Assembly: GCF_900112335.1 (NCBI RefSeq)
Contig: NZ_FOLG01000014.1
Span: forward strand, 1-64,000
Reading direction: 5' to 3'
Source of the DNA: Tropicimonas isoalkanivorans
GTDB lineage: Bacteria > Pseudomonadota > Alphaproteobacteria > Rhodobacterales > Rhodobacteraceae
Length of the DNA stretch: 64,000 bases
Shown here piece after piece: positions 1 to 64,000 of this stretch (positions are counted from its first letter, which is position 1; each line of letters begins with the position of its first letter). The notes under the pieces were generated by a model, which saw nothing but the letters and a program-made list of their open reading frames with translations, was not told the origin of the DNA and did no database searches. The translations under genes and the position numbers were made by a program.

Positions 1-1443
1 TTCCTCTTCAACAACACCTTCTGGAGCGCCGATCACCACAACGAGATCGACTTCGAGTTCCTCGGCGGTGACACCACGGTCGTCAACATCAACTACTACT
101 ACGACGACATGCGGATGGGCGCGGAGAACGGCCCCGTCCAGATCGATCTGGGCTACGACGCGGCCGAAGAGATGCACACCTACGGCTTCGACTGGCAGGA
201 GGATTCGATCGCCTGGTACATCGATGGGGTGAAGGTCTACGAGGTGACGTCCGAGACGTCTTCGGTGCCGATCCCCGACGAGAAGATGAAGATCGTGATG
301 GACGTGTGGTCCGGCACGTTCGACAACTGGCACGGCGTTCTGAGCGACGACCTGAAGGCGGGCAAGACCACCGCGGCCTACTACTCGCGCGTGAGTTACG
401 ACGCGAACGGTGCGCCCTACGACGACTCGGGCAAGCCGGTGGGCGGCGAGGACCCCTCCGGCACGCCCGTGCCGGAACCCGAAACGCCGGCACCCGAGAC
501 CCCCGTGACCGACGGCGACCCGGCCTTCGACCACGTCGGCACCAACGCCAACGAGTCCCTCTACGGTGACAGCGGCACCGACAGCATCGACGGCGGCCGC
601 GGCGACGACTTCGTCGCCGGACGCGGCGCGGCAGACCTGCTCACAGGCGGGGCGGGAAATGACATCGTGCGGGCCGGGGGTGGAAATGACACGCTGGTCT
701 ACGTCGTGGGCCGGAACTACGGGGTGAACGACGTCTACAAGGGTGCCGCGGGCGTCGACACGCTGAAGATTTTCGCGACGGAAGAAGAACTTGCCGACGG
801 CAAACTTGCCGCCGACATCCGAAAGCTGAAAGCGTTTATCGCCGACAATTACGACAGCGACACCAATAAGGGCCCGGCATTCGATTTCGCGAGCAACGGT
901 CTCAGGGTCCGTGGCATCGAGAAGGTGGAACTGGTCAAGATCGGATGCGACGGGTCCGGCGTGGTGACCTGCGACGACGAAACGAACGAAACGGGCGCCC
1001 TTCCGTCCTTCGATCGGGTTGGGCATGCTGGGAACGAGACTCTGAAGGGCGGTGGATCTGCCGACAGCATCTACGGTGCGGGCGGTGACGACTACATCCT
1101 TGGCCGCGGGTCGGTCGATATTCTCGCAGGCGGCGCCGGCGACGATGTGATCAAAGGTGGGGCGCGGCGCGATGTTCTGATCTACGAGATCGGGAACAAC
1201 ACCGGTGCCGAAGACCGCTACGAAGGGTCGGCAGGCTTCGACCGCCTGAAGATTTACGGCACCGAAGCCGAACTGAAAGATGACGCCTTTCTTGACGATA
1301 TCGCCGCGCTCGAACAGTTCATGTCGGACAACTACGACACGGGCACCAATGGCGGACCCACGTACGAGTTCGACAGTCTCGGTCTCTCGGTCCGTAGCAT
1401 CGAGGCAGTGGAGTTGGTGCTGATCGAAGACTGGTCGCTCTGA
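1..1443 (+). CDS. Secreted GH16 beta-glucanase with RTX repeats (5' truncated by window edge)
   Basis: The frame is open from base 1, so the start codon and N-terminus lie outside the window. The visible part begins in a glycoside hydrolase family 16 catalytic core: bases 43-57 encode EIDFE, the E-x-D-x-E nucleophile and acid/base motif of endo-beta-1,3/1,4-glucanases. It is followed by the family's HTYGFDWQ and WYIDGV segments. A Pro/Glu/Thr linker (about bases 440-520) leads to two tandem copies of a module of about 160 residues. Each copy has glycine- and aspartate-rich calcium-binding nonapeptides (about 565-705 and 1040-1185) and a conserved block with DTLKI or DRLKI. RTX repeats at the C-terminus indicate type I secretion. 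Likely substrate is an extracellular or algal beta-glucan, or an exopolysaccharide being trimmed; the sequence does not decide which. No transporter genes are visible. Confidence 0.9.
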   Translation, partial: FLFNNTFWSADHHNEIDFEFLGGDTTVVNINYYYDDMRMGAENGPVQIDLGYDAAEEMHTYGFDWQEDSIAWYIDGVKVYEVTSETSSVPIPDEKMKIVMDVWSGTFDNWHGVLSDDLKAGKTTAAYYSRVSYDANGAPYDDSGKPVGGEDPSGTPVPEPETPAPETPVTDGDPAFDHVGTNANESLYGDSGTDSIDGGRGDDFVAGRGAADLLTGGAGNDIVRAGGGNDTLVYVVGRNYGVNDVYKGAAGVDTLKIFATEEELADGKLAADIRKLKAFIADNYDSDTNKGPAFDFASNGLRVRGIEKVELVKIGCDGSGVVTCDDETNETGALPSFDRVGHAGNETLKGGGSADSIYGAGGDDYILGRGSVDILAGGAGDDVIKGGARRDVLIYEIGNNTGAEDRYEGSAGFDRLKIYGTEAELKDDAFLDDIAALEQFMSDNYDTGTNGGPTYEFDSLGLSVRSIEAVELVLIEDWSL

Positions 1444-1466
1444 ACCAAGCCTTCTAAAGAAAAGAC

Positions 1467-1494
1467 CCGGGCGCCCGGCCGTGCCGGCGCCCGG
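1467..1494. terminator. Bidirectional hairpin terminator between convergent genes
   Basis: A GC-rich inverted repeat (arms 1467-1478 and 1484-1494, 11 pairs with one bulged C) lies between the GH16 gene and the end of the glycogen operon. On the minus strand it is followed by the T-rich run CTTTTCTTT, and on the plus strand by a short TTTT at 1500-1503. It could therefore end transcription from both sides. Confidence 0.7.
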
Positions 1495-1522
1495 TGGCGT
1501 TTTCAGGTGCGCGCGCTTGCCG

Positions 1523-7163
<5,641 letters not shown>

Positions 7164-7167
<4 letters not shown>

Positions 7168-8600
7168 GGGTGTTTTGCCGCCTCCGCGAACAGCGCGGCA
7201 TAGGCCGCGGCAGATGTATCCCAACCAACTGGGAACTTCATACCGTTGCGCTGCACCTGCTGGAAGGCCTCGCGTGTTTGGTAAAGGTCGCAAAGCCGAT
7301 CGATCGCGGCCAGGAGGGCCCCTGCGTCTCCGGACGCGAACTGGATGCCGGTTGCGACTCCGGCCGCACGAGTTGCAACGGTCGCGGGGATGACGGTATC
7401 GGCCAGCCCCCCGGTGAGCGCCACGACCGGGACGGTGCCATACCGCAGGCCGTAGAGTTGGGTGAGCCCGCAGGGTTCGAACCGGGACGGCACGAGGATC
7501 GCATCCCCTCCGGCGATCAGCCGGTGGGACAGGGGCTCGTTGTACCCAAGGCGGACAGCCACGCGGCCGGGATTGGCCTCTGCCGCGGCGATGAACCGTT
7601 CCTGGAGCCACGGATCGCCAGAGCCCAGAAGCGCCAGTTGTCCGCCGCGCTCAAGCAGCCGGGGAAGGGCATCCAGCAACAGGTCGAGACCCTTCTGCTC
7701 GGTCAGCCGCGAAACGATGACGCACAGCGGCCCCGCCCCCTGGTCCAGTTCCATTTCCTCGACGAGGGCGGCACGGGCCTTGGCCTTGCCAGCGACGTTC
7801 TTGTAGCGAACGATGTTCGGGTCGGTTGCCGGATTCCACACATCCAGATCGATGCCGTTCAGGATGCCGGAAAAGTCCTTCCCCTTGAATTGCAGCGCGC
7901 CGTCGAACCCCATGCCGAAGTGCGGGGTCTTGAGTTCCTCGGCATAGGTGGGGCTGACGGTGTTGACCTTGTCGGCATAGGCAATCCCGGCCTTCAGCGC
8001 TGAAATACGGCCGTAGAACTCGTACCCACCGGCGTTGTACCCCTCCGCCGGAAGGCGCAGCCGCGGAATCATGTCCGCGCCGGCCGATCCGGTGAAGGCG
8101 ATATTGTGGATCGTCATCACCGAGCCGACGGAATGCGCAGCCCCCATCCGCTGAAGGTAGACCGGGGCGAACCCGCCTTGCCAGTCGTGCGCCTGCAAAA
8201 CGTCGGGCTTCCAGCCGTGCAGATGCCCCTCGTTACACAGGCGCGCCGCCATCCAACAGAGCGCCGCGAACCGTTCCGTGTTGTCCCACCAGTCGTACCC
8301 GTCCGGCGCGGCATAGGGGCCGCCGTCGCGATAGAACAGGTGCGCGGCGTCCAGCACGTAAAGCTCCAGCCCCGCAGCCTCGCCGTAGAGGATCTGGACC
8401 GGTCCGCCAAACAAGTCACCGTCTGTCAGGATCTGTCGCGTCGGCCCGAGAGCGGAGAGCACTGCCGGATAGCCGGGGACCAGCGTCCGCATATCCACAC
8501 CCGCGGGTTTCAATGCCGCCGGCAACGCGCCGGCGACATCTGCAAGCCCGCCGGTCTTGATCAGCGGCGCGACTTCCGACGCAACAGAAAGAACCTTCAT
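7164..8600 (-). CDS. glgA: Glycogen synthase GlgA
   Basis: GT5 glycosyltransferase that adds glucose from ADP-glucose to the non-reducing ends of glycogen. It is 478 residues, the usual bacterial length. The N-terminal KTGGLADV motif (residues 16-23) binds ADP-glucose, and the C-terminal half has the [19 protein letters not shown] signature with its conserved Glu. The ATG overlaps the glgC stop as ATGA, and its own stop overlaps glgX as GTGA, so three successive genes are translationally linked. Confidence 0.97.
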
Positions 8601-9862
8601 TTGAGAGCGGCTTCCCTTCGGTCCAGCATGTTCTGGGTGATGAGCGTGATCCCCTTGTCAGAGACGCGGAACCACTTCGCATCCTCCTCCGGATCCTCAC
8701 CCACCACGAGTTTCTCCGGGATCACCACGCCCCGGTCGATCACGCAATTCTTCAGGCGCGCGTACCGATTGACGACGACGTAGGGCAGGATGACCGCATG
8801 GTCCAACACGGCATAGGAATTGGTCTTGACCATGGTGAACATCAGCGAGTTCCGCACTTCCGTACCGGAGATGATGCAGCCGCCCGAGATCATGGAGGAG
8901 ATGGCCATCCCGCGGCGATCTTCTTCGTCATGAATGAACTTGGCCGGAGGCACCGATTCCGAATACGTCCAGATCGGCCAGTTGTGGTCCCACAGGTTCA
9001 GTTCCGGTGTGAAGTCCGTCAGGTCGATGTTGGCTTTCCAGAAGGCGTCCACTGTTCCGACATCGCGCCAGTAGGCCGGAGCCTCCGGCGTATCCTTCAC
9101 GCAGCTGTCGGTGAACCGATGCGCCACCGCCTTTCCGTTCTTAACGAGGTCCGGAATGATATCGTGACCGAAGTCGTGGCTGGAATTCGGGTCGTCGTGA
9201 TCCTTTTGCAGGATCTCGCGCAGGAATTTCCAGCTGAAGACGTAGATCCCCATGGAGGCAAGGGTCACGTTCGGATCGTCCGGCGTGCCCGGCGGGTCGG
9301 CGGGCTTTTCGAGGAAATCGGTGATCCGGCTGGTGGCGTCCACCGCCATCACCCCGAACGCACTCGCCTCCTCCCGCGGCACGGTCAGGCAGCCGACGGT
9401 GACGTCCGCCCCGCTGTCGACGTGCTGCTGCAGCATCATCTCGTAGTCCATCTTGTAGATGTGGTCGCCCGCCAGCACGAGGATGTAGTCCACATCGTAG
9501 CTGTCGATGATGTCGATGTTCTGGCTGACGGCGTCTGCGGTGCCGCGATACCAGTAGTCGTCGATACGTTGCGACGCGGGAAGGATATCGAGGAACTCGT
9601 TGCGCTCGGCGCGAAAGAAGTTCCAGCCGCGTTGACAGTGCCGGATCAACGAGTGTGCCTTGTACTGGGTTGCCACGCACATGCGCCGGATGCCGGAATT
9701 GAGTGCGTTGGACAGGGCAAAGTCGATGATGCGTGTCTTGCCGCCGAAATAGACGGCCGGCTTGGCGCGGTTGTCGGTGAGTTCCTTGAGGCGGCTGCCC
9801 CGGCCACCCGCCAGAACGAACGCCATTGCGCGCGAAGAAAGCCGTGTATGAGGATTCATCAT
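8597..9862 (-). CDS. glgC: Glucose-1-phosphate adenylyltransferase GlgC
   Basis: ADP-glucose pyrophosphorylase makes ADP-glucose from glucose 1-phosphate and ATP, the committed and normally allosterically regulated step of bacterial glycogen synthesis. It is 421 residues. The N-terminal nucleotidyltransferase signature is LAGGRGSRL, followed by the regulatory and substrate segment KPAVYFGGK, then [10 protein letters not shown] and [11 protein letters not shown]. The C-terminus is a left-handed beta-helix-type region. The start is MM (9862 or 9859) behind a good AAGGGAGG site. It lies 34 bases after glgB and overlaps glgA by 4 bases. Confidence 0.97.
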
Positions 9863-9896
9863 GGTATGCGTTCCCTCCCTTTGGAACGAGTGTTCG

Positions 9897-12110
9897 TCAG
9901 TCCGCGTCGTGCACGAGGATGATGGTGGAAAGCGGCGGCAGCGTCATTGCGGCAGAATAGTCCTGACCATGCCAGTCGACTTCTTCCGCTTCGACACCGC
10001 CCTGATTTCCACGCCCGCCGCCGCCATAGATCTCGGCATCGGTGTTCATGGCCTCACGCCACCTGCCGGATTTCGGCAGCCCAACCCTGTAGCCGTTCCG
10101 TTCCATTGGCGTGAAATTGCAGACGACCACGGCGGGCGGGTCATCCGGCCCGCCGCGTCGGACCCAGGCATAGACCGAATTGTCCATGTCGTTGCCTTCG
10201 AGCCATTCGAAGCCGCCAGGCTCGCAGTCCTTCAGGTAAAGACTTGGCGTGCTGCGGTAGAGCGCGTTGAGGTCCTTCACCAGGCGCTGCACGCCGGCGT
10301 GGGTGTGGTATTCGGCGGCTTTCCAGTCGATCTGGTCCTTGTAGTTCCACTCCGACCACTGGGCGATCTCGCAGCCCATGAAGAGCAGCTTCTTGCCCGG
10401 ATGCCCCCACATGAAGCCGTAATAGGCCCGCAGGTTCGCGAACTTCTCGCCCTCCATGCCCGGCATTTTGGTCAGCATGGAGCCCTTGCCGTGGACGACC
10501 TCGTCGTGACTGATCGGCAGGATGAAGTTCTCCGAGAAGGCATAGTGGATGCCGAAGGTCATCTGGTGGTGATGGTGCCTTCGGTGGATGGGGTCGCGTT
10601 CGATGTAGTCGAGCGTGTCGTTCATCCAGCCCATGTTCCACTTGAAGCCGAAGCCAAGTCCGCCAGCATCCACCGGCTTGGAGACACCGGGGAAGGAGGT
10701 GCTCTCCTCCGCCGCCGTCATGACGCCAGGGCATTCGCCGTAGCAAATGATGTTTGTGCGCTGCAGAAGTTCGATCGCTTCGTAATTCTCGCGCCCGCCC
10801 CACTTGTTGGGAATCCACTGACCTTCCTGCCGGCTGTAGTCGCGGTAAAGCATGGAGGCCACGGCATCCACCCGCAGGCCGTCAATGTGATACTCCTCCA
10901 GCCAGTAGAGCGCGTTGGAGATCAGGAAGTTGGCAACCTCGGCGCGGCCGTAGTTGTAGATCAGCGTGTTCCAGTCCTGATGGAACCCCTCTCGCGGGTC
11001 CGCGTGCTCATAAAGCGCCGTGCCGTCGAATTGCGCCAGCCCATGCACGTCCGTTGGGAAGTGGCCAGGCACCCAGTCGATGATCACCCCAAGCCCGGCC
11101 TCGTGTGCGGCATCGACGAGGTCGCGGAACTCGTGGGGCGGTCCGTGGCGTATCGTCGGTGCGAACAGACCGATCGGTTGATAGCCCCAGGAGCCGTCGA
11201 ACGGATATTCGGAGACCGGCATGAATTCGAGATGGGTAAAGCCCATGTCAGTCGCGTATTGAACGAGTTCTTCCGCCAGCTCCTTGTAGGACAGCGGGCG
11301 GTTCCCGTCTTCCGCGACGCGTCTCCAGGAACCGAGGTGCACTTCGTAGACCGAAATCGGCGCGTCGAAGGCGTTGCTGGCGGCACGGGAGGTCATCCAT
11401 TTGTCGTCGTGCCAGCCATAGCCGGTGATGTCGCGCACCACGCTCGCGGTCTCCGGCGGGTGCTGTGCGCCGAATCCAACCGGGTCGGCCTTTTGCGCCA
11501 TGAGTTGCCCCTGCGCGCCGATCAGTTCGTATTTGTAGGGCGCGCCTTCGCCCACGCCGGGAATGAAGATCTCCCAGACGCCAGTGGCGCCGCGCAGCCG
11601 CATCGGGTTGCGCCGTCCATCCCAGGAGTTGAAATCTGCCACGACCGACACGCGCCGGGCATTCGGCGCCCAGACCGCGAAATGGGTGCCCTGAACCCCT
11701 TCGCACTCCATCACATGCGCCCCGAGGACTTTCCAGATCCGCTGGTGGGTGCCCTCGCCGAGGAGGTACTCGTCCATTTCGCCGATCACCGGACCGAAGC
11801 GGTACGGGTCCTCCATTAGCCAGTTGTCTCCAGAGGCATTCGTGCCGCGCAGCTTGTAGGGCGCGCGTTCTGGAATGGTGCCACAGAAAACGCCCGCCGC
11901 GCCCTCGACGGGCGCAAGCGGATAGCTGTCCTCGCCAAGGACGGCTTCCATCCCGGACGCGCCGGGATCAAATGCCGTGACCCAGACCTGCCCGCCGGAT
12001 TCGTGCGGACCAAGTATGGCGAAAGGATCGTGCAGCGCGCCTTGGGCGATCTGCTGTGCCGTCTCGTGAGACAGCGGCATCTGCGGGTATGGGGCGGGAG
12101 TGTCTGTCAT
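9897..12110 (-). CDS. glgB: 1,4-alpha-glucan branching enzyme GlgB
   Basis: GH13 branching enzyme that cuts alpha-1,4 chains and rejoins them as alpha-1,6 branches. The 737 residues fit the long bacterial form, with an N1 domain, a CBM48 domain (about residues 120-210), a catalytic barrel and a C-terminal all-beta domain. The nucleophile region is [18 protein letters not shown], the acid Glu lies in the AEESTSFP segment, and the third Asp is in [12 protein letters not shown]. The start ATG has only a weak ribosome site. glgP lies 38 bases upstream on the same strand. Confidence 0.97.
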
Positions 12111-12148
12111 AATTCAAAGCTACTCCATCGTCCCGCAACCGCAAGCGC

Positions 12149-14539
12149 TCACTCTGCGGCGTCTTCGACCTCCGGTGCAGGCGCGGCGTTCCAGATATCG
12201 GCCATGTATCCCCGGATTGTGCGATCGGAACTGAACCAGCCCGACCGCGCGGTGTTGTAGGCCGCCATGCAAGTCCAATTAGGCTTACCGAAGGCGCCGT
12301 CCACCTCACGCTGTGCGCGCCAGAAATCGGTAAAGTCGGAGCAGACCATGAAATAGTCGTGGTGGGTGAGATTATCGGCGATTCCGTGATAGCGCCCGGG
12401 CTCCTCTGGACTGAACCGGCCGGAGCGGACGGTCTCGATCGCGCGGGCCAGGCGCGAATCCTTCGCGATGGCCTCGGCGGCGTGCCCGCTGTCCTTGCGG
12501 CGTTCCATCACTTCCTCGGCCGTCATCCCGAAGAGGAAGAAGTTCTCTGCCTTTACGAGGTCGCGGATCTCCACGTTCGCCCCGTCCAGCGTGCCGATGG
12601 TCAGCGCTCCGTTGAGCGCGAACTTCATGTTCCCGGTGCCACTGGCCTCCTTGCCCGCGGTCGAGATCTGCTCGCTCAGGTCGGCGGCGGGTATGAGGCG
12701 CTCCGCCAGACTGACGTTGTAGTTCGGCGGGTAGACGACCTTCAAATACCGGCTGGTGAGCGGATCGGAATTCAAGACCTTCGCCACATCGTTCGTCAGG
12801 CGCACGATCTCCTTGGCGAAGACATATCCCGGAGCCGCCTTGCCGCCGAAGATCTTGACCCGCGGCACCCATCCGGCATTCGGGTTGTCCCGGATCTCGA
12901 GCCAGTGGGCGATGGTCTCCAGCAGGTTCATGTGCTGGCGCTTGTATTCGTGGATGCGCTTGATCTGAACGTCGAAGATCGATTCCGGATCGACGCTGAT
13001 TTTGAGGTCGTCTGCAAACCACCGCGCGAGATCCACCTTGTTGGCGCGCTTTGCGGCGGCGAAGCGTTCGAGGAACGAGGAGTCCTTGATATGCGGCTCC
13101 AGCCGTTCGAGTTGTTCGAGGTTGTCGACCCAGCCCTCGCCGATGGTCTCGGTGATGAGCGAGGACAGGCGCGGGTTGCACGACAGCAGCCAGCGGCGCG
13201 GGGTGACCCCGTTGGTCTCGTTGACGATCCGGGTCGGGTGCTGCTCGTGCAGGTCCTTGAAGACCGTCTTCTTCATCAGGTCGGTGTGCAGCGCCGAAAC
13301 GCCGTTCACCTTGTGGGCCATGATGAAGCTCAATTCGCCCATCTTCACGTGCCCGTCCTCCACGGCCGTCACCTTGCGCGACCCGGTATCCTTCATGTGC
13401 AACTCGTTGATGCGGTAGATGAGTTGCAGGTGGCGCGGCAGCAAACGGCCCATCAGCCCCTCGTCCCAGCGTTCCAGCGCTTCGGGAAGCAGGGTGTGGT
13501 TGGTGTAGGAGAGCGTGTTCCGGGCGATTCCCACGGCCTCCTCGAAGTCCATGCCGCGCTCGTCGTGCAGCAGCCGCACAAGCTCCGGGCCGGCGATCGC
13601 GGGGTGGGTGTCGTTCATCTGGATCGCGGCCTTCTGCGGCAGGCGCTTCAGATCGTTGTACTCGCTTTCGAAGCGGCGAAGGATATCGCGCAGGGAGGCG
13701 GCGGTGAAGAAGAACTCCTGCTTCAGCCGCAGTTCCTTGCCCTGCTCGGTGGTGTCGTCGGGATAAAGGACCCGCGACAACGTCCGCGCCAGCGCCTCCG
13801 GCTCTGCCGCGGCGGCATAGTCGCCCCGGTTAAAGCGCTGCAGGTCGAAGCCGTGCATCGGGCGCGCTTCCCACAGGCGCAGTGTGTTGCCCCAGCGGCC
13901 CTTCCACCCGATCACGGGCGTGTCGTGCCCCATGGCGATGAGCATCTCGGAGGGGTACCAGTTGGCCCGCTTGCCAATTTCCTGCACGTGCCCGCCAAAG
14001 CCGATATCAATGGCGACCTCGGGGCGTTCGAATTCCCAAGCGTGGCGCTGGTTCAGCCAGTCCTCCGGCTCCTCGACCTGCCGGCCATCCTCGAACCGCT
14101 GGCGGAAGAGGCCGTGTTCGTAGCGGATGCCGTAGCCCATGGCGGGGCAGGCGAGGGTGGACATCGATTCCATGAAGCACGCCGCCAGCCGGCCAAGACC
14201 GCCGTTGCCGAGCGCGGCATCCGGTTCGTCCTCCAGGATTTGCTCGTAGTTCAGCCCAAGGTCGTTCATCGCGCCCAACGCGGCGTCTTCCAGCCGCAGG
14301 TTGATGATCGCATCCTTGAGAAGGCGGCCGATCAGAAACTCCATCGACAGATAGTAGACCCGCTTGAGCTTGCCGGCATAGCTGCGGCGGGTGGCACCAA
14401 ACCAGGGGTCGACGATCTGGTCGCGCACCGCGAAGGAGAGCGCCATGCGCCAGTCGTAAATGTGGGCGGTGCTCACATCCTTGCCCAGCGTATAGACCAG
14501 GTGATGCAGGATGGCGTTCTTCATCTCTGAGGGAGTCAT
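12149..14539 (-). CDS. glgP: Glycogen/maltodextrin phosphorylase GlgP
   Basis: GT35 phosphorylase that releases glucose 1-phosphate from glycogen or maltodextrin chains, feeding Pgm at the end of the same operon. It is 796 residues. The pyridoxal-phosphate lysine is in EASGTGNMKFALNG, and the N-terminal half has ALGNGGLGRLAACF. A GAGG site precedes the ATG. It is the first gene of the operon, so the promoter should lie in the 259 bases between it and the flavin reductase gene upstream; I could not identify promoter boxes there with confidence. Placing the degradative enzyme first while synthesis genes follow suggests that turnover enzymes are made together. Confidence 0.97.
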   Translation of the reverse strand: MTPSEMKNAILHHLVYTLGKDVSTAHIYDWRMALSFAVRDQIVDPWFGATRRSYAGKLKRVYYLSMEFLIGRLLKDAIINLRLEDAALGAMNDLGLNYEQILEDEPDAALGNGGLGRLAACFMESMSTLACPAMGYGIRYEHGLFRQRFEDGRQVEEPEDWLNQRHAWEFERPEVAIDIGFGGHVQEIGKRANWYPSEMLIAMGHDTPVIGWKGRWGNTLRLWEARPMHGFDLQRFNRGDYAAAAEPEALARTLSRVLYPDDTTEQGKELRLKQEFFFTAASLRDILRRFESEYNDLKRLPQKAAIQMNDTHPAIAGPELVRLLHDERGMDFEEAVGIARNTLSYTNHTLLPEALERWDEGLMGRLLPRHLQLIYRINELHMKDTGSRKVTAVEDGHVKMGELSFIMAHKVNGVSALHTDLMKKTVFKDLHEQHPTRIVNETNGVTPRRWLLSCNPRLSSLITETIGEGWVDNLEQLERLEPHIKDSSFLERFAAAKRANKVDLARWFADDLKISVDPESIFDVQIKRIHEYKRQHMNLLETIAHWLEIRDNPNAGWVPRVKIFGGKAAPGYVFAKEIVRLTNDVAKVLNSDPLTSRYLKVVYPPNYNVSLAERLIPAADLSEQISTAGKEASGTGNMKFALNGALTIGTLDGANVEIRDLVKAENFFLFGMTAEEVMERRKDSGHAAEAIAKDSRLARAIETVRSGRFSPEEPGRYHGIADNLTHHDYFMVCSDFTDFWRAQREVDGAFGKPNWTCMAAYNTARSGWFSSDRTIRGYMADIWNAAPAPEVEDAAE

Positions 14540-14798
14540 GGAGCGTCCTCGGCAGTAGGCCGCAAGGGGAGGGCGGCGGCATATATGTTCACATCGGGTT
14601 ATTTACGAGCCGTTCTGTGCGCGCAAGTGTTTGGGCCGCCGGAGCGGCGATCCCGGAGCCGGCGGGGTGTGGGTGGCACACTGGGCATCCTGTTTGGCTG
14701 GCCGGTCCGTCCGCCTGCCGTTTTTTAGGGCGTCCCGCATACTCAGGGGCATTTAGCTGCCCATCTGCAGTGGGTTTGGGCCGCACCGGGCAAGGTGT

Positions 14799-15296
14799 TC
14801 AGATGTTCGTGTCGAACCGGCCATAGGCCCCGAGCGCGAACACCAGAGGGACGCCGGGCGTATGGGTAACCTGCTCCACCAGACCCAGGACGATGGTATG
14901 GTCGCCCGCCCCATGGGCGGCAAAGTGGCGGCAATCGAAGCGCGTCAGGCAACGGGACAACTGCGGCACGCCCTCTGGTCCCTCCGACCACTCCACGCCC
15001 TGAAAATCCCGTGCGTCGATGGCGAAGCGTTCCGAAAGGTCGGATTGGTCGGCCTCCAGCACATGCACCGAGAACCGATGCGCGGCGACGTAGGGATCGT
15101 GGCGGGGCGACGTGATCGCCGGGCACCAGAGCAGCAGCGGCGGGTCCAGCGAAACGCTGGTGAAGCTGTTCGCGGTGAAGCCGAGCGGCCCCTTCTCGTC
15201 GCGGCATGTTACGACCGTAACACCGGTGGCAAAGGACCCGAATGCGGTGCGCAGCGCCCGCTCCCGGCCCGCTCCCGGCGTGAAGGTCTCCGTCAT
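14799..15296 (-). CDS. Flavin reductase family protein (FMN-binding split barrel)
   Basis: A 165-residue flavin reductase-like domain of the type that supplies reduced FMN or FAD to two-component monooxygenases. Family features are FATGVTVVT near residue 25, GFTANSFTSVSLDPPLLLW, and the C-terminal GDHTIVLGLVE. I chose the ATG at 15296 because GAGAGGAG stands 7 bases upstream; an upstream ATG at 15371 falls inside the neighbouring aldo/keto reductase. No monooxygenase gene is adjacent, so the partner is unknown. The aldo/keto reductase lies 29 bases upstream on the same strand, so the two may be co-transcribed. Confidence 0.88.
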   Translation of the reverse strand: MTETFTPGAGRERALRTAFGSFATGVTVVTCRDEKGPLGFTANSFTSVSLDPPLLLWCPAITSPRHDPYVAAHRFSVHVLEADQSDLSERFAIDARDFQGVEWSEGPEGVPQLSRCLTRFDCRHFAAHGAGDHTIVLGLVEQVTHTPGVPLVFALGAYGRFDTNI

Positions 15297-15325
15297 GCTG
15301 CGCTCCTCTCGGCCCGTCTTGCCGT

Positions 15326-16219
15326 TCACGGCACTTCGTGGCCGAGTGCGGCGGTGTAGAGCGTGAACCATGTCTGGCGGTCCATGTCGACCTTGAACGC
15401 ATCGGAAATCCGGCCGATCCGCTCTGGCGTATTGGTCCCCACGACCGGAAGGATGCAGGCCGGATGGGCCAGCAGCCAGGCCACCGCGACGGCAGAGGCT
15501 TCGACGCCATGGCGGTTCGCCACCTCGTGCAGGGCCTCATTCAGCGTGTTGAAGCCTGAAGACAAAAGCGTCCCGCCGGCGAGTGGCGACCACGCCATCG
15601 GGGCGACGTCCATTTCCTGCAGAAAGGCGAGATCGCCGTTGGTCATCGGCTCGTGGGCAAGCAGGCTGATCTCGATCTGGTTTGTTGCGAGGCGAGCATC
15701 CATCGCGCTTTGCAGAAGCCGCCAGTCGTGCGGCTTGAAGTTCGACACGCCAACCGCCCGAACCTTGCCGGACGCGACGGCCTCGTCCAGCGCCCGGCCT
15801 GTGTCGTAGTGGTCCATCAGCGGATCGGGACGGTGCAGTAGCAGCAGGTCGATCCGCTCCAGCGCCATATTGCGAAGGGACGAGTCGATGGAGGCGGCGA
15901 TATGCGCGGGCCGGGTGTCGTAGTATTTCACCCTTCGGTCGGCGTATCTGCCGACCGGCGCAACGATGTCGCATTTCGTGACGATCTCCATCTGCGGGCG
16001 CAGATGCGGCGCGGCTTTGAGCGCGGCCCCCAATATCTCTTCGCCGAGGTAGTCGCCATAAATGTCCGCCTGGTCGAAACTGGTGATTCCCTGCTCCAGA
16101 CAGGCCTCGATCTTAGCTTGTATCCGCGCGGGGGATCTGTCCGGATCGTCTGCAAGGCGTGACATCCCGTACACGATCCGGCTCAGCTCCAGTCCTACGG
16201 TCAATTCCACCCGTTCCAT
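15326..16219 (-). CDS. Aldo/keto reductase (YdhF-type)
   Basis: A 297-residue NADPH-dependent oxidoreductase of the aldo/keto reductase superfamily. The barrel and catalytic residues are visible: FDQADIYG (Asp and Tyr), VTKCDI (Lys), LLLLHRPDPL (His), then the C-terminal coenzyme segment VVGTNTPERI. The order and sequence resemble the YdhF subgroup. The ATG at 16219 has AAGGAG 6 bases upstream. Substrate unknown. Probably in one transcript with the flavin reductase gene downstream. Confidence 0.9.
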   Translation of the reverse strand: MERVELTVGLELSRIVYGMSRLADDPDRSPARIQAKIEACLEQGITSFDQADIYGDYLGEEILGAALKAAPHLRPQMEIVTKCDIVAPVGRYADRRVKYYDTRPAHIAASIDSSLRNMALERIDLLLLHRPDPLMDHYDTGRALDEAVASGKVRAVGVSNFKPHDWRLLQSAMDARLATNQIEISLLAHEPMTNGDLAFLQEMDVAPMAWSPLAGGTLLSSGFNTLNEALHEVANRHGVEASAVAVAWLLAHPACILPVVGTNTPERIGRISDAFKVDMDRQTWFTLYTAALGHEVP

Positions 16220-16523
16220 GGCCGCTCCTTGGTGCGTTGGCACCCGTATCCATCTCGCGGCAGACCAACACGAAGGCACCGCCGCCTACAAGGGGCGGTT
16301 GGTGCGGATTTTGCGGGTGTGCTGGTCCTCGACCGATGCGTTGCCCCTCCTGGCCGGTTCATCCCGGGGTGTGGCGCGGAGGACGGGCGTGGTCGGGCGA
16401 TTGTAACTCCGCCAAGAGCGCACACCCCACTCGCGCCGCTTCGCGCCCCGATTGCGCGTGCAGGGGCCGGTGCGCTGTGATTGACTGCGCGCCAAACGAT
16501 ACGGCAGTTGCGGAGGCAAGGTG
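16220..16523. other. Divergent intergenic region, no gene seen
   Basis: These 304 bases separate the leftward aldo/keto reductase and the rightward TPP enzyme, so promoters for both should lie here. The 6-base inverted pair ACCAAC (16263-16268) and GTTGGT (16298-16303) could be an operator, but the spacing is long and the support weak. No small reading frame with a good ribosome site was found. Confidence 0.4.
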
Positions 16524-18089
16524 ATGAACGGTGCGGAATGCTTGGTTAAAACCCTTCTGGCGGGTGGGGTGGACGTCTGTTTCGCCAACCCCGGAACGTC
16601 GGAGATGCACTTCGTCGCCGCGCTGGATTCCCATCCGCAGATGCGCTGCATCCTCGGGCTGTTCGAGGGAGGCGTCACCGGGGCGGCGGACGGCTATTGG
16701 CGGATGACCGGACAGCCGGCGGCAACGCTGCTGCACCTCGCGCCGGGGTTCGGCAACGGATACGCAAATGTCCATAACGCGCGGAAGGGCTTCGGCGGGA
16801 TGGTCAACGTGGTGGGCGAGCACGCGGACTACCACCTGAAGTACGACGCGCCGCTGAAGGGCGATATCGAAGGTGTCGCGCGCGGTGTGTCCGACTGGCT
16901 TCGCGTCTCGAGCGATGCGCGTGCGGTTGCCGGGGACGGGGCCGATGCCGTCCGCGCGGCCCGGTCCGCCAACGGCCAGATTGCGACCCTCGTGCTGCCG
17001 GCGAACACTGCATGGGACGCCGCCGAAGCTCCCGCCGATCCCCTGCCGCCGGTCCGCCTGCACCGTCCCCGCCCGGACCAGATCCGCGCCGCTGCCGATG
17101 CGTTGCGCGCGGAGGGCGCCGCGCTCTTCGTCGGCGGGGCGGCGCTTCACGGCGACTTGGCGGTTCTTGCGGGCAAGATTGCCGCCCGAACGGGCTGCCG
17201 ACTGATGGCCGACCTTTTCGTTCCGCGCCTTCAGCGGGGCGCGGGCGCGGTCGCCATCGAGTGCATGTATTACGCCGTGCTCGAGAATGCGGAGATCCTG
17301 AAGGACGTCCGCCATATGGTGCTCGTCGGCGCTGGGGAACCCGTGGCCTTTTTCGCCTACCCCGACAAGCCGTCCACGCCGACACCGCCCTCCTGCCATC
17401 TGCTCGATCTCTGCGGGCCGCGTATGGACATCGCCTGGACGCTTCAGGCGCTGGCAGAGGAGACGGACGCGTTGGACAGCACGCCGGCGGTGTTGGCCCT
17501 GGACCTGCCTGCCCTTCCGTCGGGAACCATCACTGCGCAAAAAGTTGGTGCCGCACTGGCGGCGCTCCTGCCGGAGAACGCGATCGTGGTGAACGAAAGC
17601 GTCACCGCGGGGCAGCCACTGTCGGACGCGACGCGTACCGCGCGCCGCCACGATTGGCTGAACAACCCCGGCGGGGCGATCGGGGCGGCGCTGCCGCTGG
17701 CGGTCGGGGCCGCCGTGGCCTGCCCGGATCGCCGGGTCATCGCCGCCACCGGCGACGGTTCGGCCATGTACACGCTCCAGTCCTTATGGACGATGGCGCG
17801 GGAGCGGCTCGACGTGACCGTGATCGTCTTCGCGAATCGCGGATACCAGATCCTGCGCGGTGAACTGGCGAACGTTGGCGTCCACTCGGTGGGCCGCAAC
17901 GCCGAACGGATGTTCAATGTCGAAGACCCGCAGCTCGACTGGGTCGCGCTTGCCGCCGGGCATGGCGTGGCCGCGGAACGGGCGCACGACATGGACAGCT
18001 TTGTTGCGGCTTTCTCCGGTGCCGTTGAGCGGCCCGGTCCTTTCCTGATCGAGGTCTGCCTCCCCAGCAGCGCGCCAGGGTTCGCTTAA
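16524..18089 (+). CDS. Acetolactate synthase-like thiamine-diphosphate enzyme
   Basis: A 521-residue enzyme with the three-domain architecture of TPP-dependent acetolactate synthase or benzoylformate decarboxylase relatives. The catalytic Glu is E48 in LFEGGVTGAADGYWRMTG, and the TPP/Mg motif starts with GDGS at residue 410 and ends with the Asn of FANRGYQIL. No regulatory small subunit (ilvN) is adjacent, so it is probably not the biosynthetic acetolactate synthase; the real 2-keto acid substrate cannot be read from the sequence. Start: GTG 16521 and ATG 16524 are adjacent; I prefer the ATG because GGAGG stands 7 bases before it. Confidence 0.85.
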   Translation: MNGAECLVKTLLAGGVDVCFANPGTSEMHFVAALDSHPQMRCILGLFEGGVTGAADGYWRMTGQPAATLLHLAPGFGNGYANVHNARKGFGGMVNVVGEHADYHLKYDAPLKGDIEGVARGVSDWLRVSSDARAVAGDGADAVRAARSANGQIATLVLPANTAWDAAEAPADPLPPVRLHRPRPDQIRAAADALRAEGAALFVGGAALHGDLAVLAGKIAARTGCRLMADLFVPRLQRGAGAVAIECMYYAVLENAEILKDVRHMVLVGAGEPVAFFAYPDKPSTPTPPSCHLLDLCGPRMDIAWTLQALAEETDALDSTPAVLALDLPALPSGTITAQKVGAALAALLPENAIVVNESVTAGQPLSDATRTARRHDWLNNPGGAIGAALPLAVGAAVACPDRRVIAATGDGSAMYTLQSLWTMARERLDVTVIVFANRGYQILRGELANVGVHSVGRNAERMFNVEDPQLDWVALAAGHGVAAERAHDMDSFVAAFSGAVERPGPFLIEVCLPSSAPGFA

Positions 18090-18392
18090 CTCGCGTTCGG
18101 TTCAGCCTCGCCCTGCGGTCCTTATTGCGGGCGGCGTTGGGTCGGGCAGTGCCAACCCGATTGGCGGACCCGTCGATCATGGCAGTGCGGTCATATCACT
18201 CTGCGACGTCGGGTGGCGGCCAGGTCAGGCACGCCACTGCGGAGTGTCTTCGCGAAGGCATGGGAATGCACGGGTTACCGATGTCACCACAGCGCAGGGG
18301 CCGGTATTGCGTGCCGCTGTATCGCGGGCGCTGGCTTCTGCGGGTTTGCGGGGAACGGTCGCCCTCAACCTCCGAGGGTGCGGTTCGGGCGC
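18090..18392. other. Gene-free stretch
   Basis: These 303 bases lie between the TPP enzyme gene and a small minus-strand frame. Several reading frames of 60-117 codons cross it, but none has a family motif or a convincing ribosome site. I see no clear terminator or repeat. Confidence 0.4.
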
Positions 18393-18539
18393 TTACGTCT
18401 CCGAACCGGTATCGATCAGCCAACCGCCGGGGCCGGCAACGGTGTCCGGCAGGATGGCGACGAGAAACTCATGGATGACGCAACAAAGAAGGAAGCTCAT
18501 GATCAACTCTCCCACCGTCAACTGCGACAACCACTCCAT
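18393..18539 (-). CDS. Predicted small hydrophobic protein (48 residues)
   Basis: A short frame behind an unusually strong ribosome site: AAGGAGGAGG ends three bases before the ATG at 18539. The product has an amphipathic start (MEWLSQLTVGEL), a hydrophobic stretch of about 20 residues (IMSFLLCCVIHEFLVAIL) that could span a membrane, and a short polar tail (WLIDTGSET). Two adjacent Cys and a His-Glu pair lie inside the hydrophobic segment. I do not recognise a family. It stands alone, convergent with the TPP gene and divergent from the CorA-type gene. The case rests on the ribosome site and composition. Confidence 0.5.
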   Translation of the reverse strand: MEWLSQLTVGELIMSFLLCCVIHEFLVAILPDTVAGPGGWLIDTGSET

Positions 18540-18781
18540 GGCCTCCTCCTTCACTATGTAACCATGGATAAATTCGCAGCCCAATGAGGCACCGACGTGG
18601 CCACAGAGAGTCGTTCCGCGGGTTTTACCGGGGTTCCGTCGGGGCAACTTTCGCCACTGTCGCGGAGTTGGTGGGCACCCCACGCCCGGACCGAACCCGG
18701 CGTGGTGACAGGCGGGCTTGGATGATCTTTCGCGCGGGTATACCCAAGGGCTGTTGATAAAGGCAGTGCAGGTCCGAGCAA

Positions 18782-19744
18782 ATGCTTCTTGCCCATCGGA
18801 ACACGGAAGGTGGTCTGCGCCGGTTCGAGCCACCCGAAGGCGGCGTCACCGACGCCGTTTGGATCGACCTGCTCGACCCCCAGCCGGAGGAGGTCGCCCA
18901 AGTCGAGGCGTTGGGGATCGCGGTGCCCCGCCTCGCGGATATGGAGGAGATCCAGATTTCCAGCCGGCTCTACCGCGAGGGCAATGCGGACTACATCACA
19001 GTCGTTCTGCCCGGCGTCTCGCCGGAGGGCCGGCGCCTGTCGCGGCCTGTCTGCTTTATCCTTTCCCCGGAGCGGCTCGTAACCGTGCGATACCACGCAC
19101 CCGAGCCATTCGACCGTTACGCCGCCAGCGCCGCTCGTGACAGCGAGGGACCGCAGACGCCCAGCCGGGTAGCGATGGGGTTGGTCGAGGGGATCGTCGG
19201 TCAGCTTGCGGATACGTTGGAGGATATCGGGAGCAAGCTCGATGCCACCTCCTTGGAGGTGTTCGAGGTGGGAAAGCAGCACAGGTCGGAGATGCTGCAG
19301 CAGTCATTGGTCTCCACCGGGTACCTTGGCGAGCGCATCGGACGAGTGCGATTGTCCCTGCTGACGCTGGAGCGGGCGCTCAACTACATCGACGAATTTC
19401 CCATCGAGAAGGAAACCAGTCGCGAGGCGAAACGACTCGCGCGCGGACAGTCGCGGGATATCGCGGCGCTCGAGGTCCACGCCGATTTCCTCTCACAGCG
19501 CGTCTCCTTCGTCACCGATGCCACGCTGGGCCTGATCGATTTGGAACAGAACAAGGCGGTTTCCGTTTTGTCCGCGCTGGTGGCCCTTTTCGCGCCCGCC
19601 ACGCTGATCGCGTCAATCTATGGGATGAACTTTCGCTGGATGCCCGGTCTGCACAGCGATTGGGGCGTGATCGGCGCGGTCGCGCTGATGATTGTCTCGG
19701 CCGCGGCGGGATACCTTTACTTCAAGCGGCGCGGCTGGTTGTGA
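18782..19744 (+). CDS. CorA-family divalent cation transporter (ZntB-like)
   Basis: A 320-residue inner-membrane channel of the CorA/ZntB superfamily. It has a long soluble alpha/beta and helical N-terminal domain, then two C-terminal transmembrane segments (about residues 258-280 and 293-313). The selectivity motif GMN appears as IYGMNFRWMP at the end of the first membrane helix, which is diagnostic. Sequence in the loop (no MPEL extension) and the acidic N-terminus resemble the ZntB branch, so zinc export or uptake is as likely as magnesium. Only a weak ribosome site precedes the ATG. Confidence 0.88.
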   Translation: MLLAHRNTEGGLRRFEPPEGGVTDAVWIDLLDPQPEEVAQVEALGIAVPRLADMEEIQISSRLYREGNADYITVVLPGVSPEGRRLSRPVCFILSPERLVTVRYHAPEPFDRYAASAARDSEGPQTPSRVAMGLVEGIVGQLADTLEDIGSKLDATSLEVFEVGKQHRSEMLQQSLVSTGYLGERIGRVRLSLLTLERALNYIDEFPIEKETSREAKRLARGQSRDIAALEVHADFLSQRVSFVTDATLGLIDLEQNKAVSVLSALVALFAPATLIASIYGMNFRWMPGLHSDWGVIGAVALMIVSAAAGYLYFKRRGWL

Positions 19745-19837
19745 TCGGCGCTAGGAATGGGACGGCGAACATGAAGGACCGGACAGGAGGCACGGCAACG
19801 GGCTGCGCGCGCGAACGCGTGTCGAGGGCGGCGTAGC

Positions 19838-20380
19838 ATGGCGGGGCGATTGTTCGCCGTCGTCGGACCGACCGGCGCGGGTAAGCATACTTTGATGGCC
19901 GAGGCGCAGAAGCGGCGCCCGGACCTGCATCTCGTGCGCCGGGTCATCACGCGCCCGGAGGAGGCGGGCGGCGAGCCATTCGAGGGGGTGAGCCAGCAGG
20001 AGTTTGCGCGCCGAAAGGCGGCCGGGGATTTCGCGCTCGACTGGGAGACGAACGGCGTGCACTACGGAATTCCCACCAGCATCGACCGCGCCATCTCGGA
20101 AGGGCGGGACGTTCTGTTCAACGGCTCCCGCGGGGTACTCGGTCAGGCTTGGGAGGAGTTTCCCGGCCTGACGGTGATTCTCGTCACGGCGTCCGTGCCC
20201 GTGCTCGCAGACCGGCTGGCCGCGCTTGGGCAGGAAAGCCGGGCGGACATTGCCCGAAGGCTGGCGCGGGCGGATTACGAAATCCCCTATGGCCCGCCGA
20301 TCGTGGTGGTGGAAAACGACGGCGCGTTGGATCAGGCGGTGACGGCTTTCCTGTCGGTTCTTCAGCCGCTCAGCGTGTAG
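19838..20380 (+). CDS. phnN: Ribose 1,5-bisphosphate phosphokinase PhnN
   Basis: Guanylate kinase-like enzyme of phosphonate metabolism that makes 5-phosphoribosyl diphosphate from ribose 1,5-bisphosphate. It is 180 residues. The P-loop is GPTGAGKHT (residues 10-18), followed by RRVITRP and a lid region with ADIARRLAR. The 3' end overlaps the convergent DUF1045 gene by 19 bases. PhnM and the DUF1045 protein, both phosphonate-linked, flank it, which supports PhnN over an ordinary guanylate kinase. Confidence 0.88.
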   Translation: MAGRLFAVVGPTGAGKHTLMAEAQKRRPDLHLVRRVITRPEEAGGEPFEGVSQQEFARRKAAGDFALDWETNGVHYGIPTSIDRAISEGRDVLFNGSRGVLGQAWEEFPGLTVILVTASVPVLADRLAALGQESRADIARRLARADYEIPYGPPIVVVENDGALDQAVTAFLSVLQPLSV

Positions 20381-21051
20381 CGGTGCAGATTGTGGAACCG
20401 CCCGTCCTGACCCTCGCCGAACAAGCAGATATCGCGAATCCTGACAGGACTCGGCAGGATCGGGTCGAGCACCGGGCGCAGCCGTGCAGCGACGGCGTCG
20501 CCCTCGCCATCCGGCAGCTTTCCCGTCAACGTCATGTGGAACCGGAACTCCTCCATGACGTAGGGATAGCCCCACTTTTGCAGCAGGACCTCCTGATTGC
20601 GGGTCAAGCCCACCTTCCGGCGTTGTTCCAGTTCGGCTTCTCCTGGCGCGGCACGAAAGCCGTCCAGCGCTTCGACGACGCGAGCCGCCAGCAGGGCAAG
20701 CGGCGTGGTGTCGCCCTCGGGCACCAGCGCCAGGAAGCCGTCCAGCCGGTCCAGCTTGAGACCATCCAGCAGAACCGGCTCCAGCGCGGAGGCCAGTGCC
20801 AAGGTCGCGTTGTGCAACTCGGCGACGTCGAATCCCGGCTTCAGCCGGAACGGCGGCTTCAAGGTCGCGTGGAGGCCATACTTATGCGGCGTCTTCGTGA
20901 TCTCGGCGGTGGGCATCGGCAGGCCCGGCAGGTCCGGATGCGCAACCTTGCGGCCTCCGCGCGGGTCCCAACCGAGCCATGCGGCGCCGAAATCAGCCAG
21001 CGGCCCCGGTGGCGGGGCATAGAAAATCGCGTAACGCGTGAAACCGTCCAT
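20362..21051 (-). CDS. DUF1045 phosphonate-associated protein (2H phosphoesterase-like)
   Basis: A 229-residue member of DUF1045, which in alphaproteobacteria is encoded with C-P lyase genes. Two His-x-Thr motifs, in YGLHATLKPPF and FRFHMTLTGKL, mark the 2H phosphoesterase fold, so a cyclic phosphate or phosphodiester substrate is plausible. The start ATG at 21051 has AGGAGG 7 bases upstream; a longer frame to 21138 is not needed. It is convergent with phnN (19-base overlap) and divergent from phnM (74 bases), an arrangement unlike a simple phn operon. Reaction unknown. Confidence 0.85.
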   Translation of the reverse strand: MDGFTRYAIFYAPPPGPLADFGAAWLGWDPRGGRKVAHPDLPGLPMPTAEITKTPHKYGLHATLKPPFRLKPGFDVAELHNATLALASALEPVLLDGLKLDRLDGFLALVPEGDTTPLALLAARVVEALDGFRAAPGEAELEQRRKVGLTRNQEVLLQKWGYPYVMEEFRFHMTLTGKLPDGEGDAVAARLRPVLDPILPSPVRIRDICLFGEGQDGRFHNLHRYTLSG

Positions 21052-21125
21052 TACGAGCCTCCTGCATCGACGCGCGTAGCACAGTGCGGCGCAGCCTGCG
21101 AGAGCGGAGCGAACTGGAACACCCC

Positions 21126-22265
21126 ATGACGCCAACAATTCTCGCCAATGCGCAGCTTGTTCTGCCCGATGAAACGTTCCGAGGCAGCCTGAAGATCGAA
21201 GACGGCCGGATCGCCGACATCGCCCCCGGTACGAGCGTGCCCGCCGACGCTGTGGACTGTGCTGGCGACCTGGTGATGCCGGGGCTGATCGAGCTTCATA
21301 CCGACAATCTGGAACGGCACATCCGCCCCCGTCCGAAGGTCGACTGGCCCCACGCCGCCGCCATCATCGCCCATGATGGCGAACTGGCCAGCGTTGGCAT
21401 CACGACGGTCTTTGACGCGATGCGGGTGGGATCGGTGCCGCGAGCGAGCAACGATTACCCCGAATATGCCCGCCAACTTGCGAGCGAGCTGTTGCAGCTC
21501 CGCGCCGAGGGGGCGCTGCGGATCAGCCACTATCTGCACCTCCGCGCCGAGATCTGTTCTGCCACGCTGGTGCCGGAGATGGCGTCTTTCGGGCCGGAAG
21601 ACAGGGTGAGGATCGTGAGCCTGATGGACCATACACCCGGCCAGCGGCAGTTCCGCGACATGGAGAAGCTGAAGCAGTACGTTCAGGGAAAGTATGAGAT
21701 GACGGATGCGGGGTTCGAGGACCACGTATCTGAGATGCGTGCGCTCCGGGATCGACATGGGGAGCAGCATGAACGGGCGGCGGTGGCGGAGGCACGCCGC
21801 TACGGCGCCGTTCTTGCCAGCCACGACGACACAGACGCGGCTCATGTGGAAACCTCCGCCGGGTATGGCGTGCGGCTCGCCGAGTTTCCGACCACGCGGC
21901 AGGCCGCCGAAGCCTGCCGGGCGCAGGGAATCTCGGTGATGATGGGGGCGCCAAATCTGGTCCGTGGCGGGAGCCATTCCGGTAACGTGGCCGCATTGGA
22001 CCTGGCCCAGGCCGACGTTCTCGACATCGTCAGTTCGGATTACGTCCCCTCTGCGCTGCTGTCGGCCGCGCTGATGCTGGGGGATCTGTGGGGGGATCTT
22101 CCGCGCGGCGTGCGAACTGTCACGCGAGCGCCCGCTGACGCTGTGGACATGCCGGACCGTGGACGGCTGCAGATCGGCGCCCGGGCCGATGTGATCCGTG
22201 TACACAGAGTGGCAGGCGCCGGCGCGGTGCGCGGCGCCTGGGTTGCCGGGCGGCGGGTGGCCTGA
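21126..22265 (+). CDS. phnM: Alpha-D-ribose 1-methylphosphonate 5-triphosphate diphosphatase PhnM
   Basis: Amidohydrolase-superfamily enzyme that removes pyrophosphate from alkylphosphonate ribose triphosphate ahead of the C-P lyase step. It is 379 residues. The metal-binding segment MPGLIELHTDNLERH is typical of PhnM, as are SLMDHTPGQRQF, ASHDDTDAAHV and MGAPNLVRGGSHSGNV. I chose the ATG at 21126; the frame extends upstream to 21084 without a better start. The core genes phnGHIJKL are not in this window, so they must lie elsewhere or be absent. Confidence 0.93.
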   Translation: MTPTILANAQLVLPDETFRGSLKIEDGRIADIAPGTSVPADAVDCAGDLVMPGLIELHTDNLERHIRPRPKVDWPHAAAIIAHDGELASVGITTVFDAMRVGSVPRASNDYPEYARQLASELLQLRAEGALRISHYLHLRAEICSATLVPEMASFGPEDRVRIVSLMDHTPGQRQFRDMEKLKQYVQGKYEMTDAGFEDHVSEMRALRDRHGEQHERAAVAEARRYGAVLASHDDTDAAHVETSAGYGVRLAEFPTTRQAAEACRAQGISVMMGAPNLVRGGSHSGNVAALDLAQADVLDIVSSDYVPSALLSAALMLGDLWGDLPRGVRTVTRAPADAVDMPDRGRLQIGARADVIRVHRVAGAGAVRGAWVAGRRVA

Positions 22266-22294
22266 GGCGCGACGGCTCCGCGCCGCCGCACGTT

Positions 22295-22720
22295 TCAGAG
22301 GCCGAAGCCGATGTCGGTTCGCGAGCTCGCGTTTAGAACCGCCATGCAGTCCGGCGCTTCGCCCTCGGCAGCGCTGCACTCGGACACGCTGTTGACCAGC
22401 AGCCGCGAGATACCCTCGCAAGGCTGGTCGGCAAGATCGAACTGGACGACCTTGGTCCTGCCGTTGGTCAGCGCCCCGAATTCGAGGATGAGCAGCCGCG
22501 AAACGATGTCTTCGGCATCGAAAACAGCCACTTCGAAGGAAATCGCCGACAGGTCCGTGCCCGTCCCGTTGCGGGCCACGTAGGTCATGCGGCAGCCGTT
22601 CTCCGCCTCCCGCGCGTTGTTCAGCTCAAGCCCGAAACCGCCGTCCTGGGCAAATGCCGCAGAGGAGCCCAGGGTTGTCACGGTCGCCACGGCCATGGCG
22701 GTGAGGAATTTCGGCATCAT
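22295..22720 (-). CDS. Small secreted protein of unknown function
   Basis: A 141-residue protein with a clear Sec signal peptide (residues 1 to about 24, ending AAFAQ), then a predicted beta-rich domain. Four Cys in the mature part (in NGCRM, QPCEG, SECSA and DCMAV) could form two disulfides. There is no catalytic motif I recognise. Two ATGs are adjacent (22720 and 22717), with GAGAGGGG about 9 bases upstream. It is convergent with phnM, and a short GGCGCG/CGCGCC hairpin lies between them. Confidence 0.7.
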   Translation of the reverse strand: MMPKFLTAMAVATVTTLGSSAAFAQDGGFGLELNNAREAENGCRMTYVARNGTGTDLSAISFEVAVFDAEDIVSRLLILEFGALTNGRTKVVQFDLADQPCEGISRLLVNSVSECSAAEGEAPDCMAVLNASSRTDIGFGL

Positions 22721-23086
22721 CGGTTCGCCCCTCTCAAAGTCCCACAAAAAAACGTCCGTGGACAATGTGCTAGCACGACCCCGCCGCGTGGCAAAGCCCC
22801 GAGCGTAACGTCATGAAGCAGAGCCGCCTTCCACGGCTGTCAGAGGGGCACTTCGAATGCGCGAAGTACCGGGGAAAAATGCGGCAAGTCAGTGCTTGCT
22901 GCGTGAGCAAACGCCATGCGGCGGTGCGGCATATTTGCAATGCAGGTGCAAAATGGGCGAAATTGGCTAACTGATATGCCAGGGGAGGTTTCGTTTGGCG
23001 GGGCACTTGGGCCATAGCCTGCTGTAATGTAGAGGCAACGGCAGACTGCGCTCAGGTCGGTCCGCCGTGGTAGTTCGGGGACTGGG
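22721..23086. other. Intergenic region with the promoter of the MaoC-PTA gene
   Basis: These 366 bases lie between the divergent secreted-protein gene and the MaoC-PTA gene. They hold the TTTGCA palindrome described separately. A minus-strand frame of 81 codons crosses it without motif or ribosome site, so I do not call a gene. Confidence 0.4.
22934..22952. promoter_or_regulatory. Possible operator, TTTGCA-N7-TGCAAA
   Basis: A perfect 6-base inverted repeat with a 7-base spacer, about 135 bases before the MaoC-PTA start. TTTGCAAA half-sites are known for RamB/PccR-type regulators of acetate and propionate genes. The match to that class is my inference from the half-site and the neighbouring gene. 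Confidence 0.35.
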
Positions 23087-24484
23087 ATGAAAGACCTTCA
23101 CATGAAAACCATAACCAATACACCCTGGGACCAGCTGGAAATCGGAATGGAGGCAGAGGTACGCCGGATCTGCCGCGCCGATGACTTCTATGTGTTTGCC
23201 AATATCAGCGGCAACATGAACCCCAAGCATTTCCCCCGCTTCAAGAACGTCGAAGGGGCGCTGAAGGAGCCGGTGGCACCGGCGATGTGGGTGTCGACCC
23301 TCATCGCGTCGGCGCTCGGGCGCAAGCTTCCCGGACCGGGCATGCTTTACAAGTCGCAGTCGCTGAACTTCTTCGAGCGGGCGTTCGCGGGCGACGAGAT
23401 CATCGTTCGGGTGAAACTGATCGAGAAGAAGCCGGATTATGTCGCCGTCTTCGAGTGCAAGGTCGATACCGCCGACGGGAAAAAGCTGGTGGAGGGCGTG
23501 GCCGAGGTCTTTGCTCCGACCGAGCCGATGGACTACGTCATCGACGATCTGCCCGGCCTGATCGTGCAGCGCCATGCGATCTTCGACAAGCTCCTGAAAG
23601 AGGCCGAACCCCTGCCGCCATTGAAGACGGCCGTTGTCGCGCCAGAGACGGAAGACGCGCTGCTCGGCCCGCTCCTGGGGTATGACCATACCCTGATCGA
23701 TCCGATTCTTATCGGGGACGAAAGGAAGATTCGCGAAGCTGCCGAAAAGGTCGGGCGCGACCTGAGCGGCTTCGAGATCATCGACGAGCCCTCTCACCGT
23801 CTCGCGGCCGATATCGGAACGCGTCTGGTGAACGAAGGGCAGGCGGCAGCGCTCATGAAGGGGAACCTGCATACCGACGTCCTGCTCGGGGCGGTGGTCA
23901 AACGCGATGGTGGGCTGCGTGTCGGGCGCCGGCTCAGCCACGTGTTCGTGATGGACGTGCCGGGACTCAATCACCTGCTGCTCATTTCGGACGGTGCCAT
24001 CAACATCGCGCCGGACCTGGAGACCAAGGTCGACATCACGCAGAACGCCATCGACTTGGCCCATACCCTCGGTATCCGGGAACCCAAGGTGGGCATCCTG
24101 TCGGCGGTGGAGACGGTGACACCCAAGATCCCGTCAACGTTGGAAGCGGCGGCGCTGTCCAAGATGGCGGAGCGCGGTCAGATCAAGGGCGCGCTGGTCG
24201 ACGGGCCTTTGGCGATGGATAACGCGATCGACCTCGGGGCCGCGCGCACCAAGGGAATCCGCTCGATGGTGGCGGGCCAGGCAGAGATCCTGATCGCACC
24301 GAACCTCGAGTCGGCAAACATGCTGGCGAAAGAGTTGACCTTCATCGCCCATGCCGAGGCCGGCGGTCTCGTGATCGGCGCGAAATGCCCGGTCATTCTC
24401 ACCAGCCGGGCTGACGACGACAAGGCGCGACTGGTGTCCTGCGCGGTGGCCGCACTTTATGCGCATCGCAAGAAACCGATGTGA
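23087..24484 (+). CDS. Bifunctional MaoC-domain hydratase / phosphate acyltransferase
   Basis: A 465-residue fusion. Residues about 10-155 form a MaoC hot-dog domain (enoyl-CoA hydratase type; SGNMNPKH, PVAPAMWVSTLIASALG). Residues about 190-460 form a phosphate acetyl/butyryltransferase domain (PTA_PTB) with DGPLAMDNAIDLGAA and the C-terminal GAKCPVILTSRADD. The second domain should interconvert acyl-CoA and acyl phosphate. An acetate kinase gene usually follows this fusion in Rhodobacterales; here the next gene is an aldo/keto reductase, so the kinase is not adjacent. Start is ATG 23087, alternative ATG 23102; neither has a strong ribosome site. Confidence 0.9.
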   Translation: MKDLHMKTITNTPWDQLEIGMEAEVRRICRADDFYVFANISGNMNPKHFPRFKNVEGALKEPVAPAMWVSTLIASALGRKLPGPGMLYKSQSLNFFERAFAGDEIIVRVKLIEKKPDYVAVFECKVDTADGKKLVEGVAEVFAPTEPMDYVIDDLPGLIVQRHAIFDKLLKEAEPLPPLKTAVVAPETEDALLGPLLGYDHTLIDPILIGDERKIREAAEKVGRDLSGFEIIDEPSHRLAADIGTRLVNEGQAAALMKGNLHTDVLLGAVVKRDGGLRVGRRLSHVFVMDVPGLNHLLLISDGAINIAPDLETKVDITQNAIDLAHTLGIREPKVGILSAVETVTPKIPSTLEAAALSKMAERGQIKGALVDGPLAMDNAIDLGAARTKGIRSMVAGQAEILIAPNLESANMLAKELTFIAHAEAGGLVIGAKCPVILTSRADDDKARLVSCAVAALYAHRKKPM

Positions 24485-24645
24485 GTCGCCCGCCCGTCCC
24501 GCAGCGGTCCCAAGCTTCCGGTCAGCGCCACGATCTGTCGCGGCCCGGATGCTTTGACCCGGGCGGGAAGGGCGCAGATAACCGGTCCGATTGACTACGC
24601 CTCGGGCCGCTTCGAGGTCCGGCGCGGCCTATAAGGGAGGCAAGG

Positions 24646-25632
24646 ATGAAGACGAGACAGCTTGGCGCGAACGGGTTTGAAGTGAGCGAAGTGGGGCTGG
24701 GCTGCTGGCAGCTCGGTGCCGACTGGGGGTCGGGCGTGGCGCGCGATATCGGTCTGGAAATCCTGACCACCGCCGCCACTCACGGCGTGAGCTTCTTCGA
24801 TACAGCGGATGTCTACGGAGCGGGCCGAAGCGAAGACCTGATCGGGCAGTTCCTCAAGCATTGGGACGGCGATCCGATCCGCGTGGCCACCAAGTTCGGC
24901 CGTGGCCCGGACGTCTACCCCGACGGCTACACCGAAGATGCGTTGCGGCGCGGCGTGGACGCCTCCCGTGAACGGCTGGGCGTGGAGGCACTGGACCTGG
25001 TGCAACTCCACTGCATACCGTCGGAGGTGATGCGGAAGGGCGATATCTTCGACTGGCTGCGTGCGCTGCAACAGGAAGGCGCGATCCGGCATTTCGGCGC
25101 CAGCGTGGAGACCGTCGATGACGGGTTGATGTGCCTGCAGCAGGACGGGCTGCTGTCGCTGCAGGTGATCTTCAATCTGTTCCGCCAGAAACTCGTCACC
25201 GAGCTTTTGCCCCAGGCGGAGGCGAAGGGCGTGGGCATCATCGTGCGGCTGCCGCTGGCCAGCGGCGTTCTGAGCGGAAAGTTCACCGCAGAGACGACGT
25301 TCGCGGAGAAGGACCACCGCAACTTCAACCGCGACGGCGCGGCGTTTAATGTTGGCGAGACGTTCGCTGGCCTGCCCTTCGAGAAGGCCGTGGAATTGGC
25401 CGAGGCCCTCAAGGGCATGTTGCCGTCCGGATTGACGCTGGCCAAGATGGCGCAGCGGTGGATTCTCGACCATCCCGCCGTGTCCACCATCATTCCGGGA
25501 GCCTCCGCGCCTGACCAGATCCTGCGCAATTCGGCAGCGTCCGACGTGGCGCCGTTGCCGAAGGCGCTGCACGCGAAACTGACCGAGTTCTACGAGGAAC
25601 AGGTCAAGGATCACATTCGCGGCGCGTACTGA
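24646..25632 (+). CDS. Aldo/keto reductase
   Basis: A 328-residue NAD(P)H-dependent oxidoreductase. The catalytic tetrad is visible: Asp and Tyr in FFDTADVYGAGRSE, Lys in VATKFGRG and His in LVQLHCIPS; the coenzyme region is STIIPGASAPDQI. GGGAGG stands 5 bases before the ATG. It follows the MaoC-PTA gene by 161 bases on the same strand. Substrate unknown; it is a different subgroup from the one at 15.3 kb. Confidence 0.92.
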   Translation: MKTRQLGANGFEVSEVGLGCWQLGADWGSGVARDIGLEILTTAATHGVSFFDTADVYGAGRSEDLIGQFLKHWDGDPIRVATKFGRGPDVYPDGYTEDALRRGVDASRERLGVEALDLVQLHCIPSEVMRKGDIFDWLRALQQEGAIRHFGASVETVDDGLMCLQQDGLLSLQVIFNLFRQKLVTELLPQAEAKGVGIIVRLPLASGVLSGKFTAETTFAEKDHRNFNRDGAAFNVGETFAGLPFEKAVELAEALKGMLPSGLTLAKMAQRWILDHPAVSTIIPGASAPDQILRNSAASDVAPLPKALHAKLTEFYEEQVKDHIRGAY

Positions 25633-25642
25633 GGCGGAGGAT

Positions 25643-25716
25643 GGGGGCTGTCTGCCCCCACGCCTTCCGGACGAGGTCCGGAAGGCTCCCCCGAGGATAT
25701 TTCGGGACACAAGAAG
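25643..25716 (+). repeat. Dispersed hairpin-plus-tail repeat, copy A
   Basis: Two hairpins (GGGGGC/GCCCCC at 25643-25659; a perfect 11-base stem with arms 25662-25672 and 25676-25686) are followed by a conserved tail, GAGGATATTTCGGGACAC plus AAGAAG (25693-25716). The tail recurs at 42531, 53512 and 60955. This copy lies between convergent genes, so the hairpins may also serve as terminator. Confidence 0.75.
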
Positions 25717-25723
25717 CCGCGTG

Positions 25724-26779
25724 TCAGAGCGCGGCGAAGCCGTGGATCAGTTGCCGCAAGCCGAACCAGGCGCCGGTGATGATGGCGGCGAGCGTCAGCG
25801 GCGCGGAGAAGGCCAGGAGCGAGAAGGCGGACAAGCCCTGCCCGACGGAACAGCCCACGGCGACCGCCCCACCGACGCCCATGAGGGCCGCGCCCAGGAT
25901 CTGCCGGCGCAACTCGCGTGGGTCGTCACAGGCCTCCCAGCGGAAATGGCCCTTGCGGAGGCTGCCGATGAAGGCGCCGCAGAGGACGCCCGCGACGGAG
26001 CCCACACCGAAGTTAAGCTTCATGCCCGACGCAAGCATCAGGTAGAGGACGGTGTCCCCCAGCGGCGCTGAGAAGGTGTGGCTTTCGACAGGAACTGCGT
26101 CGAAGCTACGGTTTGCCACGAGAGTGGTTCCAGCCCAGCCCGAGACGATCGCCAGCCCCACCACCGTGCCCCAGAGCACCGCTTTCCGATTGGAACGCAT
26201 CCGTACCGGTGCGAGCGCGGCGGCGAGTATGGCCGCGCCGATGGCGAAGCCGACGGCGGCAGGCGGCAGGCCAATGGAGCCGCCCAGCAGGTGGGCGAAA
26301 CCGGCCGGTGCGTGCGCGCCGAGAAGGTCTTCGGGAAAGACCGCGACCCGCACCGCGGCGAAGGGGCCCGAGATCGCAGCGTATGCGGAGATCGCCATTA
26401 CCAGAACGATGACGAAGGCCCGCATATCGCCGCCACCGAGCCGCGCCAGGACGCCATAGCCACAGTTGCCCGCCAGTGCCATGCCATAGCCAAAGAGCAG
26501 CCCGCCCGCGGCATGCGCAAGCGGATTCCAGCCGCGGTTGAGATAGAAACTCTCCGTGGGCTCGATCAGACCAACGCCCGCCAGTCCGAACGTACCCATC
26601 ACCGCAACACCGAGGGCGACCGCCCACATGCGCATGCGAATGTCGGACTGTCCGTAGAGTGCGTCCTCGATCGCGCCAAGCGTGCAGAACCGCCCAATGC
26701 GGGCCGCGAGACCCAGGGCCAACCCGCCGGCAAAGCCCAGCAGCGCGACGAGCACCGCGTCGTCCAGAAACTCGCCCAT
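25724..26779 (-). CDS. YeeE/YedE-family sulfur-compound transporter (SoxT-like)
   Basis: A 351-residue inner-membrane protein with about nine or ten hydrophobic segments. Conserved Cys of the thiosulfate-transporter family occur in RIGRFCTLGAIED, GNCGYG and VGCSVGQG. Related proteins (YeeE/TsuA) import thiosulfate, and in sox clusters such a gene is called soxT. It lies 59 bases downstream of soxR on the same strand, so it is probably in a soxSRT transcript. Likely role: bringing a sulfur species into the cytoplasm, possibly as part of SoxR signalling; the direction is not shown by sequence. Confidence 0.88.
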   Translation of the reverse strand: MGEFLDDAVLVALLGFAGGLALGLAARIGRFCTLGAIEDALYGQSDIRMRMWAVALGVAVMGTFGLAGVGLIEPTESFYLNRGWNPLAHAAGGLLFGYGMALAGNCGYGVLARLGGGDMRAFVIVLVMAISAYAAISGPFAAVRVAVFPEDLLGAHAPAGFAHLLGGSIGLPPAAVGFAIGAAILAAALAPVRMRSNRKAVLWGTVVGLAIVSGWAGTTLVANRSFDAVPVESHTFSAPLGDTVLYLMLASGMKLNFGVGSVAGVLCGAFIGSLRKGHFRWEACDDPRELRRQILGAALMGVGGAVAVGCSVGQGLSAFSLLAFSAPLTLAAIITGAWFGLRQLIHGFAAL

Positions 26780-26838
26780 CCGCAGCCCTCCCCAGCTGGT
26801 TCGCCGGGCGCGCGGTTCAGCCGCGTTTCTTCACCGGC

Positions 26839-27192
26839 CTAGCAGGCGTTGTCGTCCTTGCAGAACAATTCGTAAACGACCTCGAGTATCTTGCGGGGGC
26901 GGTCGTCCGTCAAGGAGTAGTAGATCGTCTTGCCATCCCGCCGGGGCTGAACGAGGCCTTCGAGCCGGAGGCGGGAAAGCTGCTGCGAAACAGCGGCCTG
27001 ACGCGCGGAGAGCAGGTTCTCCAACTCCGTCACGGACTTTTCGCCCGTCACGAGGTGGCAGAGAATCATGAGGCGGCCCTCGTGGCTGATCGCCTTGAGG
27101 AAGTTGGACGCCGTGGTCGCCTTGGAGACGATCTGGTCGATCTCCTCCTCGCTGGTCCGCTCGTCGATGACGGGAAGTCCCATGTCGTTCAT
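26839..27192 (-). CDS. soxR: ArsR-family sulfur-responsive repressor SoxR
   Basis: A 117-residue winged-helix repressor (ArsR fold; recognition helix region SARQAAVSQQLSRLRLEGL) of sox genes. Cys45 (LMILCHL) and Cys111 (ELFCKD) are 66 residues apart, the same spacing as the persulfide-sensing Cys pair of SqrR; a third Cys is the last residue. Start: ATG 27192 gives the typical length. A longer frame begins at ATG 27369, overlapping the soxS stop, and would add 59 residues of low-complexity sequence; I consider it less likely but cannot exclude it. It probably represses divergent soxS and soxV and the soxX promoter until a persulfide signal appears. Confidence 0.88.
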   Translation of the reverse strand: MNDMGLPVIDERTSEEEIDQIVSKATTASNFLKAISHEGRLMILCHLVTGEKSVTELENLLSARQAAVSQQLSRLRLEGLVQPRRDGKTIYYSLTDDRPRKILEVVYELFCKDDNAC

Positions 27193-27361
27193 GTCTCTAT
27201 AGTCCGGTTCGCAGATCCCAAAGTTGCACCTTAGGGCCGAGATTTCAATCCGATCCCCGTCGGCGGCGCCGTGTTTGCCCGTTTCCGGTGCGGATACGCC
27301 GCCTTTTCTGGCGTTTTCGTCCGCGAGGCCGTCCGCCTTGACAGACCGGGGAGGGGGCTGC

Positions 27362-27742
27362 TCAGCCATCGGCCGCAGTGCCGAAGTCCGTATGCTCCTG
27401 CAGCAACCGCTGCACGAGACCCCAGAAGAAGTCCTCCCCCGGGTAGCCCTCGAGCCGCGCTAGTTCACGATCGTCTTCGTCTACGAGGATGAAGGTTGGG
27501 GTGAAGAGCACCCGCCGCTCCAGGTGCAGTGTCTCCATCTCTTTCGCCTTGAGGTCCACGCGGCGCAACGGCGCATAGGCGCCTTCCGGTGTCTTCGGAT
27601 AGATCGGCCCGATTTCGGCATTCCACTGCGCGCAATAACTGCACCCGACACGTTCGACCATGACGAGTTCCACCGCCCATCCGGGGAAGGTGGAGAGTGC
27701 CAGGACCAGGCCTGAGAGCAGGATGCGGAGACTTCCGATCAT
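27362..27742 (-). CDS. soxS: Periplasmic thioredoxin-like protein SoxS
   Basis: A 126-residue protein with an N-terminal signal peptide (residues 1 to about 23) and a thioredoxin-like active site CSYC (residues 34-37). The cis-Pro loop is LFTPTFI. In Paracoccus, SoxS keeps the sulfur carrier SoxYZ reduced and active. It is divergent from soxV with 78 bases between the start codons, as in other sox clusters, and is followed by soxR. Confidence 0.9.
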   Translation of the reverse strand: MIGSLRILLSGLVLALSTFPGWAVELVMVERVGCSYCAQWNAEIGPIYPKTPEGAYAPLRRVDLKAKEMETLHLERRVLFTPTFILVDEDDRELARLEGYPGEDFFWGLVQRLLQEHTDFGTAADG

Positions 27743-27820
27743 CGGATTTTTCGGCTGATTGACGGATCACATTCTCCTAACATAATATGATTGTACAAAC
27801 GGGACAAGGGAGGCAACGCG
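27743..27820. promoter_or_regulatory. soxS/soxV divergent promoter region
   Basis: Only 78 bases separate the two starts. An AT-rich core contains ATTC (27771-27774), then 8 bases and TAAT, an imperfect form of the ATTC-N8-GAAT palindrome found before soxX. CATAATATG (27781-27789) is itself symmetrical. In Paracoccus pantotrophus, SoxR binds the equivalent region, so an operator here is likely; the exact site is my guess. Confidence 0.5.
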
Positions 27821-28555
27821 ATGCCCGAAGTCACTTGGGCGGGCGCCTTCGCCGCGGGCCTTCTGTCCTTCCTGTCGCCGTGCATCCTGCCGATCGTGCC
27901 GTTCTACCTCAGCTATCTGGCCGGGGTGGGAATGAATCAGATCACGGCAGAGGAAGAGGTGCCGGCAGGTGTGCGCCGGCGGGCCGTGATGTCGGCCCTG
28001 TTCTTTTCGGCCGGTATTCTGACGATTTTCATGGCGTTGGGGGCGTCGGCCTCCGCGTTTGGATCTCTCGTCAACGAGTACATGGGCGTCCTGCGGATCG
28101 TCGCGGCTGTCATCATCGTGGCGATGGGCCTGCATTTTCTCGGGATCATCCGCATCGGGTTTCTTTACCGCCAGTTTCGGGCGGATGCAGGGGATACGTC
28201 GAACGTATCTTTGGCTGGCGCCTACGTGATCGGGCTGGCTTTCGCTTTCGGCTGGACGCCCTGCGTGGGCCCGGTGCTCGCGGCGATCCTGCTGACGGTG
28301 GCTACGGACGGGGGCGGCATGGGGCAGGGGGCTGCCATGCTCTTCGTGTATGGGCTCGGGATGACGTTGCCCTTCGTGATCGCGGCACTGTTCATCGGGC
28401 CGTTCATGCGGTGGATGAAGGGATTCCGACGGCACCTTCCCACGGTCGAGAAGGCCATGGGGGTGTTGTTGATCGCGTTCGGCGTCTTGATCGGGACCAA
28501 CTCGGTCAACCTTATTGCCGAATGGATGCTGAATTACATGCCGGCCGTCGGTTGA
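27821..28555 (+). CDS. soxV: Membrane thiol-disulfide transporter SoxV (CcdA-like)
   Basis: A 244-residue inner-membrane protein of the CcdA/DsbD family with six hydrophobic segments. It moves electrons from cytoplasmic thioredoxin to periplasmic SoxW. The redox Cys pair is in LSPCILPIVPF (first segment) and WTPCVGPVL (fourth). I chose the ATG at 27821 with GGGAGG seven bases upstream; the frame upstream to 27791 adds nothing. It is the first gene of the rightward sox transcript, 31 bases before soxW. Confidence 0.93.
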   Translation: MPEVTWAGAFAAGLLSFLSPCILPIVPFYLSYLAGVGMNQITAEEEVPAGVRRRAVMSALFFSAGILTIFMALGASASAFGSLVNEYMGVLRIVAAVIIVAMGLHFLGIIRIGFLYRQFRADAGDTSNVSLAGAYVIGLAFAFGWTPCVGPVLAAILLTVATDGGGMGQGAAMLFVYGLGMTLPFVIAALFIGPFMRWMKGFRRHLPTVEKAMGVLLIAFGVLIGTNSVNLIAEWMLNYMPAVG

Positions 28556-28586
28556 GGGCGGCCGGGCCAATTTGGGGAGGACGGAA

Positions 28587-29162
28587 ATGATCAGGAGCTT
28601 TCTGGGGGCCGTGGCGATTCTTTTGCTGTCGGTGCCGTTGGCGCTCGCCGAGATCGGCGATGACGGGCTGCATAAGGAGCCCTGGATGCGCGACACGTTC
28701 AAGGATCTGCGCGAGGATCTTCAGGATGCGAACGCCGAGGGCAAACGGCTGATGCTCATCTTCGAGCAGCGCGGCTGTATCTACTGCAAGAAGATGCACG
28801 AGGAGGTGTTCTCGGACCCCGAGGTCTCGCAATACATCGAGGACAACTTCTTTGTCGTCCAGCTTAACATGCACGGGGCAACGGAGGTCACGGATTTGGA
28901 CGGCGACGTGCTTCCGGAATCGGACATGGCGAGGAAGTGGGGACTGTTGTTCACGCCCCTGATTCTGTTCCTGCCAGAGGAGGTTCCGGAGGACATGCCG
29001 GCGCACCGCGCGGCCGTCGCCACGATGCCCGGAGCCTTCTCGAAAATGACGACGTATGACCTTCTGACCTGGGTGAACGGCAAGCTCTACGAGGTGAATC
29101 CGTCGGAGGATTTCCAACGGTACCACGCCCGTATGATCAAGGAGAGAGGGGGCGAGCAGTAG
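28587..29162 (+). CDS. soxW: Periplasmic thioredoxin SoxW
   Basis: A 191-residue thioredoxin-fold protein with a signal peptide (residues 1 to about 20, ending ALAE). The active site is CIYC in FEQRGCIYCKKMHEE, and the cis-Pro is in LFTPLILF. It receives electrons from SoxV and passes them to periplasmic sox partners. The ATG at 28587 follows GGGGAGG by 6 bases. The next gene, soxX, begins 194 bases downstream, behind a separate regulatory region. Confidence 0.92.
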   Translation: MIRSFLGAVAILLLSVPLALAEIGDDGLHKEPWMRDTFKDLREDLQDANAEGKRLMLIFEQRGCIYCKKMHEEVFSDPEVSQYIEDNFFVVQLNMHGATEVTDLDGDVLPESDMARKWGLLFTPLILFLPEEVPEDMPAHRAAVATMPGAFSKMTTYDLLTWVNGKLYEVNPSEDFQRYHARMIKERGGEQ

Positions 29163-29241
29163 CTTTTTGTCAATCTTCTCGAACGGTTGGAAACATGCTT
29201 GCGCAAAGCCGCTCTGTGAGACCGAACGTTCAAATATCCTA

Positions 29242-29261
29242 AAATTCAAACAAGCGAATTT
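29242..29261. promoter_or_regulatory. Probable SoxR operator, AAATTC-N8-GAATTT
   Basis: A perfect 6-base palindrome with an 8-base spacer, matching the ATTC-N8-GAAT consensus of the SqrR/BigR/SoxR branch of ArsR regulators. It lies in an AT-rich island 95-115 bases before soxX. SoxR is known to bind the soxW-soxX gap in Paracoccus. Nearby are an 8-base palindrome GAACGTTC (29224-29231) and an inverted pair TTGCA-agaa-TGCAA (29266-29279), which may be parts of the same promoter. Confidence 0.65.
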
Positions 29262-29356
29262 GATATTGCAAGAATGCAACTCCGTACGCTACGGTGTGCG
29301 GAGCGATCCGAAAGGAACATCGCTGGCGCCGGGAGGGCGTCGCTACGGGAGGACAT

Positions 29357-29836
29357 ATGAAACGCGCATTCACAGCGGCCTGTGCCGCCACGATTCTGGC
29401 TCTGCCCGTCACGGCGGAGACCATCGCTCCGGGGGACGTCACCTATGAAGACGGTGCCGTATCCACGTCGCTGACCGGGGTTCCCGGCAACCCCGAGGAG
29501 GGGGCCATCGTGATGGGGACGAAGTCCATCGGCAACTGCGTCTCGTGTCACGAGATCGGTGCGCTTGCTGACGTGCCCTGGCAGGGAAACATCGGTCCCG
29601 CTCTCGATGGTGTCGCGGATCGTTGGAGCGAGGCCGAGATCCGCGGCATCGTGGCCAACGCCAAGATGACCTACGACGGCTCGATGATGCCCTCCTTCTA
29701 CAAGGTGAGCGACTTCATTCGGCCGGGAATCGGCTTCACCACCAAGCCGCTGGCGCCCGAAGACGTGGAGCCGCTGCTGACCGCCCAGCAGATCGAAGAT
29801 GTCGTCGCGTTCCTCGTGACGCTGAAGGAAGAGTAA
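29357..29836 (+). CDS. soxX: Cytochrome c SoxX
   Basis: Mono-haem c-type subunit of the SoxAX complex, which oxidatively joins thiosulfate to the SoxY cysteine. It is 159 residues with a signal peptide (1 to about 20). The haem site is CVSCH (residues 61-65), and the distal Met is probably in GSMMPSFYKV (108-117). The ATG at 29357 follows GGGAGG by 4 bases; an upstream GTG at 29294 lacks support. It opens the structural sox genes. Confidence 0.95.
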   Translation: MKRAFTAACAATILALPVTAETIAPGDVTYEDGAVSTSLTGVPGNPEEGAIVMGTKSIGNCVSCHEIGALADVPWQGNIGPALDGVADRWSEAEIRGIVANAKMTYDGSMMPSFYKVSDFIRPGIGFTTKPLAPEDVEPLLTAQQIEDVVAFLVTLKEE

Positions 29837-29880
29837 GGACCTGTGGGCCGTATTTCGTCCCGCCAACCAAGGAGACAGAG

Positions 29881-30297
29881 ATGAAATTCTCACGACGCGA
29901 GACGCTGGCCATGGGCCTCGGCGCCGCCGCGATCGGCTTTATGCCGTTCCGTGTGAACGCTTCTGCCGATGATGCAATTGCCGCCTTTACCGGCGGTGCC
30001 GAAATGGGTGAGGGCGGGATCACCCTGACCGCCCCCGAAATCGCCGAGAACGGCAACACGGTGCCGATCTCCGTCGACGCCCCCGGCGCCGCTGCGATCC
30101 TTGTGATCGCGACCGGCAACCCGACCCCGGGCGTGGCCGAGTTCAAGTTCGGCGAGCTGGCCGGCAGCCAGTCCGCCTCCACCCGCATCCGCCTTGCCGG
30201 CACGCAGGACGTGCTCGCCATTGCCAAGATGGCCGACGGCAGCTTCGCCAAGGCGTCCTCGACCGTGAAGGTCACCATCGGCGGCTGCGGCGGCTGA
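29881..30297 (+). CDS. soxY: Sulfur carrier subunit SoxY
   Basis: A 138-residue protein carrying all Sox intermediates on the Cys of its C-terminal swinging arm: the protein ends in GGCGG, the family signature. The N-terminus holds a twin-arginine signal (SRRETLAMG), so it is exported folded, together with SoxZ. AAGGAGA stands before the ATG. soxZ follows 20 bases downstream. Confidence 0.97.
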   Translation: MKFSRRETLAMGLGAAAIGFMPFRVNASADDAIAAFTGGAEMGEGGITLTAPEIAENGNTVPISVDAPGAAAILVIATGNPTPGVAEFKFGELAGSQSASTRIRLAGTQDVLAIAKMADGSFAKASSTVKVTIGGCGG

Positions 30298-30317
30298 GCT
30301 TATAGGAGACACCCAGA

Positions 30318-30647
30318 ATGGCTAAAGGCGTCAAACCCCGCGTCAAGGTCCCGAAATCGGCGGCTGCCGGCGACGTGATCACGATCAAGACCTTGATCTC
30401 GCACCCGATGGAGTCGGGGCAGCGCAAGGACAGCGACGGAAACCTCATCCCGCGCTCGATCATCAACCGCTTCACCTGCGACTTCAACGGAACCAACGTC
30501 ATCGACGTGACGATGGAACCGGCGATCTCCACGAACCCCTATTTCGAGTTCGAGGCGACGGTGCCGGAAGCGGGCGAATTCAAGTTCACCTGGTACGACG
30601 ACGACGGCTCCGTCTACGAGGACAGCAAGCCGATTTCGATCGGCTGA
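30318..30647 (+). CDS. soxZ: Sulfur carrier subunit SoxZ
   Basis: A 109-residue immunoglobulin-like partner of SoxY. Family features include KTLISHPMESGQRKD near residue 24 and the beta strands ending FTWYDDDGSVYE. It has no signal peptide, as expected for a protein co-exported with Tat-dependent SoxY. GGAGA stands before the ATG. Confidence 0.97.
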   Translation: MAKGVKPRVKVPKSAAAGDVITIKTLISHPMESGQRKDSDGNLIPRSIINRFTCDFNGTNVIDVTMEPAISTNPYFEFEATVPEAGEFKFTWYDDDGSVYEDSKPISIG

Positions 30648-30727
30648 TCCTCGCAGGGAGGCTGCAGGAGTGCCTGTCCCGGCGTCGAACGACCGGGGCG
30701 GGATTATCCAGAGGGAGGACAATAGAT

Positions 30728-31585
30728 ATGAGATTCAAGGCAATGACGGCGTTCGCCGGTGCGCTTGCCATCTCCGCCGTCGGAGCCGCGAACGCCGAGC
30801 CGGTCGATGACGAACTGGTGATCAACGAGGATGTCGAGATCGTCACCAAGACCGACGCGCCTGAGCACATGGAATACATCGACGAAGTCATGTCGGGCTG
30901 GTTGTTTCGCGAGGACGACACCCGCGACATGCAACGCGACGATTTCGACAATCCGGGTATGCTCGGAGTCGAGGCCGCCATGGAGACGTGGGACGAGGTC
31001 GATGGCACCGCTGGCAAGGCCTGCTCCGATTGTCACGGTACGATCGACGAGGCTCAACTCGCCGGTGCGCGCGCGGTCTATCCGAAGTGGAACGAGAACG
31101 CGGGCGAGGTCTGGACCATCGAGACGGCCATGAATGCCTGCCGCACGGAACGCATGGGTGCCGAAGCCTGGGACTATAACGGCTCCGACATGATCAACAT
31201 GTCGGCCCTTATGTCCTATCTCTCCCGCGGGATGCCGATGAACGTGGCCATCGACGGCCCGGCAGCCGAGACCTGGGAGAAGGGCAAGGAGATCTACTAC
31301 ACCCGCTATGGCCAACTGGAGCTCGCCTGCGCGAACTGCCACGAGGACCATTACGGCGACATGATCCGCGCCGACCATCTGAGCCAGGGCCAGAGCAACG
31401 GCTTTCCCGCCTACCGCTTGAAGGACGCCAAGCTCGTGGGGCTTCATAACCGCTTCAAGGGTTGTATCCGCGACACCCGTGCGGAGCCCTTCGCGATCGG
31501 CAGCCCGGAGTTCGTGGCTCTCGAGCTCTACGTTGCGTCACGTGGCAACGGCCTTTCGGTCGAAGGCCCGTCGGTCCGCAACTAA
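30728..31585 (+). CDS. soxA: Di-haem cytochrome c SoxA
   Basis: Catalytic subunit of SoxAX, 285 residues with a signal peptide (1 to about 23). Two haem sites: CSDCH (99-103) and CANCH (201-205). The active-site Cys ligand, which carries a persulfide in the known enzymes, is Cys246 in FKGCIRDTRAE; Cys138 in NACRTERMG is the likely ligand of the other haem. This is the di-haem type of Paracoccus and Rhodovulum. A strong terminator hairpin starts 8 bases after the stop. Confidence 0.96.
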   Translation: MRFKAMTAFAGALAISAVGAANAEPVDDELVINEDVEIVTKTDAPEHMEYIDEVMSGWLFREDDTRDMQRDDFDNPGMLGVEAAMETWDEVDGTAGKACSDCHGTIDEAQLAGARAVYPKWNENAGEVWTIETAMNACRTERMGAEAWDYNGSDMINMSALMSYLSRGMPMNVAIDGPAAETWEKGKEIYYTRYGQLELACANCHEDHYGDMIRADHLSQGQSNGFPAYRLKDAKLVGLHNRFKGCIRDTRAEPFAIGSPEFVALELYVASRGNGLSVEGPSVRN

Positions 31586-31593
31586 CTGTTCAG

Positions 31594-31626
31594 CCCCGCA
31601 CAGGCGTCGGCTTGTGCGGGGTTTTT
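31594..31626 (+). terminator. Intrinsic terminator between soxA and soxB
   Basis: A perfect 9-base stem (CCCCGCACA at 31594-31602, TGTGCGGGG at 31613-31621) with a 10-base loop, followed directly by five T. This is a textbook rho-independent terminator inside the sox gene series, so soxB onwards depends on read-through or its own promoter in the 76 bases before soxB. Confidence 0.85.
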
Positions 31627-31702
31627 CCGATATGAAACATTCAATTTGGCGCATGTTTGCCCTCCGGTCAGACGCCTCGCGCCGACACGAGGATAGAATC
31701 GC

Positions 31703-33406
31703 ATGATCTCGCGCCGTGATTTTCTGCAGGTCTCCATGGCCGCATCCGCTATCGTCGGCGCCTCCGGCTTCGGCAACTGGGCACGGCTGGCCGCTCAGCA
31801 GACCCTGACGCAGGACCAGCTCCTTGAGTTCGACACCTTCGGCAACGTGACGCTGATCCATGTCACGGACATCCACGCGCAGCTCAAGCCGATCTATTTC
31901 CGCGAGCCGGAGATAAACCTCGGCGTGGGGGAGGCCCGTGGCCGTGTCCCGCACATCACCGGCGCCGCCTTTCGCGAGCTCTACGGCATCAAGGACGGCT
32001 CGCCGCTCGCCTACGCGCTGACATACGACGACTTTGCCGCCCTCGGGAAGGAATACGGCCGCGTCGGCGGGCTGGACCGGGTCTCGACCGTGGTGAACGC
32101 CATCCGTGCCGCCCGGCCCGACGCGCTGCTGCTGGACGGCGGGGACACCTGGCACGGGTCCTACACCTGTTACCAGACGGCGGGGCAGGACATGGTCAAT
32201 GTGATGAACAAGCTCGCCCCCGATGCCATGACCTTCCACTGGGAGTTCACACTGGGGTCCGAACGGGTGCTGGAACTGGTGGAGGGTCTGCCCTTCGCCG
32301 CGCTCGGCCAGAACATTTTCGACAAGGAGTGGGACGAGCCGTCCGAGTATTTCGGCAGCTACGAGATGTTCGAGCGTGGCGGCACGAAGATCGCCGTTAT
32401 CGGCCAGGCTTTCCCGTACATGCCCATCGCCAATCCCGGCTGGATGTTCCCGGAGTTCTCGTTCGGCATCCGCGACGAACGGATGCAGGAGATGGTGGAC
32501 GAGGCGCGCGCGGAGGGCGCGGGGCTTGTCGTCGTGCTCTCCCACAACGGTTTCGACGTGGACCACAAGATGGCCTCCCGAGTCTCCGGCATCGACGTGA
32601 TCCTGTCGGGTCACACGCATGATGCCCTGCCGGAGCCCGTACTGGTGGGCGAGACGATCGTCATCGCCTCGGGCTCCAACGGCAAGTTCGTCTCCCGCGT
32701 GGATCTCGACGTGCAGGACGGCCGGATGATGGGCTTCCGCCACAAGCTCATCCCGATCTTCTCCGACGTGATCGAGCCGGACCCGGAGATGACCGCGCTG
32801 ATCGACGAACAGCGCGCGCCCTTCCTCGACCAGCTCACCGAGGTGATCGGCCAGACCGCTGACGATGCGCTGCTCTACCGACGCGGCAACTTCAACGGCA
32901 CGTGGGACGACCTGATCTGCGACGCGCTGCTGTCCGAGCGGGAGGCCGACATTGCCATGTCGCCCGGCGTTCGCTGGGGGCCGTCGTTGCTGCCGGGGCA
33001 GGACATCACGCGGGAGGATCTCTGGAACGCCACGTCCATGACCTATCCCAACGCCTACCGCACCGAGATGACCGGAGACTTCATCAAGGTCGTCATGGAA
33101 GACGTGGCCGACAACCTGTTCAACGAGGACCCGTATTACCAGCAGGGCGGCGACATGGTCCGTGTCGGCGGCATGGGCTACGCCATCGACATTTCCAAGC
33201 CGCAGGGCAGTCGGATCTCCAACATGACCCTCCTGCGGACGGGCGAGGCGATCGACCCGGCCAAGACCTACGTCGTTGCCGGCTGGGCCAGCGTCAACGA
33301 GGGCACCGAGGGGCCGCCGATCTGGGACGTGGTGGAAAGCCACATCAAGAAGCTCGGCACCGTCACCACGGCCCCGAACACCTCCGTCACCGTTTCCGGC
33401 GTCTGA
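31703..33406 (+). CDS. soxB: Thiosulfohydrolase SoxB
   Basis: Dimanganese enzyme that hydrolyses the sulfonate of SoxY-bound thiosulfate to release sulfate. It is 567 residues with a Tat signal (SRRDFLQ) and the calcineurin/5'-nucleotidase fold. Metal ligands are in VTDIHAQ (Asp56, His58), LDGGDTWHGS, LSHNGFDVD and LSGHTHD. The C-terminal domain has GGDMVRVGGMGY. The start ATG lies behind weak ribosome-site sequence (GAGGATAGAATCGC). Confidence 0.96.
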   Translation: MISRRDFLQVSMAASAIVGASGFGNWARLAAQQTLTQDQLLEFDTFGNVTLIHVTDIHAQLKPIYFREPEINLGVGEARGRVPHITGAAFRELYGIKDGSPLAYALTYDDFAALGKEYGRVGGLDRVSTVVNAIRAARPDALLLDGGDTWHGSYTCYQTAGQDMVNVMNKLAPDAMTFHWEFTLGSERVLELVEGLPFAALGQNIFDKEWDEPSEYFGSYEMFERGGTKIAVIGQAFPYMPIANPGWMFPEFSFGIRDERMQEMVDEARAEGAGLVVVLSHNGFDVDHKMASRVSGIDVILSGHTHDALPEPVLVGETIVIASGSNGKFVSRVDLDVQDGRMMGFRHKLIPIFSDVIEPDPEMTALIDEQRAPFLDQLTEVIGQTADDALLYRRGNFNGTWDDLICDALLSEREADIAMSPGVRWGPSLLPGQDITREDLWNATSMTYPNAYRTEMTGDFIKVVMEDVADNLFNEDPYYQQGGDMVRVGGMGYAIDISKPQGSRISNMTLLRTGEAIDPAKTYVVAGWASVNEGTEGPPIWDVVESHIKKLGTVTTAPNTSVTVSGV

Positions 33407-33474
33407 CGCCGGTTCCCGAACACGCCCGCCGGCCCGCCCGGCGGCGAACCGCAACGCAAGGGAGGACATCTCCG

Positions 33475-34758
33475 ATGACCACCAAGGACAAGGGTTCCGA
33501 AACCGGACTGGCCCCGTCGCGGCGGCAGTTCCTGCGAGGAGCCGCCGCCGTCGGCGCAGGGGCCGTCGCAGGTACGGCCGCGAGGGCCGCGGAGCCGGAT
33601 CCGCTGATTACCGAAGTGCAGGACTGGGCGTCGACGACCGGCGCGGGCGTGGACGCCACGCCTTACGGTCTGCCGATCGAGTACGAGAGCGACGTCGTTC
33701 GCCGCACCGTGCCATGGCTCACCGCCGATCCGATCTCCTCGATCAACTTCACGCCGATCCATGCGCTCGACGGCACGATCACGCCGCAGGGCTGCGCCTT
33801 CGAGCGGCACCACTCTGGTGCGATCAGCCTGCGGAAGGAAGATTACCGGCTGATGATCAACGGGCTGGTCGATACACCGCTGGTGTTCACCTACGAGGAC
33901 CTCGAACGCTTCCCGCGAGAGAACCGGACGTACTTCCTCGAATGCGCCGCCAACACCGGCATGGAATGGGCTGGGGCGCAACTCAACGGGGCGCAGTTCA
34001 CCCACGGCATGATCCACAACATGGAATACTCCGGCGTGCCGCTGCGCACTCTGCTTGCCGAAGCCGGCGTGCAGACGGAGGGCAAGTGGGTCTACGTCGA
34101 GGGGGCGGATGCCTCCTCCAACGGCCGCTCGATCCCGCTGGAGAAGGCCCTGGAGGACTGCATGGTCGCCACAAGGGCCAACGGCGAGGCGCTGCGCATG
34201 GAGCACGGCTACCCCGCGCGCCTCGTGGTTCCCGGCTGGGAAGGCAACATGTGGGTGAAGTGGCTGCGCCGCATCGAGGTCACCAACGGCCCCGTCGAGA
34301 GCCGCGAGGAGACCTCCAAATACACCGACACACTTGCCGACGGCACCAGCAGGAAATGGACCTGGGTGATGGACGCCAAATCCGTCATCACCTCGCCCAG
34401 TCCGCAGGCGCCGATCACCCACGGTCACGGGCCACTTGTCATCACCGGCATGGCCTGGTCGGGCCGTGGCGCCATCACGGGCGTCGACGTCACGATGGAT
34501 GGCGGCAAGACCTGGCAGAAGGCACGCCTCGCCGCGCCGGGGCAGGACAAGGCGTTGACCCGCTTCTACCTCGACACCGAGTGGAACGGCGAGGAGATGT
34601 TCCTGCAAAGCCGCGCACGCGACGAGACGGGCTACATCCAGCCGACCAAGGATCAGCTTCGAGAGGTGCGCGGCGAGAACTCGGTCTATCATAACAACGG
34701 TATCCAGACCTGGTGGGTGAACGGCAACGGGGAGGCGGAAAATGTCGAAATTTCCTAA
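33475..34758 (+). CDS. soxC: Molybdopterin sulfane dehydrogenase subunit SoxC
   Basis: Sulfite oxidase-family molybdenum subunit of SoxCD, which oxidises the outer sulfane sulfur on SoxY with six electrons. It is 427 residues with a Tat signal (SRRQFLRGA). The Mo-ligating Cys is in FLECAANTGMEW, and PGWEGNMWVKWL is typical of the family. The presence of soxCD means thiosulfate should be oxidised fully to sulfate without stored sulfur globules. The 3' end overlaps soxD by 17 bases. Confidence 0.95.
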   Translation: MTTKDKGSETGLAPSRRQFLRGAAAVGAGAVAGTAARAAEPDPLITEVQDWASTTGAGVDATPYGLPIEYESDVVRRTVPWLTADPISSINFTPIHALDGTITPQGCAFERHHSGAISLRKEDYRLMINGLVDTPLVFTYEDLERFPRENRTYFLECAANTGMEWAGAQLNGAQFTHGMIHNMEYSGVPLRTLLAEAGVQTEGKWVYVEGADASSNGRSIPLEKALEDCMVATRANGEALRMEHGYPARLVVPGWEGNMWVKWLRRIEVTNGPVESREETSKYTDTLADGTSRKWTWVMDAKSVITSPSPQAPITHGHGPLVITGMAWSGRGAITGVDVTMDGGKTWQKARLAAPGQDKALTRFYLDTEWNGEEMFLQSRARDETGYIQPTKDQLREVRGENSVYHNNGIQTWWVNGNGEAENVEIS

Positions 34759-36346
34759 CCAGCTTGCCTTTGTAGGCGTCGTCGGCGTCTCCGTCATTGC
34801 TCTGTCGGTGGGGCTGTCGGAGCGCGCGGCGCACAAGGCCGCAGAGGCCGCCCACGAGGCGGAGGCGCACGCCGCCGCCGCGACCATGGAGCCGGTCGCT
34901 CAGCACGAGGACCCGGCTGCCGAGGAAACGGCAGCAGCGCCCGCCGCCGAAGAGGCGACCGAAACGGCCGAGGCCGCTAGCGCACCTGAACCGGTGGCGG
35001 CGCAGGAGGCTGACACGGCCGAGGCCGTGCCCGCCGCCGACATGCCCGCGTCGGAAGAGACGACGGAGACTGCCTCCGCCGACACCGCGCCCGAGCCGGA
35101 CGCGGTCGAGGAGGTCGCGGCCGCCGAGGCAACGCCCGTCCCTGTCGTCGATGGTGCGACCGACACGCTAAACGGGCAGGGCGACACCATGGCCGTGGCC
35201 GGTGAGGACACGGCGCCTGCCCACGCCAAGTTCGGTCTGGGCCGCGTTGCGCTGCCGGAAGAGATCGCTGCCTGGAACCTTGACATCATGCCGGACGGCA
35301 CCGGCCTGCCGGAGGGCGAGGGCGACGTCTGGACCGGCGACGAGGTGTTCGCCGAGAACTGCGCGGTCTGCCACGGCGACTTTGCTGAAGGCGTCGACAA
35401 CTGGCCCAAGCTCGCCGGGGGCAAGGGCACGCTCGACCGGAAGGACCCGGTGAAGACAGTCGGCTCCTACTGGCCCTACCTGTCGACCACCTACGATTAC
35501 GTCCGCCGCTCGATGCCCTTCGGCATGGCACAGACGCTGAGCGACGACGACGTCTATGCGATCGTCGCCTATATCCTCTATTCCAACGACCTCGTGGACG
35601 AGGATTTCGTGCTCTCGAAGGACACGTTCCTGGACGTGGAGATGCCGAATGCCGACGGCTTCATCGTAGATGATCGTGCGGAGACGGAGTACGACCAGTT
35701 CAGCCAAGAGCCTTGCATGGAGAGCTGCAAGGAGTCGGTGGAAATCACCATGCGCGCCGCGGTGCTCGACGTAACGCCGGATCATGGCGGGGACGAGGCG
35801 GCGGCCGAGCCCGCGCCGGAGGACGACGCCAGCCAGATGGCCGAAGCCACGCCGGAGGAGGCCACGGCTGAATCGGCGGAAGAGAGCGCCTCCGCGCCGG
35901 CCGCCGAATCGGAAGCCGCGCCCGAGACTGCCGACGCCAGCACGCCGGACGCCGCGCCCGAGAGTGCCGACGACAGCGAGCCCGAGGCAGCGGCCGAGGA
36001 AGCGGCGGCTGTCGCTGTTGCCGCTGACCCGGAACTCGTCGCCGCGGGTGAGAAGGTGTTCAAGAAGTGCCAAGCCTGCCACCAGGTGGGCGAGGGGGCC
36101 AAGAACCGCGTCGGGCCGGTGCTCAACGGGGTTGTCGGCCGCACTGCCGGCACGCTGGACGGCTTCAAGTACTCCAAGGCCATGATCGGCGCGGGGGAAG
36201 AGGGACTGACCTGGACGTCGGAGACGCTCCACGAGTATCTCGCCGATCCCAAGGGCTATCTGAAAGGCAACAAGATGGCCTTTGCCGGTTTGAAGAAGCC
36301 CGACGACGTGGACGCTGTCGTTGCCTTCCTCGAAGCGCACCCGTGA
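34742..36346 (+). CDS. soxD: Di-haem cytochrome c SoxD with long acidic linkers
   Basis: Electron-accepting subunit of SoxCD. Haem sites are CAVCH (207-211) and CQACH (443-447). The N-terminus has one hydrophobic segment (residues 7-25), an anchor or signal. The product has 534 residues against roughly 380-400 in the SoxD proteins I remember; the excess lies in two low-complexity Ala/Glu/Pro regions (about 30-155 and 355-435). The second joins the two haem domains. These parts are highly acidic and should be disordered. GGAGG precedes the ATG inside soxC. Confidence 0.93.
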   Translation: MSKFPNQLAFVGVVGVSVIALSVGLSERAAHKAAEAAHEAEAHAAAATMEPVAQHEDPAAEETAAAPAAEEATETAEAASAPEPVAAQEADTAEAVPAADMPASEETTETASADTAPEPDAVEEVAAAEATPVPVVDGATDTLNGQGDTMAVAGEDTAPAHAKFGLGRVALPEEIAAWNLDIMPDGTGLPEGEGDVWTGDEVFAENCAVCHGDFAEGVDNWPKLAGGKGTLDRKDPVKTVGSYWPYLSTTYDYVRRSMPFGMAQTLSDDDVYAIVAYILYSNDLVDEDFVLSKDTFLDVEMPNADGFIVDDRAETEYDQFSQEPCMESCKESVEITMRAAVLDVTPDHGGDEAAAEPAPEDDASQMAEATPEEATAESAEESASAPAAESEAAPETADASTPDAAPESADDSEPEAAAEEAAAVAVAADPELVAAGEKVFKKCQACHQVGEGAKNRVGPVLNGVVGRTAGTLDGFKYSKAMIGAGEEGLTWTSETLHEYLADPKGYLKGNKMAFAGLKKPDDVDAVVAFLEAHP

Positions 36347-37056
36347 CGCCGGCGCCGCGCTCCGTCGCGGCAGCGGCCGCCCTTCTGCTCGCGCCGGCCC
36401 TCCCGGCCGGCGCCAGCACCTTCGGCGACGTGGACCGGGGCGCCGCGCTCTGGGCGCAATGCCGCCCTTGCCACGAAATCGGCGAGGCGGCCCGGAACAA
36501 GATCGGGCCGAACCTGAATTTCGTGTTCGGTCGCAAGGCGGCGGACGTCGATGACTTTCGCTATTCAGAGGCGATGCAACGCGCCCGGAACGAGGGTCTG
36601 GTCTGGTCGCTTGACACTCTCGATAAGTTCATCGCGCAGCCGAACGCCGTCGTTCCGGGAACGCGAATGGGGTTTCCGGGGCTCTCCGACCCGGCTGCGC
36701 GGGCCGACGTGCTGGCCTGGCTTCGGAAGAACTCGGACAACCCGCGCGATATCCCGGAGGCCCCGCCGACGGCTGTGGGCACAGATCACAGTGTGGCACC
36801 GGAGATCCTCGCCATTGTAGGAGATGCCGAATACGGCGCCTACCTCGCCAGCGAGTGCCTGACCTGCCACCGCGCGGGCGGGGCGATGGAAGGCATCCCT
36901 TCGGTCACCGGCTGGCCGCAGGAGGACTTCGTCGTGGCCATGCATGCCTACAAGGACAAAGTGCGCGATCATCCGGTCATGCAGATGATGGCCGGTCGGT
37001 TGAACAACGAAGAGATCGCCGCTCTCGCCGCCTATTTCGCCGACCTCGGCGGATAG
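36343..37056 (+). CDS. soxE: Di-haem cytochrome c SoxE
   Basis: A 237-residue periplasmic cytochrome with a signal peptide (1 to about 24) and two haem sites, CRPCH (40-44) and CLTCH (172-176). In known clusters it pairs with the flavoprotein SoxF as a sulfide dehydrogenase; soxF follows directly. I chose GTG 36343 because it overlaps the soxD stop as GTGA and gives a proper signal peptide. The first half resembles class I cytochrome c; the second is a shorter cytochrome domain. Confidence 0.9.
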   Translation: MTPAPRSVAAAAALLLAPALPAGASTFGDVDRGAALWAQCRPCHEIGEAARNKIGPNLNFVFGRKAADVDDFRYSEAMQRARNEGLVWSLDTLDKFIAQPNAVVPGTRMGFPGLSDPAARADVLAWLRKNSDNPRDIPEAPPTAVGTDHSVAPEILAIVGDAEYGAYLASECLTCHRAGGAMEGIPSVTGWPQEDFVVAMHAYKDKVRDHPVMQMMAGRLNNEEIAALAAYFADLGG

Positions 37057-37100
37057 GAGCAGGGCGAAACGGGAGGGAACCAGACAGGGGAGGACACGTT

Positions 37101-38372
37101 ATGGTACTGGATCGCCGGCATTTTCTGGGAACCTCCGTAGCTCTGACGGCCACTCTGGCCGCGCCGGTGGTTTGGGGACAGGCCAATGGCCGGCCGAAGG
37201 TCGTGGTGATCGGGGGTGGCCCAGGCGGCGCCACCGCGGCGCGCTACATCGCCAAGGACAGCGACGGCGGGATTGATGTGACCCTCGTGGAGCCCACGCG
37301 GGACTACTACACCTGCTTCTTCTCGAACCTTTACATTGGCGGTTTCCGCGACCTGGCCTCGCTCCGGCATTCCTACGGGGCACTTGCATCCGTGTACGGC
37401 ATCAACGTGGTGCACGAGACGGCGGTCGGCGTGGATCGCGATGCGAGAACGGTAACGCTCTCGTGCGGTGCCGTACTTCCCTACGACCGTCTCGTGATCT
37501 CCCCCGGAATCGACTTCGTCGAGGGGTCTGTGCCCGGTTGGGACGTGTCGGCCCAGCACGCAATGCCCCATGCCTACAAGGCGGGGTCGCAGACGGAGTT
37601 GGCGAAGGCGCAGGTCGCGGCCATGCCGGAGGGCGGCCTGTTCTGCATGATCGCCCCGCCCAACCCCTTCCGCTGTCCGCCCGGCCCATACGAGAGGGTG
37701 AGCATGGTCGCGCATGTCCTGAAGCAGACCAACCCGCGGGCGAAGATCCTCATCGCGGACCCCAAGGAGAAGTACTCCAAGCAGGCGCTCTTCGAGGAAG
37801 GCTGGCAGGCGCATTACACCGGCATGATCGACCGCTTGGGGCCGGATTTCGGCGGCGGCAACGTGATGGTGGACCCGGGCGAGATGACCGTGGATATCGA
37901 CGGCGAGGTGACCCGCGTGGACGTCTGCAACGTCATCCCGGCGCAGAAGGCGGGGCGGATCGCGGAGCTTGCAGGCCTGACGGACGAGACGGGCTATTGC
38001 CCCATCGTGCCGGCCACGATGCAGAGCCGGCTTGACGCGGCCGTGCACGTGCTGGGCGATGCCGCCCACCAAGGGGATATGCCGAAGTCTGCCTTCGCTG
38101 CCAACAGCCAGGCCAAGGTCGCCGCCATGGCGATCCGGGGGGCGCTGACGGGCTCCAAGGTTTTCCCGGCCAAGTTTTCGAACACTTGCTGGTCGCTGAT
38201 TTCGCCGGAGAACGGAGTGAAGGTTGGCGCGACCTACGAGGCCACGGAAGAGAAGATCGCCAAGGTCGACGGGTTCATCAGCCAGACCGACGAAGAGGCC
38301 GCGCTCCGGCAGGCCACGTTCGAGGAGTCCCTCGGCTGGTACGCCGGGATCACGGCGGACATCTTCGGCTGA
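37101..38372 (+). CDS. soxF: Flavoprotein sulfide dehydrogenase subunit SoxF (FccB-like)
   Basis: A 423-residue flavoprotein of the flavocytochrome c family that oxidises sulfide and passes electrons to SoxE. It has a Tat signal (RRHFLG) and the FAD-binding GGGPGGATAA near residue 40. Cys residues typical of FccB occur in DYYTCFFSN and FSNTCWSLI. GGGGAGG stands upstream of the ATG. It lies 44 bases after soxE. Confidence 0.93.
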   Translation: MVLDRRHFLGTSVALTATLAAPVVWGQANGRPKVVVIGGGPGGATAARYIAKDSDGGIDVTLVEPTRDYYTCFFSNLYIGGFRDLASLRHSYGALASVYGINVVHETAVGVDRDARTVTLSCGAVLPYDRLVISPGIDFVEGSVPGWDVSAQHAMPHAYKAGSQTELAKAQVAAMPEGGLFCMIAPPNPFRCPPGPYERVSMVAHVLKQTNPRAKILIADPKEKYSKQALFEEGWQAHYTGMIDRLGPDFGGGNVMVDPGEMTVDIDGEVTRVDVCNVIPAQKAGRIAELAGLTDETGYCPIVPATMQSRLDAAVHVLGDAAHQGDMPKSAFAANSQAKVAAMAIRGALTGSKVFPAKFSNTCWSLISPENGVKVGATYEATEEKIAKVDGFISQTDEEAALRQATFEESLGWYAGITADIFG

Positions 38373-38422
38373 GCGGGCATCTATTCGAGACGACGCAGAC
38401 CATGACCAACTGGGAGAACACC

Positions 38423-38860
38423 ATGTATCGCTTGATTTCCACCCTCGCCGCGGGCTGTTTCGCGCTCGCTCTGCCAGCCGCCGCGCAGGAGGCCGTGCTT
38501 CACGATTTCGACGGCAGCTTCGACGACGCGACCTTTGCCGTGGAGAGCGCCATCGTCGGACAGGGACTCGTGGTGGATTATGTCAGCCACACGGGCGAGA
38601 TGCTGAACCGTACCGGCGAGGACGTGGGCAGCGACGTGAAGATCTTCGACGCGGCCGACATCTTCCTGTTCTGCTCGGCGGTTGTGTCGCGCAGCGTGAT
38701 GGAGGCGGACCCGATGAACGTCATCCACTGCCCCTACAACATCTTCGTGCTGGAGAGGGACGGCAAGGTGCAGGTCGGCCACCGCACCTATCCCGAAGGT
38801 CCGATGCAGGAGGTACAGGCGCTCCTCGACGGAATCGTGAAGGAGGCTGTCGGGGACTAG
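38423..38860 (+). CDS. Periplasmic DUF302 protein of the sox cluster
   Basis: A 145-residue protein with a signal peptide (1 to about 21, ending PAAAQ) and a DUF302 domain (YNIFVLERDGKVQVGHRTYP). Cys are in FLFCSAV and IHCPYN. The start is ATG 38423, behind GGGAG; an ATG seven codons upstream is less well placed. It follows soxF by 50 bases, the position where soxG/soxH lie in Paracoccus. Function unknown; DUF302 proteins are often found with sulfur and redox genes. Confidence 0.85.
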   Translation: MYRLISTLAAGCFALALPAAAQEAVLHDFDGSFDDATFAVESAIVGQGLVVDYVSHTGEMLNRTGEDVGSDVKIFDAADIFLFCSAVVSRSVMEADPMNVIHCPYNIFVLERDGKVQVGHRTYPEGPMQEVQALLDGIVKEAVGD

Positions 38861-38872
38861 CCGGCGCCTGCT

Positions 38873-39784
38873 TTACGACCCCTCGTAGGAGATTCGCCAC
38901 CGCTCTGGCACGCGGTCTCCGAACCGATCCCGCACGAAGCGGTATACGTGATCCAGTTCCTCCACCGCGAGTTCCCGGAACGCTTCGCTGATAGGCGCGC
39001 CCGTCGATATACCCTGGTTCCGCTTGCGGCTCGCGTCCGTCTCGACCGGATCGACGCCGAGAAAGCCGAACAGCCGTTCGATGCTCTCGGTCCGAAAGAG
39101 GTGTTCGAAGAACTCGTAGTGGATCTTTTCTTGGCTTACGGCCGCCTCGAGATTTTCGAGTGTCCTCACGTAGTACGCGCGGGCCATTGCTGCCTCGTCC
39201 CTTACAGCGAGCCTCGCTTTCAACTCGGCCAGCACCCTCTCCTCGGTGATGGGGGCCCCGTCATCAGACTTTCGCAAATCGTGACGAATTCCGGAGTGCA
39301 GGCGGTCAACCGGGTCGCGCATGAGAAAGATGAAGCGGCAATCCTCGTTGAGCGACGCCATCTCGGCATAAGTGCCAGCACCGAGAAGCGCGTAGGCCGG
39401 CGTAACCTCTCCCACGATCGGCGCGTCGCTGTAGCGGGAAAAAAGGACATCGGCGTAGTTGCTATGGCGCATGTCCGGTGTCTCACGCATCCGGGCGGCC
39501 GCGCGATAGTACCGCAACGCCGGCGCCCGGGCGAGGCGTCGCCATAGGGGCAGACGCTCCAGCGTGTCCAAGTGCGCGCGGGCGTGGTTCTTTGGCTTGT
39601 CGTTGAACGGCGGTCGCACCACGTCCCAGTAATGCAACTCCCGTTGGTGTGCGACGTGGATCTCCGGATGCGACCGGAGGAGGGCATTCAGCCACGACGT
39701 GCCGCATTTCGCGGCCCCAACCCCAAAAATCAGCGTCCTAGGACGGCCAAAGCGCGGATCGAACGACGTGTTGGTCAGTGTCAG
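38873..39784 (-). CDS. Sulfotransferase family protein with probable CTG start
   Basis: A PAPS-dependent sulfotransferase of about 303 residues. The 5'-phosphosulfate loop is GAAKCGTSW and the 3'-phosphate site is FIFLMRDPVDRLHSG. No ATG, GTG or TTG lies in frame within at least 25 codons upstream of the P-loop. The best start is CTG at 39784, eight bases after GGAGG (39797-39793), which gives a short N-terminus of normal appearance. It converges on the sox cluster. The acceptor (lipid, sugar or peptide) is unknown. The family is certain; the start is not. Confidence 0.78.
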   Translation of the reverse strand: MTLTNTSFDPRFGRPRTLIFGVGAAKCGTSWLNALLRSHPEIHVAHQRELHYWDVVRPPFNDKPKNHARAHLDTLERLPLWRRLARAPALRYYRAAARMRETPDMRHSNYADVLFSRYSDAPIVGEVTPAYALLGAGTYAEMASLNEDCRFIFLMRDPVDRLHSGIRHDLRKSDDGAPITEERVLAELKARLAVRDEAAMARAYYVRTLENLEAAVSQEKIHYEFFEHLFRTESIERLFGFLGVDPVETDASRKRNQGISTGAPISEAFRELAVEELDHVYRFVRDRFGDRVPERWRISYEGS

Positions 39785-39894
39785 AGCGCGAACCTCCAGT
39801 GCGGCGCCCGATACAACGAGCGCCTTTCGAGCTTCCGCATAGATAGAACGGCGGGGCGAAAGGGCGACAGTTTCCTTTCGTGCCCAAGTATCCC

Positions 39895-40953
39895 TCAGCC
39901 GAGGGCCACCAAGTGGTTGTCCCAGGACCATCCGCCCGGCACTGCAACGGTCCGCACGCCCCCGCTGCCACCGAAGGCAAGCCCCCCCTCGATGGTAAAG
40001 GCCAATCCCCCGGCCGCCGGCGCGGCCCCGGCGGCAACCGGCAGTTCCCGTCCGTCCAGCTCTGCGCCGGAGGCGTCGAAGAACAGCGCGTAATCCCCTT
40101 TCGGGCCGGTCAGGGCGATCTCCCGGCTGGACGGCGCAATCGCAATGGAGCCCGCGTACTGCTTCAGCCGCGCCGTCTGCGAGTGGTCGTGATACGCCAA
40201 CGGAGACCCGCGCCGGTGGGTCGCCAGAAGTGGCACCGGCGTCATCGGGTTGCCCTGCCACTGCAAGGCGATCGCCACCATGTCGCCCGCCGCCGCGATA
40301 TGACGAATGGAGTTCTGGCGATACGCGGCCGGGGGCTCCACAGTCTCCTCAATTCCGCCGCCGTCGCCAAGGTAGGTCAGGTTCGGCCGCATCGTCGGGA
40401 TGTTCAGCTTTTTCCGGTCGTAGTCCGGATGGGTCTGTATGCCCCCGTTCGCCACCGCGAAGCCTCCGCGTGCCAGCCGGATCATCTCGTGCGGTCCAAT
40501 TCCGCCCGATGGCAGGTCATCCACGCGAACATACCCCTCTGCCGCGTCCCACACGCCGATCCGCCCTTCCGGGACGTCATAGGCGTTCTCCGTGGTCAAA
40601 AGGTACCGCCCATCGGCGCTATAGGCCCCATGGCCATAGAAATGGCGCCCCTCCGGCGAAGTCAGCCGGGCCACCTCCGAGCCATCGCTGCAGTCCATCA
40701 CCACGGCAAAGGTGCCGGGCCGCCGCGCCATGGCGACGGCCTCCGCTCGGGATGGATGCAGCGCCGCCGCATGGCCTCGCCCGGGGATCGGGAACGAGAA
40801 GCAGACCGCGCCCTCTGCGCTCAGACCAACGATCCAGGTCGAGGTGTCGCCCTTCGAGGCCGCCGTGACGAACGCGGGCGCCCCGGCCAGCGCCCATCCG
40901 GGTGTGGCGAGCGCAGCGGCGGTGCCGGCAGCAAGGAAATGTCTTCGGTGCAT
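39895..40953 (-). CDS. DUF1513 periplasmic beta-propeller protein of the iron module
   Basis: A 352-residue exported protein with a Tat-like signal (HRRHFLAAGTAAALA) and repeated beta-propeller blade sequences (GEVWD-like turns, PHEMIRL, QYAGSIAIAP). DUF1513 proteins are encoded with imelysins and di-haem oxidoreductases in iron-acquisition clusters, as here. GGAG stands before the ATG at 40953. It lies 11 bases after the di-haem gene, so it belongs to the same transcript. Its exact role is unknown. Confidence 0.85.
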   Translation of the reverse strand: MHRRHFLAAGTAAALATPGWALAGAPAFVTAASKGDTSTWIVGLSAEGAVCFSFPIPGRGHAAALHPSRAEAVAMARRPGTFAVVMDCSDGSEVARLTSPEGRHFYGHGAYSADGRYLLTTENAYDVPEGRIGVWDAAEGYVRVDDLPSGGIGPHEMIRLARGGFAVANGGIQTHPDYDRKKLNIPTMRPNLTYLGDGGGIEETVEPPAAYRQNSIRHIAAAGDMVAIALQWQGNPMTPVPLLATHRRGSPLAYHDHSQTARLKQYAGSIAIAPSSREIALTGPKGDYALFFDASGAELDGRELPVAAGAAPAAGGLAFTIEGGLAFGGSGGVRTVAVPGGWSWDNHLVALG

Positions 40954-40964
40954 GGAAGTCTCCG

Positions 40965-42527
40965 TCAAAGCGAGTTCAGAAAGGCCAGCAGCGCCGCGCG
41001 CTCCTCGGCCGGAAGGGTGCGCACGGCCTCGCGGGCGGGGAACGCCTCGCCGCCGTGCCAAAGGATCGCCTCCAGCAGCGTGCGCGCCCGTCCATCGTGC
41101 AGAAACCCGTAGCCTGCATCGCCCGCCACCGCCGCCGTCATGCCGATGCCCCAGAGCGGCGCGGTGCGCCATTCTTTCCCCGTGGCCGCCGCTTCCTCAA
41201 ACCCATCGGCCAGACCCGGACCCATGTCATGCAGCAGCAGGTCGGAGTAGGGGTAAATAAGCTGGAAACTCTGCTCAGGCTGGTCCTTCAGGCGATGGGT
41301 GACGAACGCCGGCTGGTGGCAGGATGCGCAGCCGGCCTCGTGGAACACCCTCTTGCCCAGCAGAACCTCCGGCGCGCCCACCTCCCGCCGGGCGGGCACG
41401 GACAGGTTGCGGGCGTAAAACGTGACCAGATCCATTGCCGCCCGAGGGATCTCCAGTCCCTCGTCGTTCCCGCTCTCCCCATGTGGCGCAGACCGGCACG
41501 TTCCTTGTGCGGACGTACACTCGCCCCAGGCCGCAGGATGGAGCGGCGTCGAAAGCCCCATGTCGTGCGCGAACGCCTCCGAGGCCTGCTGCTCCACGGT
41601 CGGCTGCCCGGCCTTCCAGCCGAAACGCCCCAGCATCCACTGGCCATGTTCCCTCGACCACACACGATTGGCTCGACCCGAGATCCCGTTGCCATCGGCA
41701 TCCGACGGATCGGCCCCGGCGAGAATATCCGCCTCCGGAATGGCCTCGAGCAGCCCGAGCCCAATCATCGGCGGCGCAATCCTGGCACTCGTCCGGAGCC
41801 TCGGATGCATCGGCCCATAGGCAAGCCGCTCGACCAAATACTCCGGCCGCCGCAGTTCCACGACGGTGCCATCGGCCAACGCGACCGCAACCGGGGTATA
41901 GTCCACTCGGGGCCGCCCCTCCGCCGCCATTCCAGCAACGGATTTGTCCTGCACCTGCCATCCATAAGCCGGCTCCGGGACGGCGTTCCAATGCGCCGCG
42001 GCGCTGCCCCGTTGACCCTTGGCGGAATCCGGCACCGAAAGCTTCAGAACCATGGAAACGCCAAGGTCCCCGGACCCATCCGGCGGATGACCCCGCCCAT
42101 TGCCAACGTGGCAGGACGCGCAACTGCGCGCGTTATAGAGCGGCCCGAGCCCATCGCTCGCCCGCGTTGCCGACGGGGCCGCCACCCAAAGCTTCTCGAA
42201 GAGCGCTCTGCCCAACTCGAAGTCCAGCCCCCGCCCAGTTCGCAAATTGGCCGAGGGCTGAGAAAACGCGCCGTGCAGGGCGCCGCCGACACTGCTTGTG
42301 GCCCCACCGGGCCTCGCCTCGTAATCCTCGGCTTCGGTAAAATCCGACGGTGCCGCAACGGCCGCCTCGATGCGCGTGGCCTCCTCGCCAGTCCGCGGGA
42401 CGGTCACCAGATGCGGCTCTCCCCAACCCGCGCCCTCCGCATCAAGCGCAGGCACCGCAGTCCCCGCGGCAATCAGCAGGGCGACCAGGCCCTCGGCCAG
42501 CACTCGCTGTCCGCCGGTGCCGCGCAT
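40965..42527 (-). CDS. Di-haem oxidoreductase family protein (DHOR/DUF1111)
   Basis: A 520-residue periplasmic c-type cytochrome with a signal-like N-terminus and two haem sites, CASCH (136-140) and CASCH (400-404), typical of the thiol oxidoreductase/DHOR family (formerly DUF1111). In imelysin clusters it is thought to change iron redox state during uptake. The ATG at 42527 sits next to a dispersed repeat (42531-42581) whose AAGAAG end takes the place of a ribosome site. It follows bfr by 112 bases. Confidence 0.88.
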   Translation of the reverse strand: MRGTGGQRVLAEGLVALLIAAGTAVPALDAEGAGWGEPHLVTVPRTGEEATRIEAAVAAPSDFTEAEDYEARPGGATSSVGGALHGAFSQPSANLRTGRGLDFELGRALFEKLWVAAPSATRASDGLGPLYNARSCASCHVGNGRGHPPDGSGDLGVSMVLKLSVPDSAKGQRGSAAAHWNAVPEPAYGWQVQDKSVAGMAAEGRPRVDYTPVAVALADGTVVELRRPEYLVERLAYGPMHPRLRTSARIAPPMIGLGLLEAIPEADILAGADPSDADGNGISGRANRVWSREHGQWMLGRFGWKAGQPTVEQQASEAFAHDMGLSTPLHPAAWGECTSAQGTCRSAPHGESGNDEGLEIPRAAMDLVTFYARNLSVPARREVGAPEVLLGKRVFHEAGCASCHQPAFVTHRLKDQPEQSFQLIYPYSDLLLHDMGPGLADGFEEAAATGKEWRTAPLWGIGMTAAVAGDAGYGFLHDGRARTLLEAILWHGGEAFPAREAVRTLPAEERAALLAFLNSL

Positions 42528-42530
42528 GGT

Positions 42531-42581
42531 CTTCTTGTGTCTGAAAATATCCCGGGGGGTTCCGGGGGGCTGGCCCCCCGG
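42531..42581 (-). repeat. Dispersed hairpin-plus-tail repeat, copy B
   Basis: Read on the minus strand: a perfect 9-base hairpin (CCGGGGGGC/GCCCCCCGG, 42562-42581), then GGGATATTTTCAGACAC and AAGAAG (42553-42531), ending three bases before the ATG of the di-haem oxidoreductase gene. Same family as 25643, 53512 and 60940. Confidence 0.75.
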
Positions 42582-42639
42582 TCCCGTCGTCAGGCTTTCG
42601 TGCCACCGCCGGGAACGGTGGGCCGCCCGTGCGAGTGGC

Positions 42640-43125
42640 TCAGTCCACCTCGTCCATCTTGGAGGCATTGAGGAGCGCATACCCTTCGGCGCCAAGTCGC
42701 TCATACAGCTCGAGCTGGGTCTCGAGAAAGTCAATGTGGCCTTCCTCATCGGTCAGCAATTCTTCGAAGAGCGCCATCGACACGTAGTCGTCGACCGACT
42801 GGCAGTATTTGCGGGCCTCGGTATAGAACGCCTGCGCTTCTTTCTCCGCAGCCAGATCGCATTCCAGCGTCTCCTTGGGCGACTCGCCGATCCGCAGCGG
42901 ATCGAGCGTCTGCAAGTTGGGGTGTCCGCCAAGGAAGATGATCCGGTCGATCAACTTGTCCGCGTGGTGCATCTCCTCGACGCTTTCCTCGCGGCTTTTC
43001 TTCGCCATGTGACCCAGACCCCAGTCATCCTGCAGCCTGTAGTGCAGCCAATACTGGCTCACCGCCGTCAATTCGCTCCGCAGCGCATTGTTCAGATATT
43101 CGATGACCTTAGCGTCGCCCTTCAT
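42640..43125 (-). CDS. bfr: Bacterioferritin
   Basis: A 161-residue haem-containing ferritin that stores iron. The ferroxidase ligands E18, E51 and H54 and the haem ligand M52 fall at the canonical positions when counting from the ATG at 43125, which also settles the start. The start region overlaps the 3' end of bfd by 17 bases, so the pair is translationally linked. Genes for iron import flank the pair on both sides. Confidence 0.96.
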
Positions 43126-43366
43126 CACTCATGTCCTTTATTGATGCCGACCGCAGGTTGCGGAGGGTTGGTGGCACCTCCAGATTGTCATTGCGGTGCA
43201 TCGTGGACAAGAAAAGAGGCATGCACGACCCGCATTTCGCCCTTTTTCCCAACGCACGGTATACTTTACCGGGCGTAATGATCGTTTCCGCATCAGCGGC
43301 CCGCATCCAGTCGATGGCGGCGTGGATGTCCGTGTCCCTGATCTGCTGGCAGTGACAGACGATCAT
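43109..43366 (-). CDS. bfd: Bacterioferritin-associated ferredoxin
   Basis: An 85-residue [2Fe-2S] protein with the four ligands C4, C6, C45 and C48 (VCHCQ and KCGSC). It reduces ferric iron inside bacterioferritin to release it. The C-terminal 25 residues after the conserved domain are variable. It lies 49 bases after the imelysin gene and overlaps bfr by 17 bases. Confidence 0.93.
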
Positions 43367-43415
43367 CTTGGCGGTCCTTCCTCTTCATCTTCGGGGTGTC
43401 CGGGCATTTGCCTTA

Positions 43416-44669
43416 TTATTGGAAAACGGCGTCGGGCGAGTCGAGGCTGTCGGAGCCTTCAACGGAAATTTGTTCCAGTCCGAGGGAGGCGACGGCGCGT
43501 TCGATGTTGCGGGTCTGGGCGACCAGGCCGTCGATCGCTGCCTGCACGATCGCGTTTCCTTCGGGATTGCCGGCCGCGATCAACTGGTCATAGGCGGTGC
43601 CCGCCTCGGCCTGGTCGACGATGGCCTGCATTCTGTCCATCGTGGCGTCCAGATCCGCCAGGAGCGCGTCCGCGAGCGCCGGGTCCCGCTCCTTCACCAC
43701 GTCGTAGAGCGATGGGCCCTCGACTGCGGTCCCGTCGATACGCTCATAGCGGCCGGTGTAGACGTTCCGGATTCCCAGCCCGTCGTAATAATGGCTGATG
43801 TGAGTGTTGTCGGAGAAGCAGTCATGCTCTTCCTCCGGATCGTGAAGCAGCAGGCCCAGCTTCATGCGTTCGCCCGCCTGTTCACCATAGGAAAGCGACC
43901 CCATCCCGGTGAAGGCCATGACCAAGCCTTGCTCCGGATCCGCGGTCACGTCAGCGCGACCCTGTCCGCCGTCCGACCAGAGCGCCACTGCATCCTCCAG
44001 GTCGGAGATGAGCAGATCGGTTGCCGCCAGAAGGTACTGCGCCCGCCGGTCGCAATTGCCGCCGGTGCAGTTTTCCGGGTCGAAGTCGGTCGCGCGGCGG
44101 GCGCCAGCTCCGGGGCCGGTGCCGTTCAGGTCTTGCCCCCAGAGCAGGAATTCGATGGCGTGATAGCCGGTGGTCACGTTGGCCTCGATCCCATCGAGCT
44201 CGTGCATCTCCTCCAGCAACGCGGGCGTGATCTCTGTGGCCTCGAGCGTCGTGCCGGAGACCTCCAGATGCGGAGAGGCAATGATATTTGCGCCCGAGAA
44301 CGGATTCTCGTCGTTGATCCCGGCGTCGCCGGCGACATAGTCGATCAGCCCTTCGTCGAGCGGCCAGGCATTCACCTTGCCCTCCCAGTCGTCCACCACC
44401 GGGTTGCCGAATCTGAACGCTTCGGTTTGTTGGTAGGGGATTCGGGCCGCTTTCCAGGCCTCCTTGGCGGCCTGAAGGTTCTCTTCTGTCGGCTCGGCCA
44501 CCAGCGCGTCCACCGCCGTCTTCAGGGCCTTGGCCGTCTGAAGGCTGTCCTCATAGCCGGCCTGGGCGATATCGGCGTAGGTCTCGACCACCTCTGCAGG
44601 CGTTGCCGCCTGCGAAGCGAGCGCCGTACCGGAGAGAAGGGCGGCCAAGACGGCTGGTCGGAAAGTCAT
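43416..44669 (-). CDS. Imelysin-family periplasmic iron-uptake protein (M75, IrpA-like)
   Basis: A 417-residue exported protein with a signal peptide (1 to about 21). The imelysin GxHxxE motif is G168-x-H170-x-x-E173 in TTGYHAIEFLLWGQ. Members of this family (IrpA, EfeO) bind iron in the periplasm; despite the M75 label, a peptidase role is doubtful for most. It is first in a transcript with bfd, bfr, DHOR and DUF1513. An AT-rich palindrome (44723-44740) lies upstream. Confidence 0.9.
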   Translation of the reverse strand: MTFRPAVLAALLSGTALASQAATPAEVVETYADIAQAGYEDSLQTAKALKTAVDALVAEPTEENLQAAKEAWKAARIPYQQTEAFRFGNPVVDDWEGKVNAWPLDEGLIDYVAGDAGINDENPFSGANIIASPHLEVSGTTLEATEITPALLEEMHELDGIEANVTTGYHAIEFLLWGQDLNGTGPGAGARRATDFDPENCTGGNCDRRAQYLLAATDLLISDLEDAVALWSDGGQGRADVTADPEQGLVMAFTGMGSLSYGEQAGERMKLGLLLHDPEEEHDCFSDNTHISHYYDGLGIRNVYTGRYERIDGTAVEGPSLYDVVKERDPALADALLADLDATMDRMQAIVDQAEAGTAYDQLIAAGNPEGNAIVQAAIDGLVAQTRNIERAVASLGLEQISVEGSDSLDSPDAVFQ

Positions 44670-44994
44670 TTGCAGTCCCTGTTCTTTAAGTCGCGTCGTT
44701 CCCAAAGAGATACCAGATTAATTTAGTCAGGCAAGTCTAATGCCGACAAAAACAATAGGTCATGTGAGGCGGGCCTGAAATTTTTGCATCTGCCTATCGA
44801 TGAGCCATTGTCGTATCTCCAAGGTGCCGTCGTGGCACCGCGCGCGAGGATCGCAGGACTTGGCAACGGTTTTGTGACCCCCGACAGGGTGATCTCACCG
44901 CCTGCAAGAAACATTCGCCACGCTGCATGCCTTGTCGTCGCCGCGGCCGGCGGCGTAGAACGGCGGCACCCATGCCGCTTCGGAGGAATAGCCG
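44670..44994. other. Divergent control region of the iron module
   Basis: These 325 bases separate the imelysin gene and the rightward helical-protein gene. The half near imelysin (44680-44800) is AT-rich for this genome and holds the palindrome listed below; the rest is ordinary GC-rich sequence. No small gene was seen. Confidence 0.45.
44723..44740. promoter_or_regulatory. Possible iron-responsive operator, TTAGTC-N6-GTCTAA
   Basis: An imperfect inverted repeat (5 of 6 pairs) 54 bases upstream of the imelysin start. It loosely resembles the TTAG/CTAA arms of Irr-type boxes in alphaproteobacteria. That the flanking genes all handle iron makes iron control likely; the assignment to Irr or another regulator is only a suggestion. 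Confidence 0.35.
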
Positions 44995-45711
44995 ATGACC
45001 GTTTCGCCCCTCTCGCTTGTCCGCGGGTCCGTCCTCGCAACCGTCTTCGCCGCAAGCGCCGCTTTTGCGGGTCCGGTGGAGGATTTCCGGAGCGACTACC
45101 GCGAAATGTACGCCAACTACCGCACCGCGCTTTTCACCACCAACGCGGGCCGGCAGGAGGACGCCGTGCAGGCGCTTTCCGCGTTGGAGGAGACATACTG
45201 GGCCATGCGAGACACCTATGGTGATACGCCGCCGCCGCAGTTCGCAGACGATCCCGCCTGGCCCGAGACCATGGAGCAGGTCGGCGGTTTGCTCGAACAG
45301 GCCTCGGCAGAGGTTGGCGCGGGCGAACTTGCCGCCGCGCACGAGACACTGGAGGGCATCCGTGACCTCTTCGGCTCCCTGCACCTCCGCAACGATATCG
45401 CGAGCTTTTCCGACCGGATGAACGCTTACCATGCGGAGATGGAGCACGTCCTCGGCCTCGACCTGTCGACGACCGACATGGGCATGTTGCGGGAGCGGGC
45501 GGCGGTGCTGGACTATCTTGCTCGCCGGGTGCTCGAAACGCCTCCCCGCGACGCCGAGGGAAGCGCGGAGTACGAAAAGCTTGCCACAGCCCTCCGGGCC
45601 TCCGCCGACGCCTTTCTGGCGGCCACGCGAGACGGCAACGCCGACAGCGTGAAGGCCGCGGTGGCAGGCCTCAAGAAGCCCTATTCCCAGATGTTCCTGA
45701 AATTCGGATGA
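44995..45711 (+). CDS. Secreted helical protein of unknown function facing the iron module
   Basis: A 238-residue protein with a Sec signal peptide (1 to about 25, ending AAFAG), then an almost entirely helical mature part. There is no Cys, so no c-type haem. A possible metal site is HAEMEH (146-151), and the C-terminus is KPYSQMFLKFG. I do not recognise a family. GGAGGA precedes the ATG. It is divergent from the imelysin-bfd-bfr-DHOR-DUF1513 transcript; many imelysin clusters encode a second imelysin or EfeO-like helical protein, so this could be a remote functional substitute. Confidence 0.75.
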   Translation: MTVSPLSLVRGSVLATVFAASAAFAGPVEDFRSDYREMYANYRTALFTTNAGRQEDAVQALSALEETYWAMRDTYGDTPPPQFADDPAWPETMEQVGGLLEQASAEVGAGELAAAHETLEGIRDLFGSLHLRNDIASFSDRMNAYHAEMEHVLGLDLSTTDMGMLRERAAVLDYLARRVLETPPRDAEGSAEYEKLATALRASADAFLAATRDGNADSVKAAVAGLKKPYSQMFLKFG

Positions 45712-45725
45712 GGGTTTGAACGGCT

Positions 45726-45745
45726 GGGAGGGGGCCCGCCCTCCC
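45726..45745. terminator. Hairpin downstream of the helical-protein gene
   Basis: A perfect 7-base GGGAGGG/CCCTCCC stem with a 6-base loop, 15 bases after the stop codon. It lacks a T-run, so it may be a rho-independent terminator only weakly, or simply a stabilising hairpin. Confidence 0.4.
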
Positions 45746-45834
45746 GCTGCACCAAAGGCTGCCACGCGCCGCCGCCCATTGCGCCCTCGGGCCGGGGTGA
45801 TAGGCTGCGCGGCGATATCTTGAAGCGAGAGCCC

Positions 45835-46542
45835 GTGATCACGAACGCCCCCCATGCCATCGACCCTGAGGAGCTGATCGCTTGCCCCTCCTGCGATGCG
45901 CTCTACCGCGTGACCGTGCCCGAGAATGGGGAACGCGCCGTCTGCGCGCGTTGCCACTCCGTGCTCATCGCCCCGATGGAGGGCGCAATCCTGCGCATCG
46001 TGGCGCTGGCTCTCACCATCCTGATCCTCCTCATCACGTCGCTTTTCCTGCCATTCCTGCGGATCGAGGCGAACGGGCTGTCCAATGCCACGTCGATCTT
46101 CGGTGCGGCGATGTCATTTTCCCAGTCGCACATGGTCTTCCTCTCCTTCGCAGTAATGTCGCTTATCATTTTCGTGCCGATCGCGCGGGCCATGCTGCTG
46201 ATCTACGTTCTGACGCCCCTCATTCTCGGCCGCCGTCCGCTACCGGCGTCCCGCCCGGCGTTTCGCTTTACCGAGCGCCTGCGGCCGTGGTCGATGGCGG
46301 AGGTCTTCGTGCTCGGTGTGGGCGTGGCTCTGGTGAAGGTCGCGGATCTCGCCCGCGTGCAACTCGGTGTCGCCTTTTGGCTCTTTGCCGTACTGGTGGT
46401 CGTGACCATCTTGCAGGACCAAAGCATGTGCCGATGGTCCATCTGGCATATCCTAGATACGCGGGACGCGGACCCGGACGGGGTGCGCCCAGAGCCCTCC
46501 GGTCAACCCGGTTCCTCCTCCGAAGCGCCAGCCCATGGCTGA
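45835..46542 (+). CDS. pqiA: Paraquat-inducible protein A (first copy)
   Basis: A 235-residue inner-membrane protein: an N-terminal zinc ribbon (CPSC and CARC, about residues 17-41), then four hydrophobic segments. PqiA-type proteins form the membrane part of the Pqi lipid-transport system. Many species encode two halves in tandem, as here with the next gene. Start uncertain: GTG 45835 gives the normal N-terminus, and TTG 45820 is possible. The 3' end overlaps the next gene by 8 bases. Confidence 0.88.
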   Translation: MITNAPHAIDPEELIACPSCDALYRVTVPENGERAVCARCHSVLIAPMEGAILRIVALALTILILLITSLFLPFLRIEANGLSNATSIFGAAMSFSQSHMVFLSFAVMSLIIFVPIARAMLLIYVLTPLILGRRPLPASRPAFRFTERLRPWSMAEVFVLGVGVALVKVADLARVQLGVAFWLFAVLVVVTILQDQSMCRWSIWHILDTRDADPDGVRPEPSGQPGSSSEAPAHG

Positions 46543-47191
46543 GGCGCAGTCGCAATCCGCACACATGCTCACCGCGCGCGACTTAGGGCTGGTCGCCTGC
46601 ACCCAGTGCACCCGCGTCTGGCCGGGTGGCACCGAACGGTGCGCCCGCTGCGGCGCCCCGCTTGTATCCCGCGACAGCAGCAGTCTAAGCCGGGTCTGGG
46701 CGTGGTGGACCGTGGGGCTGATCTGCTACATCCCGGCCAACCTCTACCCGATGCTCAAGACGACGCTGCTGGCCAAAACCTCCGGCGACACCATCGTTGG
46801 CGGGGCGGTCGCGCTGGCGATGCATGGCTCTTTTGGGGTGGCTTTGGTGATCCTCATCGCCTCGGTGGCCATCCCGGTCGGTAAGTTTGCCGCCGTCGCC
46901 TACCTGGCGTTGTCGGTCAAGCATCGCTGGAAGACAGACCACTTGAAGCGGACCCAGCTCTACGAGGTGGTGGAGTTCATCGGTCGTTGGTCGATGATCG
47001 ACGTCTTCGTGGTTGCGGTGCTGTCCGCGCTGGTACAGCTCTCCGTCGTCGTGTCCATCAACCCCGGACCGGCGGCAATAAACTTCGCGCTCTCGGTGAT
47101 CTTCACCATGTTCTCGGCCCGCTCCTTCGACAGCCGGTTGATTTGGGACAGCCTGGAGCCGCCGACAGACGACAAGGTGCCCCCGACGTGA
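46535..47191 (+). CDS. pqiA: Paraquat-inducible protein A (second copy)
   Basis: A 218-residue relative of the preceding protein, with zinc-ribbon Cys pairs CTQC and CARC (about residues 22-39) and four membrane segments, including the conserved IPANLYPML. The two adjacent genes correspond to the two halves of Escherichia coli PqiA. It overlaps the preceding gene by 8 bases and the following pqiB by 4 (GTGA). Confidence 0.9.
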   Translation: MAEAQSQSAHMLTARDLGLVACTQCTRVWPGGTERCARCGAPLVSRDSSSLSRVWAWWTVGLICYIPANLYPMLKTTLLAKTSGDTIVGGAVALAMHGSFGVALVILIASVAIPVGKFAAVAYLALSVKHRWKTDHLKRTQLYEVVEFIGRWSMIDVFVVAVLSALVQLSVVVSINPGPAAINFALSVIFTMFSARSFDSRLIWDSLEPPTDDKVPPT

Positions 47192-49890
47192 CAGACGATC
47201 CCGATCAAATTCCCCAGACGCCTGTGAAACCGGCCCGCCGAAGCCTTTTGGATCGGATCTCGATCGTCTGGGTTATACCAGCGACCGCCCTTGTGATCGC
47301 GCTCGCCATCGCCTGGCACAACCTCCAGAACCGGGGCGCTGTGATCGAGATAGCCTTCACCAACGCGGCCGGCATCGTCGCGGATCAGACGGAGCTGCGC
47401 TTCCGCGAGGTCTCGGTTGGCGTGGTGGAAGAAGTCACCTTCGCGCCCGGGCTGGACTCCGTGGTTGCGCACGTGCGGCTGGACAAGGAGGTCGAACCCT
47501 ACGTCGATTCCGAGGCTGTCTTCTGGGTGGTGCAGCCCGAGGTTTCCGCGCGGGGGATCACGGGGCTTAATACGGTCCTGAGCGGCGTCTACATCGAGGG
47601 AAGCTGGGACGGCGAGCCGCGCGGACTACACCGCAAATTCACCGGCGAGAACTACCGCCCCATCGCGCGCCCCGACATGAAGGGAAAACGCATCGTGTTG
47701 GGCTCCACGACCGGCAAGGGCCTCAAGGAGGGCACGCCGATCCTCTACAAGGGCCTGGAAGTCGGTCGCATCGGCCGGCCGCAGCTTTCGCCGGACGGGG
47801 TGACCATCACCGCGGAGGCGTTCATCGAGGCGCCGCACGACCAGTTGCTGTCGACCCGCTCCCGCTTCTGGGATTCCTCAGGCTTTTCGTTCAACCTCGG
47901 CGCGGGCGGGGCCGAGGTGAGCGTCGAGAGTCTGTCCGCGCTGATCTCGGGCGGCATCAGCTTCGAAACGGTGGTGTCCGGCGGCGCGCCGGTCGAGGAT
48001 GATCAGGAGTTCTCCGTTTTCGCCTCGCAGGACGATGCCCGCACCAGCCTGTTCGAGAATCAGGGCAAAGGCGGCCCCAAGATCGAGGTCGCCGTCGTGT
48101 TCGAGGAGAACGTCACCGGCTTGGTTGTCGGCGCGCCGGTGACCCTGCGCGGCCTGGAGATCGGCGAGGTGGTGGGCCTGACCGGCAAGGTCGACGAGGC
48201 GCAGTTCGGGGACGACCGGGTGCGCCTTGTGGTGGTTCTTGCTCTGGAGCCGGAACAGCTCCAGCTCGGCCCGGACGCAAACGGTCCCGAGGCGATCCTC
48301 GACTTCTTCCAGGAGGCGGTTGAAGACGGCTGGCGCGCCCGCCTTGCGCGCGCCTCGCTGCTAACCGGTGGGTTGAAAATCGAGTTCGTCCAGATTCCCG
48401 ACGCGGACCCGGCGAGCTTTGCCCGCGATGCCGATCCCTATCCGATCCTGCCCAGTGTCCCTGCCGAAATCGAGGGCGTGGGCGCATCCGCCGAGGGGCT
48501 CCTGAGCCGCGTCAGCGAACTGCCGATCGAGGATCTGCTCAATTCCGTCGTCGATCTGGCGCAGAACGCGGCGGCGTTGGTGTCCAGCGACGAAATCCAA
48601 TCGCTTCCGGCGGAGATCAAGGGCGCCGTGACGGACATACGTGAGGTGATCGGATCGGAGCAAATCCTGCAATTGCCGGATCGGCTCGGTGCAATCGGCG
48701 ACGAAATCGTCGCCGTTCTCGAGGACCTGCGCGCGCGTGAGGGCGTGGCCAAACTGGTCGCAGCGGTGGAAGACGCAGGCGAGGCGGCTCAATCGATCGC
48801 GACTGCCGCCGAGGGGGTGCCGGCCCTCATCGAGCGGGTGGAATCTGTCGCGGCCAAGGCCGAGGCGCTGGATCTTGAGGCCCTGCTGGGCCAGGCGACA
48901 GGTCTTGTGGAAAGCGCACAGGCAATTATCGGGACGGACGCAGCCCGCGCCCTGCCGGATAGCTTGAACACGGCGCTCGGTGGGCTCGACTCCGCCGTTC
49001 AGGAGGCGACCGATCTTCTGGCCGATCTGAACGAGGCCGACGCAGCCGCCCGGCTGAGCGAGGCGGTTGCCGCCGCCGGGGAGGCCGCAAGCGAAATCTC
49101 CTCGGCCGCGGAAGGCGTGCCGGCGCTGGTGGAACGGGTTGAGGCCGTGGCCGCCAAGGCGGAAGCGCTGGACCTTGAAACGGCCCTGGGCCGGGCAACC
49201 GGCCTGCTGGAAGACGCCCAGGCCGTTATTGGCACGGAGGCGGCACGTGGCCTGCCGGCGCGCCTCTCCAACTCGTTGGCCGAACTCGATGGCGCCGTGG
49301 CGGAGGCGACAACGCTTCTGGCCAGCGTCAACGAGGGGGATCCGGCGGCCGAACTCAACCGAGCCTTGGCGGCCGCAGGCGATGCCGCCACCAAAGTCAA
49401 CGAGGCGGTAGAAGGGGTGCCCGCGCTCGTCGAACGTATCGACGCGGTCGCGGCGCAGGCCCAGCAGATGGATCTCGACGCGCTCTCCGCCCAACTGTCG
49501 GCGTTGCTGGAAAGTGCGGACGCGCTGATTGACACGGAGGCGGCGCGCGCCTTGCCTGCCAGCCTCAATGGCGCGCTCGAACAGGTCCGCGCGGCGGTGG
49601 CGGAGTTGCGGGCGGGCGGCACCGTGGAAAACGTGAACGCAACGCTCGTTTCGGCCCGCGAGGCCGCGGGCGCTGTGGCAGACGTCTCCAACGACCTTCC
49701 ACAGCTGGTTCGTGAAACCGAAGCGGTGTTGCGGCAGGCGGAACAGGCCCTTGTCGTCTTCTCGGACAGCGGGACGCTCAACCGGGAAGCGCGGGACTCT
49801 CTGAGGGAAGTGTCGCGCGCGGCCGAGGCCGTCCGCTCTCTTGCGCGAACGCTCGAAAGGAAACCGAACGCCCTCATCACCGGCCGATAA
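47188..49890 (+). CDS. pqiB: MCE-domain protein PqiB with extended repeat-containing C-terminus
   Basis: A 900-residue periplasmic lipid-transport protein anchored by one N-terminal membrane segment (about residues 28-50). Three MCE domains follow (about 50-140, 160-270 and 290-420). The C-terminal half (about 430-900) is Ala/Glu/Leu-rich and should form long helices, the needle that crosses the periplasm in PqiB. E. coli PqiB is about 546 residues; the extra length here comes largely from three tandem repeats of 100 residues starting at 542, 642 and 742, each opening with EGVPAL. GTG 47188 overlaps the pqiA stop. Confidence 0.92.
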   Translation: MTDDPDQIPQTPVKPARRSLLDRISIVWVIPATALVIALAIAWHNLQNRGAVIEIAFTNAAGIVADQTELRFREVSVGVVEEVTFAPGLDSVVAHVRLDKEVEPYVDSEAVFWVVQPEVSARGITGLNTVLSGVYIEGSWDGEPRGLHRKFTGENYRPIARPDMKGKRIVLGSTTGKGLKEGTPILYKGLEVGRIGRPQLSPDGVTITAEAFIEAPHDQLLSTRSRFWDSSGFSFNLGAGGAEVSVESLSALISGGISFETVVSGGAPVEDDQEFSVFASQDDARTSLFENQGKGGPKIEVAVVFEENVTGLVVGAPVTLRGLEIGEVVGLTGKVDEAQFGDDRVRLVVVLALEPEQLQLGPDANGPEAILDFFQEAVEDGWRARLARASLLTGGLKIEFVQIPDADPASFARDADPYPILPSVPAEIEGVGASAEGLLSRVSELPIEDLLNSVVDLAQNAAALVSSDEIQSLPAEIKGAVTDIREVIGSEQILQLPDRLGAIGDEIVAVLEDLRAREGVAKLVAAVEDAGEAAQSIATAAEGVPALIERVESVAAKAEALDLEALLGQATGLVESAQAIIGTDAARALPDSLNTALGGLDSAVQEATDLLADLNEADAAARLSEAVAAAGEAASEISSAAEGVPALVERVEAVAAKAEALDLETALGRATGLLEDAQAVIGTEAARGLPARLSNSLAELDGAVAEATTLLASVNEGDPAAELNRALAAAGDAATKVNEAVEGVPALVERIDAVAAQAQQMDLDALSAQLSALLESADALIDTEAARALPASLNGALEQVRAAVAELRAGGTVENVNATLVSAREAAGAVADVSNDLPQLVRETEAVLRQAEQALVVFSDSGTLNREARDSLREVSRAAEAVRSLARTLERKPNALITGR
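48811..49689 (+). repeat. Three tandem 300-base coding repeats inside pqiB
   Basis: Units begin at 48811, 49111 and 49411, exactly 300 bases apart, each starting with a codon run for EGVPALIER or EGVPALVER and containing a (T/I)GT(D/E)AAR or DTEAAR block. The first two are very similar; the third is diverged and about 93 codons. A more degenerate unit seems to precede them (from about 48510). Confidence 0.85.
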
Positions 49891-49908
49891 GCGATCGGGC
49901 AGGGGGCG

Positions 49909-49974
49909 CTCCCGCCCGTCGGCGGCGCATCGCAGATGCGCCTTCTCCCGTTGGGCCAGGCAGGCTTCGCCTGC
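49909..49974 (-). repeat. Two-hairpin repeat, copy 1
   Basis: Read on the minus strand: hairpin A (GCAGGC, loop, GCCTGC; 49974-49960), linker TGGCCCAAC (49958-49950), hairpin B (GGCGCATC, loop, GATGCGCC; 49942-49924), then GGCGGGAG (49916-49909). Linker and tail match the copies at 50107 and 53569, while the stems differ but still pair. Confidence 0.75.
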
Positions 49975-50106
49975 GGCATCGCACAGGTGGAACTCCTGGT
50001 GTGACCCGACAGTCGAGGCTCGGTTCCGGGTCGCCGTGGGATGGTGATAGTCGCAAGCCTGAAGATCCGTCCCGCAGGACGCGCTTCGTCCGTGCATCAG
50101 ACTGCA

Positions 50107-50175
50107 GCCGCGCGCCAGCGCGGCGTGGCCCAACTGCGGGCGACCCATCTTCGATGGGTCTTTCGCAGGCGGGAG
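50107..50175 (+). repeat. Two-hairpin repeat, copy 2
   Basis: Hairpin A is GCCGCGC-gcca-GCGCGGC (50107-50124); linker TGGCCCAAC (50126-50134); hairpin B is GACCCATC-ttc-GATGGGTC (50142-50160); tail GGCGGGAG (50168-50175). The hairpin B stem differs from copy 1 at two or more base pairs with both sides changed. It lies 84 bases before pqiC. Confidence 0.75.
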
Positions 50176-50259
50176 GTCCCCGACGCGCGGTATCGCCTTG
50201 CCGGGCGCAGATGCGCCGCTATGCTGCGGCGGACCCGCGACAGTGCCTCAGAGATCGAT

Positions 50260-50817
50260 ATGCGCCCCCTTCCATTCGCCCTTGCCGTGATTTGCCTGCT
50301 GGCCGCCTGTGGCGGACCTGCCGTTCGCTATGCTGCCCCGCCCGTTCCATCCGGCAGCCGCATCGGCATCTCCGTCTCTCGGCTCGAGGTTCGGGAGGTG
50401 TCGCTGCCGGCCTATGCCCAGACGGAGGAGATCTGGCAGGAGTTCGCGGACGGCTCGCTTCGGTCTGAAAGCGACACGCTCTGGGCCGACGATCCGTCCC
50501 GCGGGGTCACGCTCGAACTCAGCCAGCACCTGTCGGCACTGACGGGCGCCCGCGTGGCCGCCGAACCCTGGCCGTTCGAAGACCTGCCGCAGGCGCGCCT
50601 CGACGTTCGCGTGAGCGAGATGGTCGCGGGGGCCGACGGGCGTTTCCGGCTGGCCGGCCAATACTACGTCGCGAGCTACGGGGGCGGCCGCGACCGCTCG
50701 GGCGACTTCCGTGTCAGCGCGCCGATCGTACCCGACAGCGGATCGCCCGGCATCGCCGCCGCACGCGCCGCCGCGGTGCGCGACCTGGCGCGGCTGATCG
50801 CCTCCCGCGGGATCTGA
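50260..50817 (+). CDS. pqiC: Membrane-integrity lipoprotein PqiC (DUF330/ABC-type auxiliary)
   Basis: A 185-residue lipoprotein with lipobox LLAAC (cleavage before Cys17) and the DUF330/PqiC fold, including RLEVREVSLPAYAQ and the C-terminal ARLIASR. In the Pqi system it is an outer-membrane partner for the tip of the PqiB needle. It is separated from pqiB by 369 bases of repeat sequence rather than the usual short gap. The start ATG lacks a strong ribosome site. Confidence 0.87.
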   Translation: MRPLPFALAVICLLAACGGPAVRYAAPPVPSGSRIGISVSRLEVREVSLPAYAQTEEIWQEFADGSLRSESDTLWADDPSRGVTLELSQHLSALTGARVAAEPWPFEDLPQARLDVRVSEMVAGADGRFRLAGQYYVASYGGGRDRSGDFRVSAPIVPDSGSPGIAAARAAAVRDLARLIASRGI

Positions 50818-50901
50818 CGGCGCGGCGCGCGCGCCGGGCCAAACCGGCCGTAGGAGAAGGACCGCCACGCGTTGTCATGACCGAGTCCGCCTCAGACCGC
50901 C

Positions 50902-51912
50902 TCAGGCCGGACGCCCAAACAGCCTTAGCCGGCTCACCCCTCCGTCAGGGTGGATGTTGAACCGCACGTGGGTCACTGGCTTGGGATCGGCCAACTCCTC
51001 CCGGAATTCGTGGATGGCGTCCGCCGACAACTTCTGTTCCGGCAGAAGCGTCTCCCAGAACATCGAATCGGTGACCAGCGCATCGGTTAATCCGTCGCCA
51101 AAGCTCTGCATGTCCGCCGCCTGAAGCGAACAGCGGTCCGGGTAGTTCCCCTTGAAATGCGCGGTATCCACCTCGATGCGTTCTATGATTCCACGCGCGC
51201 CCAGGGCGAGCACCATCCAGTCGTGACCCGGCTCCCGCCGGCGGCGCGTTTCCCAGCCGTCGCCCATGTCGATGCCCCGCCCGGGCGCCAGCAGGCGGCG
51301 GAAATCGCCGTAGTGCGCATCCGACATCGCCAGGATCCGCCCGCCATTGAGGGAGGCCGCAAGGTCGATCTCCTTGCCGTCCTGGATCCGGTCCAACTCA
51401 GGCACGCCGAACACGCGCAGACGGGCGACGCCGCCGTCAGGGTAAATATGAAGCCTCAGGTGCGTCCAGCTCTCGAAGCTCTCGCAGCGGAAGAAGTGGT
51501 GAGCGTCAGGGCCAAGGGGGCGATTCGGCAGGATCTCGGCCCACCTCGTCTCGTCTGTCACCTCCCGGGTGCTCGTGGCCTCGATCTTGCAGGCCGGCGC
51601 GTAGTTGCCGGTGAAAAACCGCGTGTCCACGTCGAAGCCCAGAATGCGCCCCGGGGCGGCGAGCTGAATCACCGCGTGGTCATGCCCGCCGCCGCGGCGG
51701 CGCTGCGTCTCCCAGCCGTCCATCCATTTGCCATGCTCATCGAACTTGCCCGCAATGAACACCGGCTCACTATCTTCCAACATCCGCTCCAGGGGCGCGA
51801 AGAACTCGTTGGTTGCAGCCAGGGCGCGGGCGCCAAGCCCGGCGGACGCCAGGTTGATTCCCGTCCGGGCGAACAGGGGGACGTCGGGATTGAGGGATTC
51901 GATGGTTGGCAT
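50902..51912 (-). CDS. alc: Allantoicase
   Basis: Hydrolyses allantoate to ureidoglycolate and urea in purine breakdown. It is 336 residues with the family's two homologous jelly-roll domains, each containing a DGWETRRR- or DGWETQRR-type motif and an FxGNYxxxC segment (FTGNYAPAC, FKGNYPDRC) and ending in IxPDGGVxRLRxFG. It is divergent from the urate oxidase gene, so the two steps of one pathway share a control region. Confidence 0.95.
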   Translation of the reverse strand: MPTIESLNPDVPLFARTGINLASAGLGARALAATNEFFAPLERMLEDSEPVFIAGKFDEHGKWMDGWETQRRRGGGHDHAVIQLAAPGRILGFDVDTRFFTGNYAPACKIEATSTREVTDETRWAEILPNRPLGPDAHHFFRCESFESWTHLRLHIYPDGGVARLRVFGVPELDRIQDGKEIDLAASLNGGRILAMSDAHYGDFRRLLAPGRGIDMGDGWETRRRREPGHDWMVLALGARGIIERIEVDTAHFKGNYPDRCSLQAADMQSFGDGLTDALVTDSMFWETLLPEQKLSADAIHEFREELADPKPVTHVRFNIHPDGGVSRLRLFGRPA

Positions 51913-52227
51913 GAGCGCTTTCGGTTGTTCCTGTGCTCCGGCGAAACGCCGGCAAAATGGTATCTGGTGTGACGCGGCCCTCCGGCCCCGTTGCGCCGAT
52001 GAAAAGATCGCGCGTTCCGCTGGCCAGACTTTCGCCCGCACTCGACGTTCACGATACACTCAATCGGTGTCGGGCCGCTGCCGGATTTTCGCGTGTCGTC
52101 CCCGGGTCGCGCGCAATTCCTAGTCGACGGTCGCATCGGCGCGCAAGGGGAAGCGGGCAGCGCGTGTTTCAGTTTGATCTCGACGCACCTTTCGGAAACT
52201 CTCGAACGAAAACACGGGGAGACGGCG
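51913..52227. other. Divergent control region of the purine catabolism genes
   Basis: These 315 bases lie between allantoicase and puuD. A short direct repeat TGGTATC-TGGTGTG lies about 50 bases from the allantoicase start (51958-51971). I found no palindrome that I would assign to a regulator, and no small gene. Confidence 0.4.
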
Positions 52228-53469
52228 ATGTTCGATGCGACAATACTCTGGTCCTGGGCCGAATTCGCGGTGCGATGGCTGCACGTGATCGCCGGCATCG
52301 CCTGGATCGGATCTTCGTTCTACTTCATCGCCCTCGATCTGGGCCTGCGGAAAGCGCCCGATCTGCCGCAAGGCGTTCATGGCGAGGAGTGGCAGGTCCA
52401 CGGTGGCGGCTTCTACCATATCCAGAAATACCTGGTGGCCCCGGAGCGGCTTCCTGACCACCTGATCTGGTTCAAATGGGAAAGCTACACCACCTGGCTC
52501 AGCGGCTTCGCGATGCTGGTGCTCGTGTACTATTTCGGTGCGGACCTGTTCCTGGTGGACCCGACCGTGCTGGACATGCCGTCCTGGCTGGCGATCCTGA
52601 TCTCCCTCTTCTCGCTCGGCCTCGGATGGCTCGCTTACGACCGCATCTGCAAGTCGCCGTTCGGCGAAGACAACACCAAGCTGATGCTTCTGCTCTACCT
52701 GATCCTGGTCGTTCTGGCGTTCGCCTACACACACATCTTCTCGGGGCGGGCGGCTTTCGTGCACTTGGGCGCCATAACGGCGACCGTGATGTCGGCAAAC
52801 GTGTTCTTCATCATCATTCCGAACCAGAAGATCGTGGTGGAGGATCTGAAGGCCGGCCGGGTGCCCGACGCCAAGTACGGCAAGATCGCCAAGCAGCGGT
52901 CGACCCACAACAACTACCTGACGCTGCCGGTCGTCTTCCTCATGCTGTCGAACCACTACCCGCTTGCCTTCGCCGGCGACTGGAACTGGGTGATCGCGAG
53001 CCTGGTGTTCCTGATGGGTGTGACGATCCGCCATTATTTCAATACCCTGCACGCCAGCGACTTTCCGAAAAAGGGGCCGATCTGGACCTGGGGGGCCACG
53101 GCGCTGCTCTTCGCGGCAATCGTCTGGCTCTCGATGGCCCCGCTCTATGACGCTGACGAGGGCTGGGAAGAAAGCGCGCTCAGCCCCGCGAGCCAGCGAT
53201 TTGCGGAGGCCGAAGGGTTCGAGGAGGCGGTCGACATCGTCATGGGCAACTGCTCGATGTGCCACAGCCCGGAACCCGGCTGGGAGGGGATCACCGCCCC
53301 ACCGAAGGGCGTGAAGCTGGTGACGCAAAGCGACGTGGCACGCCATGCGCCGGAAATCTATCTGCAGGCCGGTGTCACCCACGCGATGCCGCCGGGACGG
53401 GCGAACTTCATGGCGCCGGAGGACCGAGCGAGTCTGGTTCGCTGGTATCGAGCGGGTGCCGAGGGCTGA
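52228..53469 (+). CDS. puuD: Membrane urate oxidase PuuD with fused cytochrome c
   Basis: A 413-residue integral membrane urate hydroxylase. About eight hydrophobic segments make up the first 310 residues (HVIAGIAWIGSSFYF is characteristic), followed by a periplasmic cytochrome c domain with CSMCH (342-346) and a likely Met ligand in HAMPPGRANFM. Unlike soluble uricase it sends electrons to the respiratory chain. GGGGAGA precedes the ATG. It pairs functionally with the divergent allantoicase. Confidence 0.94.
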   Translation: MFDATILWSWAEFAVRWLHVIAGIAWIGSSFYFIALDLGLRKAPDLPQGVHGEEWQVHGGGFYHIQKYLVAPERLPDHLIWFKWESYTTWLSGFAMLVLVYYFGADLFLVDPTVLDMPSWLAILISLFSLGLGWLAYDRICKSPFGEDNTKLMLLLYLILVVLAFAYTHIFSGRAAFVHLGAITATVMSANVFFIIIPNQKIVVEDLKAGRVPDAKYGKIAKQRSTHNNYLTLPVVFLMLSNHYPLAFAGDWNWVIASLVFLMGVTIRHYFNTLHASDFPKKGPIWTWGATALLFAAIVWLSMAPLYDADEGWEESALSPASQRFAEAEGFEEAVDIVMGNCSMCHSPEPGWEGITAPPKGVKLVTQSDVARHAPEIYLQAGVTHAMPPGRANFMAPEDRASLVRWYRAGAEG

Positions 53470-53511
53470 CCTCTGCCCTCATTCACTGGTGGGGGAGGGC
53501 GCACTCAGCAC

Positions 53512-53567
53512 CTTCTTGTGTCGAAAAATATCCCCGCCGGAGGCACGATTTTTCGTCCGAAAAATCG
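53512..53567 (-). repeat. Dispersed hairpin-plus-tail repeat, copy C
   Basis: Read on the minus strand: a perfect 10-base hairpin with a 2-base loop (CGATTTTTCG/CGAAAAATCG, 53567-53546), then GCCTCCGGCGGGGATATT, TTTCGACAC and AAGAAG (53544-53512). The tail matches copies at 25693, 42531 and 60955. It touches the two-hairpin repeat at 53569. Confidence 0.75.
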
Positions 53568-53568
53568 C

Positions 53569-53639
53569 CCGCGCGCACCGCGCGCGGCCTGGCCCAACCG
53601 GAGGAGGCGCATCTTTGATGCGTTGACACCGGGCGGGAG
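53569..53639 (+). repeat. Two-hairpin repeat, copy 3
   Basis: Hairpin A is CCGCGCGC-acc-GCGCGCGG (53569-53587); linker TGGCCCAAC (53590-53598); hairpin B is CGCATC-ttt-GATGCG (53608-53622); tail GGCGGGAG (53632-53639). It has the same layout as copies 1 and 2 near pqiC. Confidence 0.75.
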
Positions 53640-53663
53640 AGCCGCGATGCCAGCTCCGCTGGC

Positions 53664-54389
53664 TCAGTTTTCCGCCCGAAACCCCGCCTCTGCCATCAAC
53701 CGGTTGGAGGCAGTTTCCACGACCCGCTCAAGATGCTGCATGAACGGCTTCACCTCCATGCCAGGTGAAATCGGCTCCAGGAACTCCACAACCGCCAGCC
53801 CCGGTTTGCGCAGGATGCCGATGCGCGGCCAGAAGACACCCACATTCGTTGCCGCCGGGATGCAGTCCTGCTCCAGTTGCTCATAGAGCACCCCCGCCCC
53901 GATCTTGTAACTTGTGACAGCGCCGGGGGCGACGCGCGTGCCCTGGGGATAGATGATGAGCTGACCCGCTTCCGCGCTTCCCGCCGCGACACCCTCTTTC
54001 ATCTGCCGGATCGCCTCGGCGCGTTTGCCGCGGTTAACCGGTACGCATCCGATGAGGTACGCGTACCAGCCGACGATGGGCACCCATTTCAGCTCCGCTT
54101 TCATGATGAATTTCGGCCGCGGCACGGCGGAGACGATGAGGATAATGTCGAAGAAGGACTGGTGTTTGGACGCGATCAGGCATTCCTCCGTCGGAACCTC
54201 GCCGCGCACCTCCGACCGCAGGCCGACCATCCAGCTCGCGGTCCATCTCACCCAGCGGCACCATGTGCGGCAGGCGGTATAGGCGTAGGGGCGGTGGACC
54301 AGCGCGAAGGGCGTGAAGGCCACCGCCATGAGGGCCAGCATCAGATACATCTGTCCGACGAAGACCAGGGAGCGGAGGTATTGGATCAT
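53664..54389 (-). CDS. plsC: 1-acyl-sn-glycerol-3-phosphate acyltransferase
   Basis: Makes phosphatidic acid from lysophosphatidic acid at the inner membrane. It is 241 residues with one or two N-terminal membrane segments. The catalytic HX4D motif is HQSFFD, and the substrate-binding motif is YPQGTR, with Gln where Glu is more common (PEGTR). The ATG is one base after the ftsX stop, so it is the third gene of an ftsE-ftsX-plsC unit. Confidence 0.92.
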   Translation of the reverse strand: MIQYLRSLVFVGQMYLMLALMAVAFTPFALVHRPYAYTACRTWCRWVRWTASWMVGLRSEVRGEVPTEECLIASKHQSFFDIILIVSAVPRPKFIMKAELKWVPIVGWYAYLIGCVPVNRGKRAEAIRQMKEGVAAGSAEAGQLIIYPQGTRVAPGAVTSYKIGAGVLYEQLEQDCIPAATNVGVFWPRIGILRKPGLAVVEFLEPISPGMEVKPFMQHLERVVETASNRLMAEAGFRAEN

Positions 54390-54390
54390 G

Positions 54391-55293
54391 TCAGGTCGTT
54401 TCCCGAAGTTGTCGGAACGCGGCCAGCCGCGTCGCTCCGAAGGCCACCAGCGCCACCACGGGCGGAACCAGCAGGGGCAGGAGCCACTGTGCGCCCGCGA
54501 AGCCCAGCCCGGTCAGAAAGCCACCGGCGGCGTCGGCCCGGGGCAGGGCCGCGACGGCCGCCATCCCCAGGAGCGTTCCGGCCAGCGCGCCGGTCAGCGC
54601 CCGCACGGTGAAGCGCCGCACGAAGGCGCGCGCGATGAAGGTGTCGAGCGCGCCCACCAGCCTGAGTGTGGCGATGACGCGGGCATTGGCGGCAAGCGCC
54701 GCCTGCGCGGCGAGCGTAATCATCGCCGCCGTCGCGGCGGAGATCAGAAAGAGCGAAAAGAGCCCCAGCGTCCGAAGCCGCCCCGCGGCCCGAACCAGCG
54801 GCCGGCGCCACTGGGTATGATCGTCGAAGAGCGCGCCCGGCGCTTCCCCGGCCAGTCGCGCGCGCAGCCCGGCGGCATCGACGCCGTCCGCGGTCTCCAC
54901 CACCTCGATCAGCGCCGGAACGCGGAGCCTGTCCAGCGGCAGTTCCGGGCCGAACCACGGCTCGAGCAGCTCGCGGCGTTCGGCATCCGTGAGCGGTCGG
55001 GCTTCGGCCACGCCGGGGGTGGTGCGCAGCACATCGAGCGCGGCGGCGACCTGTTCGTCTTCCTGTCCGGCCGGCGCCGAGATCCGGACGGTCGCAGTGC
55101 GTGCCAGCGCCTCGGACCACCGGCTGGCGAGCCGGTCGGTGGCCAGCGACAGGGCGAGCGCGAAGACAGCGAGGAACGCCATCGCCGCGGAGGTAAAGAC
55201 CGTCAGCCGTGCAGTATAACCCGTGGGCGGCACCACCCGGTCGGCCCCGGTGTGCCCGGTGAGTAGCTCGGCAAGGTCAGCGGCCCGGATCAC
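54391..55293 (-). CDS. ftsX: Cell-division ABC transporter permease FtsX
   Basis: A 300-residue membrane protein with a short cytoplasmic N-terminus, a first membrane segment (about residues 28-50), a periplasmic domain and three C-terminal membrane segments. With FtsE it activates cell-wall hydrolases at the septum. GTG 55293 overlaps the ftsE stop as GTGA. The sequence is poorly conserved, as usual for FtsX; the assignment leans on topology and on ftsE next to it. Confidence 0.88.
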   Translation of the reverse strand: MIRAADLAELLTGHTGADRVVPPTGYTARLTVFTSAAMAFLAVFALALSLATDRLASRWSEALARTATVRISAPAGQEDEQVAAALDVLRTTPGVAEARPLTDAERRELLEPWFGPELPLDRLRVPALIEVVETADGVDAAGLRARLAGEAPGALFDDHTQWRRPLVRAAGRLRTLGLFSLFLISAATAAMITLAAQAALAANARVIATLRLVGALDTFIARAFVRRFTVRALTGALAGTLLGMAAVAALPRADAAGGFLTGLGFAGAQWLLPLLVPPVVALVAFGATRLAAFRQLRETT

Positions 55294-55967
55294 AGGTCCG
55301 CTCCCGCGAGTTGCAGCGAGCGGTTCGAGATCCGCAGGACGCGCGTGGGCACCTGCGACTTGGCCGCCCTGATGAAATTGAGATCGTGGGTGGCGATGAG
55401 CACGGTCTTGCCGAGTCGGTTCAACTCGACGAGCAGTTGCAGAAGCCGCAGCGACATTTCCCAATCCACGTTGCCCGTCGGCTCGTCGGCAAGGATCAAC
55501 TCGGGGTCCATAATGACGGCCCGCGCGAGCGCGGCGCGCTGGCGTTCCCCGCCCGACAGCTCCGGCGGTCGCGCGCCTGCGCGCGCCTTCAACCCCACCC
55601 AGCCCAGCAATTCCTGAAGGTTCTGCGCCTCGCCGGACGGGTCGCGACCCGCCACCGTGAGCGGCAGGGACAGGTTCTCGGTCAGGGGCAGGTGGTCAAG
55701 GAACTGGCACTCCTGGTGCACCACCCCAATGCGGCGGCGGGAGTGGGCGATGTCGTCTCGGCCCATGCCCGACACATCCCGCCCGAAAACGCTCAGCCGG
55801 CCGCGGGTGGGCATCAGCTCCATGTAGCAGAGCTTCAGCAACGTCGACTTGCCCGCGCCCGACGGCCCGGTCAGGAAGTGGAACGACCCGGGCGCAAGAC
55901 GCAGGCTGACGTCCGCCAGCAGCGCGTCGTTGCCGTAGGAATAGGCTACGTTTTCAAACTCGATCAC
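55290..55967 (-). CDS. ftsE: Cell-division ABC transporter ATPase FtsE
   Basis: A 225-residue ABC ATPase: Walker A GPSGAGKST, signature LSGGERQR, Walker B LILADEPTGNVD and switch His in IATHD. The Q-loop is VHQECQFL. GTG 55967 gives the family N-terminus (VIEFENVAYSYG); the open frame upstream is unrelated. It is divergent from the zinc-ribbon gene at 56149 with 181 bases between. Confidence 0.93.
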   Translation of the reverse strand: MIEFENVAYSYGNDALLADVSLRLAPGSFHFLTGPSGAGKSTLLKLCYMELMPTRGRLSVFGRDVSGMGRDDIAHSRRRIGVVHQECQFLDHLPLTENLSLPLTVAGRDPSGEAQNLQELLGWVGLKARAGARPPELSGGERQRAALARAVIMDPELILADEPTGNVDWEMSLRLLQLLVELNRLGKTVLIATHDLNFIRAAKSQVPTRVLRISNRSLQLAGADL

Positions 55968-56148
55968 GGATGGGCCGTCCCTGTGGATGTGCCGCCCGTT
56001 CTGCCCGAGGTGAGACCGGGTTTCAACGGTCCGCATCCCTCGACCGGCGCAATCCCCCTGAACGCTTTGAAGTTGCTCCCGCCGCTGCTACAACTCCGCG
56101 AAACCATTGAGCGGCGGGCGCGGCCAGCGCCTGCGTCGAGAGGACGTC

Positions 56149-57072
56149 ATGAGGCTCATCTGTCCGAATTGCGGGGCGCAATATGCCGTCGACGACCGGG
56201 TGATTCCGGAGGCCGGGCGTGACGTTCAATGTTCGAACTGCGGCAACACCTGGTTCCAGCGTCATCCCAACCACGATCAGGACCTCGCCGAGGAATTGAC
56301 CTGGGAGCCCGCGCAAAGCGCCCCGGTGCCTGAGCGTCCGCAAATCCGCCCGGTTGAGGGCGACTTGCAACGCCCGCCCGAATCCGTGGTTGACCGGGAA
56401 ACGGAGCCCGAAGGTGAGGCGCCAGAACGCGTCGAGGACGAGGCGGAAGGCGCAGAGCCAGAGACGGCGGAGGCCCCCTCGCATGGGCCGGAACCTGACC
56501 TCTCCGGCATCGACCTTCCCCCCCGGCGTTACGTCGACGAGAGCGTTCTCTCCGTTTTGCGGGAGGAAGCGGAGCGCGAACATGCCGCCCGGAGGGCCGA
56601 ATCCGGAACGTCCGAATACCAGCCCGATCTAGGTGTGCCGCCGCCAGACGTCGGTCCGCATTACGGGACGGCGGAGTACACCGATACGGGCGATCTTTAC
56701 GGCGAGGAAGACGGCGACGCGGAGCTCAAGCGCGCCCTTCGCGCCTCGCAACGGCGGGGGCGCCTGCCCGACGTCGAACAGATCACATCCACGCTCGAGC
56801 CGTCCGAGGCGGAGGCGCATGTCCGTGCGGAAGATCCGCGAGCGCGGCGCCAACGCAGGCGTGGGGCGCGCATCGGCTATGGGCTGGCATTTTTGGCGTT
56901 CGGCCTTGCGGCGCTGGTCTACACACGGTCGGAGCGTATCGCGTCCGCCGTGCCGGAGACCGCCGCCCCGCTCGGGAGTTACGTCGAGAACGTCGATGCC
57001 GGCCGGCTCTGGCTGGACCGTACGCTGCGTGGCTTCGTCCCGTCCGACCGCGAAGTCGAAAGCGACGGCTAA
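56149..57072 (+). CDS. Zinc-ribbon (MJ0042-type) single-span membrane protein
   Basis: A 307-residue protein: an N-terminal MJ0042-type zinc finger (CPNC and CSNC, residues 5-31) with the typical FR/FQ ending, a long acidic Pro/Glu-rich region (about 45-235), one membrane segment (about 243-262) and a short C-terminus. In Rhodobacterales such genes neighbour ftsE, as here. GAGAGGA stands before the ATG. Function unknown; the acidic middle is probably disordered. Confidence 0.82.
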   Translation: MRLICPNCGAQYAVDDRVIPEAGRDVQCSNCGNTWFQRHPNHDQDLAEELTWEPAQSAPVPERPQIRPVEGDLQRPPESVVDRETEPEGEAPERVEDEAEGAEPETAEAPSHGPEPDLSGIDLPPRRYVDESVLSVLREEAEREHAARRAESGTSEYQPDLGVPPPDVGPHYGTAEYTDTGDLYGEEDGDAELKRALRASQRRGRLPDVEQITSTLEPSEAEAHVRAEDPRARRQRRRGARIGYGLAFLAFGLAALVYTRSERIASAVPETAAPLGSYVENVDAGRLWLDRTLRGFVPSDREVESDG

Positions 57073-57293
57073 TCCATCAGGCGAGGCCGGCAGGGGACCG
57101 CGGGCATTGAGGTTTGCGGCGCATACCTCGTCCGTCACTTGGCAACACGATGGATAGAGTAGCCTGACAATGCTCCCCAGAGTCGCTGCGCGGCCGCACG
57201 TGTTTCTGCCGGTGCGAAAAGCCCTTGTCAGTCGCTGAGCAATATTCTACCCAATCCCGGACATTGAGTGAAATATCATTGCCGGAGAGAGAC

Positions 57294-58250
57294 ATGAGCT
57301 TCCGCATCCAGCCCGCCGCGCCCGCCCGTCCCAACCGCTGCCAACTGTTCGGCCCGGGATCGCGTCCGGCCATTTTCGAGAAGATGGCCACGAGCGCGGC
57401 GGATGTGATCAACCTCGACCTGGAGGACAGCGTGGCGCCCGACGACAAGGCGAAGGCGCGCAAGAACATCATCCAGGCCGTGGGCGACGTGGATTGGGGG
57501 AGCAAGACCCTCTCCGTGCGAATCAACGGCCTCGACACGCCGTATTGGTACCGGGACGTCGTGGACCTGCTGGAGCAGGCGGGGGACCGACTGGACCAGA
57601 TCATGATCCCGAAGGTCGGCTGCGCCGAAGACGTCTACGCAGTCGATGCGCTGGTCACCGCAATCGAGCGCGCCAAAGGGCGCACGAAGCCCATCAGCTT
57701 CGAGGTCATCATCGAGACCGCCGCCGGAATTGCCCATGTGGAAGCCATCGCCGCCGCCTCTCCGCGGTTGCAGGCGATGAGTCTCGGCGCGGCGGACTTC
57801 GCGGCCTCCATGGGGATGCAGACCACCGGGATCGGCGGCACGCAGGAAAACTACTACATGGTCCGTGACGGCCAGAAATACTGGCCCGACCCGTGGCACT
57901 GGGCGCAGGCCGCCATCGTCGCCGCCTGCCGGACGCACGGCGTGTTGCCGGTGGACGGGCCGTTCGGCGACTTCTCCGACGACGACGGCTACATCGCCCA
58001 GGCGCGGCGTTCGGCGACGCTCGGGATGGTCGGCAAGTGGGCCATCCACCCCAAGCAGGTGGCGCTCGCAAACGAGGTGTTCACCCCGTCCGAAGAGGCC
58101 GTTGCGGAGGCGCGGGAGATCCTCGCCGCGATGGAAAAGGCAAAGGCCGAGGGGGCGGGCGCGACCGTCTACAAGGGCCGGCTGGTGGACATCGCCTCCA
58201 TCAAGCAGGCCGAGGTGATCGTGAAGCAGTCCGAACTGATCGCAGGGTAG
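57294..58250 (+). CDS. mcl1: L-malyl-CoA/beta-methylmalyl-CoA lyase
   Basis: A 318-residue HpcH/HpaI-CitE superfamily aldolase, the same length as Rhodobacter Mcl1. It cleaves malyl-CoA to acetyl-CoA and glyoxylate, and methylmalyl-CoA to propionyl-CoA and glyoxylate, in the ethylmalonyl-CoA pathway for acetate assimilation. Motifs are FGPGSRPAIFEKM, NLDLEDSVAPDDK (acidic metal ligand), FEVIIETAAGI and GKWAIHPKQ. GGAGAGAG precedes the ATG at 57294. accA follows with one small gene between them. Confidence 0.94.
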   Translation: MSFRIQPAAPARPNRCQLFGPGSRPAIFEKMATSAADVINLDLEDSVAPDDKAKARKNIIQAVGDVDWGSKTLSVRINGLDTPYWYRDVVDLLEQAGDRLDQIMIPKVGCAEDVYAVDALVTAIERAKGRTKPISFEVIIETAAGIAHVEAIAAASPRLQAMSLGAADFAASMGMQTTGIGGTQENYYMVRDGQKYWPDPWHWAQAAIVAACRTHGVLPVDGPFGDFSDDDGYIAQARRSATLGMVGKWAIHPKQVALANEVFTPSEEAVAEAREILAAMEKAKAEGAGATVYKGRLVDIASIKQAEVIVKQSELIAG

Positions 58251-58333
58251 GCCGCCGGCGCGGGAGATTCGGTTTTGTGCGAGGGCGGGACCATGCGATC
58301 ATCGCCCATTGCGCGAAACAGGAGGATTCCGCG

Positions 58334-58594
58334 ATGCCGAAGCTTGTCGTGACCCACAAGGTGGATGATGTCGCCCACTGGCTTGCCTCTCCCAAACGCG
58401 AGGAGGTGTTCGCCGGGGTCGCGGAGGATATTCAAACCTACGTCAAACCGGGCGGCTCGAACGAGGTCGCCCTGACGATGACTATCACCGACATGGCAGC
58501 GGTCGAAGCGGTAATAAACAGTGAGGCCGGCGCGGAGGCGATGAAGTTCGACGGCGTCCACCCGGACACGATGGCGATCTACGTCGAGGGCTGA
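58334..58594 (+). CDS. Small conserved-looking protein between mcl1 and accA
   Basis: An 86-residue soluble protein behind a strong AGGAGGA site. It appears alpha/beta, with strand-helix alternation like a ferredoxin-like dimeric barrel ([30 protein letters not shown]). There is no catalytic motif and no Cys. It lies 83 bases after mcl1 and 166 before accA, on the same strand. Function unknown. Confidence 0.75.
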
Positions 58595-58760
58595 CCGCCC
58601 GGGTGCCGTTACAACGCGCGAACGTTACGCTCCGCCAATCCGGCGGTGCCGCCTTTTGCGCTCGTCAGGTGGATCCATCCCGCGGCCGGAAAACCGCCGG
58701 GCCGTTGCAAATCGCCATCCGTACGCGCATATGGAGGCCGATCAGTACGGGAGCGGCGGC

Positions 58761-59720
58761 ATGAATTACCTCGAATTCGAAAAACCTCTGGCCGAGATCG
58801 AGGGCAAGGCCGAGGAGCTTCGGGCGATGGCCCGGTCGAACGACGAGATGGACGTGGAGGCGGAAGCCGCCGCGCTCGACGCGAAGGCAGACGCGATGCT
58901 GGCCAACATCTACGGCAAGCTCACGCGCTGGCAGAAGTGTCAGGTCGCCCGGCACGCGGACCGTCCGCACTGCCGCGACTATATCGACGCGCTGTTCGAC
59001 GAGTACACGCCGCTCGCGGGTGACAGGAACTTTGCCGACGATCACGCGGTGATGGGCGGCCTTGCGCGGTTCCGGGACCGGCCGGTGGTGGTGATCGGCC
59101 ACGAGAAGGGCCATGACACCAACAGCCGGATCGAGCGCAACTTCGGCATGGCCCGACCCGAAGGCTACCGCAAGGCGATCCGCCTGATGCAGATGGCCGA
59201 CAAGTTCAGCCTGCCGGTCGTGAGCCTCGTGGACACGCCGGGCGCCTACCCGGGCAAGGGGGCGGAAGAACGCGGCCAGTCCGAAGCGATTGCGCGCTCC
59301 ACCCAAGCCTGCCTGACCATCGGCGTGCCGCTCGTTTCCGTCATCATCGGCGAAGGCGGCTCGGGCGGTGCGGTGGCCTTTGCCACGGCAAACAAGCTGG
59401 CGATGCTGGAGCATTCCATCTACTCGGTGATCTCGCCGGAGGGCTGTGCCTCCATCCTGTGGAAGGACGCCGAGAAGATGCGCGAGGCGGCCGAAGCCCT
59501 GCGGCTGACCGCGCAGGACCTGCTGGAACTGGGCGTGACCGATCTGGTTGTTCCGGAGCCCCGGGGCGGTGCGCATCGGGACAAGCTGACGGCCTGCACC
59601 AATGTCGGCAAGGCGATCGAGACGATGCTCGCTGACCTTCAGGGCCTGGACCGTGCCGCACTGATCTCGCAGCGCCGGCGGAAGTTCCTGGACATGGGAA
59701 CCGCGGGAATCGCGGCCTGA
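58761..59720 (+). CDS. accA: Acetyl-CoA carboxylase carboxyltransferase subunit alpha
   Basis: A 319-residue subunit that, with AccD, moves the carboxyl group from biotin to acetyl-CoA to give malonyl-CoA for fatty-acid synthesis. Length and start match E. coli AccA ([16 protein letters not shown]). Core motifs are [20 protein letters not shown] and GEGGSGGA, then [12 protein letters not shown]. An ATG 30 bases upstream (MEADQYG) is less well placed. Confidence 0.97.
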
Positions 59721-59910
59721 TCGGACACGTTCGAGCAGCGCAGGCGGCGTGAGTTTTCATTCTGCCTAATTGGAGTGCATTCGTATCCCATCCTGTTCTC
59801 CGGCTGTCTGGTGGGAAAATGTACTGCTCCTGCCTTGCCGCAATAGAATTTTCGTAATTCATCCCGGCGGCCTGCGTGCTAGCGTGCGCCGGAACAGGAA
59901 TGAGGCCACG

Positions 59911-60915
59911 ATGATCCAGACCCCCTATCTTCTTTTCCTCGGCGACGCGCCGGACCAACTGGCCGCGAAGGTCGCGCAGGGCATCAAGGACTGGCGCCCC
60001 GAGTTCGCCATCGGCCAGTTCCGGATGAACGGCTGCAAGGCCGACATGGGCCTGCCGGACATGACGCTTTCTGAGGCTCTGGAGGCCGGGGCCAAGACGC
60101 TGGTGATCGGCGTGGCCAACCGCGGCGGCGTGATCTCGCCTGAGTGGCGGCACGTGTTGGCAGAGGCTCTTCTGGCCGGGTTCGACCTGGCGTCGGGGCT
60201 GCACAACCTGCTGCGGGATGAACCGGAACTGGCAGAGATTGCCAAGGCCGAGGGCCGGGTGCTGCACGATGTGCGCGTGCCGTCGGTGAAATACCCGATC
60301 GCCAACGGCGTGAAGCGCAGCGGCAAGCGGTGTCTCGCCGTGGGAACGGATTGCTCGGTGGGCAAGATGTACACCGCGCTGGCAATGGATGCGGAGATGC
60401 AGGCGCGCGGCATGAAGGCCACGTTCCGGGCCACGGGGCAGACCGGCATCCTGATCACCGGCGACGGCGTGCCGCTGGACGCGGTCGTGGCGGATTTCAT
60501 GGCTGGAGCCATCGAATGGCTGACGCCGGACAACGACGACGACCACTGGGACCTGATCGAGGGGCAGGGGAGCCTGTTCCACGCCTCCTATTCCGGTGTG
60601 ACGATGGCGCTGGTGCACGGCGGGCAACCGGATGCGCTGATCCTGTGCCACGAGCCGACGCGGTCGCATATGCGGGGGCTGCCGGACTATGGCTTGCCGT
60701 CGCTGGAGGAGGTGCGGGACCTGTCCCTGGTGCTGGCGCAGCGGGTGAATCCGGCCGTGCAGGTGGTGGGCATTTCGGTCAACACGCAGCACATGAGCGA
60801 GCAGGAGGCCGAGAGCTACCTCTCCGACGTCGAGGCGCGCATGGGGCTTCCGGCGGTGGACCCGTTCCGCCACGGGGCCGGGCGCCTTGTGGATGCGCTG
60901 GCCGTCCTCGACTGA
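59911..60915 (+). CDS. dgcN: DUF1611 family N-acetyltransferase DgcN
   Basis: A 334-residue DUF1611 protein with a Rossmann-like N-terminal part and a P-loop-type C-terminal domain (GTDCSVGKMYTAL). Family members named DgcN acetylate D-glutamate using acetyl-CoA; the partner DgcA then epimerises the product. dgcA lies directly downstream, supporting the assignment. The ATG at 59911 has GAGG upstream, and the AT-rich 190 bases before it probably hold the promoter. Confidence 0.85.
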   Translation: MIQTPYLLFLGDAPDQLAAKVAQGIKDWRPEFAIGQFRMNGCKADMGLPDMTLSEALEAGAKTLVIGVANRGGVISPEWRHVLAEALLAGFDLASGLHNLLRDEPELAEIAKAEGRVLHDVRVPSVKYPIANGVKRSGKRCLAVGTDCSVGKMYTALAMDAEMQARGMKATFRATGQTGILITGDGVPLDAVVADFMAGAIEWLTPDNDDDHWDLIEGQGSLFHASYSGVTMALVHGGQPDALILCHEPTRSHMRGLPDYGLPSLEEVRDLSLVLAQRVNPAVQVVGISVNTQHMSEQEAESYLSDVEARMGLPAVDPFRHGAGRLVDALAVLD

Positions 60916-60939
60916 CGTAGGGGCGCAGGGCTGTGCGGG

Positions 60940-60987
60940 GGCAAGAGTCTTCTTGCCTCCGGCGGGGATATTTTCGGACACAAGAAG
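60940..60987 (+). repeat. Dispersed hairpin-plus-tail repeat, copy D
   Basis: Hairpin GGCAAGA-gtct-TCTTGCC (60940-60957), then GCCTCCGGCGGGGATATT, TTCGGACAC and AAGAAG (60955-60987). It sits inside the gap between dgcN and dgcA, 20 bases before the dgcA start, so it must be transcribed if the genes form one operon. Confidence 0.75.
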
Positions 60988-61007
60988 CCGCAGGCAGGGA
61001 GCGGACG

Positions 61008-61973
61008 ATGCAATTGGACGTAACGGCGGATGTGTTTCGCCTCGCACAGACATTCACGATCGCACGCGGGTCGAAGACGGAGGCGCAGGTCCTGACGGTG
61101 ACAGCGCGGGACGGCGACGCGAGGGGGTGGGGCGAATGCGTGCCCTATGCGCGCTACGACGAAAGCCTCGATAGTGTTCGGGCTCAGGTCGAGGGATTGC
61201 CGGACACGCTGTCGCGTCAGTCCCTGCAGACCCTTCTGCCGCCCGGGGCGGCGCGAAACGCGGTGGACTGTGCTCTTTGGGATCTGGAAGCGAAGGCCGC
61301 AGGCGTTCCGGCGTGGACGCTAGCGGGGCTTGCCCAACCGGGTCCGATGGTGACGGCCTACACGTTGTCGCTCGACAGCCCCGATGCGATGCGGGCCCAG
61401 GCGAAGGCCAATGCGCACCGGCCGCTGCTGAAGATCAAGCTCGGAACGCCCGACGACATGCCCCGGCTGCAGGCCGTCCGGGCAGGCGCGCCGACCTCCC
61501 GCATCATCGTCGATGCCAACGAGGGCTGGACGGTGGATGTCTATGCCGATCTCGCCCCGCATCTGTTGCGGTTGGGCGTGGCGATGGTGGAGCAACCCTT
61601 GCCGGCCGGCGACGACGCGGGTCTCGAAGGGCTGGAACGGCCGGTGCCGCTTTGCGCCGACGAGAGCGTGCACGACCGGGCCAGCCTGCCGGCGCTCAAG
61701 GGAAGGTACGACATGATCAATATCAAGCTCGACAAGACCGGCGGGCTGACGGAGGCGCTGGCCCTGAAAGCGGAGGCGGAGGCCGCAGGCTTCGGCATCA
61801 TGGTGGGCTGCATGGTGGGCAGCTCGCTCGCCATGGCGCCGGCGGTGCTGGTGGCGCAGGGGGCAGCCATAGTGGATCTCGATGGGCCGCTGCTGTTGGC
61901 CGAAGATCGCGACACGCCACTGGTCTACGACGCGCAGGGTGTTCATCCGCCCGCGCCAGCGCTCTGGGGGTGA
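61008..61973 (+). CDS. dgcA: Enolase-superfamily epimerase DgcA (N-acetyl-D-glutamate racemase/dipeptide epimerase)
   Basis: A 321-residue muconate-lactonising-type barrel enzyme. Catalytic Lys are in LKIKLG and INIKLDKTGG; metal ligands are Asp in IIVDANEGW, Glu in MVEQPLP and Asp in LCADES. Its relatives are called L-Ala-D/L-Glu epimerases, but next to dgcN the likely substrate is N-acetyl-D-glutamate, giving the L form. AGGGAG precedes the ATG. The stop is one base from the next start. Confidence 0.88.
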   Translation: MQLDVTADVFRLAQTFTIARGSKTEAQVLTVTARDGDARGWGECVPYARYDESLDSVRAQVEGLPDTLSRQSLQTLLPPGAARNAVDCALWDLEAKAAGVPAWTLAGLAQPGPMVTAYTLSLDSPDAMRAQAKANAHRPLLKIKLGTPDDMPRLQAVRAGAPTSRIIVDANEGWTVDVYADLAPHLLRLGVAMVEQPLPAGDDAGLEGLERPVPLCADESVHDRASLPALKGRYDMINIKLDKTGGLTEALALKAEAEAAGFGIMVGCMVGSSLAMAPAVLVAQGAAIVDLDGPLLLAEDRDTPLVYDAQGVHPPAPALWG

Positions 61974-61974
61974 C

Positions 61975-62595
61975 ATGGTGGAAACGGCGATCATCTGGGA
62001 CGCGGAATTCCTCACCGCACCGGGCGCGCCACAGCGGTTCTGGTGCGGACCGGACGATCCCGACCCCGTACTGGTCCAGATCGGAGCGGTGGCGCTGAAC
62101 CTCACCGGGACCATCGGCCCGGCAGAGACATTCCAATGCGTCGTGATCCCGCGTGACCGGCACGGCGCGCCGTACGCACTCAGTGAGTTCTTCACCCGGC
62201 TGACGGGAATCACCTCCGACCGGGTCGCCGAAGAGGGCCTGGAGCTGCCAGAGGCTCTGTCGCGGTTCGATGCCTTCACCCAGGGTGCACCGATCTGGGC
62301 CTGGGGGACCGACGAACTGAACGCCGTCGCGGTCAGCTGTTACCTGTCCGGCATCGCCGCGCCGATCCCCGCCACGCGCTTCGGCAACGCGCCGACGCTG
62401 TTCAAGACCGCGGGGATTCCGGTGGAGGACATCCACAAACTGCGGTCGAACACGCTCTGCGACTATTTCGGCATCGATCAGCCCGAGGCGCGCGCCCATG
62501 ACGCGTTATCCGACGCCACCGGAACGGCACTGGCACTGCCACATCTGCTTCGGCAGGGCCACCTGGGCGCGGACGATTTCGCCCTGCCTGCTTGA
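61975..62595 (+). CDS. DnaQ-like 3'-5' exonuclease domain protein
   Basis: A 206-residue protein with the DEDDh exonuclease fold: the first motif is IIWDAEF (Asp-x-Glu), the middle Asp is probably in WAWGTDELN, and the last motif is HDALSDA (His-x4-Asp). It starts one base after dgcA and precedes the aminotransferase by 55 bases, so it is in the same transcript. Why a nuclease-like protein sits in a D-amino-acid operon is unclear; an acting role on RNA or DNA is inferred from motifs only. Confidence 0.8.
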   Translation: MVETAIIWDAEFLTAPGAPQRFWCGPDDPDPVLVQIGAVALNLTGTIGPAETFQCVVIPRDRHGAPYALSEFFTRLTGITSDRVAEEGLELPEALSRFDAFTQGAPIWAWGTDELNAVAVSCYLSGIAAPIPATRFGNAPTLFKTAGIPVEDIHKLRSNTLCDYFGIDQPEARAHDALSDATGTALALPHLLRQGHLGADDFALPA

Positions 62596-62650
62596 CCTTT
62601 CATTCGCCGCAGCCCTTAAAAGCGGGCAACACACGACAGGAGACAAGACC

Positions 62651-63511
62651 ATGAGCCGGATCGTCTATGTGAACGGAGAGTACCTCCCGGAGGAGGAGGC
62701 GACGGTTTCGGTCTTTGACCGCGGGTTTCTGTTCGCGGACGGTGTGTACGAAGTGACATCGGTTCTGGGTGGCAAGCTCATCGACTTCGACGGGCACTTC
62801 CAGCGGCTGAAGCGCTCGCTGGCCGAGCTCGACATGCCGGCGCCGGCGGCCATGGACGACCTCTTGGAGATCCACCGCGAGCTGGTGGCGCGCAACGAGA
62901 TCGAGGACGGGCTGGTCTACCTGCAGGTCACGCGCGGGGCGCCGGCGGACCGCGATTTCGCCTATCCCGGCGAAGACGTTGCGCCCACGCTGGTGCTTTT
63001 CACCCAGTCCAAGCCCGGTCTGGCCGACAGTCCGGCCGCGCGGGCGGGGATCAAGGTGATTTCCATCGACGACATTCGCTGGGGCCGGCGGGACATCAAG
63101 ACGGTGCAACTCCTCTATCCCTCCATGGGCAAGATGATGGCCAAGAAGGCGGGCGCAGACGATGCCTGGATGGTCGAGGATGGGTTCGTGACTGAGGGGA
63201 CGTCGAACAACGCCTATATCGTCAAAGGCAAAAAGATCATCACCCGGAACCTCGGCAACGAGATCCTGCACGGGATAACCCGCGCCGCCGTGCTCCGGTT
63301 CGCTCGCGAAGCGCAGATGGAGGTGGAGGAACGCCCCTTCACCATCGAGGAAGCGAAGGGGGCCGACGAAGCGTTCTTCACCTCGGCCTCGGCCTTCGTC
63401 ATGCCGGTTGTGAGCATCGACGGTGTCATGCTGGGAGACGGCACGCCCGGACAGCTGACCAAGCGCCTGCGGGAAATCTATCTCGACGAGAGCCGCAAGA
63501 CCGCGAGCTGA
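62651..63511 (+). CDS. dat: D-amino-acid aminotransferase
   Basis: A 286-residue fold-type IV PLP enzyme that moves amino groups between D-amino acids and 2-oxo acids. Features are VFDRGFLFADGVYEV, the PLP lysine in RRDIKTVQLLYPS, and VTEGTSNNAYIV. The motif set fits D-alanine aminotransferase rather than branched-chain (IlvE) types. Following dgcN-dgcA, it may feed or drain the D-glutamate pool. AGGAGAC precedes the ATG. Confidence 0.92.
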   Translation: MSRIVYVNGEYLPEEEATVSVFDRGFLFADGVYEVTSVLGGKLIDFDGHFQRLKRSLAELDMPAPAAMDDLLEIHRELVARNEIEDGLVYLQVTRGAPADRDFAYPGEDVAPTLVLFTQSKPGLADSPAARAGIKVISIDDIRWGRRDIKTVQLLYPSMGKMMAKKAGADDAWMVEDGFVTEGTSNNAYIVKGKKIITRNLGNEILHGITRAAVLRFAREAQMEVEERPFTIEEAKGADEAFFTSASAFVMPVVSIDGVMLGDGTPGQLTKRLREIYLDESRKTAS

Positions 63512-63519
63512 CGCTCGCC

Positions 63520-63915
63520 TCAGGGCTGGTAGGTGTAGGTCAGGCAGCCGCTTCCGCCGTCAAAATCGGTGACCTGCGGGCGGCGGATCCGGTCGGGCAA
63601 CTCGAAGTCGGCACAGACGCGAAAAGCGCGGTCGGACAGGCGCTCGTATCTGTAGGGCGCGCCGGTAAACGGGTCCGCCAGGCGCAGGTCGCTCGGCGCG
63701 CCGATCATGCTGTCGAGCGCCTCCGGCAGGGTGCCCGATTCGGCATTTGCAGCCGCGCGGACCGTGGTCGCCACATCCCGCAGATCCGAGAGCCGCGTTC
63801 GGTCGCGCTCCTCCATGCGGCCGGTTTCGGGACCGCCGGTGATGCGCACCCCGAGCACGATCAGCAGAACGACGAGCAGCGCGAGGGAGAGGCGGGCGAG
63901 GGTGTCAGGGCGCAT
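63520..63915 (-). CDS. Single-span protein of pseudopilin-like composition
   Basis: A 131-residue protein with an N-terminal membrane segment (about 7-25) and a periplasmic part: a helix with RLSDLRDV, then DPFTGAPYRYERL and a Cys pair (VCADF and GSGCLTY). The DP-TG-PY pattern recalls C-terminal domains of pseudopilin-like proteins, but no prepilin cleavage site is present. ATG 63915 overlaps the stop of the upstream gene by 11 bases, so the two are co-translated. It is convergent with dat. Confidence 0.75.
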   Translation of the reverse strand: MRPDTLARLSLALLVVLLIVLGVRITGGPETGRMEERDRTRLSDLRDVATTVRAAANAESGTLPEALDSMIGAPSDLRLADPFTGAPYRYERLSDRAFRVCADFELPDRIRRPQVTDFDGGSGCLTYTYQP

Positions 63916-64000
63916 CCTCGGTCTCCGACGTGACGCCCCGCAGATACAGCAGCACGAGCCCGGCCGTCGCGGCGACAAGGGCGGTCTTGGCCACGAAGCG
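63905..64000 (-). CDS. C-terminal end of a membrane protein (truncated by window edge)
   Basis: The last 31 codons of a gene that begins outside the window. The visible tail has one hydrophobic segment (ALVAATAGLVLLYL) and an acidic end (SETEDAP). Its stop lies inside the start of the next gene (ATG 63915), showing an operon. Too little is visible to name a family. Confidence 0.65.
   Translation of the reverse strand, partial: RFVAKTALVAATAGLVLLYLRGVTSETEDAP

Follow-up and report, generated by a model that had tools for sequence, protein, structure and literature searches.

The window, a 64,000-nucleotide stretch of Tropicimonas isoalkanivorans DNA (contig NZ_FOLG01000014.1), carries three copies of a repeat in which two hairpins are joined by fixed sequences while the stems vary and remain paired. 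The best reading of this repeat is a new REPIN/BIME-like family, for which no published description was found in a partial literature survey. The first-pass annotation had left the choice between a structured RNA, a REP-like element and a protein-binding DNA hairpin. Of these, the REP-like element fits best, the copies being dispersed, extragenic, palindromic and often arranged as inverted doublets, and no Rfam family corresponds to them. The explanation we favor, as somewhat probable, is that the family was spread by a mechanism perhaps lost and that it has been retained at many sites, where its hairpins would act as a barrier at the 3' ends of transcripts.

Architecture of the element

All three copies described in the first-pass annotation were recovered at the same positions (Table 1). 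Each consists of hairpin A, one or two bases, the linker TGGCCCAAC, a hairpin B region of exactly 33 nt and the outer end GGCGGGAG. Copies 1 and 2 form one dimer, and copy 3 is a single half. The two facing copies indeed lie inside the pqi operon, between pqiB and pqiC, with the outer end of copy 1 located 18 nt behind the pqiB stop. Copy 3 is placed behind a urate oxidase-domain gene (here named puuD) and an acyltransferase gene.

Table 1. Features of the repeat and neighboring genes in the window (linkers are exact matches to TGGCCCAAC).
Feature	Position	Strand	Remarks
Inverted dimer	49909..50175	.	267 bp, pqiB/pqiC spacer; two facing half-elements, GGCGGGAG ends outward
Half-element 1 (copy 1)	49909..49974	-	covariance model R1, 71.5 bits
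Core of copy 1, TGGCCCAAC to GGCGGGAG	49909..49958	-	
Hairpin A of copy 1	49960..49974	-	GCAGGC-GAA-GCCTGC
Linker TGGCCCAAC of copy 1	49950..49958	-	conserved
Hairpin B of copy 1	49917..49949	-	G.A/A.G pairs in outer part
Outer end GGCGGGAG of copy 1	49909..49916	-	conserved
Half-element 2 (copy 2)	50107..50175	+	covariance model R1, 57.9 bits
Core of copy 2, TGGCCCAAC to GGCGGGAG	50126..50175	+	
Hairpin A of copy 2	50107..50124	+	
Linker TGGCCCAAC of copy 2	50126..50134	+	
Hairpin B of copy 2	50135..50167	+	
Outer end GGCGGGAG of copy 2	50168..50175	+	
Half-element 3 (copy 3, single half)	53569..53639	+	covariance model R1, 53.5 bits over 53575-53639
Core of copy 3, TGGCCCAAC to GGCGGGAG	53590..53639	+	
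Hairpin A of copy 3	53569..53587	+	
Linker TGGCCCAAC of copy 3	53590..53598	+	
Hairpin B of copy 3	53599..53631	+	
Outer end GGCGGGAG of copy 3	53632..53639	+	
Hairpin A' of copy 3, then GCGATTTTTC	53569..53587	-	terminator-like for - strand acyltransferase gene; consensus match only
pqiB	47188..49890	+	MlaD domains (Pfam); upstream of dimer
pqiC	50260..50817	+	ABC_trans_aux (Pfam); downstream of dimer

The unit is often an inverted dimer of the form CTCCCGCC-B'-GTTGGGCCA-A'-spacer-A-TGGCCCAAC-B-GGCGGGAG. The 43 dimers collected measure 128-309 bp and always have A inward and GGCGGGAG outward. About 40% of the copies in the host genome (G000) are in dimers. The partner end word CTCCCGC stands upstream in 17 of 41 host copies and downstream in 2; in the named genomes the counts are 43 and 2 of 121. 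Unit size differs between lineages. The genus of G073 has dozens of units of about 215 bp, with 72-84% identity, in G015 the dimers are about 330 bp long, and in Leisingera a unit of about 130 bp has a single A hairpin common to both halves. In G005, all 18 copies that were examined are single halves; multiplication was thus not confined to the dimer. The G015 dimers (L361, L363, L365, L367) have a common conserved interior with two further hairpins. Inspection by eye of the ORFs inside the wide-spaced pairs L028, L037 and L042 recognized no transposase; we take the 117-aa ORF of L037 to resemble 5-hydroxyisourate hydrolase.

Conservation of the linkers held up, while their description as single-stranded was too simple: within a dimer, TGGCCCAAC has its complement in the GTTGGGCCA of the partner, and GGCGGGAG in the partner's CTCCCGCC. 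In the predicted RNA fold of the dimer of copies 1 and 2 (z -3.5), these complementary linkers form two helices and the A and B hairpins form arms; the DNA fold of copy 2 reaches z -3.0. One dimer strand is predicted to be able to fold as a four-way junction with P1 = CTCCCGCC/GGCGGGAG and P2 = GTTGGGCCA/TGGCCCAAC, in which B and B' would be the side arms and the A hairpins would lie inside.

Pairing and covariation

The stems differ between copies and still pair, as the three copies had suggested, and the pairing test on 47 aligned host copies bears this out. Of 21 pairs, 20 changed on both sides, in both stems. Standard pairs occupy 84% of cells compared with 59% after shuffling, and the covariation score of 0.519 (shuffled 0.137, sd 0.012) was reached in 0 of 500 shuffles. 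A slide of the pairing partner by one column abolishes the signal. This covariation beyond chance across all aligned copies strongly supports selection on paired structure. That these are chance palindromes in GC-rich spacers is already refuted and has a negligible probability. Short hairpins are common in a GC-rich genome, but no shuffle attained the observed covariation, and the pattern TGGCCCAAC-N20..50-GCGGGAG has 27 matches in the 5.0 Mb host genome against 2 for a reversed-pattern control.

Since the 47-copy alignment had been fitted to the structure, pairing was also tested from position alone. Position i of the 33-nt B regions was paired with position 34-i, and 3' halves swapped among copies served as control. 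In the host genome, 9.6 of the 15 hairpin B positions form Watson-Crick pairs, compared with 7.4 (sd 0.3) after swapping, and hairpin A has 6.6 net pairs against 4.4 (sd 0.2). The B hairpin is confirmed, but its extent is larger than first described: it is a symmetric stem of 15 positions with a 3-nt loop and not just 6-8 inner pairs. The outer B positions 3/4 and 6/7 are either tandem G.A/A.G, as in most copies, or Watson-Crick; mixed states are rare at 3/4 and commoner at 6/7. Such G.A/A.G pairs may form a sheared-GA motif on the strand in which they occur. Alternatively, the coupling of the outer pairs may be caused by shared ancestry of the class.

Distribution within Rhodobacteraceae

Because MAFFT alignment of the variable stems was poor, the covariance model was seeded with five equal-length, gap-free copies. 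A search of the host and its relatives with this model, which the first-pass annotation had proposed, identified a dispersed family with 47 copies in the Tropicimonas host genome, nearly all intergenic, and more across Rhodobacteraceae. Copies were counted at E up to 0.01, where E-values are rough and the relatives are a sample. Congeners hold 0-66 copies each, and a genome of another genus holds 35, mostly near-identical. Within the family, 22 of 149 sampled genomes are positive, compared with 0 of 12 genomes of other families. The matches listed are all from Rhodobacteraceae or consistent with it (Ruegeria, Leisingera, Phaeobacter, Tritonibacter, Tropicibacter and Tropicimonas, among others). 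As far as seen, the repeat family is specific to Rhodobacteraceae. Plasmid sequences gave no match to the G073-type sequence, and the 10 pattern matches in viral contigs are below a rough chance estimate.

A specific structured-RNA family is not supported. No Rfam family matches at its gathering score, and relaxed thresholds added nothing of weight, the best scores below threshold being 18.7 bits for P33 and 16.3 bits for SorX, an sRNA from Rhodobacter. The SorX match (53561-53628, - strand; gathering score 46.6) is probably hairpin similarity only. GlsR24 matches in G015 loci (28-29 bits) fall far short of the gathering score for that family, 100, and were put down to chance. A relation to the Cuckoo/CCUCCUCCC sRNAs was rejected; only the GGGAGGAG class has their motif, on its reverse strand, and the other classes have lost it.

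Placement behind stop codons

Most often the repeat is found between convergent genes, and its outer GGCGGGAG end as a rule follows the stop of an opposite-strand gene at a distance of 2-30 nt; distances are approximate, as genes were called with a simple codon-usage finder. In the host, 34 of 47 copies have the antisense gene on the GGCGGGAG side, and the median distance from outer end to stop in the named genomes is 25 nt. Among the named-genome loci, which were fetched with the pattern of the commonest class and are not a random sample, convergent spacers account for 66 of 97 contexts (p = 5e-24; odds ratio 13 relative to the remaining spacers in these loci). In 52 of these 66 convergent contexts it is the GGCGGGAG end that lies closer to a stop (p = 3e-6). 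In a dimer, each of the two convergent genes has one of the ends close to its stop.

Convergent placement and a GC-rich hairpin behind stops are what a bidirectional terminator serving convergent genes would show, and copy 3 is followed by GCGATTTTTC on the - strand. We nevertheless consider this explanation very unlikely for the family. T makes up at most about 20% of any 5-nt bin in the 50 nt after GTTGGGCC (143 copies), about 30% of copies are in tandem or divergent contexts, and a terminator would not need fixed linkers. The presence of two or more hairpins also sets the element apart from intrinsic terminators. With no T-run after hairpin A', the element is not an intrinsic terminator in general. 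Copy 3 alone may be one; the call is based on terminator-consensus matches, of which 4 were found and 2.8 are expected in shuffles.

The same tight placement behind stops, seen in most host copies, is compatible with a role in transcript 3' ends. In one alternative the repeat is a transcribed 3'-UTR RNA element functional for the host, with growth in copy number being secondary. In mRNA sense it would read stop, CUCCCGCC, hairpin B', GUUGGGCC, hairpin A', and it would be bound by an RNA-binding protein or act as a 3' stability or processing signal. The dimer ends near both convergent stops and the conservation of orthologous sites with compensatory change (see below) agree with this. On the other hand, copy number ranges from 0 to 66 within one genus, Rfam holds no such family, and REPs also usually sit downstream of genes. 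In addition, the tandem G.A/A.G pairs are stable only on the strand antisense to the neighboring gene and become C.U mismatches in the mRNA. A host-functional 3'-UTR element as the primary identity is therefore judged unlikely.

Persistence and turnover at orthologous sites

The pqiB-pqiC site of G153 also holds a dimer. Among congeners the site behind pqiB is occupied in five and empty in four; three of the four empty ones form a clade, so loss would give the same pattern. In G150 a distance of about 19 kb separates pqiB from pqiC on a single contig (L177, L168), the break coming directly after the half-element downstream of pqiB. At the puuD 3' site, that of window copy 3, G153, G150 and G007 hold copies as pairs. 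Of 35 G153 loci sampled, about 15 match a host-genome copy in site and flanking genes, orthology being approximate as well, and the stems at these common sites are changed but still paired. These shared sites together with the varying occupancy show that copies both persist and turn over. In the locus pairs L331/L064 and L328/L065, each dimer half keeps its own stem subclass at orthologous sites of two species, which suggests locus-specific conservation rather than frequent re-insertion.

Such persistence exceeds the expectation for a purely selfish repeat and thereby counts against the REPIN/BIME-like reading. The sampled relatives, none of them close enough, gave no clean empty site from which target boundaries could be read, and at 70-85% identity insertion and loss are indistinguishable. 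No target-site duplication was seen in the flanks of the collected dimers.

Mobilization

A RAYT-type transposase had been suggested as a partner to look for, and this expectation failed. None of four copy-rich genomes (the host, G150, G153 and G005) contains a Y1_Tnp (PF01797), and across 149 genomes the occurrence of this transposase is not associated with that of the element (p = 0.47). REPINs are described as inverted doublets whose ends are conserved and whose spacers change in a compensatory way, alongside decayed singlets (PMC3116915); the dimer architecture and the compensatory changes match this description. A REP/REPIN proper, cleaved as single-stranded DNA by a tyrosine transposase now or until that enzyme was lost, is also in line with a weak excess of Y1_Tnp among sampled genomes with at least 10 copies (3 of 10; Fisher p = 0.065). 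However, REPs and REPINs carry a GTAG/GTGG tetranucleotide 0-2 nt 5' of the hairpin (PMC6006769), and no such guide is found here; the conserved letters are those of TGGCCCAAC and GGCGGGAG, and the base before TGG varies. The sole tnpA near a copy, an IS200-type gene in G015, lies inside the spacer of one dimer (L355, with the same conserved interior). On this ground it was rejected as a REPtron; a second copy of this tnpA stands without the element. RAYT mobilization is consequently regarded as quite improbable. Neither a candidate transposase for the repeat nor a parent insertion sequence with these ends was found.

Relation to known repeats

With REPINs and BIMEs the roseobacter repeat shares dispersed extragenic palindromes, inverted doublets, conserved ends, a variable but paired interior, apparent singlet remnants and patchy, lineage-specific variants. 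In contrast to them, it lacks the GTAG/GTGG tag and a RAYT, occurs in tens and not hundreds of copies, has two hairpins and fixed linkers in each half, and forms units of 128-309 bp. CGTC-tagged REPs are closer in being alphaproteobacterial, in having no dedicated transposase and in their common dimers. They are defined by one 8-9 bp stem with A-T in the first positions, a 4-5 nt loop, a terminal CGTC and a CCA tail (PMC3733652), whereas hairpin B has 15 positions and a 3-nt loop, with CGTC found only within the stem, in some copies. We conclude that the repeat is REPIN/BIME-like in anatomy and behavior and stands outside both the GTAG/RAYT and the CGTC families. MITEs and non-autonomous elements derived from IS200/IS605 are likewise short and non-coding with imperfect terminal inverted repeats and subterminal hairpins; for the roseobacter repeat, neither a parent insertion sequence with its ends nor a target-site duplication was seen.

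Proposed mechanism and significance

For the REPIN/BIME-like family we propose that the full unit is the inverted dimer, each half running from outer end GGCGGGAG through hairpin B and linker TGGCCCAAC to hairpin A. A trans-acting factor, specific for sequence and structure, would read the fixed ends and linkers on folded single-stranded DNA. Recognition of this kind would allow the stems to drift as long as they still pair. Copies would become established or be preserved chiefly after stop codons, most of all in convergent spacers, and would persist where a transcript can bear, or even profit from, a strong GC hairpin at its 3' end that blocks 3' exonucleases or read-through. This probable barrier role, passive or useful, parallels the proposal for REPs. 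The pqi dimer could shift expression of pqiB relative to pqiC. A more specific version is put forward tentatively, as possible but not the likelier outcome: a Y1-free REPIN-like class, multiplied by a factor that reads the linkers of the four-way-junction dimer and recruited by the host to serve as a paired 3'-end signal where two genes converge.

Most of what is known of REP-type repeats comes from gammaproteobacteria that have RAYTs. The present family offers many copies, relatives with 0-66 of them and a clear structure as a test case for spread with neither RAYT nor tag. How CGTC repeats spread without a RAYT has been raised as a question (PMC3733652). In addition, many genes of ecologically important marine bacteria have a copy at their 3' end, where the family may affect transcript ends and operon balance.

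Flanking sequences

A second repeat, CTTGTGTCGAAAAATATCCCCGCCGGAGGCACGATTTTTCG, adjoins copy 3 (53512-53585); throughout the genus it occurs repeatedly, in many cases with no element beside it, and next to the G005 copies it takes a GGAGTATTT form. It is possibly a common 3'-end or terminator module. The flanks right of GGCGGGAG often extend this end into GGGGNNCTCCC...GGGAGNNCCCC (49909-49916 and 50168-50175 with flanks; L368:10841-11045), which may amount to a third, weak hairpin or may lengthen the terminal inverted repeat.
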